Assembly: GCF_000017505.1 (NCBI RefSeq)
Contig: NC_009675.1
Coordinates: 3,109,001-3,173,000 of the forward strand
DNA from: Anaeromyxobacter sp. Fw109-5
GTDB lineage: Bacteria; Myxococcota; Myxococcia; Myxococcales; Anaeromyxobacteraceae
DNA length: 64,000 nt
Reading direction: 5' to 3'
In this document: one piece after another, positions 1 to 64,000 of the stretch
Layout of the letters: each line of letters opens with the position of its first letter
How positions within the stretch are numbered: the first letter of the stretch is position 1
Made by a program: the position numbers and the translations under genes
The notes under the pieces: model-generated
What the model saw: the letters and a program-made list of their open reading frames with translations, nothing else
What the model was told of the DNA's origin: nothing
The model's database searches: none

Positions 1-336
1 GTTCGCCTCGGCGCCGCTGTTGCAGAAGAAGGCGCGGGCGGCCCACGGCGTCACCGCGAGGAGCGCCTCGGCGAGCTCCACCTGGCGCGGGATGAAGTAG
101 TGGTTCGAGACGTGCCACACCGTGCGGGCTTGCTCCTCGAGCGCCTTCACCAGCGCGGGGTGGCAGTGCCCCAGCACGTTCACGGCCACGCCGCCCAGGA
201 AGTCGAGGTACTCGTTTCCGTCGGCGTCCCACACGCGGACGCCCTCGCCCCGCACGAGCGCCACCGGCTGCTGCCGGTAGTTCGGGGTGAGCACCTGCTG
301 CGCTCGCCGGGCGATGGACTCGTTGTTGCCGGTCAT
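1..336 (-). CDS. argD: Acetylornithine/ornithine-type class III aminotransferase, N-terminal part
   Basis: The first 112 residues of a PLP-dependent class III aminotransferase; the rest lies beyond the left edge. In arginine synthesis ArgD transfers an amino group from glutamate to N-acetylglutamate semialdehyde. The visible part has the family's N-terminal pattern: an R-G-x-G-x-x-V-W-D-x-D-G-x-x-Y-L-D-F sequence, then a G-G-V-A-V-N-x-L-G-H-x-H-P stretch, then F-x-C-N-S-G-A-E-A-N, the phosphate-cup segment of the cofactor site. The lysine that binds PLP is not in the window. The start is the ATG at 336, 76 bp after the hslU stop on the same strand. Other class III enzymes (GABA or succinylornithine aminotransferases) look similar in this part, so the exact substrate is inferred. 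Confidence 0.85.
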   Translation of the reverse strand, partial: MTGNNESIARRAQQVLTPNYRQQPVALVRGEGVRVWDADGNEYLDFLGGVAVNVLGHCHPALVKALEEQARTVWHVSNHYFIPRQVELAEALLAVTPWAARAFFCNSGAEAN

Positions 337-412
337 CCCGGGCTTATAGCAGCGCCGGGGCCGGGGTTTCCAGCACGGGGAACCGCGCGCGGCCGCCCAT
401 CCGGCGCGGCGC

Positions 413-1810
<1,398 letters not shown>

Positions 1811-1812
1811 GG

Positions 1813-2358
1813 CTAGAGCTCCTCGAAGGTGAGGTTCGCGTTCGTGTAGATGCAGATCTCCGCCGCCAGCTTCATGGCCTCCTCCGCGACCTGCCGGGCG
1901 GGCAGCGCCGAATGGCCGAGCAGCGCCCGGGCCGCCGCGACCGCGTAGGGCGCGCCGGAGCCGATGGCGACCACCCCGCCGCCCGGCACGGGGTCGGGCT
2001 CGATGACGTCGCCCGCGCCGGAGAGGACGAGGATGTGCTCCCGGTCGGCGACGACGAGCATCGCCTCGAGCCGCCGCAGCATGCGGTCGGTGCGCCACTG
2101 CTTGGCGAGCTCCACCGCCGCCCTCGGCAGCGAGCGCGCGTGCTCCTTCAGCTTCTTCTCGAACAGCTCGAAGAGCTGGAAGGCGTCGGCGGTCGCGCCG
2201 GCGAACCCGGCGAGGACCGCGCCCTCGGCGAGCCGGCGGACCTTCCGCGCAGTGGACTTCATGACGGTCTTGTCGAGGGTGACCTGGCCGTCGCTGGCCA
2301 TGACGACCTTGCCGTCGCGGCGGACGCAGAGGACGGTGGTCCCGTGGAAGGGGCGCAT
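1813..2358 (-). CDS. hslV: ATP-dependent protease subunit HslV
   Basis: Proteasome-like peptidase partner of HslU, 181 residues. Threonine proteases of this family are processed so that a Thr becomes the N-terminal nucleophile; here the motif [10 protein letters not shown] puts that Thr at residue 7, after a six-residue propeptide. The conserved [11 protein letters not shown] and the G-A-x-A-D-A-F stretch are present, as is the G-S-G-x-x-Y-A-x-A-A-A-R segment near the C-terminus. It lies 69 bp downstream of xerC and 2 bp upstream of hslU, the same xerC-hslV-hslU order as in Bacillus. Confidence 0.97.
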
Positions 2359-2427
2359 CGCCCGTAGGTAGCGCCGGAGCGGGCCCAGGGCAATGGCGGA
2401 GATCCCCCGGCGCAGGCGCCGGCGCGA

Positions 2428-3363
2428 TCAGCCCCGTTCGCGTTCGCGCTTCGCGCGCGGATGGGCGGCGTCGTAGACCGCCGCCAGCCGCTTCCAGTCC
2501 ACGTGCGTGTACCGCTGGGTGGTGGAGAGCGAGGCGTGGCCGAGCAGCTCCTGGATCCCGCGCAGATCGGCGCCGTTTCCGAGGAGGTGGGTCGCGAAGC
2601 AGTGTCGCAGCACGTGCGGGTGCACGTGACGCGGCAGGCCGGTCGCGAGCACCCAGCGGTCCAGGCGACGAGCGACCGAACGGGGGCTGAGCCGCCCACC
2701 GCGGTAGTTGAGGAACAGCGCCTCCTCCGCGGTGGCGTGGTCCCGGCCCGCGGCCAGGATCGGCCGCGCCTCGTCGAGGTAGCGCCGCACCGCCTCGCCC
2801 GCGCTGGCGCCGAACGGGACGATCCGCTCCTTGTTGCGCTTGCCGAGGACGCGCACGAGCCGTCCGGAGAGATCGATCGAGGCGAGGTCGAGGCCGGTCA
2901 GCTCGGAGACGCGGAGCCCGCTCGCGTAGAGGAGCTCCAGGAAGGCCCGGTCGCGCTGCTCGAGCGGCGCGGCCAGCTCCGGCGCCTCGACCAGCGCCGC
3001 CACCTCCTCCTCGGGGAGCACCTGGGGCAGCCGCATCGGGCGCTTCGGGCCGGAGACGGATCGCGCCGGGTTCCCGGCCGCGAGCCCCTCCCGCACGAGG
3101 AACCGGTACAGCGTCCGGATCGCCGAGAGCTTCCGCCCGAGGCTCGTGGCCCCCGCCTCGCCCGCCGCCCGGGCGAGGAAGGCCCGCACGAGGGCGGGGG
3201 AGGACGGCACGACGCCCTGCCCCGCGCCGGCCAGGTACGCCGCGTACTGGGAGAGGTCCGTGAGGTAGGCCTTGACGGTGTGCGGGGAGGCGCGCCGCTC
3301 GGTGCGGAGATAGACCGCGAAGCGCTGGACCTCGGGCGGGAGGGTGGCCTCGTCGACGGGCAC
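2428..3363 (-). CDS. xerC: Tyrosine recombinase XerC
   Basis: Site-specific tyrosine recombinase of the Xer family, which resolves chromosome dimers at dif with FtsK. 311 residues. The SAM-like core-binding domain covers about 10-95 and the catalytic domain about 110-300. All catalytic residues are visible: Arg151 (S-G-L-R-V-S-E-L), Lys175 (L-G-K-R-N-K-E-R), His250 and Arg253 (H-P-H-V-L-R-H), His276 (L-G-H-A-S-L) and the nucleophile Tyr285 (T-Q-R-Y-T-H-V). Its place between trmFO and hslV matches the chromosomal xerC/codV position in Firmicutes, which favours the housekeeping enzyme over a mobile-element integrase. XerC rather than XerD is judged mainly from this context. Confidence 0.93.
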
Positions 3364-3427
3364 GGCCGATCGGTAGCACCGGGACCGGGGCCGCGCGAGT
3401 TCTGGGGCGTCCGTCGACGTCGCGCCG

Positions 3428-3465
3428 TCATTCGACAGGCTCGGCAGGGCGCTGCGCTCGGGACG
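3428..3465. repeat. Dispersed intergenic repeat copy
   Basis: TCATTCGACAGGCTCGGCAG and the following ~18 bases, between xerC and the lipoprotein gene. Its reverse complement reads gtcccgagcgcagcg... and matches the core of the segment at 39322-39385. Confidence 0.4.
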
Positions 3466-3495
3466 CGCGGCCTGGGTGGCCCGTCCCGGTGGAGA

Positions 3496-5079
3496 TCACC
3501 TCGGCAGCTCGGCCACGTACACCCCCGCCCGCTTGGGATGGACGACCGCGTAGGCGACCCGGCGCGAGTCGGGGCCGAGGAAGCGGGCGCTGCCGGGGAG
3601 CACGGCGGTGTCGATCGAGACGAGCTTGCCCCGCTCCCACACCGCCACGTCGAGCGCGACCATGTCGGCGCGCTGCCAGGTGACGAGGAGGCGTTCGGGA
3701 TCGCGCGGGTCGAACTCGAAGCTCTTCACCCCCTGCGCGATGGGCTCCGGCTTCGTGCCTCCGCCGAGCCCGGCGGCCGGGACGCGCTCGAGATCGCACG
3801 CCTCGCCGTTCCGCGTGCAGCGGGTCCGGTAATACAGCCAGCGCGCGTCGGGGGAGAAGGCGAACCCGAACACCCCCTGCGCGACCACCTCGGCCGGCGT
3901 GCCCTTCGGCGCGCCGAGGTGGGCGAGCGCGAGGTCCACCGAGTACCCGCCGCGGGTGCTGTGCTGCATCATCGCGACGTGCGCGCCGTCCGCGGAGAGC
4001 TCGAACTCCGAGACGTTCGCGGCGAAGGTCCGGGGCGCGAGCCCGGGGCCGCCCGCGCCGAGCTCCCCGGCCCGCACGCGCGGGTCGTACCGCTCGAGCC
4101 AGGCGAGGCGCGGCGCGCGCGCCGCCCAGCGGAACTCGCCCACCTCGCGGCCGCACAGCGCGCCGGGCTTGCCGAGCGGCGCGACGTGGAGATCGCCCTG
4201 CCGCCCGGGCTCGGCGCCCGCCACGTACGCCAGGGCGGCGCCGTCCCGGGAGAAGGCGAACGCGTGCACCTGGCGCGCGACGCGCGAGGGCGCGCCGCCG
4301 GTCGAGAGCATGAGGTCGTACCCGTTCCCTGCCTGCGCCGTGAAGGCATACGCCGCGCCGCCGGGGGCGAACGCGTACTCGCCGGTCCCCTCCGCCACCC
4401 GCGCGGGCGGCTCGCTCCGGGCGCGCACCGCGAGCAGCGTGCCGCCCGACCTCACCGCGCGCCGCACCAGCGCCGCCGGCGCGCCGCCGCGCGGCGCCGC
4501 GTCGCCCGCGACGAGCTCGAACGAGGACAGCCCTTCGGCCCCCGGCAGCCAGGCGGGGCTCTCGCCCGGGTTCACCCACAGCAGCCGGCCCGCGGCGATG
4601 GCCGCCACGCGCTCGCCCCCGGGCACGAAGCCGGTGAAGGTCACGCCGTCGGCGATCCGGGCCGGCTCGGCGCCGCCGCGCGCGACGTAGAGCGTCCCGG
4701 CGCCCGCGAGGTAGTCGTAGTCTCCGAGCGCCGCGAGCACGTCGCCCGCGGGCGCCCACCCGAAGCCGTGGGGCAACGTGGTGACGGCCCTCGCGATCCG
4801 GCGGACGTCGCCGCCCGCCGCGGGGACGACGCCCAGCTCGCAGCTCGCGGTCTGCGGCGGGAGGTACTGGCCCTTCACGTCGGCGCAGTCGCGGAGGAAC
4901 GCGAGCCACGCCCCGTCCGCGGAGGCCCTGAGCGCACGCACCGGGCCCTCGACCACGGGCCGCCCGAGCCCGCGCCGCTCGCCCTCGCGCTGTCCGGTGC
5001 AGGCGGCGAGCGCGAGCGCCGCGGCGAGGGTCAGGGTGCGGCGGCTCCGCGGGCGGTGTGCGTCCAGGGGTCGATCCAC
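3496..5079 (-). CDS. Predicted lipoprotein with WD40/TolB-like beta-propeller repeats
   Basis: 527 residues, function unknown. The N-terminus is a lipoprotein signal peptide: arginines, a hydrophobic stretch and the lipobox L-A-A-C with Cys27. The mature part repeats short blocks of the type F-x-F-S-x-D-G-x-x-L-A-Y-V and [12 protein letters not shown], the look of TolB/WD40-like propeller blades. The chosen start is a GTG at 5079 with AAGGAG eight bases upstream. This makes the first 49 bp overlap the 3' end of trmFO in another frame. Base composition equals that of its neighbours. The gene is an insertion in the otherwise conserved trmFO-xerC order. A role in envelope protein or polymer binding is plausible but not shown. 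Confidence 0.7.
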
Positions 5080-6386
5080 GGCGCGATCTCCTTTCGCGCC
5101 CGCTCGGCGTGGGCGTCCTTGCGCGCGGCCTTGCCGCGATGACGCCCGGTGAGCGGGGGGAACAGCGCGAACACGACGTTCGTCGGCTGGTAATCGTACC
5201 CCGGCGGATGGGCCTCGCCGGTGAGATGTCGATGGAGGGCCCCCAGTGCGGTCGCCGCCGGGGGCGGCAGGAAGGGGCGCCCCGCGAGCCGATCCAGCAT
5301 GGCGCGCGCCGCGAGGTGGCCGCACGCGGCGGACTCGACGTAGCCCTCCACCCCGGTGATCTGACCCGCGAAGAACAGGTGCGGCCGCTCGCGCGCGGAG
5401 AGGTCGGGCGCGAGCACGCGCGGGGCCTCGAGGAACGTGTTCCGGTGGATCTGCCCGAGCCGCACGAACTCCGCGCCGGCGAGCCCCGGCACGTACTCGC
5501 GGAGGATGCGGCGCTGCTCGGTCCAGGTGAGGCGCGTCTGGAAGCCCACGAGGTTGTACGCCGTGCCGGCGACGTCCTCCCGGCGGAGCTGCACCACGGC
5601 GAACGGCCGCCGCCCGGTGCGCGGGTCCTCGAGCCCGACCGGCTTCATCGGGCCGTAGGCCAGCACGTCCGCCCCGCGCTCCGCCATCACCTCGATCGGG
5701 AGGCAGCCCTCGAAGTAGCGCGGCTCCTCGAAGTCGTGGGCGGCCACCTTCTCGCCGGCGAGGAGGGCCCCGACGAAGGCCCGGTACTGTCCCTCGTCGA
5801 ACGGGAGGTTCAGGTAGTCGTCGCCCGAGCCCTTCCCGTAGCGCGAGCGCGCGTAGGCGATGGACATGTCGATCGAGTCCGCCGCCACGATCGGCGCGAT
5901 CGCGTCGTAGAAGTGGAGGCGCCCGCCGGCGAGCGCGGCGACGTCCGCCGCCAGCGCGTCCCCCGTGAGCGGCCCGGTCGCCACGAGCGTGAGCCCGGGC
6001 CCCTCGGGCAGGCGCAGCAGCTCCTCCTGCCGCACGCGCACGAGCGGGTGGCCGCGCAGGCGCCCGGTGACGAGCGCGCTGAACCGCTCGCGATCGACCG
6101 CGAGGGCATCCCCCGCCGGGACGCGCGTCGCGTCCGCGGCGGACAGCACGAGGCTGCCGAGCCGCCGGAGCTCCTCGTGCAGCAGCCCGACCGCGTTGTG
6201 CGGGTTGTCGGAGCGGAGCGAGTTCGAGCACACGAGCTCCGCGAGGCCGTCGAGCACGTGCGCCGGCGAGCGGCGTCCGGGCTTCATCTCGACCAGCTCG
6301 ACCTCGACGCCGCCCTGGGCGAGCCGCCAGGCGGCCTCGCTCCCGGCGAGCCCCCCTCCGACCACCGTCACGCGCTCGCGTCCCAT
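5031..6386 (-). CDS. trmFO: Methylenetetrahydrofolate-tRNA-(uracil-54-C5)-methyltransferase TrmFO
   Basis: FAD- and folate-dependent enzyme that makes ribothymidine at position 54 of tRNA, using 5,10-methylenetetrahydrofolate rather than SAM. The N-terminal dinucleotide-binding motif [14 protein letters not shown] is followed by the family's [11 protein letters not shown] signature. The C-x-P-I-E stretch (E-G-C-L-P-I-E-V-M) carries a conserved Cys, and the [16 protein letters not shown] segment is diagnostic for TrmFO/GidA relatives. Length (451 residues from ATG 6386; a GTG two codons upstream at 6392 is also possible) is typical and much shorter than MnmG. It lies in the conserved dprA-topA-trmFO-xerC-hslVU neighbourhood and overlaps the downstream lipoprotein gene by 49 bp. 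Confidence 0.95.
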
Positions 6387-6589
6387 GTTCACCCGTCGTC
6401 CCGCCGCATGGCTGCCCGCCCGCCAGCCCGACGCCTACCGATCTCTCGATTCCCCGACGACCTGGCGGCTTCGTCGGACGGTGCGCAGGTTTCGACCCGG
6501 GCGCGCCCGCGGCCCGGGGGGCGGCGGCGAGAGAGGTTTCGGCCGGGCCGGGCGCGCTCCATCTATCGCCCCGACGAAAGGAACGCAAC

Positions 6590-6979
6590 GTGGCCGACAT
6601 CGATCTGGGGAGCCTGAGGAGCGAGCTGCAGCGCCGCCGGCGCGTGATCCTCGAGACCTTCCGTCGCGGCGGCGCCGAGCTCGAGGCGCTGCGCGCCGCG
6701 GAGCGGGATCCCGAGTTCGAGGAGGGCGCGCAGACCGAGCACGAGGCGTTCACCCTCGCCCGCCTCGGCGAGAACCAGCGGCGCGAGCTCCAGCAGATCG
6801 ACGCGGCCATCGAGCGCGTCGACGCGGGCGAGTACGGCATCTGCCGGGACTGCGACGAGGAGATCGACCCTCGCAGGCTGGCCGCCCTGCCCTACGCGCT
6901 CCTGTGTACCGAGTGCGCGACGCGCGACGAGCGGGCCGCGGCGCCGATGTTCATCGCCCAGGAGCCTCCGACCCTCTAG
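6590..6979 (+). CDS. DksA/TraR-family zinc-finger protein
   Basis: 129-residue protein with the DksA/TraR layout. An N-terminal helical part (about 5-85) would form the coiled coil that enters the RNA polymerase secondary channel. A C4 zinc finger follows at about 86-110 (C-R-D-C, then seventeen residues, then C-T-E-C). The acidic tip expected in DksA (D-x-x-D-x-A) is not seen as such; this region reads R-D-P-E-F-E-E-G-A, so the exact regulatory activity is uncertain. The start is the GTG at 6590, preceded by AAAGGA about eight bases upstream. It stands alone on the plus strand between topA and trmFO, and so interrupts an ancient minus-strand gene block. Confidence 0.85.
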   Translation: MADIDLGSLRSELQRRRRVILETFRRGGAELEALRAAERDPEFEEGAQTEHEAFTLARLGENQRRELQQIDAAIERVDAGEYGICRDCDEEIDPRRLAALPYALLCTECATRDERAAAPMFIAQEPPTL

Positions 6980-7048
6980 GACCGCTGGCGCACGGAGGCC
7001 GGCGCGGGTCGCCCCGTCGCCGGCCTCGTCGCGTCCGGCGTGGACGGC

Positions 7049-9490
7049 CTACGCCTCGCTCGCGGCGCCGGGCGCCTTCGCCTCGGCGTCGCGCCGGTAG
7101 CCGCACTCCTTGTTCGGGCAGGCGACGTACGGCCCCGTCTTCTTGGAGTACTTGTCGAGGAGGTAGGCGCTCCCGCACTGCGGGCAGGCCTCGTTCCGCG
7201 GGCGGTCCCAGGACACGAAATCGCAGCCCGGGTAGGACGAGCAGCCGTAGAAGGTCTTCCCGCGGCGCGAGCGCTTCTCGGAGATGTAGCCGCCGCACCC
7301 CTTCGGGCAGGACACGCCGATCGAGACGGGCTTCGTGCCCTTGCACTCGGGGTAGCGCGTGCACGCGAGGAAGCGGCCGAAGCGGCCGCGCTTCATGACC
7401 ATCGCGGCGCCGCACTCGGGACACTTCTCGTCGGTCGGGACGTCCTCCTCCTTCTCCGGGACGATCGTCCCGTCCTCGCCGCGCTTGAAGTTCATGGTGT
7501 TCCGGCACTCGGGGTAGCCGGAGCACGCGAGGAACTCGCCCATGCGGCCCCACTTGATGACCATGGGCTTGCCGCACTTCTCGCACGTGAGCTCGGTCGC
7601 GATCTCCTGCCGCTTCACGTCGCGCATGTTGACCTCGGCCTTCGCGAGGTCGTCCTTGAAGCTGTCGTAGAAGTCCTTCAGGACCTGCTGCCAGGCCGCG
7701 TTCCCCTCCTCGATCTCGTCGAGGCGCTCCTCCATGCCGGCCGTGAAGGCGAGGTCCATCTCGCGCGGGAAGCTCTTCACGAGCTCGTCGGTGACGACGA
7801 GGCCGAGGTGGGTCGGCTTGAAGTTCCGCTCGACCTTCTCGACGTAGCCCTTCTCCTGGATGTTCTCGAGGATGGCGGCGTACGTGGACGGCCGCCCGAT
7901 GCCCCGCTGCTCCAGCTCCTTCACGAGGGACGACTCGTTGAAGCGCGGCGGCGGCTGCGTGAAGTGCTGCTCGGGGAGCAGCCGGCGGAGGTCGAGGATC
8001 ATCCCGGCCTCGAGCGGCGGCAGCTGGCGCTCCTCGTTCGCCTTCTCGCGATCGCCGTTCTCCTTCGCCTCCTCCTCGGCGCCGGCCTCGTCCTCCGGCG
8101 GCTTCGCGCCGTAGACGGCGAGGTAGCCGGGGAACTTGAGGATGGAGCCCGTGGCGCGGAACGTGGCCCGGCCGGCGGTGATGTCCGCGGTCGTCTGGTC
8201 GTAGACCGCCGGGACCATCTGGCAGGCCACGAACCGGTTCCAGATGAGCTCGTACAGCCGGTACATGTCGCGCTCGCCGATCTGCTCGAAGAACGGGGCG
8301 ACGCGCGCGGGCGTCCACTCGAGCGAGGTCGGGCGGACCGCCTCGTGGGCCTCCTGCGCGGCCTTCGCCTTCGTCTTGTAGACGTTCGGCGCCTCCGGCA
8401 GGTGATCCTGGCCGTACGCCTCGGCGATGTAGCCGCGCGCCGCGTCCACCGCCTCGGTGGAGAGCCGGACGGAGTCCGTGCGCATGTACGTGATGAGACC
8501 GACCGCGCCCTCGTCGCCGAGCTCGACGCCCTCGTAGAGCTTCTGCGCGAGGGTCATCGTCTTCTTCGCGGTGAAGCCGAGGCGGTTCGCCGCCTCCTGC
8601 TGCAGCTTCGCCGTGGTGAAGGGCGGCGGCGCGTTGCGGCGGCGCTCCTTCTTGTCGACGGTGGCGACGACGTAGGTCGCGCCGTCGAGGTCCTTCACGA
8701 GCGCGTGGGTGACCGCGCCTTCCTTCAGCTCCGCCTTCTGGCCGTCGACCTTCGAGAGCCGGGCCCGGAACTCCGGCGGGAGCTTCGCGGCGAGCTCCGC
8801 CTCGAGCGTCCAGTACTCCTCGGGCTTGAACGCCTCGATCTCGCGCTCGCGCTCGACGACGAGCCGCACCGCCACGGACTGGACCCGCCCGGCGGAGAGG
8901 CCGCGGCGGACCTTCTTCCAGAGGATGGGGCTGATCTGGTAGCCGACGAGCCGGTCGAGGATGCGGCGCGCCTGCTGCGAGTCGAACTTCTTGCGGTCGA
9001 GGTCGAGCGGCTTCTCGATCGCCTTCTGGATCGCGTTCTTCGTGATCTCGTTGAAGAGGACGCGGCGGACGCGGCCGTCGCCCGAGTCGCCGAGCTCCTC
9101 CGCGATGTGGAAGGCGATCGCCTCGCCCTCGCGATCGGGGTCGGTCGCGAGGTACACGCGCTCGGCGCTGCGCGCGGCGCGCTTGATCTCGGAGAGGACC
9201 TTGGCCTTGCCCTTGATGACGTCGTACTGCGGCGTGAAGCCCGCCTCGACGTCGACGCCGATCTTCGACTTCGGCAGGTCCTTCACGTGCCCGACGGAGG
9301 CGCGCACGTCGTAGCTGCGGCCGAGGTACTTCTTGATGGTCTTCGCCTTGGCGGGCGACTCGACGATGACGAGGCTGCCTCCCTGGGCGACCTTCTTCGC
9401 CGCGCGCTTCGGCGGAGCGGCCTTCTCCTTCTTCACGCCCTCTGCCTTCACGCCCTCCGCGGCGGCTGCAGCCTTCGTGGCTCTCGGCAT
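7049..9490 (-). CDS. topA: DNA topoisomerase I
   Basis: Type IA topoisomerase that relaxes negative supercoils by cutting one strand through a 5'-phosphotyrosine. 813 residues. A Lys/Ala-rich leader (about 1-37) precedes the TOPRIM domain, which shows V-E-S-P-A-K-A at about 43-49 and the acidic A-T-D-P-D-R-E-G-E motif at about 115-123. The active-site Tyr335 lies in G-L-I-T-Y-M-R-T-D-S. The C-terminal third has several CxxC-type zinc ribbons (the first about 600-640; further pairs to the end), more than in the shortest TopA proteins. It begins 14 bp after the dprA stop, and its start follows a GGGGA-type ribosome site. The dprA-topA pair is widely conserved. Confidence 0.97.
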   Translation of the reverse strand: MPRATKAAAAAEGVKAEGVKKEKAAPPKRAAKKVAQGGSLVIVESPAKAKTIKKYLGRSYDVRASVGHVKDLPKSKIGVDVEAGFTPQYDVIKGKAKVLSEIKRAARSAERVYLATDPDREGEAIAFHIAEELGDSGDGRVRRVLFNEITKNAIQKAIEKPLDLDRKKFDSQQARRILDRLVGYQISPILWKKVRRGLSAGRVQSVAVRLVVEREREIEAFKPEEYWTLEAELAAKLPPEFRARLSKVDGQKAELKEGAVTHALVKDLDGATYVVATVDKKERRRNAPPPFTTAKLQQEAANRLGFTAKKTMTLAQKLYEGVELGDEGAVGLITYMRTDSVRLSTEAVDAARGYIAEAYGQDHLPEAPNVYKTKAKAAQEAHEAVRPTSLEWTPARVAPFFEQIGERDMYRLYELIWNRFVACQMVPAVYDQTTADITAGRATFRATGSILKFPGYLAVYGAKPPEDEAGAEEEAKENGDREKANEERQLPPLEAGMILDLRRLLPEQHFTQPPPRFNESSLVKELEQRGIGRPSTYAAILENIQEKGYVEKVERNFKPTHLGLVVTDELVKSFPREMDLAFTAGMEERLDEIEEGNAAWQQVLKDFYDSFKDDLAKAEVNMRDVKRQEIATELTCEKCGKPMVIKWGRMGEFLACSGYPECRNTMNFKRGEDGTIVPEKEEDVPTDEKCPECGAAMVMKRGRFGRFLACTRYPECKGTKPVSIGVSCPKGCGGYISEKRSRRGKTFYGCSSYPGCDFVSWDRPRNEACPQCGSAYLLDKYSKKTGPYVACPNKECGYRRDAEAKAPGAASEA

Positions 9491-9504
9491 CTCTCGGGGT
9501 CCCC

Positions 9505-10368
9505 CTACGTGCGGCGCAGAAAGTAATGGCCCGGTCGCTGCTCGCACAAACCCTCGAGCTCGAGGGAGAGCAGGCCGGCGAGCGCCGGGCCGGGCGCGAG
9601 GCCCGCCTGGCGCGCGAGATCGTCCGCGTGGCGCGGGCGGCGGGCGAGCGCGGCGAGCAGGGCGCTCTCCCCTGCCGCGAGCGCGGGCAACGCGAGCTGG
9701 CGCGCGGGCTCCGGCGCGCCGGAGATGCCGAGGGCCTCGAGGACGTCGTCCGCCGAGGCGGCCACGCGCGCCCCGCGGCGGAGCAGGCCGAGCGGACCGG
9801 CGGAGAGCGGCTCGCGCACGTCGCCGGGGACCGCGAACACCGGCACCCCCTGCGTCCGCGCCCAGTCCGCGGTGATGAGCGCGCCGCTCCGCTCGCCGGC
9901 CTGGACCACGACGACCGCCTCGGAGAGACCGGAGACGATCCGGTTGCGGCGCGGGAAGTTCGCGGGGTAGCCCGGCGTCCCGTCGGGCAGCTCGGACAGG
10001 ATCGCGCCGCCCTGCTCGAGGACGCGCTCGAGCAGCGCCCGGTTCGAGGCGGGGTACAGGACGTCGACGCCCGTGCCGAGCACCGCCACGGTGTGTCCGC
10101 CGCAATCGAGCGCCGCGCGGTGGGCGACCGCGTCGACGCCGAGCGCGCCGCCCGAGACGACCGACACTCCCGCTCGCGCCAGCCCGGCCGCGAGCGCGCC
10201 GGCCATCTCCTCGCCGTAGGCGTCGGGACGCCGGGAGCCGACCACCGCCACCCGGCGCCGCTCGGAGAGGGTGCCGCGAACCCGTAGCTCCGCCGGACGG
10301 TCGGGCGTGAGCGCGAGCCGATCGGGGTAGTGGCCGTCGCCCGGCCGGATGGTGCGCGGCGACTCCAT
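9505..10368 (-). CDS. dprA: DNA-processing protein DprA (Smf)
   Basis: Loads RecA on incoming single-stranded DNA during natural transformation; also kept in many bacteria not known to be competent. 287 residues. The extended Rossmann fold (about 38-215) has V-A-V-V-G-S-R-R, S-G-G-A-L-G-V-D-A-V-A-H and the strongly conserved N-F-P-R-R-N-R-I-V-S-G-L-S. A winged-helix-like C-terminal domain covers about 225-285. The N-terminal SAM-like domain of longer DprA proteins is absent. The start is the ATG at 10368. A strong promoter ends only 11 nt upstream, so the mRNA may be almost leaderless. The topA gene follows after 14 bp. Confidence 0.93.
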   Translation of the reverse strand: MESPRTIRPGDGHYPDRLALTPDRPAELRVRGTLSERRRVAVVGSRRPDAYGEEMAGALAAGLARAGVSVVSGGALGVDAVAHRAALDCGGHTVAVLGTGVDVLYPASNRALLERVLEQGGAILSELPDGTPGYPANFPRRNRIVSGLSEAVVVVQAGERSGALITADWARTQGVPVFAVPGDVREPLSAGPLGLLRRGARVAASADDVLEALGISGAPEPARQLALPALAAGESALLAALARRPRHADDLARQAGLAPGPALAGLLSLELEGLCEQRPGHYFLRRT

Positions 10369-10379
10369 GGGAGCGGGGC

Positions 10380-10408
10380 CATATACCCACCGGGTGATGG
10401 GGCGTCAA
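10380..10408 (-). promoter_or_regulatory. Sigma-70-type promoter of dprA-topA
   Basis: Read on the minus strand: -35 TTGACG (10408-10403), 17-bp spacer, -10 TATATG (10385-10380). This is one of the two best housekeeping promoters in the window. The -10 ends 11 nt before the dprA ATG, which leaves room for only about five nucleotides of leader. Confidence 0.7.
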
Positions 10409-10450
10409 GGTGGGGCCCCGTCGTCCAATGCACGGGACGTACCCGCAGCA

Positions 10451-10470
10451 CGCGCCCGCCGGCGGGCGCG
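10451..10470. terminator. Perfect 20-bp GC palindrome between the LysM gene and dprA
   Basis: CGCGCCCGCC followed directly by its reverse complement. It lies about 110 bp downstream of the LysM gene and upstream of the dprA promoter. It may form a hairpin that ends the upstream transcript, but there is no U-run, so termination is only a guess. Confidence 0.35.
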
Positions 10471-10578
10471 CCCGCGACCTCAATCGCCAGCATTTCCAGT
10501 TGCTTCGGCGCTCTCGGCGCACACGCCCGAGCGCGGGTCGGAGGTCCTCCGTCTCGCCGCGCCGTGCCCGGAGCGACG

Positions 10579-11886
10579 CTAGCGACCGCCCGCCCCGTCG
10601 CTCGCCGCCTGGGCGCGCATCTCGACGCGGTCGCCGATGGCGAGCTCGAGCATGCTGCGCGTGACGAGCGCGACCGAGGCGCGCTCCTTCACGTCGATGA
10701 CGAGCATCTCCCCGACGTCCTCCTTGGGCAGGTTCGGGTCCCACTCGGGCATGCCGGGGGCGCGGCCGTAGGGGTCGCCGGCGCGGACGGCCGTGAAGAC
10801 GTTCCCCTCCTCGACGCCGTCGGCCGCGCCGCGGTCGATGAAGACGACGTGGTGCTCGCCGAGCTGGGTCACGACCTGGACCTGGCCTCCGACGATCGTC
10901 CCCTCGAGCGCGCGCCGGTTGGCGCGGCGATCGACGCGGTGGAGGAACCGCTCCGTCCAGGGGCCCAGCATGGCGCCGCGCTCGATCGGCTCGAAGGCCT
11001 GGGTGATGACGAGCGTCGCCGCCTTCGAGTCCACCGCGACCACCTTGGCGGCGCCGAGCACCGTGGACTGCCAGCCGAAGAGCTCGCCGGTACGCGGATG
11101 GCGGATCGGGCGCTCGGTCTTGTAGACCACGTACGTCTCGCCCTCCTTCACCCCGGCCCGGGTCTCGAACCGCGCGTACGCCTTGTCGAGGTTGGCGAGG
11201 AGGAGCTTCTCCTCGAACGCGGCGGAGATGGAGCCCGACTCGGCGAGCTGGCGCGGCGTGACGAACGTGTCGTGGCGGGCGAGGAGCGCGCGCGGAGCGA
11301 CGTAGCCGATCTTGTAGGGGCCGGCGACCGCCACCGTGTCGTCGTCCACGCTCTCCGGTCCCTTCATGTTCGCGCGGGAGAAGTCCTCGAGCTCCCGCGC
11401 CGGCGCAGGCTCCTCCGCCTCCGCGACCAGCTCGGCGCCGGCGGGCTCGACCCGCGTCGGCGCCTCGTCGGCGCCCGGGAAGAACCTGAGCAGGTTGCCG
11501 GGGTAGATCCAGTGCGGGTTCTCGATGTCCGGGTTGTAGGACCAGATCTTCGGCCAGTACCAGGGGTTGTTGAGGTAGCGGCCGGAGAGATCCCACAGCG
11601 TGTCGCCGGGGCGGATCGTGTACGTGTCGGGCGTCGACTCGCCCCTCGAGCCGTCCTCCAGCGCGACCACGTCCCCCGTGACGACCGGCGCGGGGGCGCC
11701 AGCCTCGGGCGCGGCCTCCGCGGACGGCGCGGCCGACTCCTCGGCCGGCGCGGCCGCCGCGGCCTCGATCCGGGCCGCGTCGGCGCCCGCCGCCTCTGCG
11801 GCGGCGCTGGCCGCGTCGAGGGCCCCGGACTGCGCGAGCGCCGCGGCGGGGACGAGGGCGAGGACGGCGACGAATCTGCGGATCAT
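10579..11886 (-). CDS. Exported LysM-domain protein
   Basis: 435 residues. A signal peptide (about 1-18, ending A-L-A-Q) is followed by an Ala/Glu-rich linker (about 20-75). One LysM module at about 87-135 (Y-T-I-R-P-G-D-T-L-W-D-L-S) should bind peptidoglycan; its W-Y-W-P-K-I-W insertion is typical of LysM proteins found with tail-like or envelope genes. The remaining ~300 residues match no family I know and would lie in the periplasm. The start codon overlaps the stop of the upstream lipoprotein gene (ATGA), so the two are translationally coupled and probably work together at the cell wall. Confidence 0.75.
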   Translation of the reverse strand: MIRRFVAVLALVPAAALAQSGALDAASAAAEAAGADAARIEAAAAAPAEESAAPSAEAAPEAGAPAPVVTGDVVALEDGSRGESTPDTYTIRPGDTLWDLSGRYLNNPWYWPKIWSYNPDIENPHWIYPGNLLRFFPGADEAPTRVEPAGAELVAEAEEPAPARELEDFSRANMKGPESVDDDTVAVAGPYKIGYVAPRALLARHDTFVTPRQLAESGSISAAFEEKLLLANLDKAYARFETRAGVKEGETYVVYKTERPIRHPRTGELFGWQSTVLGAAKVVAVDSKAATLVITQAFEPIERGAMLGPWTERFLHRVDRRANRRALEGTIVGGQVQVVTQLGEHHVVFIDRGAADGVEEGNVFTAVRAGDPYGRAPGMPEWDPNLPKEDVGEMLVIDVKERASVALVTRSMLELAIGDRVEMRAQAASDGAGGR

Positions 11887-12773
11887 GGACCGCTCCTTGC
11901 CGGGACGCGCGGCGACGGATCGCCGCCGTGCCCGGAGATGGCTGCGAGGCGCGTCCCGGCGCGTTCCGCCGCCGGGGTCCTCGGGAACTCTGAGACGAGC
12001 CGCTCGAGGACGCGGCGCTCCGCCGCGACCTCGCCGCGCCGCGCCTCGCAGGCGGCGAGCCGCTCCAGGGCGCCGCTGAGCGCGTCTCCCGCCGGGTAGT
12101 CGTCGGCGGCGCGCCGCGCGAGGGCGCACGCCGCGTCGTCCTTCCCTGACGTCGCGTACGCCTCCGCGGCCTCGACGAGCGCGTTGTCGGCGGCGGCGTG
12201 GCGCGGGTAGCGCGCGACGAAGTCCTCGAGCGCGTGCGCCCGGCCGACGCCGGGCCGCTCCCGGGCCGAGCGCAGCTCGCGATCCGCCTCCGCCGAGAGC
12301 TCTCGACCGCGGCCGAGGGCGAGCGCCTCGACGCGGCCAGGCGCGGGATCGGCGATGGGGATGGCGGTCGGCACGGGCGGCGGCGTGCGCCGGGCGCGCG
12401 CGGTGAGGGCGGGAGTGAGGGGGAGGCTCGCCTCGGTGAGGACGATGGGCGGTGGCTCGTCGGCGGGAGCGACCTTCACGATGGCGAGGTCCGGCGGGAT
12501 GACCGGCGGCAGCGGCTCGCCGAGCGCGACGCGGGGAGACCTCGCGGGCGGCGCGGCGGCGCCTCGGTCCTCGCGCGCGCCGCGGGCGGCCACGAGGTCG
12601 AGGCGGGCCGACAGCCCATCGACCTTGCGAGCGAGCGCCTCGTTGTCGGCGCGCAGCGCCCGGAGCTCTGCGCGGAGCGCGTCCGCCTCGGAGGGCGCGG
12701 CGCCGCCGCCCCCGGCGCAGCCGAGCAGCACGACGAGCGCCGCGGGGGCGATTCGCGAGAGGAGATGCCTCAA
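11883..12773 (-). CDS. Lipoprotein with coiled coil and TPR-like C-terminal part (CpoB/YbgF-like)
   Basis: 296 residues. Lipoprotein signal with lipobox L-L-G-C (Cys19), then a short coiled coil (about 27-62; heptads around A-L-R-A-E-L-R-A-L-R). A proline-rich linker (about 70-140) leads to helical repeats (about 160-280) with Y-P-R-H-A-A-A-D-N-A-L and F-P-R-T-P-A-A-E-R-A-type ends, as in the TPR part of CpoB/YbgF. CpoB links the Tol system to cell-wall synthesis in other bacteria; here no tol genes are adjacent, so that role is only an analogy. It lies 33 bp after pgeF and overlaps the LysM gene by 4 bp. Confidence 0.6.
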   Translation of the reverse strand: MRHLLSRIAPAALVVLLGCAGGGGAAPSEADALRAELRALRADNEALARKVDGLSARLDLVAARGAREDRGAAAPPARSPRVALGEPLPPVIPPDLAIVKVAPADEPPPIVLTEASLPLTPALTARARRTPPPVPTAIPIADPAPGRVEALALGRGRELSAEADRELRSARERPGVGRAHALEDFVARYPRHAAADNALVEAAEAYATSGKDDAACALARRAADDYPAGDALSGALERLAACEARRGEVAAERRVLERLVSEFPRTPAAERAGTRLAAISGHGGDPSPRVPARSGP

Positions 12774-12806
12774 ACCTCGAAAATTCTAGGGGCCGGGGGC
12801 CGCCCG

Positions 12807-13586
12807 TCAAGGAAGGGGACCCTCGCCTGGACGCCGCCAATGTGCGACGGACGGCCCAGCCGCGGGTGCGATGAAGCCCACCTGGCGCCCCGTGCGGCCG
12901 GCGTCGCGGCGATGCGAGAAGAACGTCTCGCGCTCGCACGCGGTGCAGCGGCCGAGCACGTCCACCCGCTCGGCGCGCACGCCGGCCTCCTCCAGGGCGA
13001 GCAGGTTCGCCCGCCAGAGATCGAGCCGGGGTGCGCCGGGGGCGCCTCGCACGACCTCGGGACCGAAACGCCGCCGGAAGCGCTCCGCGAGCTCGGGCGC
13101 GACCTCGTAGCAGCACGGCCCGATGGACGGGCCGATCGCGGCGACCAGCCGCCCGGGCTCCGCGCCCTCGCGCTCGAGGGCGCGCACGCCCTCGGCCGCC
13201 GCGAGCTCGATCGTCCCGCGCCAGCCGGCGTGGACCGCCGCCACGGCCCGCCCCTCCGGATCCGCCAGGAGCACGGGCACGCAGTCCGCGACGGAGACGC
13301 ACGCCGCGACGCCCCGGGCGACCGAGACGACGCCGTCCGCCTCCTCGGCAGGCGCCGTGGCCGCCGCGACGCGGACGACGCGCGAGCCGTGGACCTGCCG
13401 GACGCGCGCGAAGCCGAGCCCCGTCGCCGCCTCCAGCCGGCGCCAGTTCTCGTCCACGCGGAGCGGCTCGTCCCCGACGGCGCCGCCCAGGTTCAGGGTG
13501 TCCCAGGGCGGAGCCGAGGCCCCTCCGGCCCGGGTCGTGAAGCCGTGGGGAAAGGCGGCGAGCCGGTCGCTCGTCAGGAGACGCAT
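12807..13586 (-). CDS. pgeF: Peptidoglycan editing factor PgeF (YfiH/YlmD, laccase-like domain)
   Basis: 259 residues of the DUF152/YfiH family, described in other bacteria as a purine nucleoside phosphorylase or a factor that removes misbuilt muropeptide precursors. The metal-site residues are all visible: His in R-Q-V-H-G-S, Cys in V-A-D-C-V-P-V-L-L-A-D, His in A-V-H-A-G-W-R-G-T. The A-I-G-P-S-I-G-P-C-C-Y-E-V stretch and the closing F-F-S-H-R-R-D...G-R-Q-V-G-F-I block are also present. The start is the ATG at 13586; only 27 bp separate it from the divergent diguanylate cyclase. Two envelope genes follow downstream, consistent with a cell-wall role. Confidence 0.9.
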   Translation of the reverse strand: MRLLTSDRLAAFPHGFTTRAGGASAPPWDTLNLGGAVGDEPLRVDENWRRLEAATGLGFARVRQVHGSRVVRVAAATAPAEEADGVVSVARGVAACVSVADCVPVLLADPEGRAVAAVHAGWRGTIELAAAEGVRALEREGAEPGRLVAAIGPSIGPCCYEVAPELAERFRRRFGPEVVRGAPGAPRLDLWRANLLALEEAGVRAERVDVLGRCTACERETFFSHRRDAGRTGRQVGFIAPAAGPSVAHWRRPGEGPLP

Positions 13587-13592
13587 GGGCCG

Positions 13593-13602
13593 GGTTATAA
13601 CC
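13593..13602. promoter_or_regulatory. Palindromic -10 box shared by divergent pgeF and the GGDEF gene
   Basis: GGTTATAACC is a perfect palindrome, so a TATAAC hexamer is present on both strands. It lies 7 nt before the pgeF ATG and 12 nt before the diguanylate cyclase ATG. Each promoter's -35 region would fall inside the opposite gene. Clear -35 matches were not seen, so promoter function is inferred from the -10 and the 27-bp gap. Confidence 0.5.
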
Positions 13603-13613
13603 TTCCCTCTCCC

Positions 13614-15083
<1,470 letters not shown>

Positions 15084-15100
15084 CCGGCGGCCCCCCCGAG

Positions 15101-15118
15101 CGCAGCGCGCGCGCTGCG
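15101..15118. terminator. Hairpin between convergent GGDEF and AglZ-like genes
   Basis: CGCAGCG, loop CGCG, CGCTGCG: a perfect 7-bp stem in the 57 bp between two converging stops. It is symmetrical and could serve both transcripts, although no U-run follows. Confidence 0.45.
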
Positions 15119-15140
15119 GGTTCGAGGTCGCGGGAGCCCG

Positions 15141-18100
15141 TCACTCCTCCCCCGAGTCCTCGCGCGCGCCGGCCACGGCGGACGCCCTGCCCTGGGGCGC
15201 GGAGGCCGGCGCCGGACGTGCCGGGACCGGCGGCGGCGCCGCCGGCGCGGTCGCCGGGGCACGGGCCGGCCCTCGGATCCTGGCGAGCTCGAGCTCCAGC
15301 GCCTTCTCGCGGCGCGCGCGCTCCTGCAGCGCGGCGTGGAGCCGCTGCAGCTCCTGCGCCCGCAGCTCGTCGCGGCGGGTGAGCTCGTCGCGGAAGCGTG
15401 CCTGGGCCTCCTCGACCGCGCGGATGCCACGGCCCTCGACCTCGCGGCGCTCCGCCTGGAGCTGCTCGACGCGGCGGGCCGTCTCGACCGCCCGCGCCTC
15501 CGCGGCCTGCGCGCGCGCCGTGAGCTCCCTCTCCGCCCGCGCCCGCGCCTGCCCGGCCTGCGCGAGCGCTGCCTCCAGCTCCTGGATGCGCGCGCGCGCC
15601 GCCTGCGCCACGGCCGCGTCGCGCGCGCCCTGATCGGCGCGAGCGGCGAGCTCCGCCGCGCGCGTCTCGGCCTGGCCGATCCGCGCCTGCAGCTCGGTCT
15701 CGATCCGCTGGCGGTCACGATGGGAGGACGCGAGCGCCTGCTCCACGTCGCGCACCCGCGCCTCGGCGCGGTCCGCGCGGGTCGCCGCGGCGGCGAGCTG
15801 GGCCTGGATCTCGTCGACGCGCTTGCGCGCCTCGAGCCGCGCCGCCTCGGACGCCTCCCGGGCGGAGAGCAGCTGCGCGATCCGGTCCTCCGCGTCCGCT
15901 GCTCGCCGGCGCGCCTCGTCGGCGCGCGCCGCCGCGGTCTCGGCAGCCGCGCGCTCGCGACGCTCGGCCGCGTGCAGCGCCTCCGTGCGCGCGGCGATCT
16001 CCTTCTGCAGCGCGTCCTCGCGGCGCGCGCGCTCCGCGGCGAGCTCCTCGAACCGCTCGTGGAGGGCCTCGGCGGCCTCGGTCTTCTTCGAGAGCTCCGC
16101 GAGCAGCTCCGCCTCGCGCCGGCGGTGCTCGTCCTCGAGGGCCGCCGCGTGCGCCCGCGCGCGCGCCTCGCCGTCGCCCCGCGCGGTGATCTCGGCGGTG
16201 AGCTCCGCCTCGAGCCGGACGCGCTCGGACTCCGCGGCGTCCCCGGCCGCGACGGCACGACGCAGCTCCTCCCGGAGGGCCGCCTCGTCGGCGTCGCGCG
16301 CCTCCAGCTCCGTCGCCAGCGCGTCGCGCGCGCCGCGGAGCTGCGCCCCGTCTTCCTCCGCCCCCGCCAGGCGCGCCTCGAGCTCTCCCGCCGCCTCCCT
16401 GGCGGCGTCGCGCTCCCGCGCGAGCGTCTCCGCCTGCGCGGCCCCCTCCGCCCGCGCGGCCTCGAGCGCCCCCTCGAGCCGCTCCCTGTCGGCGCGCTCG
16501 GCCTCGAGGAGCGCCGACTGCGCCTCGAGCCTCCCGGTCAGCTCCGCCTGCCTCCGCTCGCCCTCGCGGGAGAGCGCGTCGAGCGCCTCGCGCGCGCGGC
16601 GCAGCTCCTCGGAGAGCGCTTCAGCCCGGTGGAGCCGCTCCTCGGCCTTCGCCTCGAGCTCGGCCGCCCACGCCTCCGCCCTGCGGGCGGCCTCGGCGCG
16701 CGCCGCGAGCTCCACGGTGAGCTCACCCTCTCGCCGCTCCAGCCTCCGGCGCACGTCGGCGAGCGCCTCCTCCGCCTGGCCCAGCTCAGCCGTGCGCGAC
16801 GCGACCGCGGCGCGCGCCTCCGCGAGCTCGGCCTCGAGGGCGCCACCCCGCGCTCGCTCCGCGGCGAGGAGCCCCTCGAGCTCGCCCTGCCGGACCGCGG
16901 CGGCGGCCTCGACGTCGCCGAGGTGCGCCGTCAGCCGGGCGATCTCGTCCCGCGCCGCGGCGACCGTGTCGGCGAGCCCCTGCGCGCCGCGCTCCGCGTC
17001 CTCACGCGCGACGGCCGCGGCGTCCCGCTCGGCCGCGACCCGCGCCGCCTCGGCGAGCGCCGCCTCGGCCGCGGCGCGCGCCTCGTCTCGCTCCGCCCCG
17101 CGCACGTCGAGCTGGGCCTCGCGCTCGGCGAGCGCGGTCCGCAGCGCGTCGCGCTCGCGCGCCGCGCCGTCGGCCGCGCCGCGCTGGCGCTCGTGCTCCT
17201 CTCGCGCCCGCGACAGCTCCCCGCGCAGCCCCTCCCGCTCCGCTGCCCAGGCCGTCTCCGCTTCCTCGAGCCGGCCGCGGGCGGCGTCCAGCTCGCTCGC
17301 GAGGGCCGCCGCGCCCGCGCGCGCCTCGGCGAGCGCCCGCTCCGCCCCCGCCAGCGTCCGCTCCGCCTCCTCCTGCCGCACCGCCGCGGCCGCCGCCGCC
17401 TCGCGGGCCGCCCGCTCCGCCGACGCGCGCTCCTCGTCCAGCGCGGCCCGCGCGGCCTCGAGCTCGGCCAGGAGCTCCGCCTCTCGCTCCGCCGACGCGC
17501 GCCCGAGCGCGTCGAGCGACCCCTCGACCTCGCCGAGCTTCTGGAGCTGCTCCTGCGTCTCGCGCTCGAGCGCCTCCTCCCGGACCCGCGCGGCGTCCCG
17601 GAACTGCCGGTACTCGTCGTCGAGCAGCCGCAGCCGCGCGTCGCCCTCGCGCGCGGTCGCCTCGCGCTCGGCCACCGCGCGCTCGAGCTCGGCGATCGCC
17701 TCGCGCGCCGCCTGGGCGTCGGTCTCCCTCGCGCGCTCACCGTCGGCGAGCGACGCCTCGAGCTCGCGGATCCTCCCCTCCAGCTCGGCGCGCCGGTTCT
17801 CCGCCTCCGCCCGGGCCTGGTCGCGCTCCGCCTCCGCGGCGCGGACGCGGCCCTCCCCCTCGACGCGCGCGGCCTCGCGCGAGCGGGCCTCCGCGTCGCG
17901 CTCGGTGCGGGTCCGCTCGAGCTCGGCCTCGAGGGCCCGGCGGCGCGCGGCCGCCTCGTCGAGCTGCTGGGCCCCCTCGCGGGCGGCGGCCTCGGCCGCC
18001 TCGCGCGCCTCCTCCAGCGCCTCCTCCGCCGCGGTGAGCTCCTCGGTGCGGCGGGAGATCTCGTCCTGCAGCTCGCGCTCGCGCGCCTCGTAGCGGTGCT

Positions 18101-19253
18101 CCTCGGCGCGCGCCTCGCGCCCGAGCTCCTCGACCTCCTCGCGGGCGCGGGCGAGCGCGGCGCCGCGGGACTGGAGCTCCTCGTCCCGCGCGCGCAGCTC
18201 GCGCTCGAGCTCGTGGATGCGCCGCTCGTTCGCGGCGACCACCTCGATGAGCTCCTTCTCCTGGCCGAACTTCTCGAGCAGGAGCCCGTCGATCGACGCG
18301 CCGTACTCGCGCTCCTTCTGCACGAACAGCTCGCGCGCCTCCGCCAGCCGTCGCGTGAGGTCCTCGACCTCGTCCTTCAGCGCCTGGTGCTCGACGTCCC
18401 GCTCGTGCAGGCGCTCGTCGAAGACGGACAGCTCGCGCTCGCGCGCCTCCCACACCTCGGCGAGCCGCGCGATCTGCGCCTCGCGCCAGCGCAGGTCCTC
18501 GCGGAGGAGCTGCGCGCGCCCCTCGGGCGTCTCCTTCAGCTCCCGGCGCTGCGGCGGACGGCGGTCGGCCTCCGCCGCGAGCGAGCGGCGCTCGGCGATC
18601 GACTGGAAGACACGGTCGACGAAGAGGCGGTCGTCCTCGGTGACGCTGGCCTTGCGGGCCCGGCGCGGCACCGGCGGCGGGGCGGCGCCCTCGGCGGGCG
18701 CGGGCCCGTCCGGCGAGGCCGGCTCCGGCTCCGCCGCGGAGAGCGGCTCCGGGGCGGCGCTCGGCCCGGCAGGTGCCTCCTCCTCCCGGGGCGGGACCTC
18801 GTCCTGCGCGCCGGCGAGCTCGACCCCGTCCTCGCCCTCCTCGATGACCGCGTCGTCCGCGCTCTCGATGGGCTCGGCGGCCGCCAGGATGCGCGCCGAC
18901 AGCTTGCGCAGGGCGTCCGTGTCGAGCGGCATCGCGAGGTAGCCGTTCGCGGCCCACGGCGTGCGCGCGTGCTGCGCGAGGGCCTCGGGGGGCGTGTCCG
19001 ACGAGTACAGCAGGATGGGCAAGCCGGCGGTCGCGCGGTCGTTGCGAAGGCGCGCGCAGAAGGAGAACCCGGACAGGTCGGGCAGCTCCGCGCGCGAGAC
19101 CACGAGCTCGGGACGCCGCGTGGCGATCTCGCGCTCGGCCTCGCCCGCGCTCGCGGCGATCCGCGTGGCGCAGCCGTCCTCGCGGTACAGCGCGGAGAGC
19201 GACAGGGCGAAGGCGTTGTCCGGCTCGACGATGAGGACGCGCTTCTGTTCCAT
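15141..19253 (-). CDS. AglZ/FrzS-like protein: pseudo-receiver plus giant coiled coil
   Basis: 1370 residues. The N-terminal 120 residues have a response-regulator receiver fold (V-L-I-V-E-P-D at 6-12; P-I-L-L-Y-S-S-D), but the phosphorylation Asp is replaced by Arg54 (V-V-S-R-A-E-L-P-D) and the conserved Lys by Met (L-A-M-P-L). An acidic/proline linker (about 130-200) follows. From about 240 to 1330 the sequence is almost unbroken Glu/Ala/Arg heptads without a Pro break, and it closes with an Ala/Pro tail. A phospho-dead receiver plus roughly 1,000 residues of coiled coil is the architecture of Myxococcus xanthus AglZ (gliding-motility complex) and, in shorter form, FrzS. Length fits AglZ better. 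Orthology is inferred from architecture, since coiled coils align with almost anything. Confidence 0.75.
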   Translation of the reverse strand: MEQKRVLIVEPDNAFALSLSALYREDGCATRIAASAGEAEREIATRRPELVVSRAELPDLSGFSFCARLRNDRATAGLPILLYSSDTPPEALAQHARTPWAANGYLAMPLDTDALRKLSARILAAAEPIESADDAVIEEGEDGVELAGAQDEVPPREEEAPAGPSAAPEPLSAAEPEPASPDGPAPAEGAAPPPVPRRARKASVTEDDRLFVDRVFQSIAERRSLAAEADRRPPQRRELKETPEGRAQLLREDLRWREAQIARLAEVWEARERELSVFDERLHERDVEHQALKDEVEDLTRRLAEARELFVQKEREYGASIDGLLLEKFGQEKELIEVVAANERRIHELERELRARDEELQSRGAALARAREEVEELGREARAEEHRYEARERELQDEISRRTEELTAAEEALEEAREAAEAAAREGAQQLDEAAARRRALEAELERTRTERDAEARSREAARVEGEGRVRAAEAERDQARAEAENRRAELEGRIRELEASLADGERARETDAQAAREAIAELERAVAEREATAREGDARLRLLDDEYRQFRDAARVREEALERETQEQLQKLGEVEGSLDALGRASAEREAELLAELEAARAALDEERASAERAAREAAAAAAVRQEEAERTLAGAERALAEARAGAAALASELDAARGRLEEAETAWAAEREGLRGELSRAREEHERQRGAADGAARERDALRTALAEREAQLDVRGAERDEARAAAEAALAEAARVAAERDAAAVAREDAERGAQGLADTVAAARDEIARLTAHLGDVEAAAAVRQGELEGLLAAERARGGALEAELAEARAAVASRTAELGQAEEALADVRRRLERREGELTVELAARAEAARRAEAWAAELEAKAEERLHRAEALSEELRRAREALDALSREGERRQAELTGRLEAQSALLEAERADRERLEGALEAARAEGAAQAETLARERDAAREAAGELEARLAGAEEDGAQLRGARDALATELEARDADEAALREELRRAVAAGDAAESERVRLEAELTAEITARGDGEARARAHAAALEDEHRRREAELLAELSKKTEAAEALHERFEELAAERARREDALQKEIAARTEALHAAERRERAAAETAAARADEARRRAADAEDRIAQLLSAREASEAARLEARKRVDEIQAQLAAAATRADRAEARVRDVEQALASSHRDRQRIETELQARIGQAETRAAELAARADQGARDAAVAQAARARIQELEAALAQAGQARARAERELTARAQAAEARAVETARRVEQLQAERREVEGRGIRAVEEAQARFRDELTRRDELRAQELQRLHAALQERARREKALELELARIRGPARAPATAPAAPPPVPARPAPASAPQGRASAVAGAREDSGEE

Positions 19254-19491
19254 TTGGTTTGGGCGGTTCGCGAGAGGACTCCCGCGCGGCCACCGAGCAT
19301 AGCCCCGGTGTCGTCCGCCAATCTAGCCATCGCTCACCGCGGCGCCGGCCGAGCGTGGGCCTCGCGCGTCACGGGCGGGCGACCACGAGGGGCGTCCGGC
19401 GGCGGGTACCCGTGCGCGGATTGCGCGCGGGGCGCGATGGACCGAAGGTGTCGTGGCGCTCCGGCGCCGCGCGCCCGGAGCGGGACGACCC

Positions 19492-20049
19492 ATGACCACA
19501 TCGGCGCTCCTGGTCGCGCTCGCGCTCACCGCCTCGCCCGGGGCTGCCGATCACGCCCGAGGCGCCCCGCGGGAGAACCTGCTGCGCGGGCCGGCGCGGG
19601 TGGTGCTCCGCTTCCTCGACGCGGTACGGCTCGCCGGTCCGCGGGGGCCGCTGCGGGCGGGCGTCGCGATCCCGGCCCGCGCCGATCACTACGCCGCCGC
19701 GACGCGCCTCGCTGCGCCGCGGACCCGGGAGGAGCTCGAGCGCATGGAGGCGGCCGGCGAGGCGCATCCCCTGGCCTTCTGGCGCGACGCCGCGCGGGCG
19801 CGCGTGCTCGACTCGTTCCAGCTGCTCGCGGTGCGGCGCGCGCCGCGCGGGACGGTGGTGGTCACGGTCGAGGAGCACCACCTCGACCCCGCGGCCGACG
19901 GGAGGCGCCTGCAGCGGACCGTCAGCGAGTACCTCGTCGCGCCCGTGGCCGGCGAGTGGCGGATCGTGGACCGGCGCGTGGGGTCCGCGTTCGACGCGCA
20001 GGCGATCGCCGGCTACGACGGTTACTGGGACGAGCGGCCGGATCGCTGA
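19492..20049 (+). CDS. Small exported protein of unknown function
   Basis: 185 residues from the ATG at 19492, which begins a signal peptide (M-T-T-S-A-L-L-V-A-L-A-L-T-A-S-P-G-A-A); an upstream ATG at 19453 would put charged residues before it. The mature part is a single small domain that ends with E-Y-L-V-A-P-V-A-G-E-W-R-I-V-D-R-R-V-G, the look of a nuclear-transport-factor-2 or lumazine-binding-like fold, but I cannot assign it. Codon use matches the neighbours. It is followed 42 bp later by a metallophosphoesterase and is divergent from the AglZ-like gene. Confidence 0.6.
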   Translation: MTTSALLVALALTASPGAADHARGAPRENLLRGPARVVLRFLDAVRLAGPRGPLRAGVAIPARADHYAAATRLAAPRTREELERMEAAGEAHPLAFWRDAARARVLDSFQLLAVRRAPRGTVVVTVEEHHLDPAADGRRLQRTVSEYLVAPVAGEWRIVDRRVGSAFDAQAIAGYDGYWDERPDR

Positions 20050-20091
20050 TCGCCTGCCGCTGCCCCTCGCGCGCGCTACATTCTCCGCGAG

Positions 20092-20832
20092 ATGGCCGCG
20101 CCGCGCCGCACGCTCGTCGTGGGCGACGTCCACGGGTGCTCCGCCGAGCTCGACGACCTGCTCCGGGCCGCGGGGTTCGCCCGCGGACGCGACCGGCTCG
20201 TCCTGCTGGGAGATCTGCTCGATCGCGGACCCGACCCCATCGGCGTCCTGCGGCGCGTCCGGGAGCTCCGCGCGGAGTGCGTCCTCGGGAACCACGAGGA
20301 GAAGCACCTGCGGTACGCGGCGCACGAGGCGCGCCGCCGCTGGGACCGGCGGCACGCGAACCCGGTCCGCTTCGATCCGCGCCGCGCCGCGCAGCACGCG
20401 GCGTTGCGCCGCGACGATCTCGCCTGGCTGGCGGCGCTCCCCCGGACCATCGCGCTCGGCGACGGGTGGGTCGCGGTGCACGCTGGCTTCCTGCCGGGCA
20501 GGCCGATCGCCGCGCAGCCGCCGGATTGGATGGTCCGGTTGCGCTACGTGGACGCGGAGGGCCGCCCGGTGGGACGCGTGCGCGGCGACGCGGGCGAGCC
20601 GGGGGTGCGGCGCTGGGCCGAGGTGTGGGCCGGCCCCGAGCGCGTCGTGTACGGCCACCACCCGCAGAGCCTCGTGGAGCCGATCCGCGACACGCCGGCG
20701 CCGGGCGTGTCCTGCCTGGGCATAGACACGGGCTGCGTCTACGGCGGGCGGCTCACCGCGCTCGTCCTGCCCGGCGAGGAGCTCGTGCAGGTGCCGTCGC
20801 GCATGCAGGGCGCGGCGTCCGCCAGGGGCTGA
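20092..20832 (+). CDS. Metallophosphoesterase (PPP/ApaH-type)
   Basis: 246 residues with the complete calcineurin-like metal-binding set: G-D-V-H-G-C near the N-terminus, G-D-L-L-D-R-G, G-N-H-E-E-K, then V-H-A-G and Y-G-H-H, closing with G-I-D-T-G-C-V-Y-G-G. This motif order is that of bacterial PPP-family serine/threonine phosphatases, ApaH (diadenosine tetraphosphatase) and PrpE; which substrate is used cannot be told from sequence alone. No signal peptide, so cytoplasmic. A -10-like TACATT ends nine bases before the ATG, so the gene may have its own, nearly leaderless transcript. Confidence 0.85.
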   Translation: MAAPRRTLVVGDVHGCSAELDDLLRAAGFARGRDRLVLLGDLLDRGPDPIGVLRRVRELRAECVLGNHEEKHLRYAAHEARRRWDRRHANPVRFDPRRAAQHAALRRDDLAWLAALPRTIALGDGWVAVHAGFLPGRPIAAQPPDWMVRLRYVDAEGRPVGRVRGDAGEPGVRRWAEVWAGPERVVYGHHPQSLVEPIRDTPAPGVSCLGIDTGCVYGGRLTALVLPGEELVQVPSRMQGAASARG

Positions 20833-20850
20833 GCCGCGATCGCCGCGAGC

Positions 20851-21771
20851 TCAGCCGAGCTGCGCCGCGGCCAGCAGCTCACCACTGCGCTCGCGCGCCC
20901 TGGCGAGGTCCGACTCGTACTTGAGGACGAGGTTCAGGGTGTCGTCGAGCAGCGCGGGATCGAGCTCCGTCGCGTTCAGCACGGCGAGCGCCCGAATCCA
21001 GTCGAGCGTCTCGGAGATGGACGGCGCCTTCTTGAGGTCCAGGGCGCGGAGCTTGGCGACCGCCGCGACGACCGCGCGCGAGAGCGCCTCCGCCGCGTCA
21101 GGCACCTTCGCCCTCACGATCGCGAGCTCGCGCTCCTTCGAGGGGAAGTCGATGTGCAGGTGGAGGCAGCGCCGCTTGAGCGCGTCGGAGAGATCGCGCG
21201 CGGCGTTGGAGGTCAGCACCACGCGCGGCACCTGGCGCGCCCGCACGGTGCCGAGCTCCGGCACCGTCACCGTCCACTCCGAGAGCACCTCCAGCAGGAA
21301 CGCCTCGAGCTCGGGATCCGCCTTGTCGATCTCGTCCACCAGCAGGAGCGCGGGCTCCGCGCTCGTGATGGCGCGCAGCACCGGGCGCGGCACGAGGAAG
21401 CGCTCGCTGAAGAAGACGTTCCCCTCCCCCGCGATCCGGTCCGCGGCCTCGGCGAGCGACCCGGCGCCGGACACCGCCTCGCCGATCCGCTCGCGCAGGA
21501 GCTGGGTGAAGAGGAGCTGCTTCGCGTACTCCCACTCGTACAGCGCCTTCGACTCGTCGAGCCCCTCGTAGCACTGGAGCCGGACGAGCGCGCGCCCGGA
21601 GGCCTGCGCGAAGGCGCGCGCCAGCTCGGTCTTCCCCACGCCCGCAGGACCCTCGACCAGGATGGGCTTCTCCAGCCGATCCGCGAGGAACACGGCGGTC
21701 GCGATGTCCCGGGACGGGAGGTAGCCGGCGCGGGCGAGCTTCTCGGAGACGTCCTCGATGTCGACGAACAT
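20851..21771 (-). CDS. MoxR-type AAA+ ATPase
   Basis: 306 residues from ATG 21771 (GAGGG a few bases upstream). Walker A G-P-A-G-V-G-K-T is at about 42-49 and Walker B L-L-L-V-D-E-I-D at about 135-142. The L-T-S-N-A-A-R-D-L-S-D-A-L-K-R-R-C sequence carries sensor 1 and the arginine finger. MoxR ATPases act as chaperones that insert metals or mature partner proteins, usually next to a VWA-domain gene. No VWA gene lies beside it here; the gene on its 3' side is the convergent metallophosphoesterase. Its partner must therefore be elsewhere or it works alone. Confidence 0.88.
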   Translation of the reverse strand: MFVDIEDVSEKLARAGYLPSRDIATAVFLADRLEKPILVEGPAGVGKTELARAFAQASGRALVRLQCYEGLDESKALYEWEYAKQLLFTQLLRERIGEAVSGAGSLAEAADRIAGEGNVFFSERFLVPRPVLRAITSAEPALLLVDEIDKADPELEAFLLEVLSEWTVTVPELGTVRARQVPRVVLTSNAARDLSDALKRRCLHLHIDFPSKERELAIVRAKVPDAAEALSRAVVAAVAKLRALDLKKAPSISETLDWIRALAVLNATELDPALLDDTLNLVLKYESDLARARERSGELLAAAQLG

Positions 21772-22031
21772 GAGCCCTCGACGCGCCGCACCGGCGCTCC
21801 TGCGCCTCATTCGTAAGAGCCGGCGCCCGCGCGGTCGAGCCTCCACCGGTCGCATTCGCCCGGGTTTGCCGTACCCTGGCGTTGTCCCGCACCGTCGCTT
21901 TTACAGCGACGTCCCGGCGTGGGGCTCCGTAACATGCCGCAACCACTACACCTACGCGCTGCATCGGCTCGGCACGGGGATTGTAGTCTGGGATCCACGA
22001 GTCCCGCCGGAGGCCGGCCAAGGACCCTGCC
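21772..22031. other. Divergent intergenic region (moxR and short plus-strand transcript)
   Basis: No gene seen. The region should hold promoters for both sides. A perfect 7-bp hairpin (CGTCGCT, TTTAC, AGCGACG) lies at about 21894-21912. On the plus strand CGGCACGGGGATTGTA (21970-21985) matches the sigma-54 -24/-12 consensus (TGGCACR-N4-TTGCW) except for the first T and the C of the -12 GC. This is suggestive but not convincing. Confidence 0.4.
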
Positions 22032-22166
22032 ATGAAGAATCTCCAGCCAAAGACTCGAAGCCGCAGGGCCCGCCTCCCGTATCACGTCCAAGTCGAAGCG
22101 AGGTCGGTCGCTCGACTCCTCCCCCCGCCGTTCGTCTCCTGTGAGGCGTCTGGCGGAACGTCCTAG
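22032..22166 (+). CDS. Possible 44-residue basic small protein (or structured RNA)
   Basis: ATG at 22032 with AGGA about eight bases upstream; 44 codons to a TAG. The product begins M-K-N-L-Q-P-K-T-R-S-R-R-A-R-L and is strongly basic at the N-terminus, with L-L-P-P-P-F-V-S-C near the end. About a quarter of its codons end in A or T, clearly more than in surrounding genes, so it is either atypical or not translated. Transcription on this strand is supported by the terminator just downstream at 22188-22233. I do not recognise the family. If the reading frame is not used, the same interval is a candidate small RNA. Confidence 0.4.
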   Translation: MKNLQPKTRSRRARLPYHVQVEARSVARLLPPPFVSCEASGGTS

Positions 22167-22187
22167 TCGGCGCGCCCAGGGGCGCCC

Positions 22188-22233
22188 AAAAGCTGGAGAG
22201 GCCGCGGGGGAGACCCGGCGGCCTCTCGCTTTT
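22188..22233. terminator. Bidirectional intrinsic terminator
   Basis: GAGAGGCCGC (22196-22205) pairs perfectly with GCGGCCTCTC (22218-22227). The stem is extended by AAAAGC on the left and GCTTTT on the right, so both strands have a U-run. It is the only classic rho-independent terminator I found in the window and separates the short plus-strand transcript from the convergent debranching-enzyme gene. Confidence 0.85.
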
Positions 22234-22250
22234 CGAGCCCGGCTCCGACG

Positions 22251-24506
22251 TCACACCTCGATCCGCACGCGAAGCGGTCCGCCCTGCACGTCGATCACCT
22301 CGGCGTACGCCGCCCTCGGCCCTCGCAGGAAGCGCAGCGTCGCTCGCGCGGCGCCCACGCGCACCCCCTCGAGCGTGAGCTCGTCCAGCCAGGGCGGCAG
22401 CCACGGAAACCGCACGTGCAGCGTGTGGGCGTGCGCGTCGGGGAAGAGCCCGAGGACGGCGCGGACGAGCAGCATCCAGGCCGCGGACGACCAGGCCTGC
22501 GGCGAGCAGGCCACCGGATAGTGCACCGGGAAGCGGCCGCCGTCGCGCCCGAGCCCGCAGAAGAGCTCGGGGAACCGGAGGAGCCTGAAGTGCTGCGCCG
22601 CCTGCCACAGCCCGGTGAGCACCTCGCCCGCGCGCTCGACCTCGCCGTACGCGCTCATGCCCATCGCGCACAGCGCGTTGTCGTGCGGCCAGACGGTCCC
22701 GTTGTGGTAGCTCAGCGGGTTGTAGGCCGGCTGGCCCGCCGCGAGCGTCCGGATCCCCCACCCGCTCCACATGCGCTCGCCGAGCAGCGAATCGATCACG
22801 CGGTGCGCGCGGTCCGGGGAGGCGGCTCCGGAGAACAGCAGGTGCCCCGGGTTCGACGTCACGGCGTCCACCTGCCGGCCCTCGCGATCGATCGCGATGG
22901 CGTAGGTGCCCTTCTGCTCCATCCAGAAGTGGGCCTCGACGGCGTCGGCGAGGGTCCGCGCCGACGCCTGCAGCCGGTCCGCCTCCGCGTCGCGACCGAG
23001 GCGCTTGTAGAGCCCCGCCATGCGGCGGCGCGCGTCCACCGCGTAGCCCTGCACCTCCACGAGCGCGATGGGCGGCTCCGCGGGACGGCCGTCCGCGAAG
23101 GGCACGCCGTCGTGGCTGTCCTTCCAGCCCTGGTTGCGGAGCCCCTTCGGCGTGCGGCGCGCGTAGTGGACGAGGCCGCCGCGCGCGGGGTCGACGGCGC
23201 GGTCGAGCCACCCCAGGGCGCGCTCGGCGGCCGGGAGGAGCTCCTCCACGGTCGCGCGATCGGCCGTCCAGCGGTCGTACTCGTCGAGCAGCACGAGGAA
23301 CAGCGGCGTCGCGTCGGCGGAGCCGTAGTACGGCGTGTGCGGCACCTCGCCCGCCGCGGCCATCTCGCCGAACCTCATCTCGTGGGGGATCTTCCCCGGC
23401 TCCTCGTCGCGCTCCGGATCCTCCACCGCGCCCTGCAGCCGCGCGAGGAAGCGGAGCGCGTCCCGCGCCACCTCCGGGACCGCCACCATCGCCTCGAACC
23501 CGGTGATGAGCGCGTCCCGCCCGAAGGGGCAGGTGTACCAGGGGATGCCGGCCGAGATCACGGGCTCGCCGAAGTGGTAGACGCGCAGCGCCTTCAGGTC
23601 CGCGACGGCCTGGCCGAGCGCGAGGTCGAAGAGGTCGTTCGACGAGCGGAAGCCGGTGGCGCCTCGCGCCCACGCGTCGTAGGCCTCGCGCGTCGCGCGG
23701 GAGCGCGCGTCGAAGGACGCGGAGGGACCGCGCGGGATCTCGCGGTCCTCGTCGCGCCCCCGGCGCCCGCCCGCCGGGCCGCGCTCGATCCCCGCCGCGA
23801 CCACGAACGACAGCTCGACCTTGCCGGCGGGCTCGAGGTGGAGATCGACGCGCGCACCCCGCCCGCTCATGCGCGTGAGCCGCGCCGCACCGTCCGCGCG
23901 CAGCCCCTCCACGCGGATCTCCGTCGCGTACCCGCGCCCATCCCGCCCGTCGTAGCGGAGGATCGCCCGGTCCCGCTCGACGCGCGGCAGCTCGTAGGTG
24001 CCGCGCGCGGCACGCTGCGCGCCCCGGATCTCGAAGACGTCGGCGAAGTCCGCCGCCCAGGCCATCTCGAGCCAGAACGCCATCGGGCGATCGAGGAAGT
24101 TCGTCAGGACGATCCGCTCGACGAACACGTCGTCGATGATCTGGTCTCGCCGCAGGTGGACGTAGTTCACCGGCTCGCACCCGAGCAGGTCGCCCTCGTG
24201 CAGGCTCGTGATGGTGAAGTCGATCTGCGCCACGTAGTCGGGCGACACCTGCGAGGACAGGCACAGCGGCGGCCCTCCTCGCACGGCGAGCTTCCACGAG
24301 GACAGGTGACGCGTGTCGGTGAGGAACAGCCCCAGATCGCGCGCGCCCGCCGGCGACACGTCGCCGAGGCGGTTCGCCACCAGGAAGAGGTTGCCGCGCT
24401 TCAGGACGAGCTTGTCGACGCCGGTCGCCTCCGGCTGCGCCGAGGGGTCCGAGTAGCCGAGCAGGTCCTCCGGGCGCGCGCGGGTCACTGCGCGAGCGTC
24501 GTCCAT
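22251..24506 (-). CDS. Amylo-alpha-1,6-glucosidase / glycogen-debranching-type enzyme
   Basis: 751 residues. The N-terminal beta-rich domain (about 30-230; L-K-R-G-N-L-F-L-V-A-N and F-L-T-D-T-R-H-L-S-S-W) is the bacterial GDE_N-type domain. The C-terminal (alpha/alpha)6 toroid (about 280-740) contains G-I-P-W-Y-T-C-P-F-G-R-D-A-L-I-T and S-Y-H-N-G-T-V-W-P-H-D-N-A, typical of GDE_C/GH15-like hydrolases. Expected to cleave alpha-1,6 branch links of glycogen or related glucans in the cytoplasm; no signal peptide. Start ATG 24506 overlaps the end of the upstream glycosyltransferase by 22 bp, so the two form an operon that probably makes or turns over a storage or protective glucan. Confidence 0.85.
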   Translation of the reverse strand: MDDARAVTRARPEDLLGYSDPSAQPEATGVDKLVLKRGNLFLVANRLGDVSPAGARDLGLFLTDTRHLSSWKLAVRGGPPLCLSSQVSPDYVAQIDFTITSLHEGDLLGCEPVNYVHLRRDQIIDDVFVERIVLTNFLDRPMAFWLEMAWAADFADVFEIRGAQRAARGTYELPRVERDRAILRYDGRDGRGYATEIRVEGLRADGAARLTRMSGRGARVDLHLEPAGKVELSFVVAAGIERGPAGGRRGRDEDREIPRGPSASFDARSRATREAYDAWARGATGFRSSNDLFDLALGQAVADLKALRVYHFGEPVISAGIPWYTCPFGRDALITGFEAMVAVPEVARDALRFLARLQGAVEDPERDEEPGKIPHEMRFGEMAAAGEVPHTPYYGSADATPLFLVLLDEYDRWTADRATVEELLPAAERALGWLDRAVDPARGGLVHYARRTPKGLRNQGWKDSHDGVPFADGRPAEPPIALVEVQGYAVDARRRMAGLYKRLGRDAEADRLQASARTLADAVEAHFWMEQKGTYAIAIDREGRQVDAVTSNPGHLLFSGAASPDRAHRVIDSLLGERMWSGWGIRTLAAGQPAYNPLSYHNGTVWPHDNALCAMGMSAYGEVERAGEVLTGLWQAAQHFRLLRFPELFCGLGRDGGRFPVHYPVACSPQAWSSAAWMLLVRAVLGLFPDAHAHTLHVRFPWLPPWLDELTLEGVRVGAARATLRFLRGPRAAYAEVIDVQGGPLRVRIEV

Positions 24507-25564
24507 CCGTCCTCCGCCCCGGCAGCGGCCGCCCCGGCGCGCCCGCGCGCGCGGGCGGCGATCGCGGCCCGGTACACCGCGAGATATTCGGCCGCCATCC
24601 GATCCGCACCGAAGCGGCGCCGGGCGCGCGCCTGGATCGCCGCCCGGTCGAGCCTGGCGGCGCGCCGGAAGGCTGCGGCCATGTCGTGCACGCCGCCGAC
24701 GAGGAACCCCGTCCGGCCGTCCTCGACGATCTCGGGAGCCGCGCCGAGCGGGTACGCGATGACCGGGCAGCCCGCCAGCGCGGCCTCGATCATGACGAGC
24801 CCGAACGGCTCCTCCCAGCGCAACGGGACGAGCAGCGCCCGCGAGCGGGCGAAGAGCCGCCGCTTGGCGGCGAGGTCCGCCTCGTCGATCCAGCGCACGT
24901 GGCGGCGACGCAGGGCCGGCCCGAGGACCTCCTCCCTCCAGGCGCTGGGCGCCGCGTCGTCGCCGTGCACCCGCCCGGCGACGGTGATCGGCACCCCCGC
25001 GAGCCCCGCCGCCTCGATCGCGAGCTCCGGGGCCTTGCACCACGCCAGCCGCCCGAGGAAGAACGCCGCGTCGCCGCCGGGGCCGGCGAGCGGGTACAGC
25101 TCGGGCTCCAGGCCGTGGTGGACGACGTCGTGCGGCGGCGGGTCGGCGAGCTCCGCCTGCCGCGCGGAGATGGCCACGAGGCGCACATCGTCGATCCGCG
25201 CGTAGAACCGCGCGAGCGCCGGCTCGTGCGCGTGGTGAAGCGTGTAGACGAGCGGCGGGCCCAGCTCGTCGGCGAAGGCGAGCATGGCCGGCACGTTCGC
25301 GTGGACGATGTCGAAGCCGCCCGCTGCGATCTCCTGCGCCGCGAAGCGGCAGTGCAGGATCTCGGCGTAGGGGTCGGGCGGCCACACGGCCCGCTCGTAC
25401 AGCGCGCGCACGCCGCGGACGCTCGAGTCGCCGGTGGCGAACACCGTCACGTCGTGGCCCGCGCGAGCGAGCGCCCGGGAGAGCGCGTGGACGACGAGCT
25501 CCGTCCCGCCGTAGGCCGGGGGAGGAACGGGGACGAAAGGGGTCGAGACGATCGCGATTCGCAC
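24485..25564 (-). CDS. GT4-type glycosyltransferase
   Basis: 359 residues, GT-B fold. The N-terminus (R-I-A-I-V-S-T-P-F-V-P-V-P-P) and G-G-T-E-L-V-V-H-A-L form the acceptor half. In the donor half, E-P-F-G-L-V-M-I-E-A is the E-x7-E motif of retaining GT4 enzymes, followed by G-C-P-V-I-A-Y-P-L-G-A-A-P-E-I-V and D-G-R-T-G-F-L-V. I chose the GTG at 25564 because it gives the usual family N-terminus; another GTG lies one codon upstream, and neither has a good ribosome site. The sugar donor is unknown. Coupling to a debranching enzyme suggests a role in alpha-glucan metabolism. Confidence 0.85.
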   Translation of the reverse strand: MRIAIVSTPFVPVPPPAYGGTELVVHALSRALARAGHDVTVFATGDSSVRGVRALYERAVWPPDPYAEILHCRFAAQEIAAGGFDIVHANVPAMLAFADELGPPLVYTLHHAHEPALARFYARIDDVRLVAISARQAELADPPPHDVVHHGLEPELYPLAGPGGDAAFFLGRLAWCKAPELAIEAAGLAGVPITVAGRVHGDDAAPSAWREEVLGPALRRRHVRWIDEADLAAKRRLFARSRALLVPLRWEEPFGLVMIEAALAGCPVIAYPLGAAPEIVEDGRTGFLVGGVHDMAAAFRRAARLDRAAIQARARRRFGADRMAAEYLAVYRAAIAARARGRAGAAAAGAEDGWTTLAQ

Positions 25565-25742
25565 CACCTCACGGTAGGGGCTGCCCCGCGACCGGGCCAC
25601 GCACGCGAGCGCGCGCGGCTCCTGGGCGCGCCCGCGCGCCCGGCGGCTCGGCCCCCGGGCGCACGCGGCGACCGCCGTCCGGGGTCGGCGTAGGCGTCCG
25701 GACGACATCCACCACCGCGCGGAGCTTTCCTCGCGCGCCGGT

Positions 25743-25771
25743 TTGGCCCTCGCCCGCCCGGCGGTTACACT
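25743..25771 (+). promoter_or_regulatory. Sigma-70-type promoter of the PilT-like gene
   Basis: -35 TTGGCC (25743-25748), 17-bp spacer, -10 TACACT (25766-25771). Each hexamer matches the consensus at four of six positions. The -10 ends 8 nt before the ATG, so the transcript would start at or next to the start codon. Confidence 0.55.
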
Positions 25772-25779
25772 CGCGGCCC

Positions 25780-26892
25780 ATGGAAGGCCAGGGCCCGCTC
25801 AGCGAGGAGATGTTCCATTCGTTCCTGCAGCTCGCGGTGAAGCGGCAGGCGAGCGACGTGCACTTCGAGGTCGGCTACCCTCCGACGTACCGGGTGTTCG
25901 GCGAGCTGCTCGCCGCCAAGTACCCGGCGCTCACCCACGCGGACACGGAGGCCATCGCGAACTTCGTCCTGCAGGCGCCCGGCTCCGGCTTCGCGCCGCT
26001 CGACTTCCGCGAGGTGGATCGCAGCTACTCGCTGCCCGGGGTCTCGCGCTTCCGCGCCTCCATCTTCAAGCAGCGGGGCAGCTGGGGCGCGGTGATGCGC
26101 ACCATCCCCTTCCAGATCCCAGACTTCGAGACGCTGAACCTGCCGCCGGTGGTCCGCACGATCGCGGAGGCGCGGCGGGGCCTCGTGTGCGTCACCGGCG
26201 CGACCGGGAACGGGAAGTCCACCACCATCGCCGCGCTCATCAACTACATCATCCAGCAGGAGCGTCTGCACGTCGTCGCGGTGGAGGATCCGATCGAGTT
26301 CATCTTCCCGGGCGGGAAGGGGCTCGTCATCCAGCGTGAGGTGGGGTCGGACACGGCGAGCTACACCGACGCGCTGCGCGCGGCGCTGCGGCAGGACCCG
26401 GACATCATCATGGTGGGCGAGCTGCGCGACCGCGAGGCGGCCGACATCTGCCTCAAGGCCGCCGAGACGGGGCACCTCGTCATCACCTCGCTCCACACGC
26501 CCGACGTGCCCCGCGCCATCGGCCGCCTCGTCGGGCTGTTCCCCGCCGAGGAGCAGGACACGGTCCGCGCCCGGCTGGCGGACAACCTCCAGGCCGTCGT
26601 CGCGCTGCGGCTCCTCATGCGCGCCGACGCGGCCGGGCTCATGCCCGCGGTGGAGGCGCTCCTCGCGACGAGCACCGTGCGCGAGCTGATCCGCGACGGC
26701 TCGAAGGTCAACGAGCTCAAGACCTACATGGAGACGGCCGGCTCCGATCTGGGGATGAACAGCTTCGACCAGTACCTGTACCGGCTGCACGAGTCGAAGC
26801 ACATCTCCCTCGACACAGCGCTCGCCAACGCCACGAACCGCGCCGACCTCGAGCGCCGCATCCTGATGGAGACGGGGGGCCGCACCGCGTGA
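25780..26892 (+). CDS. PilT/PilU-like type IV pilus motor ATPase
   Basis: 370 residues; secretion-ATPase superfamily that drives pilus retraction in the cytoplasm. Walker A is G-A-T-G-N-G-K-S-T (140-148), with Asn where PilT usually has Ser. The Asp box is V-A-V-E-D-P-I-E-F. Walker B is D-I-I-M-V-G-E-L-R-D (208-217), and the His box lies in T-G-H-L-V-I-T-S-L-H-T. The A-I-R-N-L-I-R-E motif of PilT is changed to T-V-R-E-L-I-R-D, so this may be a PilU-like paralogue rather than the main retraction motor. The next gene begins inside its stop codon (GTGA), coupling it to a PilZ-like protein. Confidence 0.88.
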   Translation: MEGQGPLSEEMFHSFLQLAVKRQASDVHFEVGYPPTYRVFGELLAAKYPALTHADTEAIANFVLQAPGSGFAPLDFREVDRSYSLPGVSRFRASIFKQRGSWGAVMRTIPFQIPDFETLNLPPVVRTIAEARRGLVCVTGATGNGKSTTIAALINYIIQQERLHVVAVEDPIEFIFPGGKGLVIQREVGSDTASYTDALRAALRQDPDIIMVGELRDREAADICLKAAETGHLVITSLHTPDVPRAIGRLVGLFPAEEQDTVRARLADNLQAVVALRLLMRADAAGLMPAVEALLATSTVRELIRDGSKVNELKTYMETAGSDLGMNSFDQYLYRLHESKHISLDTALANATNRADLERRILMETGGRTA

Positions 26893-27794
26893 CCCTGGCC
26901 GCGCCAGCGGCGTCGCGCGTCCTCGTGGTCGGCTCGGACGCGGACGTCTCGATCGCGCTCCACCTGCACCTCGAGCGGGCGGGCTACGCGATCCATTGCA
27001 TGCCGGGCCCGACCGAGCTCGAGGCGATCGTGCGCGCCGTGGCGCCGCACGTGCTCGTCCTGCTCCTGCCCGCGGCGCCCGACGGCAGCTGGGGCCCGGC
27101 CCTCACCACGGCGGCGAACGCCGCCAGGGTCGGAGTGCGCGTGGTGATGGTGGCGCCCTCCCGCGAGGTGGTCGAGCCGCTCGCGGCGGTCGCCGGCGCG
27201 GAGCGCGCGCTGGCGCGCGCCGAGGTGCTCTCGCGGCCGCTCGTCGTGGTGGAGCGCACCATCGGGGTGGCGCCGCCCGGCGCGCTGGGCACCGCCCCTC
27301 CGCCGCCCCGCCCCGCCCCGGCAGCGGCGGCCCTCGCCGCGCCGTCGCCGCAGAGCCTCCTCGACGCGGGCGGCCCGCTCGCCGCGCCGCGCCAGCGGAC
27401 GAAGCCCGTCGATCTCATGGCGCTCATCGACGAGGAGCTCGTCGACGAGCCGCGCTCGCGCCCCCTGCCGACGCGCGTCGAGGTCACCGTGAGCCTCGTG
27501 TCCGAGCACAACTTCTACGTGGGGCCGACCCGGCGGGTGGACTCCGGCGGCGTGTTCATCGCGACCGCCCTCCCCCCCGCCGTGGGCACGCGCCTCCAGG
27601 TCCGGCTCGGCCTCGCCGACGGGCGCAAGATCGACCTCGAGGGCGAGGTCGCCTTCGTGCGCGAGAAGAGCGCGACCATCGGCCGCCAGCCCACCGGCTG
27701 CGGCGTGAAGCTCCTCGGCCTGCCGGGCTGGGCGGTGGACGCGATCGACCGGTTCGTGCTGGCGCGCCAGCCGATCGTGTACGCGCCGCAGTAG
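26889..27794 (+). CDS. Degenerate receiver fused to a PilZ-like domain
   Basis: 301 residues. Residues about 9-125 resemble a receiver (V-L-V-V-G-S-D-A-D at the start) but lack the phosphorylation Asp, which falls in V-L-L-L-P-A-A-P-D-G. A Pro/Ala linker covers about 130-185. A PilZ-like domain (about 195-295) follows, with the G-G-V-F-I stretch characteristic of the myxobacterial PilZ-like group. The canonical c-di-GMP motifs (R-x-x-x-R and D/N-x-S-x-x-G) are altered to T-R-R-V-D-S-G-G, so nucleotide binding is uncertain. The GTG start overlaps the stop of the PilT-like gene, so the protein probably regulates that motor. Confidence 0.75.
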   Translation: MTLAAPAASRVLVVGSDADVSIALHLHLERAGYAIHCMPGPTELEAIVRAVAPHVLVLLLPAAPDGSWGPALTTAANAARVGVRVVMVAPSREVVEPLAAVAGAERALARAEVLSRPLVVVERTIGVAPPGALGTAPPPPRPAPAAAALAAPSPQSLLDAGGPLAAPRQRTKPVDLMALIDEELVDEPRSRPLPTRVEVTVSLVSEHNFYVGPTRRVDSGGVFIATALPPAVGTRLQVRLGLADGRKIDLEGEVAFVREKSATIGRQPTGCGVKLLGLPGWAVDAIDRFVLARQPIVYAPQ

Positions 27795-27823
27795 GGCGCG
27801 GCGGCCCGGCGCCGACCGCCGGA

Positions 27824-28738
27824 TCACGCCGGCGAGCCGCGGGGCGCGATCGCCTGCGTCCTCTCGCCCGGATCCTCGTCGCCCGTCCGAAGCTTCGCTT
27901 CGACCGCGAGCAGCCCGTGGCGGTGGAGCTCGCGCAGCCGCTCGGCGACGTGCGGCTCCTTGCGGGCCATGGCCGCGACGCGCGCGGCGAGCGACCGCGG
28001 GGGCGGCGCGAGCGCGTCCCGCAGGAACGCGGCGACCCCCACGTGATCCAGGATCTCGCCCCCGCACGCAGAGACGATCAGCCCGCGGACGCCCTCGGGC
28101 GCGAGGCGCGCCGCGAAGAGGTCGCGGGAGTAGGTCTGGACGCGGACGAGCGGAAGGCGGAGGACGGGGATGCGCTTCAGGTATCCGGCCAGCAGCTCCG
28201 ACCTCCAGCTCGCGTGCCCGAGCACGATCCGGCCGAGCTCGTGCGCGAGGACGAACGCGAAGACGTCCCGGCGCGCCTCGAGCCCGTCGAGCCCGCCGAA
28301 CAGGCGGTCCCCCAGCACGATGGCGCGCGGCCCGTCCCGGCCGAGCGCGATCGCGTCGGAGAGGCCGACCGAGGACAGCGTCGTGACGTACAGCGCCGGC
28401 TCGGCGATCCCCAGGGTCCGGCACTGCCGCCGGAGCACCTCGTGGAGCTGCGGCAGCTGGTCGGGGCCGGCGCGGACGGCGTTCTCGTGGATGAGCATCC
28501 ACCGGGCGAGGCGGAGGAACCCGAGCAGCGGCAGCACCAGGACCGCGGCCAGCGCGACGAGGCGCACCCGGGCCATGGCCGCCGCCGCGCGCGGGTGCGA
28601 GGAGAGCCAGCCGGGCGCCAGCAGGATCACCGCCACCGCCGCGGCGACGATCGCGAGGTTCGCCGCCACGGAGAGGATGACGACGCGACGCTCGCGCGGA
28701 TGCCGAACCTGCGACAGGTCGATGGACGCGGCGCCCAT
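27824..28738 (-). CDS. M48-like membrane protein with missing zinc ligands
   Basis: 304 residues. Two N-terminal membrane segments (about 20-42 and 58-80) and the surrounding sequence match M48/HtpX-type metallopeptidases, including L-A-H-E-L-G-R-I-V-L-G-H. The active-site HExxH reads H-E-L-G-R (166-170), so the second zinc-binding His is Arg. The downstream third-ligand region (Y-S-R-D-L-F-A-A-R-L) also lacks the expected E-x-x-A-D. Two changes make a working zinc protease unlikely. It may instead bind proteins or lipids, or have become a regulator. The start is ATG 28738, 125 bp after prfB; it may be the last gene of that operon. The C-terminus is charged and cytoplasmic. Confidence 0.7.
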   Translation of the reverse strand: MGAASIDLSQVRHPRERRVVILSVAANLAIVAAAVAVILLAPGWLSSHPRAAAAMARVRLVALAAVLVLPLLGFLRLARWMLIHENAVRAGPDQLPQLHEVLRRQCRTLGIAEPALYVTTLSSVGLSDAIALGRDGPRAIVLGDRLFGGLDGLEARRDVFAFVLAHELGRIVLGHASWRSELLAGYLKRIPVLRLPLVRVQTYSRDLFAARLAPEGVRGLIVSACGGEILDHVGVAAFLRDALAPPPRSLAARVAAMARKEPHVAERLRELHRHGLLAVEAKLRTGDEDPGERTQAIAPRGSPA

Positions 28739-28863
28739 CGCTCCCCCCTGCCCGCAGTCTACGCCCGCGGCGGCCAGGGAGGACGGGCGCTGCCGCCGCG
28801 TGCGCCTCGGCGCGAGCGGCCTGAGGTCGCACGCCGCCGGGGCAGGTGCCCGGGGCCGCCCGC

Positions 28864-29983
28864 TCAGTCCTCGACCGGGCGGTCCGTCCGGCGCACGCCG
28901 AGCAGGTACGGCTGGATGAAGCCGTCCAGGTCGCCGTCGAGCACGTCGTCCACCTTGCCGGTCTCGACCCCGGTGCGGAGGTCCTTCACCATCCGGTACG
29001 GCTGGAGCACGTAGCTGCGGATCTGGGACCCGAAGTCGATGTCCTTCTTCGTGGCCTCGACGGCGTCGCGCGCCTCGGCGCGCTTCTTCTCCTCGAGCTC
29101 GTAGAGCTTCGCGCGCAGGATCTTCCAGGCGACGCCGCGGTTCTTCTGCTGCGAGCGCTCGTTCTGCACGGCGACCACGATGCCGGTCGGGAGGTGCGTG
29201 AGGCGCACCGCCGAGTCGGTCTTGTTCACCTTCTGCCCGCCCGCTCCGGACGAGCGGTAGGTGTCGATGCGGACGTCCGCCTCCTTGATGTCGACGACGA
29301 TGTCGTCCTCGATCTCGGGCGTCACGTCGACGGCCGCGAAGCTCGTCTGGCGGCGCGCGGCCTGATCGAAGGGGCTGATCCGGACCAGCCGGTGCACGCC
29401 GCGCTCGGCCTTGAGGAAGCCGTAGGCGAACTCGCCGCGGGCGATGAACGACGCCTGCGAGATGCCGGCCTCCTCGCCCGCCACCAGGTCCGCGGGCTCG
29501 ACCGACCAGCCGCGGCGCTCGCAGTACCGCGTGTACATGCGGTACAGCATGGCCGCCCAGTCCATCGCCTCGACGCCGCCGGCGCCGCTCTTCACCTCGA
29601 CGATGGCGCCGGCGCGATCGTGCTCGCCGGAGAGCATCTTCTGGAACTCGAGCGCCTCGAGATCCTTCGCGACCACCTCGCACTGCTGCGCGGCCTCTTG
29701 CCGGGTGGCCTCGTCGCGCGCCTCGTCGGCGAGCTCGGCGAGCGCCTCCGCGTCGTCGAGGCTGCGGCGGACGCGCGCGTAGGCCGCGGTCACCGCCTCG
29801 AGCTGGGCCTTCTCCTTGAGGAGCGCCTGCGCCTTGGCGTTGTCCGTCCAGAACGCGCCGTCCTCGGAGAGCCTGGCGATCTCCTCGACGCGCCGCTGCT
29901 TGCGGTCGACGTCAAAGGGACCCCCGGAGCGCCTCCAGGCGGTGCGCGAGCTCCGCGATCCGTTCGTTGGTGGGTCCGGCCAT
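28864..29983 (-). CDS. prfB: Peptide chain release factor 2, made by programmed +1 frameshift
   Basis: RF2 releases finished proteins at UGA and UAA. The start ATG at 29983 opens 23 codons that end in an in-frame UGA (29914-29912). A +1 shift there joins them to the main frame, 28864-29913, giving 372 residues. S-P-F (about 203-205) is the RF2 stop-recognition tripeptide and G-G-Q (about 248-250, in S-S-G-A-G-G-Q-K-V-N-K) enters the peptidyl-transferase centre. The gene must be annotated as a joined CDS; a tool that ignores the shift will give a wrong N-terminus or call it broken. It lies 25 bp after lnt. Low RF2 favours the shift, so expression is self-regulated. Confidence 0.95.
29911..29927 (-). 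promoter_or_regulatory. prfB recoding site (SD-like sequence and slippery CTT-TGA-C)
   Basis: On the minus strand the sequence runs CGGGGGTCCCTTTGAC. The G-run acts as an internal Shine-Dalgarno, followed three bases later by the slippery CTT codon and the TGA-C stop context. Spacing is identical to the known E. coli site (AGGGGGTATCTTTGAC). Confidence 0.93.
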
Positions 29984-30008
29984 GGCGTGTCGTCCTCGGG
30001 TGCCGCCG

Positions 30009-31769
30009 CTACGTCCGCGCGGCGCGGCGGCGGCCGGCGCGGAGCGCCGCCGCGAGCGCCACGGCGGTGAAGAGCGCGCTCGCGTAGGCGAAGAGGTCGC
30101 CGACTGTAGTGTAGGGGGTGCGCCCGCGCAAGCGCGGGACCTCGGCGAGCAGCAGCCTCGCCGGCTCGTCGGGATCGGGGGCGCGATCGAGATCCACCGG
30201 GCCGATCTCGAGGGCGCCGGGCGCGAGCTCGCCGGTCGGGAGCAGCACGGCCGACACCCCGGCGTAGGCGGGCCGCACCACCGCCTTGCCCGCCTCGATC
30301 GCGCGCATCCGGACGATGGCCAGGAACTGATAGGGCCCCGACGAGTAGCCGTACCAGGCGTCGTTCGTGGAGTTCACGAGCAGCTCGGGCTCGAGCGGCT
30401 GGCGCGCGAAGGCGACGTTGATCTCGGGGAAGATGGCGTCGAAGCAGATCATCGGCGCGAGCCGCACGGACTCCCGGGCCGGCGGCTCCGCCGCGCGCGC
30501 CGGGGCGACGAGCCCGAGCGCGCCGCCGGCGCTGCGGCCGCCCGCGGGACCGGGCGGCTCCCGCCGGGCGCCCTGCGGCTCCGGGAACGCGAGCACGGCG
30601 AGCGCGGAGCCCGGCGCCGAGGGCGCGAAGCTCGGCACCACCTGCCTCAGGAACGGCAGCCACTCCTGCAGCGGCACGTACTCGCCGAACGGCACGAGGT
30701 GGTGCTTCTGGTAGGCGCCGAGGACGTCGAGGGAGGGCGTGAGGAGCAGGTTCACGTTGCCGACCCGCGAGCTCCGCCGGCCGTCCTCCCCCTGCAGCCG
30801 CTCGATGGTGGCCGCGCCCATGAGCAGGTGCGCGCGGGAGAGCTCCGGCAGGCCGTACCCGGGCGCCGCCAGCGAGCGGACGCCCGGCGAGAGGTACATC
30901 GGGTAGGACGACTCCGGCCAGGCGACGAGGTCCGCGCCGCGCCGGTCGGCCTCGAGGGTGGGCGGCACGAGCCGCTCGAGGATGTAGTCCCGGTTGTCGC
31001 GCGCCTTGTTCTTCACCGACTGGTTCACGTTCGGCTGGACCACGCCGACGGTGAGCTTCGGCGCCTCGGCCATCCGCGCCCGCACGTGCCGGAGCCGAAG
31101 CTCGCCGTGGGCCACCGCGGCGACGAGCGCGGCCGCGGTGGCGACGAGCGCCGCGCGCGGCAGGGGCCGGCCCTCCCGCCGGGCGGCGATGGCCTCGGCG
31201 AGCGCCGCGTTCACGAGCACCACGAGCGCGGCGATGGCGTAGACGCCGGCGAGCGCCGCGAGCTGCGCGACGGGCAGCGTGCGCACCTGGGTGTAGCCGA
31301 GGTTCGCCCAGGGGAAGCCGGAGAAGAGGTAGTTCCGCGAGAGCTCGAGGGCGACCCAGACGAGCGGGAGGTGGCGGTGCAGCGGCCAGCCCAGCCGCGC
31401 GCGGATGGTCCACGCCACCGCGAACGCCGCCGCCCAGTGGGCCGCCATGTAGAGCACGAGCAGCGAGAGCGCGACGAGCGAGAGCCCGAGGGAGAGCCCC
31501 CCGAACTCGGTCATCGCGTTCGAGACCCAGTAGATGGCGGCGTAGAAGTAGGCGAGCCCGGCGACGAGGCCGCGCAGGAAGGCGGCCCGCGCGGAGGGGG
31601 CGCCGCGGAGCGAGAGCAGCGCCGGGACGAGGGCGAACCAGGCCACCGGCTCGAGCCAGCCGGCGGGATCCACCTGCCGGATGGACAGGAACGGGATGAC
31701 GAGCGGCAGCGCGAGCGCCATCGCGGCGCCGGAGGCCGCCGCGGCGAGGTACGGGAGGGCGCGCTTCAT
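30009..31769 (-). CDS. lnt: Apolipoprotein N-acyltransferase
   Basis: Integral inner-membrane enzyme that adds the third acyl chain to lipoproteins. 586 residues from ATG 31769. The first ~240 residues have about six membrane segments. The nitrilase-like domain (about 245-520) lies in the periplasm and has the catalytic triad Glu (A-W-P-E-S-S-Y-P), Lys (Y-Q-K-H-H-L-V-P-F-G-E-Y) and Cys (M-I-C-F-D-A-I-F-P-E; most homologues have I-C-Y-E). N-S-T-N-D-A-W-Y-G follows. A last membrane helix closes the protein. About 50 low-complexity residues are inserted before the Cys (about 405-455). The window encodes several lipoproteins that would be its substrates. Position between a ybeY-linked gene and prfB is common. 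Confidence 0.92.
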   Translation of the reverse strand: MKRALPYLAAAASGAAMALALPLVIPFLSIRQVDPAGWLEPVAWFALVPALLSLRGAPSARAAFLRGLVAGLAYFYAAIYWVSNAMTEFGGLSLGLSLVALSLLVLYMAAHWAAAFAVAWTIRARLGWPLHRHLPLVWVALELSRNYLFSGFPWANLGYTQVRTLPVAQLAALAGVYAIAALVVLVNAALAEAIAARREGRPLPRAALVATAAALVAAVAHGELRLRHVRARMAEAPKLTVGVVQPNVNQSVKNKARDNRDYILERLVPPTLEADRRGADLVAWPESSYPMYLSPGVRSLAAPGYGLPELSRAHLLMGAATIERLQGEDGRRSSRVGNVNLLLTPSLDVLGAYQKHHLVPFGEYVPLQEWLPFLRQVVPSFAPSAPGSALAVLAFPEPQGARREPPGPAGGRSAGGALGLVAPARAAEPPARESVRLAPMICFDAIFPEINVAFARQPLEPELLVNSTNDAWYGYSSGPYQFLAIVRMRAIEAGKAVVRPAYAGVSAVLLPTGELAPGALEIGPVDLDRAPDPDEPARLLLAEVPRLRGRTPYTTVGDLFAYASALFTAVALAAALRAGRRRAART

Positions 31770-31826
31770 CGGGGTCCGTGCGAAGGAGATCTCTTGCCGA
31801 TCCGGCGCTCGGCGCGCAACCACTGC

Positions 31827-32192
31827 CTAACGTCTCCGGGCGTCGGCGGCCGGTGCGTCCTCGGCCGGCTCCGCCTGTGCCGCGCCGTAGGCGGCCGCGG
31901 CGGCGAGGTAGTACGCGACCGCCTCGCGCACGAGGTGACCGACCGGGCGGCCGAGCCGGCTCGCGGTGGCGCCGACCGCCTCGGCGAGGTCGGAGGGCAT
32001 CCGGACGGTGACGATGCGCGCCTGCGCGAGCGCCGCCTCCAGCCGCTCGAGCGCCTGGCTGGGGCGGGAGACGCGGAAGTCCCCCGCCTCGATCATCTCC
32101 CTGATCCGGCGCGCGAGCTCCTCGCGCGTGTACCACGCGCCGTCGAGCCAGACGGACTCCGAGTCGAGGTCGATGTCGGCGAACGGGTCCAT
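31827..32192 (-). CDS. Ribbon-helix-helix (CopG-like) protein
   Basis: 121 residues. The middle part, A-R-I-V-T-V-R-M-P-S-D-L followed by L-G-R-P-V-G-H-L-V-R-E-A-V (about 58-95), fits a ribbon-helix-helix DNA-binding fold. The N-terminal 50 residues (D-S-E-S-V-W-L-D-G-A-W-Y-T-R-E-E-L) are acidic and helical and might bind a partner. No toxin gene lies beside it, so a toxin-antitoxin pair is unlikely. The ATG at 32192 overlaps the 3' end of ybeY by 100 bp, which is unusually long; a later start (Met36) would remove most of the overlap but cut the conserved-looking N-terminus. Confidence 0.65.
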   Translation of the reverse strand: MDPFADIDLDSESVWLDGAWYTREELARRIREMIEAGDFRVSRPSQALERLEAALAQARIVTVRMPSDLAEAVGATASRLGRPVGHLVREAVAYYLAAAAAYGAAQAEPAEDAPAADARRR

Positions 32193-32671
32193 GACGTCTC
32201 GGTCTCCGCGGCGCGCGCGGGCCCGCCCTCCCGGAGCGCCGCGCCGACGAGCCCCTCGGCCCGCGCGAGCTCCGCCTCCTTGCGCGCCATCCGCCTGGCG
32301 TCCGCGGGCCGCTCGTGGTCGTAGCCGAGCAGGTGCAGGAGCCCGTGCGCGAGGTACCGGTCGAGCTCCGCGCCGACCGCCCGCCGCTCCTGGCGCGCCC
32401 TGCGAGCGGCGGTGTCGAGCGAGATTACCACGTCGCCCAGGAGCGGCCCACTCCCCGGCGGCTCGGAGAGCGGGAACGACAGGACGTCCGTGGCCGCGTC
32501 CTTGCCGCGCCACTCGCGATTCAGGGCGCGGATGCGGCGATCGCCGACGAGCAGGATGGAGATCTCCGCGTCGGCGCGTCCCAGCGCGGCGAGGTAAGCG
32601 GCGGCCCGGGTCCGCAGGCGCCGGGCGGCGCTGCGCCCGCGGGGGTGCTCCGAGGAGAGACGGACCGTCAC
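32093..32671 (-). CDS. ybeY: Endoribonuclease YbeY
   Basis: Single-strand endoribonuclease involved in 16S rRNA 3'-end maturation and ribosome quality control. 192 residues from a GTG at 32671 that overlaps the pgpH stop (GTGA). The zinc-binding signature H-G-L-L-H-L-L-G-Y-D-H is complete. Upstream, R-I-R-A-L-N-R-E-W-R-G-K-D-A-A-T-D-V-L-S-F-P is the conserved family block. About 30 residues after the usual end (after the E-x-x-L-V-G-A-A-L-R region) are low in complexity and arise from reading through the start of the RHH gene, so the tail may be dispensable. The order phoH-pgpH-ybeY is conserved across bacteria. Confidence 0.93.
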   Translation of the reverse strand: MTVRLSSEHPRGRSAARRLRTRAAAYLAALGRADAEISILLVGDRRIRALNREWRGKDAATDVLSFPLSEPPGSGPLLGDVVISLDTAARRARQERRAVGAELDRYLAHGLLHLLGYDHERPADARRMARKEAELARAEGLVGAALREGGPARAAETETSWTRSPTSTSTRSPSGSTARGTRARSSRAGSGR

Positions 32672-35007
32672 GGCTTCGCCAGGAGCTGGATGGACGGCGC
32701 CGGCGGGGGCTCCTCCCCGGGGCGCGGCGGGTAGGCCGGGCGCGTGTGGTAGATGGCCTCGAGCGCGCTCACCATCGCCCCCGCGATGGCGTTCAGATCG
32801 CGCAACGTGAGCTCGCACTCGTCGAGCTGGCCCTCGCTGAAGATCTCGTTCACCCGCCGCGAGACGAGGGCGCGGAGGGCCTCCTCGGTCGGGTCGGCGA
32901 GGGCGCGCGACGACGCCTCGCAGGAGTCGGCGATCATCACGAGGGCCGTCTCGCGGGACTGCGGCTTCGGTCCGGCGTAGCGGAACAGCGCCTCGTCCGG
33001 CGGCGCCCCCCTCCCCTCCGCCGCCTGCTTCTGGGCGCGGGCCCAGAAGTAGCCGACGAGCCGGGTGCCCTGGTGCTGCGGGATGGCGTCGGCGACGACC
33101 TTCGGGAGCCTCCACTGCCGCGCGAGCTCGAGGCCGTCGGTGACGTGCCGCTTGATGATGAGCGCGCTCATCGAGGGGGCGAGCGTGTCGTGGCGGTTCT
33201 CGCCGCGCTGGTTCTCGGCGAAGAAGGCCGGGTTCCGGATCTTCCCGAGGTCGTGGTAGTAGGCGCAGACCTTCGCGAGCAGCGGGTTCGCGCCGATCGC
33301 CTGCGCGGCCGCCTCGACCATCGATCCCATCAGGATCGCGTGGTGGTAGGTCCCGGGCGCCTGGACGATGAGCTCCTTGAGCGCGGGGTGGTTCAGGTTC
33401 GCGAGCTCGAGGAGCTTCACGTCGGTGACGTAGCCGAAGAGGCCCTCGACCGCGGGCAGGATCCCCACCACCGCGACGGGGAGGAGCAGCGCGCCGCCCG
33501 CGAGCGCGGCGCCGGCGGCGACGGAGATCTCGGCCGCGCCCTTCCCGCCGTGCAGCCCGATGGCGACGGTCACCGCCGCCCCGACCAGCCCGACCGCCAG
33601 CCCGGCGCGGAAGAGGCCCGCGCGATCGCGGCTCCCCGGCACGAGCCCGGCGGCCGCGAGGGAGGTGAGCGTCGCGTAGACCGCGAAGGACATCGACTGC
33701 CCGGCGAGCAGCCCCGCGGAGAGGCCCGCCGCGAGGGAGAAGAGCAGCGCCGTCTCGGCCGCGAGCACCTGCCGGACGATCATCGCGCCGGCCGCGAAGG
33801 GCACGAGGTACTGCAGCGACGGGGGCGGCAGGCCGGTGAACCGCTCGTGCAGCGCGTCGGCGACGGTGAAGCCGACGAACCCGAGCGCGAGCGTCCCGAG
33901 GAGCAGCGCCGCCATCAGGATCGCGTCGCGGCGTGCGGGCCGGAACCGGGGGAAGTTGCGACGCGCGTACCCCCAGAGCAGCAGCACGACGAGCCCCACC
34001 AGCGCCCCGCCGCCCAGGCGGACGTGCGCGATGTCCTCGCCGCGGCGCTGGGCGCGGATCCCGTCCAGCACGACGAGGTGCCGGGTCTCGAGCCGCTCGC
34101 CGTCGCCGATGATCTTCTCGCCGCGCTTCACGGGGATCACCACCGGCTTCACCCGCGCGGCGGCGTCCGCCTTCCGCCGCTCGGTCTCGGCCTGGTTGTG
34201 CACGAGCGTGGGCCGCACCATCGCCACGGCGAGCCGCTGGATCGCCGCGCGCACGGCCGCCGGGTACCGCTCGAGCCTGGCCGTCGCGGTCCGGGCGACC
34301 TCGTCGCGCGCCCGCTCCACGGTCCTGACGAACGAGAGATCGGCGAGGGTCCGCTCGCCCTTCAGCCGCCCGTCGCGGAACGTCCGCAGGGCGAACGCCG
34401 GATCGCGGCCGGCGGGGAGGAGCTTCGCGTCCTCGACCACCAGCCCCTCGAGCCCCTTGAGCGCGAGCGCCGCGAGATCGCGCTCGATGGCCTCGGAGAA
34501 GCGGGCCTGCGCGAGCGCGGAGAGGGCCCCGTCCTCGACGAGCACCTGGAGCCGCGCCACGAACGCGTCGCGCTGCACGGCGTAGCGCCGCTCGAGCTCG
34601 CGGCCGTCGCGTGGACCGGCAGGGGCGGCCTCCCGCAGGGCCTCCTCCTCGCCGCGCATGAGCTCGAACGCCGCGTGGACGCGCGCCACGGCCTCGTCGG
34701 CGGCGCCCGAGTCGTGGTCGTAGACCGGCCGCTCGGCGAAGGAGGCCTCGGCGCGGCGGCGCGCGGTCGCCTCCGCGTCGACGATGTCGTAGTCGCGATC
34801 GGCCTTGATGGTCGCCGGCGCGGGGAGGCCCAGCGCGTCGGGGCCCGGGAGCCGGTGCGCCGCGAACGGCGCGAGCAGCATCCCCGCGACGGCCGAGATC
34901 GCCACGACGAGCGCGAGCCTCATGGCGCGGCCGAGCCAGTCCGACCGTCGCCGTGCGCTCGGTGGGGTGGCGGCCGGGGGAGGTTGGGCCTCGTTGGTTT
35001 CGGACAC
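32668..35007 (-). CDS. pgpH: PgpH-type membrane HD phosphodiesterase (7TM-HDED, 7TM, HD)
   Basis: 779 residues. TM1 at about 25-45, then a large extracytoplasmic domain (about 50-330, 7TMR-HDED type), seven membrane helices (about 345-560) and a C-terminal HD domain. The HD domain shows H-H-A-I-L-M (metal His), A-Y-Y-H-D-L-G-K-I-R-N-P (the HD pair) and I-P-Q-H-Q-G-T. In Firmicutes PgpH hydrolyses cyclic di-AMP, and the phoH-pgpH-ybeY context is the same there; whether this organism makes c-di-AMP cannot be seen from the window. The GTG at 35007 was chosen since it places a short basic N-terminus before TM1; an upstream ATG-like extension to about 35097 looks non-coding. Confidence 0.85.
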   Translation of the reverse strand: MSETNEAQPPPAATPPSARRRSDWLGRAMRLALVVAISAVAGMLLAPFAAHRLPGPDALGLPAPATIKADRDYDIVDAEATARRRAEASFAERPVYDHDSGAADEAVARVHAAFELMRGEEEALREAAPAGPRDGRELERRYAVQRDAFVARLQVLVEDGALSALAQARFSEAIERDLAALALKGLEGLVVEDAKLLPAGRDPAFALRTFRDGRLKGERTLADLSFVRTVERARDEVARTATARLERYPAAVRAAIQRLAVAMVRPTLVHNQAETERRKADAAARVKPVVIPVKRGEKIIGDGERLETRHLVVLDGIRAQRRGEDIAHVRLGGGALVGLVVLLLWGYARRNFPRFRPARRDAILMAALLLGTLALGFVGFTVADALHERFTGLPPPSLQYLVPFAAGAMIVRQVLAAETALLFSLAAGLSAGLLAGQSMSFAVYATLTSLAAAGLVPGSRDRAGLFRAGLAVGLVGAAVTVAIGLHGGKGAAEISVAAGAALAGGALLLPVAVVGILPAVEGLFGYVTDVKLLELANLNHPALKELIVQAPGTYHHAILMGSMVEAAAQAIGANPLLAKVCAYYHDLGKIRNPAFFAENQRGENRHDTLAPSMSALIIKRHVTDGLELARQWRLPKVVADAIPQHQGTRLVGYFWARAQKQAAEGRGAPPDEALFRYAGPKPQSRETALVMIADSCEASSRALADPTEEALRALVSRRVNEIFSEGQLDECELTLRDLNAIAGAMVSALEAIYHTRPAYPPRPGEEPPPAPSIQLLAKP

Positions 35008-35105
35008 GGCGCGACAGCCTCGCACCGAGGCGGGCCCCTGGCAACGGGGTCCCCCAGCTCCGGCCTGGAAACCCTCGGCGGGGCTCCACGTTCCCACGTG
35101 GGGTG

Positions 35106-36176
35106 CTACTCGCCCCCGCTCGGTCGCTCCGCGTCCTGGGAAGAGGTGGCCTGCACGGCCGTCCGCTCGCGCTCGGCCTTCGCGGCGTCGGCCCGCGCCC
35201 GGCGCTCCGCCTCGTACACGTCGTAGGCGCGGACGACCTCCTGCACGAGCGGGTGGCGGACCACGTCCACCTCGCTGAACTGGCAGAAGCCGACCCCCTC
35301 CACGCCGCGCAGCACCTTCTGCACCTCGATGAGCCCGGAGCCGCGGCCGGAGGGCAGGTCGACCTGCGTGACGTCGCCGGTGACGACGGCCTTCGAGCCG
35401 TAGCCGAGGCGCGTGAGGAACATCTTCATCTGCTCCTCGGTCGTGTTCTGGGCCTCGTCGAGGATGATGAACGCGTCGTTCAGGGTGCGACCCCGCATGA
35501 AGGCGAGCGGCGCGACCTCCACGGTCCCGCGCTCCATGAACGCGGTCGCCTTCTCGTAGTCCACCATGTCGAACAGCGCGTCGTGCAGCGGGCGGAGGTA
35601 GGGGTTCACCTTCTCGGCGATGTCGCCGGGGAGGAACCCGAGCTTCTCCCCCGCCTCGACCGCGGGCCGGGTGAGCACGATCCGCTTCACCTTGCGCTCG
35701 ACGAGGAACGACACCGCCATCGCCATGGCGAGGTACGTCTTGCCCGTGCCGGCCGGGCCGATGCCGAACACGATGTCGTTGTCGCGGATCGCCTGGATGT
35801 AGCGCTTCTGCGCGAGCCCCTTGGGCGTGATGATCCGGTGGCGCGAGGAGACGAAGACCGTCTCGCCGAAGATCTCCTTGAGCGGCACGCCCTGGCCGGC
35901 GAGCTTCGTCGCCTGGTCGACGTCCTCGAGGTAGAGCGGGTAGCCGTCCTCGACGAGCTCGTACAGCTCCCGCACGAGCCCCTCCGCCACCGCCACGCGC
36001 GCCTCCTCAGGCGCGGCCACCACGAGCTGGCCGCCGCGGAGGCCGAGCTGCACGCCCAGGCGGCGCTCGATGAGCTTCAGGTGCTCGTTGTGCGCTCCGC
36101 AGAGCGCGCGGACCTTGTCGTTGTCGGGAAAATCGAGCCTCGCCGTCTTCAGCGGTTCCGCTGCGCTCTGGCCCAA
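35106..36176 (-). CDS. phoH: PhoH family ATPase
   Basis: 356 residues. A small KH-like N-terminal part is followed by the PhoH domain with G-I-G-P-A-G-T-G-K-T-Y-L (Walker A) and F-I-I-L-D-E-A-Q-N-T-T (Walker B). Close to it are V-L-T-R-P-A-V-E-A-G-E-K-L-G-F-L-P-G-D and T-G-D-V-T-Q-V-D-L-P, both diagnostic. PhoH-like proteins are ATPases linked to RNA metabolism, often beside ybeY, as here. I chose the TTG at 36176 because GGAGGAG stands six bases before it; the next in-frame upstream alternative has no such site. It is 98 bp upstream of pgpH. Confidence 0.92.
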   Translation of the reverse strand: MGQSAAEPLKTARLDFPDNDKVRALCGAHNEHLKLIERRLGVQLGLRGGQLVVAAPEEARVAVAEGLVRELYELVEDGYPLYLEDVDQATKLAGQGVPLKEIFGETVFVSSRHRIITPKGLAQKRYIQAIRDNDIVFGIGPAGTGKTYLAMAMAVSFLVERKVKRIVLTRPAVEAGEKLGFLPGDIAEKVNPYLRPLHDALFDMVDYEKATAFMERGTVEVAPLAFMRGRTLNDAFIILDEAQNTTEEQMKMFLTRLGYGSKAVVTGDVTQVDLPSGRGSGLIEVQKVLRGVEGVGFCQFSEVDVVRHPLVQEVVRAYDVYEAERRARADAAKAERERTAVQATSSQDAERPSGGE

Positions 36177-36266
36177 GCGTCTCCTCCGGGACCGCGCTGC
36201 CTGCGCGCCGCGGTCCTCTCCTCGCACGATAACCGGTGTAATCCCGCGCGGCACGCGGACGCAGGC

Positions 36267-37454
36267 CTACTCGACGGGGGGCAGGAGCACGAATCGGCCC
36301 TCGGCCGTACGCCGGTAGTACCATTCGGCGGGCCAGGGATGGCGGAGATCCCGCGCGCTCGCGAGGTCGGCCTCGACCAGCGCGCCGAGGGACGGCGGGT
36401 ACTCGCCCCGCTCCGCGCGATACACCTCGAGCGCGCCCCGCAGCCGCGCCTGGTGGCCGCGCGCCAGGAAGCGCTGACCCGCATTGTCTCCCACCGCGGC
36501 GTCGCCCCGCTCGGCGACGAGCCCGCGCTCGTCGACCCACGTCACGATCCCGGCGAGCGCGGCCGCGAGCGCCACGGTCGCCGCGACCCTCACGCCGGCG
36601 GACCGGAGGCGGGAGCCCCACCCCTCCCGGCCGTACGCGCCGACCGCGGCGGTCCGGCGCGCGGGCGCGATCGGCCGCAGGTACCCCAGGTTCACGAGGG
36701 AGAGGAGCGCCTTGCACGTCTCGAACTCGCCGAGGCGCGAGAGGTCGACGATCTTCTCGACGGGCCGGCCCGGCTCGGCCAGCGCGTGGACGCGCCGCTC
36801 GTTCGCGCCGAGCGTCGCGAACTCGCCCTTGCGCTCGACCGGCTCGTCGCCGAGGGCGTCGAAGGCCGCGTCCACGTCGTCGCCCCCGCGCGCCGCGGCC
36901 GGCTGGGCGCCCTCGAGCGGGCGGAGCCGCTCGAAGGTCATGGCCGTGGAGGTGATCCGCCCGCGGATCATCGGCCACTCGTCCACCTGCCGGAAGCCCT
37001 CCATCAGCACCGACTCGGCCCGGAGCGGCGTCACCGTCTCGCGGTCCCACTCCACCTCGCCGGGCTCGAAGGCGTACGTGCCGCTCTTCCAGTGGAAGAG
37101 GCGGTACACGGTCTCGGTGGTCTGGAGGGCGGTCATCTCCCTCAGCGCGGCCTTCGAGACCAGCGCCTCCTCCACGAGCACGTCGCCGAGACGGCGGAGG
37201 GTGCGCTTCTGGACGTCGAGCGCGTGCTCGAGCGCGTCCGGGGTGAGGAGCTCCGCCCGCACCAGCATGTTCCCGAGCCGCTCGCGCGCCTTGCGCCCGG
37301 CCGCCTCCGCCCGCACGACGGAGCCGTCGGCGATGGCGATGTGGATCTCGTCGCCCCGGCCGTGCAGGTGGAGCACGCCCGTCTTCGCCTGCTGCCCGAT
37401 GAGCTGGAGGATCTCCGCGATCCCGAAGTCCTTCAGCGTGCCGGTGAGCGCCAT
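36267..37454 (-). CDS. DUF4388 (PATAN) protein with a C-terminal pseudopilin-like segment
   Basis: 395 residues. The N-terminal ~110 residues (M-A-L-T-G-T-L-K-D-F-G-I-A-E-I-L-Q-L-I) are a DUF4388/PATAN domain, a module that myxobacteria combine with signalling proteins. A helical middle part follows. One membrane helix (about 288-307) precedes a short outer domain (about 325-395) with A-L-E-V-Y-R-A-E-R-G-E-Y-P-P-S-L, H-P-W-P-A-E-W-Y-Y-R and R-F-V-L-L. That resembles the core of GspG-type pseudopilins (Y-P-x-x-L...W-G-x-x-Y-x-Y), but without the prepilin peptidase site. Function is unknown; the layout suggests sensing across the inner membrane. Ten bp separate it from the upstream TPR gene. 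Confidence 0.65.
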   Translation of the reverse strand: MALTGTLKDFGIAEILQLIGQQAKTGVLHLHGRGDEIHIAIADGSVVRAEAAGRKARERLGNMLVRAELLTPDALEHALDVQKRTLRRLGDVLVEEALVSKAALREMTALQTTETVYRLFHWKSGTYAFEPGEVEWDRETVTPLRAESVLMEGFRQVDEWPMIRGRITSTAMTFERLRPLEGAQPAAARGGDDVDAAFDALGDEPVERKGEFATLGANERRVHALAEPGRPVEKIVDLSRLGEFETCKALLSLVNLGYLRPIAPARRTAAVGAYGREGWGSRLRSAGVRVAATVALAAALAGIVTWVDERGLVAERGDAAVGDNAGQRFLARGHQARLRGALEVYRAERGEYPPSLGALVEADLASARDLRHPWPAEWYYRRTAEGRFVLLPPVE

Positions 37455-37464
37455 GGCGACTCCG

Positions 37465-39573
37465 TCAGCGGGTGCGCCGGAAGGCGTCGCGCACCGCGAG
37501 CGCCCAGGCGAGCGCGGCGAGCGGCGCCGCGACGGCGAGCTTGCCCGCGAGCACCCACGGCGTGGGCTGCGGCGGGGGCAGCACGCCCCGCCAGAACCAG
37601 ATCACGAACCCGAGGAACAGGAGGGCGACGAGGAGCGCCGCGCCGCGGACCGGGGCGCCGCTCCAGAGCTGGCCCGCGCCGCCTCCCACGATCGACAGGA
37701 TGCGCGTGGAGAGGGCCCGCGCCCTCGCGTGGCGGCGGACCTGCGCCTCCTTGCGGAGCCGGTCGCGCGCGTCGACCAGGCCCCGGCGCTCGAAGGCGTT
37801 CACGCACTGGCCGCAGCGGACCTCGGACGCGGGACCGCAGCGGAGGCACGCCGGGCCGCCGCAGCCCTCGCACGCGAACGCGGGCCGCAGCCGGGTCGCG
37901 AGCCCGGCGAGCAGCCACAGGCCGGCGAGCACCGCCGCCCCGACCCACGGCAGCGCGCCGCGCGGCAGCGCCCCGGCCAGCCGCGCCTCCGTCCAGCCGC
38001 GCACCCGCTCCGCGGTCCCATCCGCGCGCGCGAGCGCGGCGAGGCGCGCCTCTGGCACCGGCAGATCGACGAGCCAGCGGTTCGGGGAGAAGTCGTCGTC
38101 GGAGCCCCGCGCGCGCAGGAACTCGCCGGCCTGCTCCTCCGCCCTGGCGCGCGAGGCCGCGCTCCGCTCCATGTCGGAGGCGCGCAGGTAGAGCTTCGAG
38201 AGGCCGTAGTTCGCCGCCCCGAGCACGAGCGGATCGCCGGCGGCGCGGTCGCTGGCGGCGAGGTACGCGGCGCGCGCTCCTTCCAGATCGCCCTCCAGCA
38301 GGAGGGCGTTCCCCTCGTTCACGGAGAGCTCCGGGAAGCGTTCGTCCGCCTCCGCGGCGGCGCGGTAGTGACGCAGGGCCGCCTCGAGATCGCCGCGCCG
38401 CTTGGCCGCCCTGCCGAGCGCGGCGTGGAGCGCGGCCGGGGGCGGCCCGGCCTCGGCGGCGGCCTCGAGCGCGGCGACGTCCGCGTCGGCCGCGGCGCCG
38501 TGCTCCACCGCGTGGATCCGCTCCGCGAGCGTGCCGCTCCAGGCGGTGAGCCGCGCCGCGGTGCCCGCGGCCCAGGGCACCGCCAGCAGCGCGGCGAGGG
38601 CCCCCGCCACCACCGCGCGCTCGGCGCGCGAGAGATACGGCGCCGACGCGAGCGCCAGCACCGCCAGCGAGACGAACGGCCCGAGGCCGAACGCGAACGG
38701 CAGCGCGAGGAGCACCACGGCGAGGAACGCCGCCTGGACGCGCGCGGTGCCGCGCACGAGCGGGAGGTGGTGGAAGTCGTGCACGAGGAGCGGCAGCCGG
38801 CGCCCGAGGAGGAGCACGACGATGGCGGCGGACGCCGTGACGAGGGCGGCCAGCGCGGCGGCGAGCACGTCCGCCACGAAGGCGCGGCGCGTCTGGGGAT
38901 CGCGCGTTGCGGCGGACGCGGCGGCGCTCAGCGAGGCGAGCACCGGCCCCGGCGTACCGGGCGCCTCGGCGAGCCGGACGTGGGCGAGCCCGAGGTGCGC
39001 GTCGGGCAGATCCGGCGCGAGCGCCACGGCGAGCTCCGCGTGCGCGACCGCGGCGGCGGTGAGGCCGGCGTCGAGCGCGCGCGAGGCGGCCCGCCCCTCG
39101 ACCACCGCGAGCGCGAAGAGGTTCTCGACGCCGAGCTCGCTGCGGGCGGCGAGGAGCGCCTGCGCCGCGGCGTCCGCGCGCGCGGGATCCCCGTCGCGGA
39201 GCGCGGCGCGGCGCTCCTCCCACCGGCGCACGAGCTGCGCGTAGGTGGTCGAGACCGGCACGATGCGGCGGGCCCCCTCGGCGCGCGGGAGCTCCGGCGT
39301 CCCTGGAGCTCGCTCCGCGGCGGTCGAGGTCGAGGTCCCTCGACTCGGCGTCTCCGCCGTCGCGGGGACGCTACGCTCGGGATGACCGGCCTCGGGCAGT
39401 CCGGCCGGAGGCGGAACCGGCGCCGGGGCTTCCTCGACCGGCTCCTCCCCCTCCACCACCAGGCGCGGCGCGGCGACCTGCGCGCCCGAGACGACGGGCG
39501 CGGCCAGCGAGAGGAGCGCGAGGAGGAGGGTGTGCGATCCGCGGTGGGCCACGCGAGAACGGGATGCTAGCAC
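37465..39573 (-). CDS. Membrane protein with TPR repeats and a zinc ribbon
   Basis: 702 residues, function unknown. The GTG at 39573 has AGGAG five bases upstream and starts a signal-like helix. A Pro/Ser/Thr-rich linker (about 40-100) contains a stretch apparently derived from a dispersed repeat (39322-39385). Then come a helical periplasmic part, membrane helices at about 230-260, 275-320 and 325-345, and a TPR-type region (about 370-480; L-G-R-A-A-K-R-R-G-D-L-E-A-A-L-R-H-Y). After another membrane helix lies a C-x-x-C...C-x-x-C...C-x-x-C zinc ribbon (about 575-600), and two last helices close the protein. It is the first gene of the phoH-ybeY-lnt-prfB cluster and is divergent from mazG. 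Confidence 0.6.
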   Translation of the reverse strand: MLASRSRVAHRGSHTLLLALLSLAAPVVSGAQVAAPRLVVEGEEPVEEAPAPVPPPAGLPEAGHPERSVPATAETPSRGTSTSTAAERAPGTPELPRAEGARRIVPVSTTYAQLVRRWEERRAALRDGDPARADAAAQALLAARSELGVENLFALAVVEGRAASRALDAGLTAAAVAHAELAVALAPDLPDAHLGLAHVRLAEAPGTPGPVLASLSAAASAATRDPQTRRAFVADVLAAALAALVTASAAIVVLLLGRRLPLLVHDFHHLPLVRGTARVQAAFLAVVLLALPFAFGLGPFVSLAVLALASAPYLSRAERAVVAGALAALLAVPWAAGTAARLTAWSGTLAERIHAVEHGAAADADVAALEAAAEAGPPPAALHAALGRAAKRRGDLEAALRHYRAAAEADERFPELSVNEGNALLLEGDLEGARAAYLAASDRAAGDPLVLGAANYGLSKLYLRASDMERSAASRARAEEQAGEFLRARGSDDDFSPNRWLVDLPVPEARLAALARADGTAERVRGWTEARLAGALPRGALPWVGAAVLAGLWLLAGLATRLRPAFACEGCGGPACLRCGPASEVRCGQCVNAFERRGLVDARDRLRKEAQVRRHARARALSTRILSIVGGGAGQLWSGAPVRGAALLVALLFLGFVIWFWRGVLPPPQPTPWVLAGKLAVAAPLAALAWALAVRDAFRRTR
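39322..39385. repeat. Dispersed-repeat-like segment inside the TPR gene
   Basis: This stretch, seen on the minus strand as a run around TCATCCCGAGCGTAGCGTCC, looks like the intergenic repeat type containing 'cccgagcg(t/c)agcg'. A related copy lies at 3428-3465. Here it is in frame and encodes H-P-E-R-S-V-P-A-T-A-E-T-P-S-R-G in the disordered linker. Recognised by eye only. Confidence 0.4.
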
Positions 39574-39602
39574 GCCCGCTCCTGGGCTAAGAACACGCGA
39601 CC

Positions 39603-40460
39603 ATGTCGCGCGCGACCGATGCCATCGAACGTCTCCTCGGGATCATGCAGCGGCTCCGCGGCCCCGGCGGCTGCCCGTGGGACCGCGAGCAGACGCTGCG
39701 GAGCCTGCGCCCCTACGTGCTCGAGGAGACGTACGAGGTGCTCGAGGCCATCGACGCCGGGGACGCGCGGGAGCACTGTGAGGAGCTCGGCGACCTCCTG
39801 CTCCAGATCGTGTTCCAGGCGCAGCTCACCCGGGAGGCCGGACAGTTCGACTTCGCCGACGTCGCGAACGCCATCTCGAACAAGCTCGTGTCGCGCCATC
39901 CGCACGTCTTCGGCGACGTGGAGGTCGAGGACGCGGAGCAGGTCCTCCGCCAGTGGGCGGCGCTGAAGCGCGAGGAGAAGCGCGCCAAGGGGCGCGGCGA
40001 GAGCGTCCTCGAGGGCGTGCCGAAGGAGATGCCCGCGCTCGCCCGGGCGGACCGGCTCACCGAGAAGGCGAGCCGCATCGGGTTCGACTGGCCGGACGCG
40101 AGCGGTGCGCGAGAGAAGGTGAGCGAGGAGATTGGCGAGCTCGATCGCGCCATCGCCGCCGGCGACCGCGTCGAGATCGAGCACGAGCTGGGAGACGTCC
40201 TGTTCGCCGTCGCGAACCTGTCCCGGAAGCTCGGGATACCCCCGGAGGAGGCTCTGCGTGGGACCGTGGCGCGCTTCATCGCGCGCTTTTCACACATCGA
40301 GCGAGAGCTCGCGCGCCGCGGCGTGCCTCACGGCGGGGCCTCGCTGGAGGAGATGGACGTCCTCTGGAACGAGGCGAAGGTGCTGGAGGCCAAGGCGAAA
40401 TCGGGCAGCGCTCCCGCCGTCACCGAGCCGCCACGGGGTTTGGGGAAAGAGCGTGGATAA
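39603..40460 (+). CDS. mazG: Nucleoside triphosphate pyrophosphohydrolase MazG
   Basis: 285 residues with two MazG domains (about 7-120 and 150-250). MazG cleaves (d)NTPs to monophosphates and PPi and helps clear abnormal nucleotides. The first domain has C-P-W-D-R-E-Q-T and L-E-E-T-Y-E-V-L-E-A-I with E-E-L-G-D-L-L-L-Q-I-V-F; the second has K-V-S-E-E-I-G-E-L and E-H-E-L-G-D-V-L-F-A-V. Each domain therefore has its E-x-x-E and E-x-x-D metal ligands. The start is the ATG at 39603, divergent from the TPR membrane protein. Its stop codon lies within a DnaA-box-like sequence. Confidence 0.93.
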   Translation: MSRATDAIERLLGIMQRLRGPGGCPWDREQTLRSLRPYVLEETYEVLEAIDAGDAREHCEELGDLLLQIVFQAQLTREAGQFDFADVANAISNKLVSRHPHVFGDVEVEDAEQVLRQWAALKREEKRAKGRGESVLEGVPKEMPALARADRLTEKASRIGFDWPDASGAREKVSEEIGELDRAIAAGDRVEIEHELGDVLFAVANLSRKLGIPPEEALRGTVARFIARFSHIERELARRGVPHGGASLEEMDVLWNEAKVLEAKAKSGSAPAVTEPPRGLGKERG

Positions 40461-40947
40461 CTTTGTGGGCAGCACCTTCCTGCCCGTGATTTTCGCATCA
40501 TCGGTGGGTCCCGGCGCATCCTGCATCAGCCCCTCGGCACCGTGATTCCAACAGGTTGGCACGGCACACCCCGGCGCCAATCCACAACCGGCCGTCAAGT
40601 GCCCCGGGGGGATTCCCGCTTTCCCGTCGCAAGTGGATAACTCACCTGCCCCGTGTCAAATCGACCCGGACCGGAGGTGTGATCGCCGTTCGGGTCTCCC
40701 CCGAACTCCCGTGGCGGAAGGCCGCACGATATGCAGGCGAGCAACCGATCAACTCGCTCGCCAGCCGCCGGCGCCGCCGGCGCCGCCGGCGCGCGCTCCG
40801 CGGAGTCGCCGGTTCCCCTGCCGGCGCCGCCCGCACCGGCGGAAGATCCGCAACGACACGCCACCGAGCGGTCATAACCCCTTGACGTCGCTTGCGATGG
40901 ACGGTAGATAGCGCGCCCTCGAACCCTCGAGACGACAAGAGGTCAGC
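40461..40947. other. 487-bp intergenic region with DnaA-box-like motifs
   Basis: No convincing gene. It contains DnaA-box-like sequences (consensus TTATCCACA). On the minus strand TTATCCACG overlaps the mazG stop at about 40451-40460, and TTATCCACT lies near 40632; each matches eight of nine. On the plus strand CAATCCACA, near 40575, matches seven of nine. The sequence is less GC-rich than its surroundings up to about 40720. Three exact copies of GCCGCCGGC are in tandem at 40764-40790. The rpsT promoter is at the right end. Confidence 0.45.
40882..40910 (+). promoter_or_regulatory. Sigma-70 promoter of rpsT
   Basis: -35 TTGACG (40882-40887), 17-bp spacer, -10 TAGATA (40905-40910), with the start codon 37 bp further on. 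The near-consensus hexamers fit a highly expressed ribosomal gene. Confidence 0.8.
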
Positions 40948-41220
40948 TTGGCGAACACCGCATCGGCCGAGAAGCGCAACCGTCAGGCGCAGAAGCGCCG
41001 CGCCCGCAACGTTCAGGTCCGCACCGGCGTGAAGAGCGCCGTGAAGAAGGCCCGCGAGGCGATCACCCAGGGCGACGGCAACGCCGCCCGCGACGCCTTC
41101 AAGGCGGCCGCCCGCGCCCTCGAGAAGGCGAGCTCGAAGGGCGTCGTCCACAAGAACGCGGCTTCGCGGAAGATCTCGCGGCTCGCCAAGGCGGCCGCCA
41201 AGGTCGCGGCCGCGAAGTAG
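40948..41220 (+). CDS. rpsT: 30S ribosomal protein S20
   Basis: 90 residues, Lys/Arg/Ala-rich, all-helical primary binder of 16S rRNA. The family pattern A-N-x-x-S-A-E-K-R-N-R-Q, R-N-V-x-V-R-T-x-V-K-S-A-V-K-K and the closing V-V-H-K-N-A-A-S-R-K-I-S-R-L are all present. The start is a TTG at 40948 with AGAGG five bases upstream; in other bacteria rpsT also uses a weak TTG or UUG start as part of its translational control. It has its own strong promoter and is followed by a hairpin shared with the convergent lptE. Confidence 0.97.
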   Translation: MANTASAEKRNRQAQKRRARNVQVRTGVKSAVKKAREAITQGDGNAARDAFKAAARALEKASSKGVVHKNAASRKISRLAKAAAKVAAAK

Positions 41221-41239
41221 TCGGTCCCGCCGTCGCCAG

Positions 41240-41259
41240 CCGCGCCGAGCACGGCGCGG
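41240..41259. terminator. Hairpin between convergent rpsT and lptE
   Basis: CCGCGCCG, loop AGCA, CGGCGCGG: a perfect 8-bp stem, extended further with one mismatch. It stands in the 51 bp between the two stops and could end both transcripts; there is no clear U-run. Confidence 0.5.
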
Positions 41260-41271
41260 CCGGCGGCGCTC

Positions 41272-41820
41272 CTACCGCTCGAACGCGCGCAGGAGCTCGC
41301 GCGCCGCCTCCTCCGTCACCCGGCGGAGCGCGAGCGCGCGGCGCCCCTCCGTCTCGAGCGCGTCGGCGCCCACGCCTGCGAGGTAGTCGGTCTCGCGCCG
41401 GACGGTCCGCTCCGAGACGGTCGCGCCGTCCACGACGAGGCGCGCTCTCACCTCCACGCCGATGCGCCACGTGGCGCTCTCCGGCGAGGACGGCCCCGGT
41501 GCGCCCGCGCGCACCTCCCCTACGAGCTCCGCCGGTGCGCCCGGCCCCGCCGCCGCCCCGCGGCGCGCGAGCTCGGTGCGCAACGCGGACGTCAGCTCGG
41601 CGCCGAGGGACGCCTCCGTCGACAGGTTCTCGAAGGCGCGCACGTGGATGTGCTCCGCGCCCCCCTGCGCCACGTAGCGCGTCTCGAGCGCGTAGCCGCA
41701 GGCGGAGAGCGCCACCGCCACGGCGAGCGCGCCCGCGCGGACCGCACGCGAGCGCAGGGGCAGCCGGATGAGGCTGCCCCGGAGCGAGCCGGGGGGGCGT
41801 GGGGGGGTAGCCAGCCTCAC
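41272..41820 (-). CDS. lptE: LptE-like LPS-assembly lipoprotein
   Basis: 182 residues. In the outer membrane LptE plugs and assists LptD in placing lipopolysaccharide. The long basic N-terminus ends in a lipobox V-A-L-S-A-C-G-Y (Cys41). The mature part has the LptE pattern: an I-H-V-R-A-F-E-N-L-S start, an A-L-x-x-E-L-A-R-R helix and a central G-E-V-R segment. The GTG at 41820 lies 3 bp after the leuS stop. The leuS-lptE pair is conserved in proteobacteria, which supports the assignment even though LptE sequences diverge strongly. The 30-residue n-region is longer than usual. Confidence 0.75.
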   Translation of the reverse strand: MRLATPPRPPGSLRGSLIRLPLRSRAVRAGALAVAVALSACGYALETRYVAQGGAEHIHVRAFENLSTEASLGAELTSALRTELARRGAAAGPGAPAELVGEVRAGAPGPSSPESATWRIGVEVRARLVVDGATVSERTVRRETDYLAGVGADALETEGRRALALRRVTEEAARELLRAFER

Positions 41821-41823
41821 CGG

Positions 41824-44340
41824 CTACCCCACCACGAAATTGATGAGCCGCTTCGGCACGAAGACCACCTTGCGAACGGTCTTGCCGTCGAGGTGCGCCC
41901 GCACCCGCTCCTCGCCCTCGGCGAGGGCGCGGACCTCCGCCTCGCCGGCCGCCACGGGCGCCTGCACCTCGCCGCGCAGCTTGCCGTTCACCTGGACCGC
42001 GATGGTGACGACGTCCGCGGCCACCAGCGCCGGCTCGAACGAGGGCCACGGCGCCTCGGCGAGCAGCCGCTCGCGAGCGGCCGGCCCGAGCACCTCGTGC
42101 CAGAGCTCCTCCGCCGCATGCGGCGCGAACGGGGCGAGCAGGGTCGCCACGGCGAGGAGGGCCTCGCGGACGGCGGCCTGCTCCGGCTCGCTCTTGGGCT
42201 CGAGCTGGTAGAGCGCGTTCACGAGCTCCATGAGGGCGGCGATGCTGGTGTTGAACTTCAGCTCGCCTTCGAGCCCCTCCGTCACGCGCTTGATGGTCCG
42301 GTGCGTCCTGCGGCGCAGCTCGAGGAAGTCCCCCTGCGCCTGCGCGAGCGCCGCCTCGGGGGCGCGGAAGCACTCCTGGCGCGCGTGGAAGATCCGCCAG
42401 ACGCGGGCGAGGAAGCGGAACATCCCGTCGACCTGCTCGTCGGACCAGTCGATGTCCTTCTCGGGAGGCGCCGCGAAGAGCATGAAGAGCCGGACCGTGT
42501 CGGCGCCGAAGCGCGCCACCATCGGCCCCGGCGCCACCACGTTGCCCCAGCGCTTCGACATCTTGCGGCCGTCGGGGCCGTTCACGATGCCCTGGGTCAC
42601 GAGCCGCTTGCACGGCTCGTCCTCGCGGACCAGCCCGAGCCGGTGCATCACCCGGTGCCAGAACCGGAAGTACAGCAGGTGCATGACGGCGTGCTCGGGC
42701 CCGCCCACGTACACGTCCACCGGAAGCCAGCGCGCCGCCTCCGCGGGGTCGAACGGGCGCGTGTCGTCCTTCGGCGAGAGGTAGCGCGCGTAGTACCAGG
42801 ACGAGTCGACGAAGGTGTCCATCGTGTCCACCTCGCGCCTGGCGGGCTTGCCGCAGCGCGGGCAGGTGGTGTTCACGAACGACGGGACCTTCGCGAGGGG
42901 CGGCTCGCCGGTGCCGGTGATGATCGCCTCCTTCGGCAGCGTGACGGGGAGCTGGTCCTCGGGGACGGGCACCGCCCCGTGATCCGGGCAGTAGACGATC
43001 GGGATCGGCGTGCCCCAGTAGCGCTGCCGCGAGAAGCCCCAGTCGCGCAGGTGCCAGCGGACCGTCGGCTGGCCGAAGCCGCGCGCCTGCGCCTCCGCGG
43101 CGAGCTTCTCGCGCGCCTGCGCGCTCGCGAGGCCGGTCGCGCTGCCCGAGCCCTCGAGCACCCCGTCCTCCGTGAACGCCTGCGCCAGCGCCTCGCCGGC
43201 GGGGAGCTTCTCCCCCTTCGCCGGCTGGATGACGACGCGGATCGGCAGGCCGTACTTCCGCGCGAACTCGAAGTCGCGCTGGTCGTGGGCGGGCACGCTC
43301 ATCACGGCGCCCGTGCCGTACTCGGCGAGCACGAAGTTCGCGATCCAGACCGGGACCTGCTCGCCGGTGTACGGGTTCACCGCGTGCGCGCCGGTGAAGA
43401 CGCCCTCCTTGGGCGCGCTCTCGCCGGTCCGCTCCGCGGCCTCGGTCCTTCGCATGCGCTCGACGAACGCGCGCACCTCGGCCTGGCGCTCGGGGACGGT
43501 GATCCGCTCGACGAGCGGGTGCTCCGGCGCGAGCACGACGTAGGTGCAGCCGTAGATGGTGTCGACGCGCGTCGTGAAGACCTTGATCGGGAGTCCGGGG
43601 GGCGCCGCCTCACCGCGCCCTCCGGCGAGGATGAAGTCCACCTCCGCGCCGACGCTCTTGCCGATCCAGTTCCGCTGCATCGTGGTGATGCGCTCGGGCC
43701 ACTCGGTGAGGCGGTCGAGCCCGTCGAGCAGGTCCTGCGCGAAGGCGGTGATCCGGAACGCCCACTCGGGGATCACCTTCTCCACCACCGGCGAGCCGCA
43801 GCGCTCGCAGGTGTCGTCGACCACCTGCTCGTTCGCGATGACGGTCGCGCAGCCGGTGCACCAGTTCGCCTTCCCCTCGCGCCGGTAGACGATGCCCAGC
43901 TCCAGCATCCTGAGGAAGAACCACTGATTCCAGCGGTAGTAGGACGGGTCGGCGGTGACGACCTCGCGGTCCCAGTCGAAGGCGTAGCCGAGCTTCTTCA
44001 TCTCGGCCCGGAACGCCACGATGTTCTCGCGCGTCCGCTCCTCGGGGTGGCGCCCGTCCTTGATGGCGGCGTTCTCGGCCGGCAGCCCGAGGGCGTCGAA
44101 GCCGATGGGGTGGAGCACGTCGTGCCCGCGCATGCGCAGGTGGCGCGCCAGCGCGTCGCCGATGGTGTACACGCGCGCGTGGCCCATGTGCATCGCGCCG
44201 GAGGGATACGGGAACATCTCGAGCACGTAGCGCTTCTCTGCATCCGGACGGCGGCCGGCGCGGAAGGCGCCCGCCTCCTCCCAGCGTGACTGCCAGCGGG
44301 GCTCGATCGACTGCGGCTCGTAACGTTCGTTCATCGACAT
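41824..44340 (-). CDS. leuS: Leucyl-tRNA synthetase
   Basis: 838 residues, class I aminoacyl-tRNA synthetase. The HIGH-type motif is H-M-G-H (in [11 protein letters not shown]), and the KMSKS loop is K-M-S-K-R (in [11 protein letters not shown]). Two zinc-knuckle-like CxxC pairs (C-T-G-C...C-E-R-C at about 165-185, and C-P-R-C) and the editing (CP1) domain with [11 protein letters not shown] are visible. The C-terminal anticodon and leucine-specific domains are complete. The start is ATG 44340 (another ATG lies two codons later). A -10-like TAATAT is 11 nt upstream. It is divergent from asnS and followed by lptE. Confidence 0.97.
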
Positions 44341-44475
44341 AGGGGCCGGCGATATTACCGGAGGGAGGGGGTCTCGTCTGCCCTTCCTGAGCCCTCGTCG
44401 CCGCGGACCCCGCCGCGGGGGCTTCGGCTATATTGCCGGCTCCTTCAGCGCTCGAGCGCAACGGAGCCCACGCGC

Positions 44476-45780
44476 ATGTTCCCGCCCGTCCACGTCGCCG
44501 ACATCGCCCAGCACGAGGGGAAGGAGGTCACCCTCCACGGCTGGCTGTACAACCGCCGCTCGTCGGGGAAGCTGCACTTCCTCCAGGTCCGCGACGGCAC
44601 CGGTACGATCCAGTGCGTGGTCTTCAAGGGGAACGTGAGCCCGGAGGCGTTCCGCGAGGCGGACCACCTGCCTCAGGAGACGAGCCTCACCGTCACCGGG
44701 CTGGTGAAGAAGGACGAGCGGTCGCCGATCGGCTTCGAGCTCGACGTGCGCGACCTGAAGGTCGTGGCCCTGCCTTCCCAGGAGTACCCCATCGGCCACA
44801 AGGAGCACGGCGTCGCCTTCCTGATGGAGCAGCGGCACCTCTGGCTCCGCTCGCAGCGGCAGCAGGTCATCCTGCGCGTGCGGCACACGGTCGAGAAGGC
44901 CATCCGCGACTTCTTCGACGCGCGCGGCTTCACCCTCGTCGACGCGCCGATCTTCACGCCGTCCGCCTGCGAGGGGACCTCCACCCTCTTCGAGGTCCCC
45001 TACTTCGAGCTGGGCAAGGCGTACCTGACGCAGTCCGGCCAGCTCTACATGGAGGCCGCGGCCATGGCGCTCGGGAAGGTCTACTGCTTCGGGCCGACCT
45101 TCCGCGCCGAGAAGTCGAAGACGCGCCGCCACCTGACCGAGTTCTGGATGGTCGAGCCGGAGGTGGCCTACATGGACCTCGACGGCGACATGGAGCTCAT
45201 GGAGCAGTTCGTCTCGCACGTCGTCCAGACCGCGCTCGAGAAGCACCGCAAGGAGCTCGTGGCCGTGCTCGAGCGCGACGTGTCGAAGCTCGAGAACGTG
45301 AAGCCGCCCTTCCCGCGCATCACCTACACCGAGGCCGTCGACGTGCTGCAGAAGGCCGGCCACCCGATGAAGTGGGGCGACGACATCGGCGGCGACGAGG
45401 AGACCGTCATCGCGAAGCAGTACGACCGGCCGGTGATGGTGCACCGCTACCCGGCGGAGATGAAGGCCTTCTACTTCAAGAAGGACCCCACGGACCCGAA
45501 GGTCGCGCTCGGCTGCGACGTGCTCGCGCCGGAGGGCTACGGCGAGATCATCGGCGGCGGCGAGCGCGAGAGCTCGCTCGAGACGCTCGAGGCGGCCATC
45601 GCGCACCACCAGCTCCCGAAGGAGGCGTTCGAGTGGTACCTCGACCTGCGCCGCTACGGGACGGTGCCGCACGCCGGCTTCGGCATGGGAGTGGAGCGCT
45701 GCGTCGCGTGGATCTGCGGGCTCCATCACGTCCGCGAGACCATCCCGTTCGCGCGGATGATGGAGCGGATCACGCCGTGA
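44476..45780 (+). CDS. asnS: Asparaginyl-tRNA synthetase
   Basis: 434 residues, class IIb synthetase. An OB-fold anticodon-binding domain covers about 1-105 ([18 protein letters not shown]). The catalytic core has motif 2 [15 protein letters not shown] and motif 3 [12 protein letters not shown]. AsnS differs from AspRS by lacking the large bacterial insertion and by E-G-T-S-T-L-F-E-V in the active site, both seen here. Its presence implies direct charging of tRNA-Asn in this organism. The start ATG at 44476 lies 135 bp from divergent leuS. A tandem repeat array begins 18 bp after its stop. Confidence 0.96.
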
Positions 45781-45798
45781 GCCTGACCGCGCGCTTCG

Positions 45799-46573
45799 CG
45801 CGCGGCGGCTCACGGCCATGATCGAACGGGGGGCTGCGCCCCCCGCCCCGTCGACGGCTGACCGCCGTCGCCCGGGGCCCACCCCTGCTCGCCGGGGCCC
45901 GTGACCTCCGCCGGAGGCGGAGGTCCCCGGCGCGCCGGCTTCGCCGGCGGTTACGGCCGACACCGCGCGCTGCCGCATCGGAAGCGCCCCGCGCCTTCCC
46001 GCGCTACGCGCGGCGGCTCACGGCCATGATCGAACGGGGGGCTGCGCCCCCCGCCCCGTCGACGGCTGACCGCCGTCGCCCGGGGCCCACCCCTGCTCGC
46101 CGGGGCCCGTGACCTCCGCCGGAGGCGGAGGTCCCCGGCGCGCCGGCTTCGCCGGCGGTTACGGCCGACACCGCGCGCTGCCGCATCGGAAGCGCCCCGC
46201 GCCTTCCCGCGCTACGCGCGGAGGCTCACGGCCATGATCGAACGGGGGGCTGCGCCCCCCGCCCCGTCGACGGCTGACCGCCGTCGCCCGGGGCCCACCC
46301 CTGCTCGCCGGGGCCCGTGACCTCCGCCGGAGGCGGAGGTCCCCGGCGCGCCGGCTTCGCCGGCGGTTACGGCCGACACCGCGCGCTGCCGCATCGGAAG
46401 CGCCCCGCGCCTTCCCGCGCTACGCGCGGAGGCTCACGGCCATGATCGAACGGGGGGCTGCGCCCCCCGCCCCGTCGACGGCTGACCGCCGTCGCCCGGG
46501 GCCCACCCCTGCTCGCCGGGGCCCGTGACCTCCGCCGGAGGCGGAGGTCCCCGGCGCGCCGGCTTCGCCGGCG
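45799..46573. repeat. Tandem array: 208-bp unit, three full copies and one truncated
   Basis: Copies at 45799-46006, 46007-46214, 46215-46422 and 46423-46573 (151 bp) are essentially identical; the difference I saw is CGGCGGCT versus CGGAGGCT just before the conserved CACGGCC. Each unit can form four perfect hairpins, in copy 1 at 45827-45845, 45852-45870, 45903-45925 (10-bp stem) and 45933-45949, and holds two copies of CCGGGGCCC. The period of 208 is not a multiple of three, so the repeats cannot be a repetitive protein domain. Short reading frames of 60 codons on the minus strand recur only because the DNA does. The array occupies nearly all the space between asnS and the next gene. Confidence 0.95.
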
Positions 46574-46663
46574 AGACGCGTGATCAGCTTCGTGGCTCGG
46601 GCGACTCAGGCCTCGTTCCTGGACTGTCGGTGCACGGATAGTATCGCCGGCTCGGGGGTCGCC

Positions 46664-47326
46664 ATGCCGCTCTTCGCGCTCGTGATTCCGGTCCTGCTCG
46701 CGGCGGATCTCGGCGCCGCGTTGCCCGCGGGGGCGCTTCCTGACGCCCGCGACCCCATCGCGCCGCTTCTCGCCGCCTCGCCCGCGGGCGAGCGCTTCGC
46801 CCACGAAGAGGACGTTCAGAGCGCGGTTCCACCAGGCCGATGGCTGGCCGCGTCGGGGGCGACGCTCCTCGGCGACGCAGCCGTCACGGGGCTCGCCCTC
46901 GCCGGCGCCTCGATGTCGGTCGATGCGTGGCTGCGAGACCGTCCGACGACCGCCGGGGGAGCCGTCACGGGCGTCGCGGTGCTCGCGGCGCTCGTCGCCC
47001 CGCCCGTGTTCGCGACGTGGGGGGCGCGCCGCGCGGGCGCGCCGGGCGAGCACGCGGGCCGCGCCTACGGTCTCGGCCTCCTCGCGCACATCGGCGGCGC
47101 CACCGCGGCGTGGGGGCTCTCCGCGGTCGCGCAGCGCCACACCTCCGTCGAGCCGGGCCCTGTCTTCGTGGCGGCGTTCGCGGTCTCGGAGCTGGCGCTG
47201 ATGCCGTGGGTGGTGACGCGCGCTCTCGGGGGAGCCTCGCTGGCGGACGAGCCGACAGCGCCGGTGGACGGAGGGCCCTCGACACGCGCGCGCCCGCTCC
47301 GCGACCCGGCGCTTGCTACGCGCTGA
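46664..47326 (+). CDS. Small membrane protein of unknown function
   Basis: 220 residues from ATG 46664 (GGGGG-type site just upstream); an earlier in-frame start at 46580 would add a Cys-rich stretch that looks non-coding. It has a signal peptide or first membrane helix (about 2-20), then a charged outer loop with A-S-P-A-G-E-R-F-A-H-E-E-D. Four hydrophobic segments rich in Ala and Gly follow (about 58-85, 95-120, 135-155 and 162-190), and the C-terminus is charged. I do not recognise a family. It sits in the accessory stretch between the repeat array and the HNH gene. Confidence 0.5.
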   Translation: MPLFALVIPVLLAADLGAALPAGALPDARDPIAPLLAASPAGERFAHEEDVQSAVPPGRWLAASGATLLGDAAVTGLALAGASMSVDAWLRDRPTTAGGAVTGVAVLAALVAPPVFATWGARRAGAPGEHAGRAYGLGLLAHIGGATAAWGLSAVAQRHTSVEPGPVFVAAFAVSELALMPWVVTRALGGASLADEPTAPVDGGPSTRARPLRDPALATR

Positions 47327-47567
47327 ACGAGTCGTCACCGACTCGAGTCACGACGAGACTCCTCCCTCGGTGGATCGCGAGGGGACGGCGCCGACGGCCG
47401 GGCGGCCGGACCGAGCCAGCGACACCGGCCCGTCCGATCACGCCGGACCTCGCCGCGATCGGATCCAGGTCGGAAATGCGCGTCTGGAAGGCTCGAGAAC
47501 GCAATCGGCCGATCGGGCTCGCTGCGTCTGCGATCGGTGGACTCCAAACCACGTCCATTGACCGTCA

Positions 47568-49283
47568 GTGTCAGACCTCCATGCCATCCTGTGCGCGATG
47601 GAGGCCGCGCTCCCCACGCTCGAGACGGACGCGGTGACGCCCGACGCCTCGCTGGCCGGCTTCGCGGCGCCGCGGCTCGAGCTGCCGCCGCTCACCCGGG
47701 CCGAGCTCGAGACGTGGTTCCGCGGCGGGGAGCCGGAGGCGGACGCGTGCGAGCACCTCCTCGCCTGGGCGGCGCGGGCGCGGGCCGGATTGGATCTCGC
47801 GATCGGCGAAGGGCTCGACGCGCTCAGGCGGCGGGAACGGCTCGCGGAGCTGGGCTATCACCTCGACGACTATGCCCGCGAGGTCCTCGACCTCGGGAAG
47901 CGCACGGCCGAGAACCTCGCCCGGCTCGGGGCTGGGCTGCGAACACGTCCTCTGCTCCGGGAGGCGCTGCGGTCCGGGCGCGTCCGGATCCGCGCGGCGG
48001 AGACGGTGCTGCCGGTCGCGGTCGGCGAAGCCGAGGCGCTCTGGATCGAGCGCGCCAGGGTGCAGACGGTCCGGGAGCTGGAGGAGGAGGTCCGCGCGGC
48101 GCGCGCGCAGCCGAACGACGATGGCGAGGAGGAGTGGGTCCGGCTGCGCACGCATCTGCCACCGAACGAGCGGCTGGTCGTCGACGAGGCGCTCGCGGCC
48201 GCCCGCGAGCAGCTGCCGGGCTCGACCCGCATCGAGCAGCTGGAGGCGCTCGCGCAGGAGTACCTTGCCGAGTTCTCGACCGACGGCGACTCCGACGAGA
48301 CGCGCCCGCTCGGGCCCGGGTTTCGCGCGTGCGGCCTCGGTCACCCTGCGCGGCGCGCGGCGGGCGGGGCCGCGACCGATCGATGCGCCGAGCTCCCCCC
48401 GGTTCCGGAGCTCGCCGCGCCGGACGTCCCGTTCGACGAGACCTCGACGGCGCAGGAGATCGACGAACGTCTCCGCGCGCTCTCCCGCCTTCGGATGGCA
48501 TGGGATTCGCTCATCGGATTCTGCGGGCACGCGGTGAAGCGGAGCGGGATGCACGTGCTCCTGGGGTACGGCGGCTTCCGCCAGTACGTCGAGGAGCGGC
48601 TGGGGCTCCCCGCGCGCGCGGTGGAGCAGCGCGTCGCGCTCGAGAAGCGGCTCTGGGACTCTCCGGCGCTCCAGGAGGCGCGGCGGCAGGGCGTGTCGTA
48701 CGAGAAGCTGCGGGTACTCGCGCGCCTGCCGGAGGCCGACATCGCCTCGTGGATCCCTCGGGCGCTCGAGGCGACCTGCATCGCGCTGAACCGCGAGGTG
48801 GAGGGCGAGCGCGACGGGCAGATGCGTGCGCGGCAGAAGCTCCTCGTTCCGCTGCCGCGCCGCGTGGCGGTGCTCCTCGAGGCGGCCGTCGAGGCCGTCC
48901 GGGGACGATTCGGGCGCGTACTCTCGACCGGGACGTGCCTCTCGGTCATCGCGTTCCATTTCCTCGCGTCGTGGAGAGGCGCGGGCAGACGTTCGAAGAC
49001 CCGTTCGCAGAAGATCCGCGACCGGGATCAGGGCTGGTGCCAGGTCCCGGGGTGCAGCCACCGCGCCGCCCACTCGCACCACATCGACTACCGCTCGCAC
49101 GGCGGCAGCGACGACCTCGAGAACCAGGTCGGCCTCTGCGCCTTCCATCACCTGCGCTGCATCCACCGCGGCTTTCTTCGCGTATTCGGACGGGCGCCGG
49201 ACCGGCTCATCTGGATGCTGGGCGAGACGGTCTGGAAGGGACCTCCGGTCCGGAGCGCCGGCGCAGAGCTGCTGGCGAGCTGA
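47568..49283 (+). CDS. HNH endonuclease-domain protein (DUF222-like architecture)
   Basis: 571 residues. A long helical N-terminal region (about 1-450) resembles the DUF222/13E12-type part that usually precedes an HNH domain. It is split into two similar-looking parts around a Pro/Ala linker (about 245-295). The HNH motif is near the C-terminus: W-C-Q-V-P-G-C, then S-H-H-I-D-Y-R-S-H-G-G, then D-D-L-E-N-Q-V-G-L-C-A-F-H-H. Both zinc Cys pairs and the catalytic His are there, so the nuclease may be active. Such genes are often multi-copy and may be selfish or defence-linked; no partner is adjacent. The GTG at 47568 is a weak start; the ATG at 47598 is an alternative. Confidence 0.75.
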   Translation: MSDLHAILCAMEAALPTLETDAVTPDASLAGFAAPRLELPPLTRAELETWFRGGEPEADACEHLLAWAARARAGLDLAIGEGLDALRRRERLAELGYHLDDYAREVLDLGKRTAENLARLGAGLRTRPLLREALRSGRVRIRAAETVLPVAVGEAEALWIERARVQTVRELEEEVRAARAQPNDDGEEEWVRLRTHLPPNERLVVDEALAAAREQLPGSTRIEQLEALAQEYLAEFSTDGDSDETRPLGPGFRACGLGHPARRAAGGAATDRCAELPPVPELAAPDVPFDETSTAQEIDERLRALSRLRMAWDSLIGFCGHAVKRSGMHVLLGYGGFRQYVEERLGLPARAVEQRVALEKRLWDSPALQEARRQGVSYEKLRVLARLPEADIASWIPRALEATCIALNREVEGERDGQMRARQKLLVPLPRRVAVLLEAAVEAVRGRFGRVLSTGTCLSVIAFHFLASWRGAGRRSKTRSQKIRDRDQGWCQVPGCSHRAAHSHHIDYRSHGGSDDLENQVGLCAFHHLRCIHRGFLRVFGRAPDRLIWMLGETVWKGPPVRSAGAELLAS

Positions 49284-49355
49284 ACCGCGGTGAGGATATG
49301 GCGCACAGGGCGCGGGCCTTTGCCCCGTCGTCGCACCCCGGGTCGCCGTCGCCAT

Positions 49356-50135
49356 TCAGAATCTCCCCACGAGCGCGAGGCCGCCGCCGAGCGGCGCGAG
49401 GGCGAGGCGTGCCGGGCCGCCGCGGGCGTGCAGGAGCGGGACGGCGGTCCCGACCGCCGCCCCGGCCACGAACCCCACCACCACGTCGGTCGGGAAGTGG
49501 TGGCCTCCCCAGACCCGCTCCACGCCCACGCTCGCGCCGCCCACGGCGGCCACGAGCCAGGGCCAGCGGCGCTCGCCGTAGCGGAGCCGGATCGTCCAGG
49601 CGGCGTCGGTGAGCGCCGCGACGGTGGCGCTCGTGTGGCCGGACCAGAACGCCCGGTAGGAGCCCGGCTCGCGCAGGTACGCGGGCTGGCCCTCGTACGC
49701 CCGCGGGATGGGGCGCTGGCTCGTGTACTTCGCGAGCGTGGTGAGCGCGCCGCTCACGGCGAGCGTCTCGGCGAACACCGTGAGGTCCTGCAGGAACGCG
49801 CGGCTTCCCCCGAGCACCGCCCAGTCCGCGAGCGGCGGGGCGAGCAGGGCGAGGAACAGCGTCGCCTGGCTCGCGTGCGCCGCGGCGTCGCTGTGGAGGC
49901 CGATCGCCCAGCGGTCGAGCGGGTTCACCTCGCCCTCGTCGCACGGGCAGCGCAGGTCGATGATCCGGTCCTCGAGCAGCCAGGGCACGAGGTTCGCGAG
50001 CCCCGCCCCCGCGACGATCGCGCCGTCCACCAGGGGGTCGACGCGGAACACCTCGGCCGGGTGCGCAGCCGCCGCGGGGGACGGGGCAGACACGATCACC
50101 GCTGCGGCGAGCGCGACGACCGCCCAGGACTTCAA
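49356..50135 (-). CDS. Exported PAP2-type lipid phosphatase
   Basis: 259 residues with a signal peptide (about 1-23). The acid-phosphatase signature is complete: K-Y-T-S-Q-R-P, then F-W-S-G-H-T-S (phosphate-binding and catalytic His), and R-V-W-G-G-H-H-F-P-T-D-V with the second His and Asp. There are about five membrane segments. Proteins of this type dephosphorylate undecaprenyl pyrophosphate, phosphatidylglycerol phosphate or lipid A outside the inner membrane. It lies 34 bp after the acvB-like gene, last in an operon with mprF and acvB, so a phospholipid substrate is likely. Confidence 0.85.
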   Translation of the reverse strand: MKSWAVVALAAAVIVSAPSPAAAAHPAEVFRVDPLVDGAIVAGAGLANLVPWLLEDRIIDLRCPCDEGEVNPLDRWAIGLHSDAAAHASQATLFLALLAPPLADWAVLGGSRAFLQDLTVFAETLAVSGALTTLAKYTSQRPIPRAYEGQPAYLREPGSYRAFWSGHTSATVAALTDAAWTIRLRYGERRWPWLVAAVGGASVGVERVWGGHHFPTDVVVGFVAGAAVGTAVPLLHARGGPARLALAPLGGGLALVGRF

Positions 50136-50169
50136 GAGCCCTCCCCTCCGCCGACGTCGCCCAGGCGAA

Positions 50170-51627
50170 TCATGGAGACCGCGAGCCGCCGTCGCCTGGT
50201 ACGCCTGCGGGTGCGTTCGCCGCCTCGCTCACGATCCGCCCGAGGCTCGGGTAGTCCCGATCGAAGTGATGCCCGCCCGGGAGCACGACCCGGTCGACCC
50301 AGGGCAGGTCCGCGAGGTGGGGGCAGAGGCTGTCCTGCTCGTCCGCGCCCTGCACGCACAGGAACCGGGTGGCGCCCGCCGAGGCGCGCACCGCCGCCTC
50401 CGTGGACGTCGCCGTGCTCCGCCGCGGGGTCGAGAACAGGTCGACGACGTGGACCTCGAACTCGGCGGACGTCCCGGGGCCGAGCATCGCGACGAGCTTC
50501 AGCGCGGCGCGCTGGTCGGCCGGGAGGCGCGTCGCGACGAACGGCACGATGTCGGCGCCCCGGGAGTAGCCGAGGAGGAGCAGCTCGCTCCGGCCCCACG
50601 CGGCGCGGTAGTGCGCGAAGATCCGTGCGACGTCCGCGGCGGTCTCGCCGGGCGTCCGTCGCCGCCAGAAGTAGCGGAGCGAGTCGAGCCCGACCACCCC
50701 GACGCCCGCGTCGGCGAGCGCGCGCCCCACCCCCTTGTCCAGGCCGACCCAGCCGCCGTCGCCCGTGAGGAGGACGGCGAGACGTGGACCGGGCTTCGCG
50801 GCGGGAACCTCGACGAGCGGCAGATCCTTCACCTGCGCACCCGCGTCCGGCCCTGGCTTCGCCGCTGGCGGCGGCGCCGTCCCGACCGGCCCGGCGTGGT
50901 GCGCCTCGATGCGCGCGATCTCGGCCGAGACGGCGTCCGCCCAGCGATCGCCGGGCGCGAGCGAGTGGGCGGCCCCGGCGACCACGGTCACGGCGAGGGC
51001 GGCGCGTGCTCGCCCGAACTCCTGCGCGCTCGCCGCGGGGCAGACGCGGTCGTCCGCCCCGGCCACGATCGCGAACGGTGCGCCCGGGCGGGCCTGGTCG
51101 CCCGGGAGGTCGCCTTCGGGCGTCCTGCGCGGCGGCGGCCCCGCGCCCGCGCAGAGCGTCACGCCGAGCGGCTTCCCGGGGCAGGGCGCGAGGGCGACCA
51201 CGCCCGCGAACGTGCCGTCGGGCGCCTGCGCCAGCGCGGCCCACGCCGCGGCGGCCCCCTGCGCATAGCCGACGAGCATCGGCCGGACGTACTCCTCGAG
51301 CCCGAGCGCCTTCTCGACGTGCTGGGCGAGCGATTCCAGGTCGCCCGCCGGGTAGACACAGCGGCCCGCCCGCCGGAGGGCGAGGTAGCCGGGCGTGTCG
51401 ATCGCGAGCACGAGCGCCCCCTGCGCAGCGAGGGCGTCGGCGAGGGCGAGCTCGCCGCGCGCGAGGCCACCCTCCCCGGAGAGGAGCAGCACCGCGCGCC
51501 GCGGCTGGCCCGCGGGAGCCCGGACGTGGACGGTACCGACGCCCGCGAGCTGGAGGGTGCGCGAGGACGGCGGCGGGGTCGCCGGGGCGCTCGCGCCGAG
51601 CAGCGCGGCGACGACGAGCGCGATCAT
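50170..51627 (-). CDS. AcvB/VirJ-family protein
   Basis: 485 residues, exported (signal peptide about 1-16). There are two alpha/beta-hydrolase-like halves. The N-terminal one (about 30-235) has M-L-V-G-Y-A-Q-G-A-A, with the nucleophile Ser replaced by Gln. The C-terminal VirJ domain (about 285-480) has L-L-T-G-D-G-G-W, D-S-L-R-Y-F-W and L-L-G-Y-S-R-G-A-D, with an intact Ser, plus a G-G-H-H-F-D segment. In Agrobacterium and Rhizobium AcvB hydrolyses lysyl-phosphatidylglycerol and is encoded beside lpiA/mprF. Here its start overlaps the mprF stop (ATGA), giving the same pairing. Confidence 0.85.
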   Translation of the reverse strand: MIALVVAALLGASAPATPPPSSRTLQLAGVGTVHVRAPAGQPRRAVLLLSGEGGLARGELALADALAAQGALVLAIDTPGYLALRRAGRCVYPAGDLESLAQHVEKALGLEEYVRPMLVGYAQGAAAAWAALAQAPDGTFAGVVALAPCPGKPLGVTLCAGAGPPPRRTPEGDLPGDQARPGAPFAIVAGADDRVCPAASAQEFGRARAALAVTVVAGAAHSLAPGDRWADAVSAEIARIEAHHAGPVGTAPPPAAKPGPDAGAQVKDLPLVEVPAAKPGPRLAVLLTGDGGWVGLDKGVGRALADAGVGVVGLDSLRYFWRRRTPGETAADVARIFAHYRAAWGRSELLLLGYSRGADIVPFVATRLPADQRAALKLVAMLGPGTSAEFEVHVVDLFSTPRRSTATSTEAAVRASAGATRFLCVQGADEQDSLCPHLADLPWVDRVVLPGGHHFDRDYPSLGRIVSEAANAPAGVPGDGGSRSP

Positions 51628-54191
51628 CGGGTCACCACGCCCTTCAGGCCGCGCGAGACGAGCGCCGCGACGTTCGTGAGCACGAGCGGCAGCCGGAACC
51701 CGCTCGGCGCGGCGAGGAAGCGGGGGCGCCACTCCGGCGCGAACTTCTCCTTGTACTGGCGGAGCCCCTGGAAGTTGTAGAAGTACTCGCCGTGCCGGTA
51801 GAGGCGGGCCCCGAGCCTGGTCCAGAGGGGCGCGAGCGTCCGGTCCTCCAGGCCCGAGAGCGGCGCCATCCCGAGGTTGAACGCCTCGTATCCCTCGCCG
51901 AGCCCCCAGCGCATGAGCGACACGAACAGGAAGTCCATGGTCGCGCGCGGCGCCTCGGCGACGTGGCGCATGAGATCCACCGACAGCTCCGCCCGGCACG
52001 TGCCCGCCCACACGTTCGCGAACGCGACGGGGCGGCCGTCGAGGAGCGCGAGCGCGACGGGCCCCTCGCGCAGGTAGCGCTCGTCGAAGTAGCCCAGCGA
52101 GAACCCCTTCTCGCGCGTGCTCCGCTCGGCGAGCCACGCGTCGGAGATGCGCCTGAGCTCCGGGACGAGGGGCGGCACGCGATCGGCCGGGACGAGCTCG
52201 AACGCGAGCCCGTCGCGCTCGGCCCGGTGGAACGCCTGGCGCAGCGGCCGCCGCTCCGCGCCGTCCAGGGAGAACGTGCGGAGCGGGACGATCGCCTCCT
52301 CCCCGAGCCGGTGGATCGCGAGCCCGAGGTCCAGGTAGCGCGGGAGCGCCGAGGGGCCGATCTGGTAGAAGCAGGCCCAGCCACCGTGGCGGTCCGACAG
52401 CTCGCGGAAGCGCCACGCCAGCTCGGTCGCGGCGCGGCTCGAGCCGATCGGATCTCCCATGGAGCACCAGGTCCGCCCCTCCACGCCGTACATGAGGAAC
52501 GACGCCCCGTCGTCGCCGAAGAGGATGGGCTTGTCCCCGAGGAGGGCGACGTGGGCGGTGGAGTCCTCCGCCCGGGCCACGATCGGCCGCAGGCGCGCGA
52601 GCTCCGCCTCTCCCGGCGGCGCGGGCTCGGGCGGCGCCGGGTGCACGAGGCGCACGATGCCGTAGAGCACGACCGCGCAGACGCCGACGACCGACGCGCG
52701 GAGGAAGCGCGGGGCCTCGGCGTGGAAGGCGAAGTCGAACCACAGGTCGCGCGAGTACTCGACGTGCCGGAAGGCGAACAGCCCGATCCAGAGCGACGCG
52801 CCGAGCACGGCGAGCACCGCCGCGATCCAGCCCGGCGACAGCGGCACGTCGAGGAGCGCGCTGCGCCGGTAGAACTGCCGCCGGAACGGCAGGAGCGCGA
52901 GGAGGAGCGCCGTGAGCAGCGACGCCTCCTCCCAGTCGAGGCCCTTCGCGAGCGACGCCGCCGCGCCGGTCGCGAGGAGCGCCACCGCCAGCACCCACGC
53001 CCCGTCGAGCCGCCGCGCGAGCGCGCGCGCCAGCAGGAGGAGCGCGGTGCCGACGAGGCTCCCCACCAGGTGCGACGCCTCGAGCAGCGCGAGCGGGATG
53101 GTGCGCCTCAGCAGGTGGAGGCGACCCGCGCCGGCGGGGGTCGCGCCCGACACGAGGAGGACCGCGCCCGCGATCATGCTCCCCAGCGCCGCCAGCCAGG
53201 GCACGACCGGCGCGAACGAGGCGTGCGCGACCCTCAGCGCGCGCCCCAGGCGCTCGCGCCGCACGACGAGCTCGTTCACGGCGAGGAGCGCGAAGGCGAC
53301 GACGAAGGGCGCGAGGTAGTAGACGAGCCGGTACGCGACGAGGCTCGACAGCACCGCCGGCGCGGGCACCGCGGGCGTCAGCGCCGCGAGCACGATCGCC
53401 TCGAACACGCCCACGCCGCCGGGGAGCTGCGAGGCGAGCGCCGCCACCTGGGCGACGACGAACAGGCCGACGAGGCCGGCGAGCGGGAGCGGCGACGACG
53501 GGGGCAGGAGCACTTGCAGGACCACCGCCGCGAGCACCCAGTCCGCGGCCGACACGGCCACCTGCGCGGCGGCCAGCCCGAGCGAGGGCAGCCGCACCGT
53601 GGCGCCGCCGATCCGCAGCTCGCGCCCGAGCGCGGCGAGCACGAGGTAGGCGGCGGTGATGGCGAGCGCCGCGAGGCCGAGCGCGCGCGCCACGAGCGGC
53701 GGGAGCGGCACCGGCGCGCCGGCGAGCAGCGCGACGCCGAGCAGGGGGAAGAGCCCCGCCCAGAGCTGGGCCGCCGTGAAGCCCACCACCTTCGTGATCT
53801 CCGCCGCGGACAGCCCCCACTGCGAGTAGAGCCGGAACCGCACCGAGCTGGAGGAGAGGAGCGCGAACCCGACGTTGTTCCCGAACGCGTAGGCGATGAA
53901 GGAGGTGAAGGCCACCCGACCGTACGGGAGCCTGCGGCCCGCGAAGCGCAGCGCGAGGAGATCGTAGGCCCCGAGCAGGAGATAGTCGGCGAGCGTGACG
54001 GCGACCGCGGCCGCCACGGCCGCGGCCGGCAGGGCCGAGAGCCCCCGCTCGACGTCCCGGAGGTGGAACGCCCGCAGCTCGGCGTGCAGCGACCAGGCCG
54101 CCACCCCGAGCAGCACCGGCGGGACCAGGGCCGCCGCGATCCGCCTGACGCGCGTGCGCATCGTTCGAGTGGCGCTTCCGAGCGGCCCCAT
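51624..54191 (-). CDS. mprF: Phosphatidylglycerol lysyltransferase (MprF/LpiA family)
   Basis: 855 residues. The N-terminal part has many membrane helices (about 15-545) with the LPG_synthase_TM/flippase signature (F-G-N-N-V-G-F-A-L-L...R-F-R-L-Y). The C-terminal cytoplasmic GNAT-like synthase domain (about 560-845) carries Y-G-V-E-G-R-T-W-C-S-M-G-D-P-I-G. The enzyme adds an amino acid, usually Lys from Lys-tRNA, to phosphatidylglycerol and flips it outward, lowering surface charge. I chose ATG 54191 with AGGG seven bases upstream; ATG 54161 is also possible. First gene of the mprF-acvB-PAP2 operon. The amino acid used cannot be told from sequence. Confidence 0.88.
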   Translation of the reverse strand: MGPLGSATRTMRTRVRRIAAALVPPVLLGVAAWSLHAELRAFHLRDVERGLSALPAAAVAAAVAVTLADYLLLGAYDLLALRFAGRRLPYGRVAFTSFIAYAFGNNVGFALLSSSSVRFRLYSQWGLSAAEITKVVGFTAAQLWAGLFPLLGVALLAGAPVPLPPLVARALGLAALAITAAYLVLAALGRELRIGGATVRLPSLGLAAAQVAVSAADWVLAAVVLQVLLPPSSPLPLAGLVGLFVVAQVAALASQLPGGVGVFEAIVLAALTPAVPAPAVLSSLVAYRLVYYLAPFVVAFALLAVNELVVRRERLGRALRVAHASFAPVVPWLAALGSMIAGAVLLVSGATPAGAGRLHLLRRTIPLALLEASHLVGSLVGTALLLLARALARRLDGAWVLAVALLATGAAASLAKGLDWEEASLLTALLLALLPFRRQFYRRSALLDVPLSPGWIAAVLAVLGASLWIGLFAFRHVEYSRDLWFDFAFHAEAPRFLRASVVGVCAVVLYGIVRLVHPAPPEPAPPGEAELARLRPIVARAEDSTAHVALLGDKPILFGDDGASFLMYGVEGRTWCSMGDPIGSSRAATELAWRFRELSDRHGGWACFYQIGPSALPRYLDLGLAIHRLGEEAIVPLRTFSLDGAERRPLRQAFHRAERDGLAFELVPADRVPPLVPELRRISDAWLAERSTREKGFSLGYFDERYLREGPVALALLDGRPVAFANVWAGTCRAELSVDLMRHVAEAPRATMDFLFVSLMRWGLGEGYEAFNLGMAPLSGLEDRTLAPLWTRLGARLYRHGEYFYNFQGLRQYKEKFAPEWRPRFLAAPSGFRLPLVLTNVAALVSRGLKGVVTR

Positions 54192-54332
54192 CCGGCCGCC
54201 CTGCTCCACCCGTCTGATGTCACCCGGCGCCCGCGCGCGGCTCAACGTCCGCGCGGGGCTGCGCTCGTCGCGGGCTGCGCCCCGGGGCCGCGCCCTGAGG
54301 CGCCGGCCACGATCGAAAGGGGGCCCCCTGCT

Positions 54333-54932
54333 TCAGCTGCGCGGGACCGCGGGGGCGCGCAGCACGCCGCCGACGTGCGGCAGGGCACGGGCCCGCGGCA
54401 TCTCGACGCGGGTGGGCGGCGCGATCACCTCGACCTCGACCGCGAGCGTGTTGCGGGCGGTGGAGAGGTCGCGCTGGAGCTGCCGCGCGTCGCCGAGGAC
54501 CACCTGGCGGCGCACGGGCTTCGTCAGGCTCGCCTCGACCCACAGCCGCGCCGCGAGGGCGGCGTCGCCGCCGGAGAGCGACGGCATGGAGATCGCGAAC
54601 GCCTCGCTGCCGGCGCGCGCGAGCGCCTCCAGCCCCGCGCGCGCGGCGGGCAGGAAGGCCTCGGGCGCGAGGGAGACGTCCGGCAGGCCGAAGCAGAAGA
54701 GCCGCGCGGGCCCCATGCGGCCGCCGGTGGGCAGGAGGAGCGCCTCGCCCCGCGCGCCCTCGAACAGGCCGTTCCGGATCGCGCGCGAGATGGCGCCGCA
54801 CATGCGCCAGTCCACGAACCCCGCGAGCCCCTGCAGCGGGCGCTCCGGCCCGACGAAGACGCCGACGGCGTCGACGTCGAGCGCGTCGAGCGCCGGGAGC
54901 CCCAGGTCAGCCACCTCGATCTTGAGGGCCAC
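54333..54932 (-). CDS. Stand-alone M17 leucyl-aminopeptidase N-terminal-like domain
   Basis: 199 residues. The sequence matches the N-terminal, macro-domain-like part of M17 leucyl aminopeptidases (E-V-A-D-L-G-L-P...A-V-G-V-F-V-G-P-E-R-P-L-Q-G-L-A-G-F-V-D-W-R...L-L-P-T-G-G-R-M-G). It then ends, with no catalytic C-terminal domain and no metal-binding motifs. An intact C-terminal half is not found in any frame nearby, so this is not a simple truncation in the window. It may act as a regulator or bind nucleotide-like ligands. Fourteen bp after nusB, at the end of the rib operon. Confidence 0.65.
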   Translation of the reverse strand: MALKIEVADLGLPALDALDVDAVGVFVGPERPLQGLAGFVDWRMCGAISRAIRNGLFEGARGEALLLPTGGRMGPARLFCFGLPDVSLAPEAFLPAARAGLEALARAGSEAFAISMPSLSGGDAALAARLWVEASLTKPVRRQVVLGDARQLQRDLSTARNTLAVEVEVIAPPTRVEMPRARALPHVGGVLRAPAVPRS

Positions 54933-54946
54933 GCCGCTCCCTTCTC

Positions 54947-55384
54947 CTACCGGTCCGTGCGGCGCCGCTCGGGCGGGAGCCCGGCGGCGACCTTGTCGAG
55001 GACGCCGTTCACGAAGGCGCCCGAGCTCTCGGAGCCGTACTTCTTGCCGAGCTCGATCGCCTCGTTGATCGCCACCTTCACCGGGACGTCCGTCCGGAGG
55101 AGCTCGTACACCGCCAGCCGCAGGACGTTCCGGTCCACCTTCGCCATGCGGTCGAGCCGCCAGTTGGTCGAGACGCCCTCGATGGTATCGTCGATGGTCC
55201 TGCGGTGGGCGGCGACGCCGCGCACGAACCCCTCGGCGTCCTCCATCACCTCCCGCTCCACCGGCTCGAAGCTCTTCCAGAACCGCGAGAGCGCGTCGTC
55301 GATCCCCTCGGCGGCGACGTCGATCTGGTAGAGCGCCTGCAGCGCCCGCTCGCGCGCCCTCGTCCGCTTCAGCGACACGATCAC
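54947..55384 (-). CDS. nusB: Transcription antitermination factor NusB
   Basis: 145 residues, all-helical. It binds boxA RNA with NusE/S10 in rRNA antitermination. The family features [34 protein letters not shown] and the closing [26 protein letters not shown] are present. The ATG overlaps the ribH stop (ATGA). The ribH-nusB pair is conserved widely in bacteria. Confidence 0.97.
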
Positions 55385-55872
55385 TCCGCCCGGCGGGGCG
55401 AGGGCACCTTCGCGGCCTCGCGCAGCACGTTCGCCTGCTCGACCGCGGCGACGGCCGCCTCCGCGCCCTTGTTGCCCGCCTTGACGCCGGCGCGCTCGAG
55501 CGCCTGCTCCAGGGTGTCGCAGGTCAGGATCCCCATCGACACGGCGCAGTCGGACTCGAGCGCGATCTGGGCCACGCCCTTCGTCGCCTCGCCGGCGACG
55601 TACTCGAAGTGCGGGGTGCCGCCGCGGATCACCGCGCCGAGCGCGACCACCGCGTCGTAGCGCGCGCTCCGCGCGACGCGACGGAGCAGCGCGGGGAGCT
55701 CGAAGGTCCCCGGGCAGCGGAACACGTCGATGTCGCCGTCCTTGACGCCGTGGCGCCGGAGCGCGTCGGCGGCGCCGACCAGCAGCTGCTCGGTGACGAG
55801 CGAGTTGAAGCGCGCGACCACCAGCCCGACCTTCAGCCCGGTCGCGACGAGCGAGCCCTCGTAGACGTTCAT
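55381..55872 (-). CDS. ribH: 6,7-dimethyl-8-ribityllumazine synthase
   Basis: 163 residues; joins the ribityl-amino-uracil from RibD with dihydroxybutanone phosphate from RibBA. Signature segments: V-A-R-F-N-S-L-V-T, the substrate loop [23 protein letters not shown] with its catalytic His, and [16 protein letters not shown]. Start ATG 55872 overlaps the ribBA stop by 4 bp, and its own stop overlaps nusB in the same way. Confidence 0.97.
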
Positions 55873-57146
55873 CGCTTCCTTCCTTTCGCGCGGGACGCCG
55901 TCCGCCGCGCCGGCGCCGCCGGCGCGAGCGTGAGCAGGTGGCCCATCTTGTCCCGCTTGGTGATGAGGTACGCGCGGTTGCGGCGGGTGGCCGGCATCTC
56001 GATCGGCACGCGCTCCACCACCTCGAGCCCGTAGCCCTCGAGCCCGATGATCTTCTTGGGGTTGTTGGTGAGCAGCCGCATCTTGCGGACCCCGAGGTCG
56101 CGGAGGATCTGCGCGCCGATCCCGTAGTCGCGCAGGTCCGGCTTGAAGCCGAGCCGCACGTTCGCCTCGGCCGTGTCGTACCCCTCGTCCTGGAGGTTGT
56201 ACGCCTTCAGCTTGTTCGCGAGGCCGATGCCCCGCCCCTCCTGATCGAGGTAGAGCAGGACGCCCTTGCCCGCGCGCTCGATCTGGCGGAGGGCGGCCTG
56301 GAGCTGCGGGCCGCAGTCGCAGCGCTCGCTCCCGAACACGTCCCCGGTGAGGCACTTCGAGTGGACGCGCACCATGACCGGCTCGCCCTCGCGCCACTTC
56401 CCCTTCACGAGCGCGACGTGCTGGTGCCGGTCCACCTCGTTCTCGTACGCGACCGCCCGGAACTCCCCGTACTCCGTGGGCAGCGGCGCCTGCGCGGCCC
56501 GGTGGACGAGGGTGTCCTTCAGCATCCGGTACGAGATGAGGTCGGCGACCGAGACGAGGGGGAGGTCGTGCTCGGCGGAGAGCCGCTCGAGCTCCGGCAT
56601 CCGCGCCATCGTCCCGTCGTCGTTCATCACCTCGCAGATGACGCCGGCCGGCTTCATGCCGGCGAGGCGGGCGAGATCGACGGAGCCCTCGGTCTGGCCG
56701 GCGCGCACGAGGACCCCGCCCTTGCGCGCGCGGAGCGGGAAGACGTGGCCGGGCCGGGCGAGATCGTCGGGGCGCGCGTCGTCGCGCACCGCGGTGAGGA
56801 TGGTGTGGGCGCGGTCCTTGGCGCTGATCCCGGTGGTCACGCCCTCCTTGGCCTCGATCGAGACCGTGAAGGCCGTGCCGTAGGAGGAGGAGTTGGCGCT
56901 CTCGTCCACCATGAGCGGCAGGCGCAGCGTGCGGACCTTGTCCTCGGTGAGCGAGAGGCAGATGAGGCCGCGCCCGTACTTCGCCATGAAGTTCACGGCG
57001 GCGGGGGTGACCTTCTCCGCCGCCATGCAGAGGTCGCCCTCGTTCTCGCGATCCTCGTCGTCGGTGAGGATCACCATCTTGCCGGCGCGGATGTGGGCGA
57101 TCGCCCGCTCCACGCGCTCCACGGCGTGCGCCGCGTGGTCCTTCAC
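55869..57146 (-). CDS. ribBA: Bifunctional 3,4-dihydroxy-2-butanone-4-phosphate synthase / GTP cyclohydrolase II
   Basis: 425 residues from the GTG at 57146 (overlapping the ribE stop, GTGA). The RibB half (about 5-210) shows [11 protein letters not shown] and the [13 protein letters not shown][12 protein letters not shown] block. The RibA half (about 215-400) has the zinc site [15 protein letters not shown] and the catalytic D-Q-E-G-R-G-I-G-L, with G-F[14 protein letters not shown]. Both halves therefore look active. A short basic tail ([15 protein letters not shown]) is extra. Confidence 0.96.
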
Positions 57147-57790
57147 TGTCCGCTCCCCGAGCCGTAGCCCCAGCGCGAGAGGTCGGCCGCGCTCGGCCCC
57201 TCGAACTCGCGCAGCCGCGCCACGTGGCGCGCGATGACGTCCGCTTCCAGGTTCACCTTCGTCCCGGGCCCGGCCTCCCCGAGCGTCGTGCGCGCGAGCG
57301 TCTCGGGGATGAGCGCCACCTCGAACCGATCCCGCGTCGCCGCCGCGACCGTCAAGGACACCCCGTCCACCGCGATCGAGCCCTTCTCCGCCACCAGCGG
57401 CGCGATGCTCGCCGGCAGCGAGATCGTGAGGCGCGCGCCCTGGCCCTCCGGCCTCCGCTGCACGACCTCGCCCACCGCGTCGACGTGCCCCTGCACGAGA
57501 TGCCCCCCGAGCCGCTCCCCGACGGCGAGCGCGCGCTCGAGGTTCACCTTCGTCCCCGGACGCCAGCCGCCCACCGTCGTCCGGGAGAGGGTCTCCGGGA
57601 CGGCGTCGAAGGAGACGCGCCCCCCGCCCCGCTCGACGACGGTGAGGCACGCGCCCGAGCAGGCGATGCTCTCGCCCAGGACGAGGGCGTCCACGGGGAG
57701 GGCCGCCGGCCGGACGGTCAGGCGAGCGCCGCCCTGCCGTGGCACGATCGCCTCCACGAGGCCCAAGTCCGCGACGAGACCGGTGAACAT
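57143..57790 (-). CDS. ribE: Riboflavin synthase, alpha subunit type
   Basis: 215 residues; two similar lumazine-binding barrels. The protein starts with M-F-T-G-L-V, followed by a first repeat (about 1-95) with [10 protein letters not shown] and a second (about 98-200) with [10 protein letters not shown]. Each repeat ends in P-E-T-L-(S/A)-[13 protein letters not shown], the link between repeats, is diagnostic. It catalyses the dismutation of two lumazines to riboflavin. Twelve bp after ribD and overlapping ribBA by 4 bp. Confidence 0.97.
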
Positions 57791-57802
57791 TCGCGGCGAA
57801 TC

Positions 57803-59008
57803 CTAGCCCCGGCGGGGATTTTTAGCCAACAGGCCACGCGGGCCCCGGCGCGCCGGCGTGCCGGTCACGAGGACGTCGTCGCCCACCCGCTCGACCCGCA
57901 CGTCCGCGAGCGACAGCGCGTCCGCCATCCGCGCCGGCCCCCGGCCGGCGACGAGCGGGATGCCGTCGCCCCCGGCGATCTTGGGCGCCACGAAGATGGC
58001 GACGCGATCGACGAGCCCCTCCTGCAGGAAGCGCGCGTGGACCCGCGCCCCGCCCTCCACGAGCAGGTGCGTCACGCCGCGCGCCGCGAGGCGGGCGAGC
58101 AGGTCGCGGAGGTCGACGCCGCCCGGGCCGCGGCGGCAGCGCAGGAGCTCGATCCGCGGGCCGAGGTCGCGGGCGCGCGCCGAGGCGTGCGCGACGAGGG
58201 TCGGGGCCGCGGAGCGCTGCCGGAACAGGTTCAGATCCCGCGGGAGCGAGAGATCCGTGTCCAGCACCACGCGGATGGGATCGCGCCCGCGCCCGCCGGG
58301 GAGCCGGGTGGTGAGGCGCGGATCGTCCGCGCGGGCGGTGCCGCTGCCCACGAGCACCGCGTCCACCCGGTCGCGCAGCCGGTGCACCCAGCGGCGCGCC
58401 GGCTCGCCCGTCACCCAGCGCGCGTCGCCGGTGCGCGTCGCGATCCGGCCGTCCAGGGTGACCGCCGCCTTGAGCGTCACGTGCGGGCGCCGCTCGGTGA
58501 TGAAGGTGAACCAGTGCGCGTTGAGCTCGTCGCAGGTCTCCCGCAGCACGCCGGTCACCACCTCGACCCCTCCCTCGCGGAGGCGGGCGACGCCCCGCCC
58601 GTTCACGAGCGGGTTGGGATCGGCGGAGCCGACGAACACGCGGCGGACGCCCGCCTCGAGCACCGCCACGGAGCATGGCGGGGTCCGCCCGAAGTGGTCG
58701 CAGGGCTCGAGCGTCGTGTAGAGGTCTGCGCCGCGCGCGCGGGCGCCCGCGGCGCGCAGCGCGACCACCTCGGCGTGAGGACCGCCCGCCCGCGCGTGGT
58801 GGCCGCGAGCGACGACCCGCCCGCCCTTCACCAGCACCGCGCCGACGGCGGGGTTGGGGCTCGTCCGGCCCAGCCCCTTCGTCGCCTCGCGCACCGCGGC
58901 GCGCATGAACGCCTCGCGGGCGGCCTCGTCGGGCGCGGCGGCGCGGGGCGCAGCGCGACGGGCGCGCAGGGCCGGAGAGCGGCGGCCGCGGCTGACGACC
59001 CGGCTCAT
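57803..59008 (-). CDS. ribD: Bifunctional riboflavin deaminase/reductase RibD
   Basis: 401 residues. The deaminase domain (about 30-150) has the zinc motif H-A-E-V-V-A-L and P-C-x-x-x-G-R-T-P-P-C ([13 protein letters not shown]). The reductase domain (about 175-385) begins [17 protein letters not shown] and carries V-E-G-G-A-R-V-H. The start ATG 59008 overlaps the nrdR stop (ATGA). The first ~28 residues are basic, Arg/Ala-rich and not part of the usual enzyme, so a later start such as Met35 cannot be excluded. Confidence 0.95.
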
Positions 59009-59493
59009 CGAGACCCCTCTCCTCCCGGCTTCGAGCCCGGCTCCTTGCGCCCGAGCCCCTCGAGCTCCGTCATGAACTCCCCGACGTCCCGGAACGCCCG
59101 GTACACCGACGCGAACCGGACGTACGCCACCTCGTCGAGCCGCCGGAGCCGCTGCATCACCGCCTCGCCGATGGCGACGGTGCGGATCTCGCGCTCGCCG
59201 AGCTCCTGGAGCTGGCGCTCCACGCCCGAGACGAGCGCCTCGATCTCCTCCGCGGACACGGGCCGCTTCTGGCAGGCGCGGGCGACGCCCTCGACGATCT
59301 TCTTGCGATCGAAGGGCTCCCGCCGGCCGTCCTTCTTCACGACGTGCGGGAGGATCTCCTCGATGCGCTCGTAGGTCGTGAACCGCCGGGTGCACCCCAG
59401 GCATTCCCGCCGGCGCCGGGTCGCCTGCCCGTCCCCCGCCTCGCGCGAGTCGACGACCCGGTCCTCGAGGTGTCCGCACCAAGGGCAGCGCAT
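59005..59493 (-). CDS. nrdR: Transcriptional repressor NrdR
   Basis: 162 residues; senses dATP/ATP and represses ribonucleotide reductase genes. The N-terminal zinc ribbon is C-P-W-C...C-L-G-C (about 3-34), followed by R-R-F-T-T-Y-E-R and the ATP-cone (about 49-139) with [11 protein letters not shown] and [11 protein letters not shown]. The C-terminal 15 residues are disordered and overlap ribD. nrdR-ribD adjacency is common. It lies 54 bp after glyA. Confidence 0.97.
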
Positions 59494-59547
59494 GGCGTCT
59501 CCGCGGGCGGCGCGCGGCTCGCCGCGAGGGCCGCCCGCGCGGGGGTT

Positions 59548-60801
59548 CTACAACCGGTCCTGGTACATCGGGAACTGCGCGCAGAGCTCGCGCACCTCGC
59601 CGCGCACCGCGGCGATCACCTTCTCGTCGGCCGGCGCGTCGAGCACCCGGCCGATGAGCGAGGCCACTGTGGCCATCTCGCCGGGACCCATCCCGCGCGT
59701 GGTGAGCGCGGGCGTGCCGACTCGGATGCCCGAGGTGGTCATGGGCTTCTCGGGATCCCACGGGATCATGTTCTTGTTCACCGTGATGCCGGCCTTCCCG
59801 AGCGCCTCCTCGCCGATCTTGCCCGTGAGCTTCTTCGGGCGCAGGTCGACGAGCATGAGGTGGTTGTCGGTGCCGCCCGAGACGAGCCGCAGGCCGGCCT
59901 CCTTGAGCCCCTCGGCCAGCGCCTGCGCGTTCTCGACGATCCGCCGCTGGTACTCCTTGAAGCTCGGCTGCAGCGCCTCGTGGAACGCCACCGCCTTCGC
60001 GGCGATCACGTGCTCGAGCGGACCGCCCTGGATGCCCGGGAAGATCTGCGAGTTGAGGACCTTCGCGTGCGCCTCGCGGGTCAGGATGAGGCCACCCCGC
60101 GGGCCGCGCAGCGTCTTGTGCGTGGTGGTGGTGACGATCTCGGCGTGCGGCACCGGGTTCGGGTGGAGCCCCGCCGCGACCAGGCCGGCGATGTGGGCCA
60201 TGTCCACCACCAGCGCCGCGCCGACCTCCCGCGCGATCCCGGCGAACCGGTCGAAGTGGAGCGTGCGCGGATAGGCGCTCGCGCCGACCATGAGGACCTT
60301 CGGGCGGTGCTCCCGGGCGAGGCGCGCGACCTCGTCCATGTCGATGGTCTCGTCGCTCTGCTTGAGCCCGTAGGGGACGATCTTGAAGAGCTTGCCCGAG
60401 AAGTTCACCGGCGAGCCGTGCGTCAGGTGACCCCCGAAGTTGAGGCTCATCGCGAGGACGGTGTCGCCCGGCGTGGCGAGCGCGAAGTACGCCGCCATGT
60501 TGGCCTGCGAGCCCGAGTGCGGCTGCACGTTCGCGTGCTCGGCGCCGAAGAGCTGCTTCGCGCGGTCGATGGCGAGCTGCTCGACCTTGTCGACCACCTC
60601 GCACCCGCCGTAATAGCGCTTGCCGGGGTAGCCCTCCGCGTACTTGTTCGTGAGGGTGGAGCCCATCGCCTCCATCACCGCGGGCGAGACGAAGTTCTCG
60701 CTGGCGATGAGCTCGAGCCCCTCCGCCTGGCGGCGAGTCTCCTCGCGGATGAGCTGCGCGATCTGGGGGTCGGCCTCGGCCAGGGGCTTCGTCGGCATCA
60801 T
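59548..60801 (-). CDS. glyA: Serine hydroxymethyltransferase
   Basis: 417 residues, PLP enzyme that interconverts serine and glycine with tetrahydrofolate and feeds one-carbon units (including those used by TrmFO). Signature elements: [17 protein letters not shown] and the G-G-H-L-T-H-G segment. The PLP lysine lies in [15 protein letters not shown], and the C-terminal [13 protein letters not shown] segment is present. The start is the double ATG at 60801/60798 with GAGGAG 8-11 bases upstream. It lies 45 bp after rpiB. Confidence 0.97.
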
Positions 60802-60846
60802 CGAAAGATCTCCTCGCGGCGAGCGGCGTTCATACCGCCCCGCAAC

Positions 60847-61290
60847 CTACTTTTCCATGTCCTTCAGCTTCTGGACGCGGCGCTCGTGGCGGCCGCCCTC
60901 GAAGCGCGTCTCGAGGAACGCCTTCACGATCGCGGCCCCGAGGCCCAGCCCGACCACGCGCTCGCCGATGCAGAGCACGTTCGCGTCGTTGTGGAGGCGC
61001 GCCATCCGCGCCTCGTACTCCGAGGCGCAGTGCGCAGCGCGCGCCCCCTTCACCTTGTTGGCCGCGATCGACATCCCGATGCCGGTCCCGCACACGAGGA
61101 GGCCGAGCCGCGCCCGCCCGCTCGCCACGGCCTCGGCCACCTGCCGGGCGTAGTCCGGGTAATCCACGCTCTCCCCGGAGAACGGCCCGACGTCCTCGAC
61201 CTCGAAGCCGGCCTCGCGGGCCACCTTCACGGCCTCGGCGCGGAGCGAAAGCCCCGCGTGGTCCGAGCCCGCGATCACACGATCCGCCAT
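60847..61290 (-). CDS. rpiB: Ribose-5-phosphate isomerase B
   Basis: 147 residues of the RpiB/LacAB family, pentose-phosphate pathway. I-A-G-S-D-H-A-G-L is the N-terminal signature, and V-C-G-T-G-I-G-M-S-I-A-A-N-K contains the catalytic Cys. A-R-L-H-N-D-A-N-V-L-C-I-G-E-R-V-V-G carries further conserved residues. The ATG at 61290 has GGAGG five bases before it and is preferred over an in-frame start eight codons upstream. The rpiB-glyA-nrdR order is often conserved. Confidence 0.95.
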   Translation of the reverse strand: MADRVIAGSDHAGLSLRAEAVKVAREAGFEVEDVGPFSGESVDYPDYARQVAEAVASGRARLGLLVCGTGIGMSIAANKVKGARAAHCASEYEARMARLHNDANVLCIGERVVGLGLGAAIVKAFLETRFEGGRHERRVQKLKDMEK

Positions 61291-61446
61291 GGAGTCCTCC
61301 GGAAGGGGCGGCATTCTTCCACACCGGCGGGGCTCGCGTCGCCCCCTCTCGTCGGGGGCGGCTTGGCCGCCGGACGCCCGCCCGCCACGAGACGCCGAAG
61401 GGCGCCGCCCGGCGGACGGCGCCCCAGGGACTCGGCCGCGACGCCG

Positions 61447-62688
61447 CTACGCCCTCTTGAACAGCAGCACCGCGTTCGTGCCGCCGAACCCGAAGGAGTT
61501 CGACATCGCGTAGTCGATCCGGACCTCGCGCGCCTGGTTCGGGATGACGTCGAGCGGGCACTCGGGATCCTGCTCCTCGACGTTGATGGTCGGAGGGAGG
61601 ACGCCGCGCGCCAGGGCGAGGACGGACACCACCGCCTCCAGCCCTCCGGCGGCGCCGAGGAGGTGCCCCGTCATCGACTTCGTCGAGGACACCATGAGCC
61701 CCTGCTTCGCGTGCGCGCCGAACACCTTGCCGATGGCCTGGCACTCGGCCACGTCGCCCTGCGGCGTGGAGGTGCCGTGCGTGTTCACGTAGCCGACCTG
61801 GTCGGGGGAGATCCCGGCGTCGCCGAGCGCCATGCGCATCGCGCGCTGGCCGCCCTCGCCCTCCGGCGCGGGCGAGGTGATGTGGTTCGCGTCGGCGCTC
61901 GCGCCGTAGCCCACCACCTCGGCGTAGATCCTCGCGCCGCGGCGGCGCGCGTGCTCGTACTCCTCGAGGATGAGGAGGCCGGAGCCCTCTCCGGCGACGA
62001 AGCCGTCGCGGTTCTTGTCGAAGGGCCGGCTCGCCTGCTCCGGCGCGTCGTTCCGCTCGGAGAGCGCGCGGGCCGCGCAGAACCCGCCGATGCCGAGCGG
62101 CGTGATGGTGGCCTCGCAGCCGCCCGTGATCATCACGTCGGCGAGGCCGCGCTCGATGTAGAGCGTCGCGTCGCCGATCGAGTGGTTGCCGGTCGCGCAG
62201 GCGGACACCGGCGAGAAGTTCGGGCCCTTCAGGCCGTACTTCAGGCTGATCTGCCCGGGCGCCAGGTTGATGATGAGGCTCGGGATGAAGAAGGGGCCGA
62301 TCTTGCGGACGCCCTTCTCGAGGAAGACCTTGTGCTCCTCCTCGATGGTCCCGAGGCCGCCGATGCCGGCGCCGACGATGGCGCCGATCCGCTCCGGGTC
62401 CTCCTTCGCCATGTCGAGGCCGGAGTCCTTCATGGCCATGTCGGCCGCGGCCAGCGCGAACTGGATGAACCGGTCGTTCCGCCGCGCTTCCTTGCGATCC
62501 ATGAACTTCGTGGGATCGAACCCCTTCACCTCGCCCGCGATGCGGGTCGGGAAGGTCGACGCGTCGAACAGGGTGATCGGCCCGATGCCGCTCTTCCCGG
62601 CGACGAGCGCGGCCCAGGACTCCTCCACCCCGATGCCGACGGGGGAGACGAGACCGAGCCCGGTGACGACGACACGGCGCCTGCTCAT
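61447..62688 (-). CDS. fabF: Beta-ketoacyl-ACP synthase II
   Basis: 413 residues; elongates acyl-ACP with malonyl-ACP. The catalytic Cys is in [14 protein letters not shown]. One active-site His lies in [12 protein letters not shown] and the other in [22 protein letters not shown] closes the thiolase fold. The start is ATG 62688 with GAGGTG six bases upstream; a GTG three codons earlier would overlap that site. It follows acpP after a 70-bp gap that holds a strong hairpin. Confidence 0.97.
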
Positions 62689-62721
62689 GCGGTTCACCTC
62701 AGGTAAAATAACCGAACTGCG

Positions 62722-62744
62722 CCCCGGGCGCTTCTCGCCCGGGG
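62722..62744. terminator. Hairpin between acpP and fabF
   Basis: CCCCGGGCG, loop CTTCT, CGCCCGGGG: a perfect 9-bp stem 14 bp after acpP. No U-run follows immediately, so it may act as a partial terminator or RNA-stabilising 3' end that lets acpP be expressed above fabF. Confidence 0.5.
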
Positions 62745-62758
62745 TCCCTCGCCTGCCG

Positions 62759-63001
62759 CTACTTCTTGTGCGTCGTGATGTAGTTCACCGCGTCCTGGAC
62801 GGTCTTGATGTTCTCCGCCTCCTCGTCCGGGATCTCGACCTCGAACTCCTCCTCCATCGCCATGACGAGCTCGACGATGTCGAGCGAGTCGGCGCCGAGG
62901 TCCTCGATGAAGCTGGAGGTGATCTTGATCTCGTCCTCGCCGACGCCCAGCTGGTCCGCGATGATGTTCTTCACCTTCTGCTCGACGTTCGCCGTGGTCA
63001 T
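62759..63001 (-). CDS. acpP: Acyl carrier protein
   Basis: 80 residues, acidic, four-helix carrier of growing acyl chains. The phosphopantetheine serine is in the invariant D-S-L ([15 protein letters not shown]). Helix III residues I-P-D-E-E-A-E-N-I are typical. It lies between fabG (55 bp upstream) and fabF, the standard fab cluster arrangement. Confidence 0.98.
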
Positions 63002-63056
63002 GTTCCGTCCTCCTGTGGTGTGAAGCCGTTGAAGAGCCGCGCCCGCGCGGGCGAGG

Positions 63057-63806
63057 CTACATGTACATGCCGCCGTTGACCCGCAGCACCTCGCCGGTCA
63101 CGTACGACGCCAGATCGCTCGCGAGGAACGCCACCGCGTTCGCGACGTCGTCCGCGGTCCCGAGCCGCGCGAGCGGGATGAGGTCCTGCAGCTTCGCCTT
63201 CGCGGCCTCGGGGAGCGCCGCGGTCATGTCCGTCTCGATGTAGCCCGGCGCCACCGCGTTCACGCGGACGTTGCGCGAGGCGAGCTCGCGCGCGACGGAC
63301 TTGGTGAGGCCGATCAGGCCGGCCTTCGTCGCCGCGTAGGCGGCCTGGCCGGCGTTGCCCATCTCGCCGACCACCGAGGTGAGGTTCACGATCGCCCCGC
63401 CCCGCGCCTTCATCATCGGGCGCGTGACGGCGCGCGTCAGGTTGAACGCGCCGGTGAGGTTCACCTGGAGCTGGCGGTTCCAGTCCTCGTCCTTGAGGCG
63501 CATGACGAGCTGGTCCACCGCGATGCCGGCGTTGTTCACGAGGACGTGCAGCCCGCCCAGCTCCGCGACGATCGCCTCGACCGCCTGGTTGCAGGCGGCC
63601 GGGTCGGCGACGTCGAACCGGTAGAGCTTGGCCTTCGGCGCCCCCGCCTGCTGGACGAGCGCGAGCGCCTCCGCGGCGGCCGCCTCGTTGCCCGCGTAGT
63701 TGAGCGCCACGTTCGCGCCGCCCCTCGCGAGGGCGACCGCGACGGCGCGCCCGATGCCGCGGGAGGCCCCGGTCACGAGCGCGGTCTTGCCGGTGAAGTC
63801 GAACAT
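63057..63806 (-). CDS. fabG: 3-oxoacyl-ACP reductase
   Basis: 249 residues, short-chain dehydrogenase. NADPH-binding G-A-S-R-G-I-G-R-A at about 14-22, N-N-A-G-I, and the catalytic Ser-Tyr-Lys set: Ser in N-L-T-S-V-V-G, Tyr and Lys in Y-A-A-T-K-A-G. The FabG-specific E-T-D-M-T segment and the C-terminal V-N-G-G-M-Y-M are present. The start is ATG 63806 with GAGAGGGG upstream, 11 bp after the fabD stop. Confidence 0.96.
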
Positions 63807-63817
63807 CCCCTCTCCTC

Positions 63818-64000
63818 TCACGCCGCGAGGGCGGCGAGCGTCTTCTCCAGCGACGCGCCGTCCTCGACGTTCCAGGTCTCGACGCTGCGGTCGATGCGCT
63901 TCGCGAGGCCGGACAGCACCTTCCCCCGCCCCACCTCGACCACGCGGGTGACGCCCTGCCGGACGAGCTCCTCGACGCACTCGATCCAGCGCACCGGGGC
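63818..64000 (-). CDS. fabD: Malonyl-CoA:ACP transacylase, C-terminal end
   Basis: The last 60 residues of a protein running off the right edge. P-V-R-W-I-E-C-V-E-E-L-V-R-Q-G-V-T-R-V-V-E-V-G-R-G-K-V-L-S-G-L matches the C-terminus of FabD, which loads malonate onto ACP. FabD homologues usually have V-G-P-G here; this one has V-G-R-G. The position directly upstream of fabG is the standard fab order. Confidence 0.88.
   Translation of the reverse strand, partial: APVRWIECVEELVRQGVTRVVEVGRGKVLSGLAKRIDRSVETWNVEDGASLEKTLAALAA

Follow-up and report, generated by a model that had tools for sequence, protein, structure and literature searches.

A conserved pseudoknotted RNA, probably regulatory, encoded next to moxR in Anaeromyxobacter and related bacteria

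The intergenic interval upstream of a moxR gene of Anaeromyxobacter sp. Fw109-5, located in a 64,000-nucleotide stretch of DNA that was analyzed as a whole (the window), encodes, almost certainly, a genuine regulatory RNA that had not been catalogued before and that is restricted to the lineage of Anaeromyxobacter-type soil bacteria. Comparison of its homologues supports the existence of this conserved RNA, its strand, its noncoding nature, and its independence of the gene downstream; for the fold, the comparative evidence is good. In the preferred reading, to which we assign a probability of about 0.7, the product is an autonomous, noncoding, structured small RNA (sRNA) of ∼235 nt that would be activated by sigma-54 and an enhancer-binding protein and would act in trans, independently of Hfq, through C-rich single-stranded segments. 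The features of the locus are listed in Table 1.

Table 1. Features of the moxR-side RNA locus (positions in the window)
Feature	Position	Strand	Basis
moxR-type AAA+ ATPase gene	20851..21771	-	Pfam AAA_5 1.5e-13, AAA_3 9e-7; adjacent in 16/16 loci
Dyad GGGT-N7-ACCC, about -136; candidate enhancer (upstream activator) site	21862..21876	+	10/16 loci
Sigma-54-type -24/-12 promoter element CGGCACG-N4-TTGTA	21970..21985	+	GGCAC and G(-13) invariant in 16/16
Conserved noncoding RNA, predicted start 21996-21998	21998..22233	+	Alignment of 16 homologues; covariance-model match
Pseudoknot strand A, CCGGCC	22014..22019	+	Pairs with 22102-22107
Stem P1, 5' strand	22022..22029	+	4/7 pairs changed on both sides
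Stem P1, 3' strand	22064..22070	+	Same pairing test as 5' strand
Conserved stretch rich in C (CCUCCC); candidate for target binding	22070..22080	+	CUCC invariant in 16/16
Hairpin H3, with pseudoknot strand B as its 6-nt loop (GGUCGG, 22102-22107)	22092..22116	+	Both sides changed in 6/9 pairs
C-rich linker UCCUCCCC, candidate target-binding segment	22117..22124	+	At least 7 nt unpaired in 15/16 homologues
Variable hairpin H4	22125..22156	+	Directly after linker in 13/16 folds (not L005-L007)
Variable hairpin H5	22169..22186	+	Fold of window RNA
Intrinsic terminator, also usable here by the convergent debranching-enzyme mRNA	22188..22233	+	Hairpin in 16/16, GCTTTT tail in 10/16

The interval from 21772 to 22250 lies between two minus-strand genes, moxR and the gene for the glycogen debranching enzyme, the stop of which is at 22251. 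No plus-strand gene enters the interval, in agreement with the preliminary description of the region, which saw no annotated plus-strand gene upstream of the terminator; the transcript start that it placed near 21990 is likewise supported by conservation in 16 genomes. Directly upstream of the RNA and divergent from it, moxR is its constant neighbor in all 16 homologous loci, and the gene found 3' of the terminator differs from locus to locus: it is a convergent debranching enzyme gene in 7 loci, pilT on the same strand in another 7 (L008 to L014), and a convergent gene of the MFS type in 2. This variation indicates that the RNA is not the leader of any one gene and has no single target in cis. 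That the RNA acts in cis on the gene downstream as a leader or attenuator, such as a riboswitch-like element for pilT, is therefore unlikely, even though pilT follows shortly past the terminator in those 7 loci. The convergent genes exclude a pilT leader for at least 9 of the 16 loci, pilT of the window starts at 25780, i.e., 3.5 kb away and behind the minus-strand GDE-GT4 module (debranching enzyme and glycosyltransferase), and in genus g6, which lacks the RNA, pilT and moxR are neighbors. Assignment to a riboswitch or cis attenuator class was rejected for want of a constant same-strand downstream gene.

The GDE-GT4 pair itself (window positions 22251 to 25708; also L074 and L075) separates the RNA from pilT in genera g1 and g4; in genera g2 and g5, pilT comes directly after the RNA, so that the pair appears as a two-gene module gained or lost at a fixed locus. 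Elsewhere in the window, the minus strand of positions 15141 to 19253 contains an ORF of 1370 codons whose product combines an N terminus resembling a response-regulator receiver with a very long E/A/R-rich segment, probably a coiled coil. No tRNA or tmRNA genes were found within the window, and a mobile or phage origin was rejected, given that no match was obtained in plasmids or phages.

The distribution of the RNA was examined using window positions 21850 to 22250 as a blastn query against 60 genomes, including the window's own. All 60 gave some match at E values of up to 1; homologues adjacent to moxR were found in only 16. These long matches come from 7 genomes within the genus, counting that of the window, and 9 other genomes of the family, that is, from 16 of the 24 Anaeromyxobacteraceae genomes, and most of them span part or all of query positions 121 to 384 (21970 to 22233 in the window), which reach from promoter element to terminator. 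With a covariance model built on 128 positions of the 5' domain, the 16 homologues were recovered at E values of 3e-20 or better among the same 24 genomes; the match at 21998 to 22125, to a sequence that is itself a row of the model, scored 134.5 bits (E value of 3.6e-29). The other 8 family genomes (G004, G008, G010, G013, G015, G018, G021, and G023) yielded nothing or only matches with E values of 0.07 to 0.09. Scans of 145 genomes of the order and 195 genomes of the phylum, with stricter filters under which weak matches are lost, returned strong matches in the same 16 genomes only. The strict motif CGAGTCCYRCCGGAGRCYGNYCRNGR, searched in 84,980 species with a single genome per species, had 11 matches, all in Anaeromyxobacteraceae. 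Genome G049 gave a weak model match (E value of 0.0367). The weak matches L037 to L044 (E values of 0.004 to 0.09) overlap long ORFs, do not appear to be homologous, and were not counted. The region preceding moxR was also inspected in 14 genomes that lack the RNA (6 from the family and 8 from the order), and nothing similar to the RNA was seen there.

Rfam 15 had no match in the window at the gathering score and only two below it at E values of up to 5. One of these, to ctRNA_pGA1 (RF00236), covers just the terminator hairpin on the minus strand, with 20.3 bits (the gathering score is 45) and an E value of 0.11, and was dismissed as a chance match. Open-access literature searches found no small RNA described in Anaeromyxobacter.

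Some members of the family appear to have lost the RNA. Genome G004, which belongs to the same genus, has no moxR at an E value of 1e-40; its debranching-enzyme locus (L070) lacks the metallophosphatase gene, moxR, and the RNA, and a gene similar to the one at window positions 19453 to 20049 adjoins the enzyme gene. There, metallophosphatase, moxR, and the RNA were apparently lost as a block. Genera g3 and g6 retain moxR without the RNA, and the MoxR tree puts both among the RNA-bearing genera. With the deep fork of this tree left open, loss is the likely explanation in these two genera.

The preliminary description had left a choice between a new small protein and a small RNA. The 44-codon ORF at 22032 to 22166 is indeed unusual in its codon endings, with A or T in 27% of third positions versus 3.6% in moxR; this difference from a neighboring gene speaks against its being translated. 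An ORF of equal length is present in homologues L001 to L004, and ORFs for 35 to 37 amino acids starting from ATG or TTG are found in L008 and L011 to L014. However, 7 of the 16 homologues (L005, L006, L007, L009, L010, L015, and L016) lack the frame or have it broken or shifted. Among L001 to L004, differences are distributed nearly evenly over the three codon positions (0.163, 0.182, and 0.231), and the synonymous fraction of 0.276 (42 of 152 substitutions) compares with a neutral expectation of 0.28. The AGGA at 22021 to 22024, previously suggested as the ribosome-binding site, overlaps the first strand of stem P1, and this base-paired position accounts for its conservation without any role in ribosome binding. 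A basic 44-residue protein is very improbable and was rejected on the broken frame and the neutral codon pattern.

Aligned homologues share a near-invariant 5' segment, CGAGUCCyrCCGGAGrC (from which L010 deviates), conserved C-rich stretches, and the terminator, with little conserved beyond these. The structure comparison between related genomes that had been proposed earlier was carried out, and the fold, pseudoknot included, covaries across the 16 homologues, in support of the small-RNA alternative. Stems P1, P1b, and H3 together with the pseudoknot are paired in 91.0% of 388 cells, 12 of their 25 pairs are changed on both sides, and the whole-fold covariation score of 0.277 (0.151 in shuffled alignments) was reached in none of 500 shuffles. 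When the pairing partners were slid by 1 to 3 columns, 28.1 to 45.1% of the cells were paired, a control that is biased toward the proposed fold since the structure was taken from the same sequences. The pseudoknot alone is paired in 97.9% of its cells, with a covariation score of 0.286 versus 0.128 and, again, 0 of 500 shuffles reaching it; position 20:110 is seen as G-C, U-A, A-U, and G-U, and there is one mismatch each in L010 and L014. The covariation term of RNAalifold for the full alignment was small (-1.2); this tool, which is unable to draw pseudoknots, preferred the pseudoknot strands to most of H3. The homologues diverge in the sequence of their 3' part yet fold alike there, and the unpaired state of the C-rich linker was read from the minimum-energy fold of this 3' domain in the 16 homologues. 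In the window genome, the 5' segment GGAGGCCGGCC (22009 to 22019) can pair instead with GGCCCGCCUCC (22067 to 22077), at 91%, in competition with the pseudoknot.

The cells of the fold contain 21 G.U and 10 A.C combinations, and this excess of G.U favors an RNA made from the plus strand. This bears on whether the conserved block could instead belong to moxR, as a long 5' leader or a promoter region for the minus strand, which would agree with the constancy of moxR as a neighbor and with the absence of both moxR and the RNA from G004. We consider it very unlikely: the T-tract and the -24/-12 element also point to the plus strand, the distance from the moxR start to the promoter element varies from 167 to 237, and genera g3 and g6 have moxR without the RNA.

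The partial sigma-54-like element noted previously (CGGCACGGGGATTGTA) is confirmed in its position. The pattern GGCACRNNNNTNGNA occurs once in the window versus 0.71 occurrences expected by chance, so that the pattern alone is not significant. Nevertheless, the element stands above chance because its GGCAC core is invariant in all 16 aligned loci, as is the G at -13, with standard spacing, in strongly diverged surroundings; this count was taken from the alignment, given that the motif-scanning scripts looked for GGCAC themselves. At -12, 14 loci have A or T and 2 have the sigma-54 consensus C; in Bradyrhizobium, according to one report, two sigma-54 consensus sequences differ solely at -12 (PMC3162934). 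The rpoN gene for sigma-54 is encoded in 23 of the 24 family genomes, the exception being G020, which is 79% complete. There is moderate evidence that this element would be used by sigma-54.

Farther upstream, a dyad of the form GGGT-N6-9-ACCC is present in 10 of the 16 loci, compared with a mean of 0.39 loci and a maximum of 3 in 300 rounds of shuffling the same regions. In those 10 loci it has a spacer of 7 or 8 bases and starts at -135 or -136; the pattern is missing in L005 to L008, L011, and L012. Its distance to the -24 element is 108 to 109 bp in 10 of 10 loci, whereas that to the moxR start ranges from 56 to 125, which ties the dyad to the RNA and not to moxR. Such a dyad may serve as an enhancer. 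In four loci of order-level relatives from family f4 (L053, L055, L056, and L058), a different unit is divergent from moxR, with a sigma-54-like GGGCAC-N5-GTGCA followed by a conserved membrane-like protein of 70 to 73 amino acids and with a conserved GGCAAAAATGCC farther upstream.

The terminator, a perfect 10-bp stem formed by GAGAGGCCGC (22196 to 22205) and GCGGCCTCTC (22218 to 22227), is located where it was first described, and its use by plus-strand transcripts is backed by conservation in 16 genomes. The flanking AAAAGC (22188 to 22193) and GCTTTT (22228 to 22233) make it bidirectional in the window genome, as had been claimed, but not as a general trait: the A-tract is found only in L001 to L003, and the plus-strand T-tract is weak or interrupted in 6 of the 16 loci. 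A simple terminator scan found none, missing this one because its run of four T's falls below the five-T rule of the scan.

According to the preferred reading, RNA polymerase with sigma-54 would start the RNA near 21996 to 21998 once an enhancer-binding protein, acting from the dyad, triggers initiation, and the transcript would stop at the terminator. Within its first 125 nt, P1 and H3 would form and be locked by a pseudoknot, in which CCGnCC close to the 5' terminus pairs with the H3 loop GGnCGG; two variable hairpins and then the terminator would make up the 3' portion. Without Hfq, the conserved unpaired C-rich stretches (CCUCCC and CUCCUCCC) would base pair with G-rich ribosome-binding sites on the mRNAs targeted, and a set of genes would thereby be switched in response to an environmental signal that the enhancer-binding protein reads. 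Hfq models found no match in any of the 24 family genomes, and neither did those of CsrA; positive controls were detected for both.

Trans action with C-rich targeting is most likely: the linker is unpaired in 15 of the 16 homologues and resembles the C-rich segments of sX13 (see below), which makes antisense pairing with G-rich ribosome-binding sites the best guess. Complements of the 5' 17-mer (with 2 mismatches) and of an 11-mer version of the linker, searched in six Anaeromyxobacter genomes, showed no excess over the reversed patterns and no enrichment at translation starts. Of 44 listed loci with linker complements, 30 were read, and 4 had an ATG, GTG, or TTG within 12 bases that opens more than 60 codons; 3 of these are the same gene. 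These searches covered near-perfect complements, and, as none stood out, the antisense step is one that we infer.

The same empty target searches would suit a structured RNA that binds a protein or ligand in place of mRNAs, for example, by sequestering a regulator or through a tie to the MoxR ATPase. The large invariant 5' segment, the pseudoknot, and the constant moxR neighbor are consistent with such an RNA; we hold this to be possible but clearly less probable than trans-acting antisense. CsrA, the best-known client of sponge RNAs, is absent from all 24 genomes, for which reason a CsrA sponge was rejected. Slightly more doubtful still is a new class of pseudoknotted regulatory RNA acting through its folded core, which might sense a ligand or interact with a protein, perhaps one of the MoxR AAA+ pathway, and be made on demand with sigma-54 in hosts without recognizable Hfq or CsrA.

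These data add to the Anaeromyxobacter lineage and its relatives an RNA family with a fold, a promoter architecture, and a distribution. The covarying pseudoknot supplies exact positions for mutational tests, and, as the host has no recognizable Hfq or CsrA, the RNA offers a testable case of regulation without the usual chaperones.

Among known systems, a report on Vibrio fischeri describes a quorum regulatory RNA (Qrr) that is sigma-54-dependent and switched on by enhancer-binding proteins (PMC10162802). On that description, the likeness to the moxR-side RNA lies in the activation of an sRNA by enhancer-binding proteins via sigma-54, which is predicted for the latter. Qrr RNAs are Hfq-dependent. 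The sRNA sX13 of Xanthomonas is described as Hfq-independent; through unpaired segments rich in C, it represses mRNAs that carry G-rich motifs close to their translation starts (PMC3771888). It is a 115-nt RNA of an unrelated bacterium with three C-rich apical loops; in the moxR-side RNA, the C-rich segments are linkers, and their targeting role is putative.

The closest parallel in myxobacteria is Pxr of Myxococcus xanthus, which published reports present as an intergenic, noncoding, lineage-restricted sRNA with a predicted sigma-54 promoter and an upstream enhancer region (PMC5568312, PMC5684412, PMC11928866), in a host stated to have no hfq homologue (PMC5684412). Pxr and the moxR-side RNA have these traits in common, with a predicted promoter and a candidate enhancer in the latter. 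Pxr is described there as a 108-nt RNA with three stem-loops, encoded between nla19 and an NADH dehydrogenase gene, whereas the moxR-side RNA is ∼235 nt long, contains a pseudoknot, and lies between moxR and the debranching enzyme, pilT, or MFS gene; these descriptions set the two apart, and identity with Pxr was rejected on position, length, and structure.

Follow-up and report, generated by a model that had tools for sequence, protein, structure and literature searches.

The tandem array directly behind asnS in Anaeromyxobacter sp. Fw109-5 is a locally multiplied member of a repeat family that is dispersed in Anaeromyxobacter genomes, and it probably arose by local tandem amplification of a non-autonomous, REP/BIME-like repeat of Anaeromyxobacter and its close relatives. 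In the window, by which we mean the whole stretch of 64,000 nucleotides that was analysed, TRF places the array at 45799-46573 with a period of 208, 3.7 copies, 99% matches and a score of 1536; the second-best tandem array in the window scores 81 at most. The genome that carries the array is a single contig of 5,277,990 bp. An earlier note, made from the letters of this stretch, had described three full 208-bp copies and a 151-bp partial copy, all nearly identical, starting 18 bp past asnS, and the analysis recovers exactly this arrangement, with asnS ending at 45780. Units 1 and 2 do not differ, and units 3 and 4 share a single C to A change at unit position 8, in keeping with the recent amplification that had been proposed; the argument that a repeat protein is not encoded also holds, as the period is not a multiple of three and there is no ORF evidence for one. 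The features of the array and its upstream neighbour are as follows.

44476..45780, + strand: asnS (asparaginyl-tRNA synthetase), 5' of the array; an ORF with matches to PF00152 (4e-70) and PF01336 (1.5e-17)
45778..45812, + strand: hairpin from the asnS stop codon on, TGAGCC...GGCTCA, a palindrome
45799..46006, + strand: array unit 1, 208 bp
45819..45826, + strand: family left-end motif TGATCGAA, 5' of hairpin 1
45826..45933, + strand: family element in array unit 1 (model R1, 47.2 bits)
45827..45845, + strand: hairpin 1, CGGGGGGC-TGC-GCCCCCCG
45846..45877, + strand: hairpin 2, CCCCG.CGACGGC-TGACC-GCCGTCG..CGGGG, with an interrupted stem
45878..45889, + strand: unpaired linker, conserved; the family consensus reads CCCACCCCTGCT
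45890..45932, + strand: hairpin 3, nested, CGCCGGGG[CCCGTG + inner 9-10 bp hairpin]CCCCGGCG
45933..45949, + strand: hairpin 4, CGCCGGC-TTC-GCCGGCG
45950..46006, + strand: 57-nt spacer separating the array elements
46007..46214, + strand: array unit 2, same sequence as unit 1
46034..46141, + strand: family element in array unit 2 (model R1, 47.2 bits)
46215..46422, + strand: array unit 3, 208 bp, with one SNP at unit position 8
46242..46349, + strand: family element in array unit 3 (model R1, 47.2 bits)
46423..46573, + strand: array unit 4, partial (151 nt), with the SNP of unit 3
46450..46557, + strand: family element in array unit 4 (model R1, 47.2 bits)

The start of the array falls within the 3' arm of the stop-codon hairpin at 45778-45812. 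The asnS stop codon opens a hairpin in four relatives (including L032, L033 and L036), in which the sequences vary and the palindromic form is constant.

Within each unit the element core of about 124 nt forms the four perfect stem-loops that had been read from the sequence (8, 7, 10 and 7 bp; loops TGC, TGACC, GGA and TTC in the window copy), and when 45826-45949 is folded as single-stranded DNA, the minimum-energy structure consists of the same four hairpins (-56.5 kcal/mol; z = -5.9, with none of 200 shuffles folding equally well). In this fold the GGA-loop hairpin is nested within the 8-bp stem formed by CGCCGGGG and CCCCGGCG. Across the family the order is a left end TGATCTNACGGGG, hairpin 1, hairpin 2, the unpaired CCCACCCCTGCT, the nested hairpin 3 and usually more hairpins, and the family model comprises 113 positions and five helices; outside the array, model R1 reaches 18.7 bits at best within the window. 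The last 12 nt ahead of hairpin 1 contain GATC in 40 of 92 copies, against about 6% expected, and a C.T mismatch at a fixed stem position of hairpin 2 is common across copies. In an alignment of 44 copies, stem cells are paired in 97.2% of cases though the stem sequences vary, and at 20 pairs we counted 200 double-change cells, where shuffles gave 58 and slid controls about 20, the slid control being the weightier comparison since related sequences beat shuffles easily. Across these 44 copies compensatory change preserves the hairpins. Pairing is almost purely Watson-Crick, with G-U (11) and A-C (18) cells both rare (p = 0.26); 13 G-U cells in alignment columns 32/51 result from misalignment of one stem type. 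Because G-U does not exceed A-C, pairing looks to be maintained at the DNA level, by constraint or by copying, rather than solely as RNA.

A blastn-type search with one array unit as query returned 47 matches in its own genome, most of the informative ones covering unit positions 17-113; among the matches listed outside the array, two extend into the 57-nt spacer (a weak one at query 76-174 and another at query 128-167). The 31-nt core GGGGCCCCACCCCTGCTCGGCGGGGCCCGTG, allowing up to 3 mismatches, occurs at 23 sites in the Fw109-5 genome, four of them within the array, and the reversed core used as a control gives 0 matches there. Among congeners the core is found 59 times in A. terrae SG22 (G003) and 44 times in A. 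soli SG29 (G006), two drafts many of whose contigs terminate inside the element (for example G006:C8:91, C69:55 and C26:37), so that copy counts and arrays there may be wrong, and 27 times in G004; the remaining congeners hold fewer copies than these three. Of 146 Myxococcota genomes searched, nine have a match, all of them Anaeromyxobacteraceae, and the sampled Myxococcota outside this family have none. The covariance model, with 150 candidates scored per genome and its counts therefore read as lower bounds, gives at least 24 matches in Fw109-5 and from at least 17 to at least 70 in other well-assembled genomes of the genus. The earlier note had named the lack of a second locus in any genome among the results that would refute it; the unit and core searches and the covariance model give dozens of further loci. 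It had offered no named family for this unit, and the element has no Rfam match at either threshold, gathering score included. A plasmid origin gave no match either, and our literature searches found no paper naming or describing the family. A spaced-motif survey that includes A. dehalogenans 2CP-1 contains one GGGGA(N)43TCCCC pair, there called CRISPR-related.

To describe the genomic placement we took 101 distinct copies picked by sequence matches, with gene calls from a simple codon-usage predictor. Convergent gaps hold 49 of these copies, codirectional gaps 32 in sense and 14 in antisense orientation, and divergent gaps five, the remaining copy lying inside a weakly predicted ORF; a same-strand gene precedes 81 of the 100 intergenic copies. 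The remaining gaps at these loci, counted from 100 bp upwards, are distributed differently (3 convergent, 33 codirectional, 25 divergent), giving a convergent excess (p = 9e-10) and a divergent deficit (p = 2e-8) for the element. Hairpin 1 often begins 0-13 nt past a stop codon, with peaks in the distance at 0 and 5 nt, and at both peaks the stop codon lies within the element's own left end TGATCTNACGGGG, which often provides the stop codon of the host gene. The sense bias in codirectional gaps (32 versus 14, p = 0.011) could reflect selection at the RNA level.

This bias and the position of copies directly past stop codons favour another reading, in which the repeat is a conserved structured-RNA element of 3' UTRs, acting as a terminator free of a U-tract or as an exonuclease barrier, selected in the mRNA and mobile only incidentally. 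The strong covariation, the stable RNA fold of the array unit (z about -3) and the retention of an asnS stop-codon hairpin of varying sequence in four relatives are consistent with it as well. However, a constraint on RNA alone predicts an excess of G-U over A-C and is unsupported by the counts (11 versus 18), 19 of the 100 copies are antisense-codirectional or divergent, and close species differ in presence and absence of the element, so that we regard this reading as unlikely. With a Rho-independent terminator the element shares GC hairpins directly past the stop codon, but it has several hairpins, is dispersed by copying and showed no T tract after its hairpins in the terminator check; with no U-tract terminator found, the earlier suggestion that the array could end the asnS mRNA was not borne out.

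Published REP families lie mostly in convergent gaps or 3' of genes, no more than about 20 bp away from the gene's end, and their termini often supply the stop codon, with clusters reiterated in tandem (PMC3733652), while in E. coli REPs a stem mismatch is required for cleavage (PMC8266576). The family described here resembles REP/BIME elements as a set of dispersed intergenic palindromes with 3'-end placement, stop-codon supply and tandem reiteration, avoids divergent gaps, and shares with E. coli REPs a conserved stem irregularity, here the C.T in hairpin 2. It differs in that the element measures about 110-205 nt and is built of three to five unlike hairpins, whereas a REP is a single palindrome of 20-50 nt; in that it lacks a constant tag of the GTAG or CGTC superfamilies (of 101 copies, four carry GTAG at their left edge and 29 have CGTC/GACG); and in its confinement to Anaeromyxobacteraceae in the sampled genomes. 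A RAYT gene flanked by the repeat, as in GTAG-class REPs, was likewise not found: Y1_Tnp homologues occur in most Anaeromyxobacteraceae genomes, whether their elements are many or not, and at 20 Y1_Tnp loci from Fw109-5 and related genomes no element lies within roughly 1.5 kb on either side, which led us to reject a RAYT-linked REP. Since the behaviour is REP-like but tag, size and RAYT linkage differ from those of REPs, we file the family as a REP/BIME-like variant and not as REP; a REP/BIME-like element had been among the options of the earlier note, and the dispersed copies at gene 3' ends agree with that choice. The family's dispersal, its link with gene ends and its presence or absence from species to species had escaped that note. 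The sole Y1_Tnp-like match in Fw109-5 (L157, G000:C1:3811190-3811420) is a frame of 317 aa below the curated cut-off, with no element nearby.

Two further systems invite comparison. MIRU-VNTR loci of mycobacteria consist of a dispersed repeat in single or near-identical tandem units that touch gene ends and vary in copy number, the MIRUs being 46-101 bp long and not made of perfect GC hairpins. Compared by description only, the asnS array and its relatives share with them the single or tandem near-identical units at gene ends and differ in size and in their GC hairpins. BOX elements of Streptococcus pneumoniae are modular structured intergenic repeats with reiterated modules; the likeness, also drawn from description only, lies in this modular structured intergenic character, and modules, host and composition are different.

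A subset of about eight copies (class C), several of which are 223 bp long and nearly identical, has CTAAAC...GTTTAG ends with TA-like flanks, as would suit a MITE with terminal inverted repeats moved by a DDE transposase. However, these ends are missing from the majority of copies, among them the one at asnS, and the one clear DDE_3 transposase gene of Fw109-5 has no CTAAAC...GTTTAG ends around it. An IS630-type MITE was rejected as a general explanation, the ends being confined to class C and absent at the DDE_3 gene, and we consider a MITE origin of the family quite improbable.

Variation between species was followed at eight sites occupied in A. terrae SG22, whose orthologous flanks were compared in A. 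soli SG29 and, where found, in Fw109-5 (G000). Sites L233, L237, L244, L246 and L247 have no evident copy in the relatives compared; at L242 the element is reversed in orientation in A. soli SG29 and Fw109-5 has none; at L229 A. terrae SG22 carries two tandem copies and A. soli SG29 a single one with a different hairpin 2; and at L234 A. soli SG29 carries a shortened form. Judged from these flanks, presence, orientation and copy number vary between species as would be expected of mobile DNA. The intergenic flanks have diverged, so that the exact ends and any target duplication are not fixed by the comparison. Some element sites are common to several species, which indicates that some copies are old. 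BIMEs consist of REPs paired with inverted REPs, often in tandem; in the present family tandem direct copies are common, and one locus (L251) has copies in opposite orientation. Further tandem arrays of the element were found in Fw109-5 at 4436.8 kb (3 x 175 nt) and in G010 (3 x 160 nt), both with 98-100% identity, and in G004.

Behind asnS, A. terrae SG22 has one element followed by a PAP2 gene, PSR-1 has a single element and A. soli SG29 none, whereas the window has the array, two further genes and then PAP2. The single or missing element in the relatives indicates that amplification took place on the Fw109-5 side, unless an array was collapsed in A. terrae or A. soli, whose assemblies are drafts. 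An assembly artefact, in which a single unit was mis-assembled into an array, is very improbable, for although such similar repeats are hard to assemble and draft congener contigs often break off within the element, the Fw109-5 genome of about 5.28 Mb was Sanger-finished (PMC4319575) with clone coverage, the SNP is present in units 3 and 4 and not in 1 and 2, and further loci carry arrays too, among them one in G010, likewise a single-contig genome.

The tandem amplification of a dispersed, non-autonomous repeat that we favour would proceed as follows. Copies would spread as folded single-stranded DNA by means of a trans-acting factor, perhaps an enzyme of the Y1/HUH type as with REPs, and would persist at gene ends, where their insertion does no harm; slippage, or unequal recombination at short palindromic homologies, would then have multiplied a copy that already lay 3' of asnS. 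If transcribed, the hairpins would fall in the asnS 3' UTR, where they may stand in the way of 3' exonucleases or of transcription, either as a by-product or as a function taken on later. It is possible, though we put it forward only tentatively, that the family represents a genus-level class of large mobile repeats with several hairpins each, which have neither REP tags nor a linked transposase, move as folded single-stranded DNA, carry their own stop codon for landing at gene ends and amplify in place to VNTR-like arrays. In a metal-reducing genus the family remodels many gene 3' ends, and its filled and vacant sites in closely related species, together with the variable tandem copy number, make it a compact test case for REP-like spread without an obvious transposase and for asking whether hairpins at gene ends act as parasites, protect mRNAs or do both.

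Several smaller observations accompany these results. The two genes between the array and PAP2 (window positions 46574-49350), neither of which has a Pfam match, are missing in A. terrae (L031 and L032 compared), and the second is related to an A. soli gene. The A. terrae element copy behind asnS contains a suspicious run of C, which likewise makes copy counts and arrays in the drafts uncertain. The class C loci of Fw109-5 (L012, L013, L014, L015, L165, L019, L020 and L164) are bounded by CTAAACCATGG...GGTCGTTTAG, and their left part, a 60-bp palindrome, is found without the element too (L298). In G004 (C168; L257:1656-2753) two element copies are adjoined by a tandem array with roughly five copies of another unit, which is about 202 bp long and rich in CCGTGA-like motifs.
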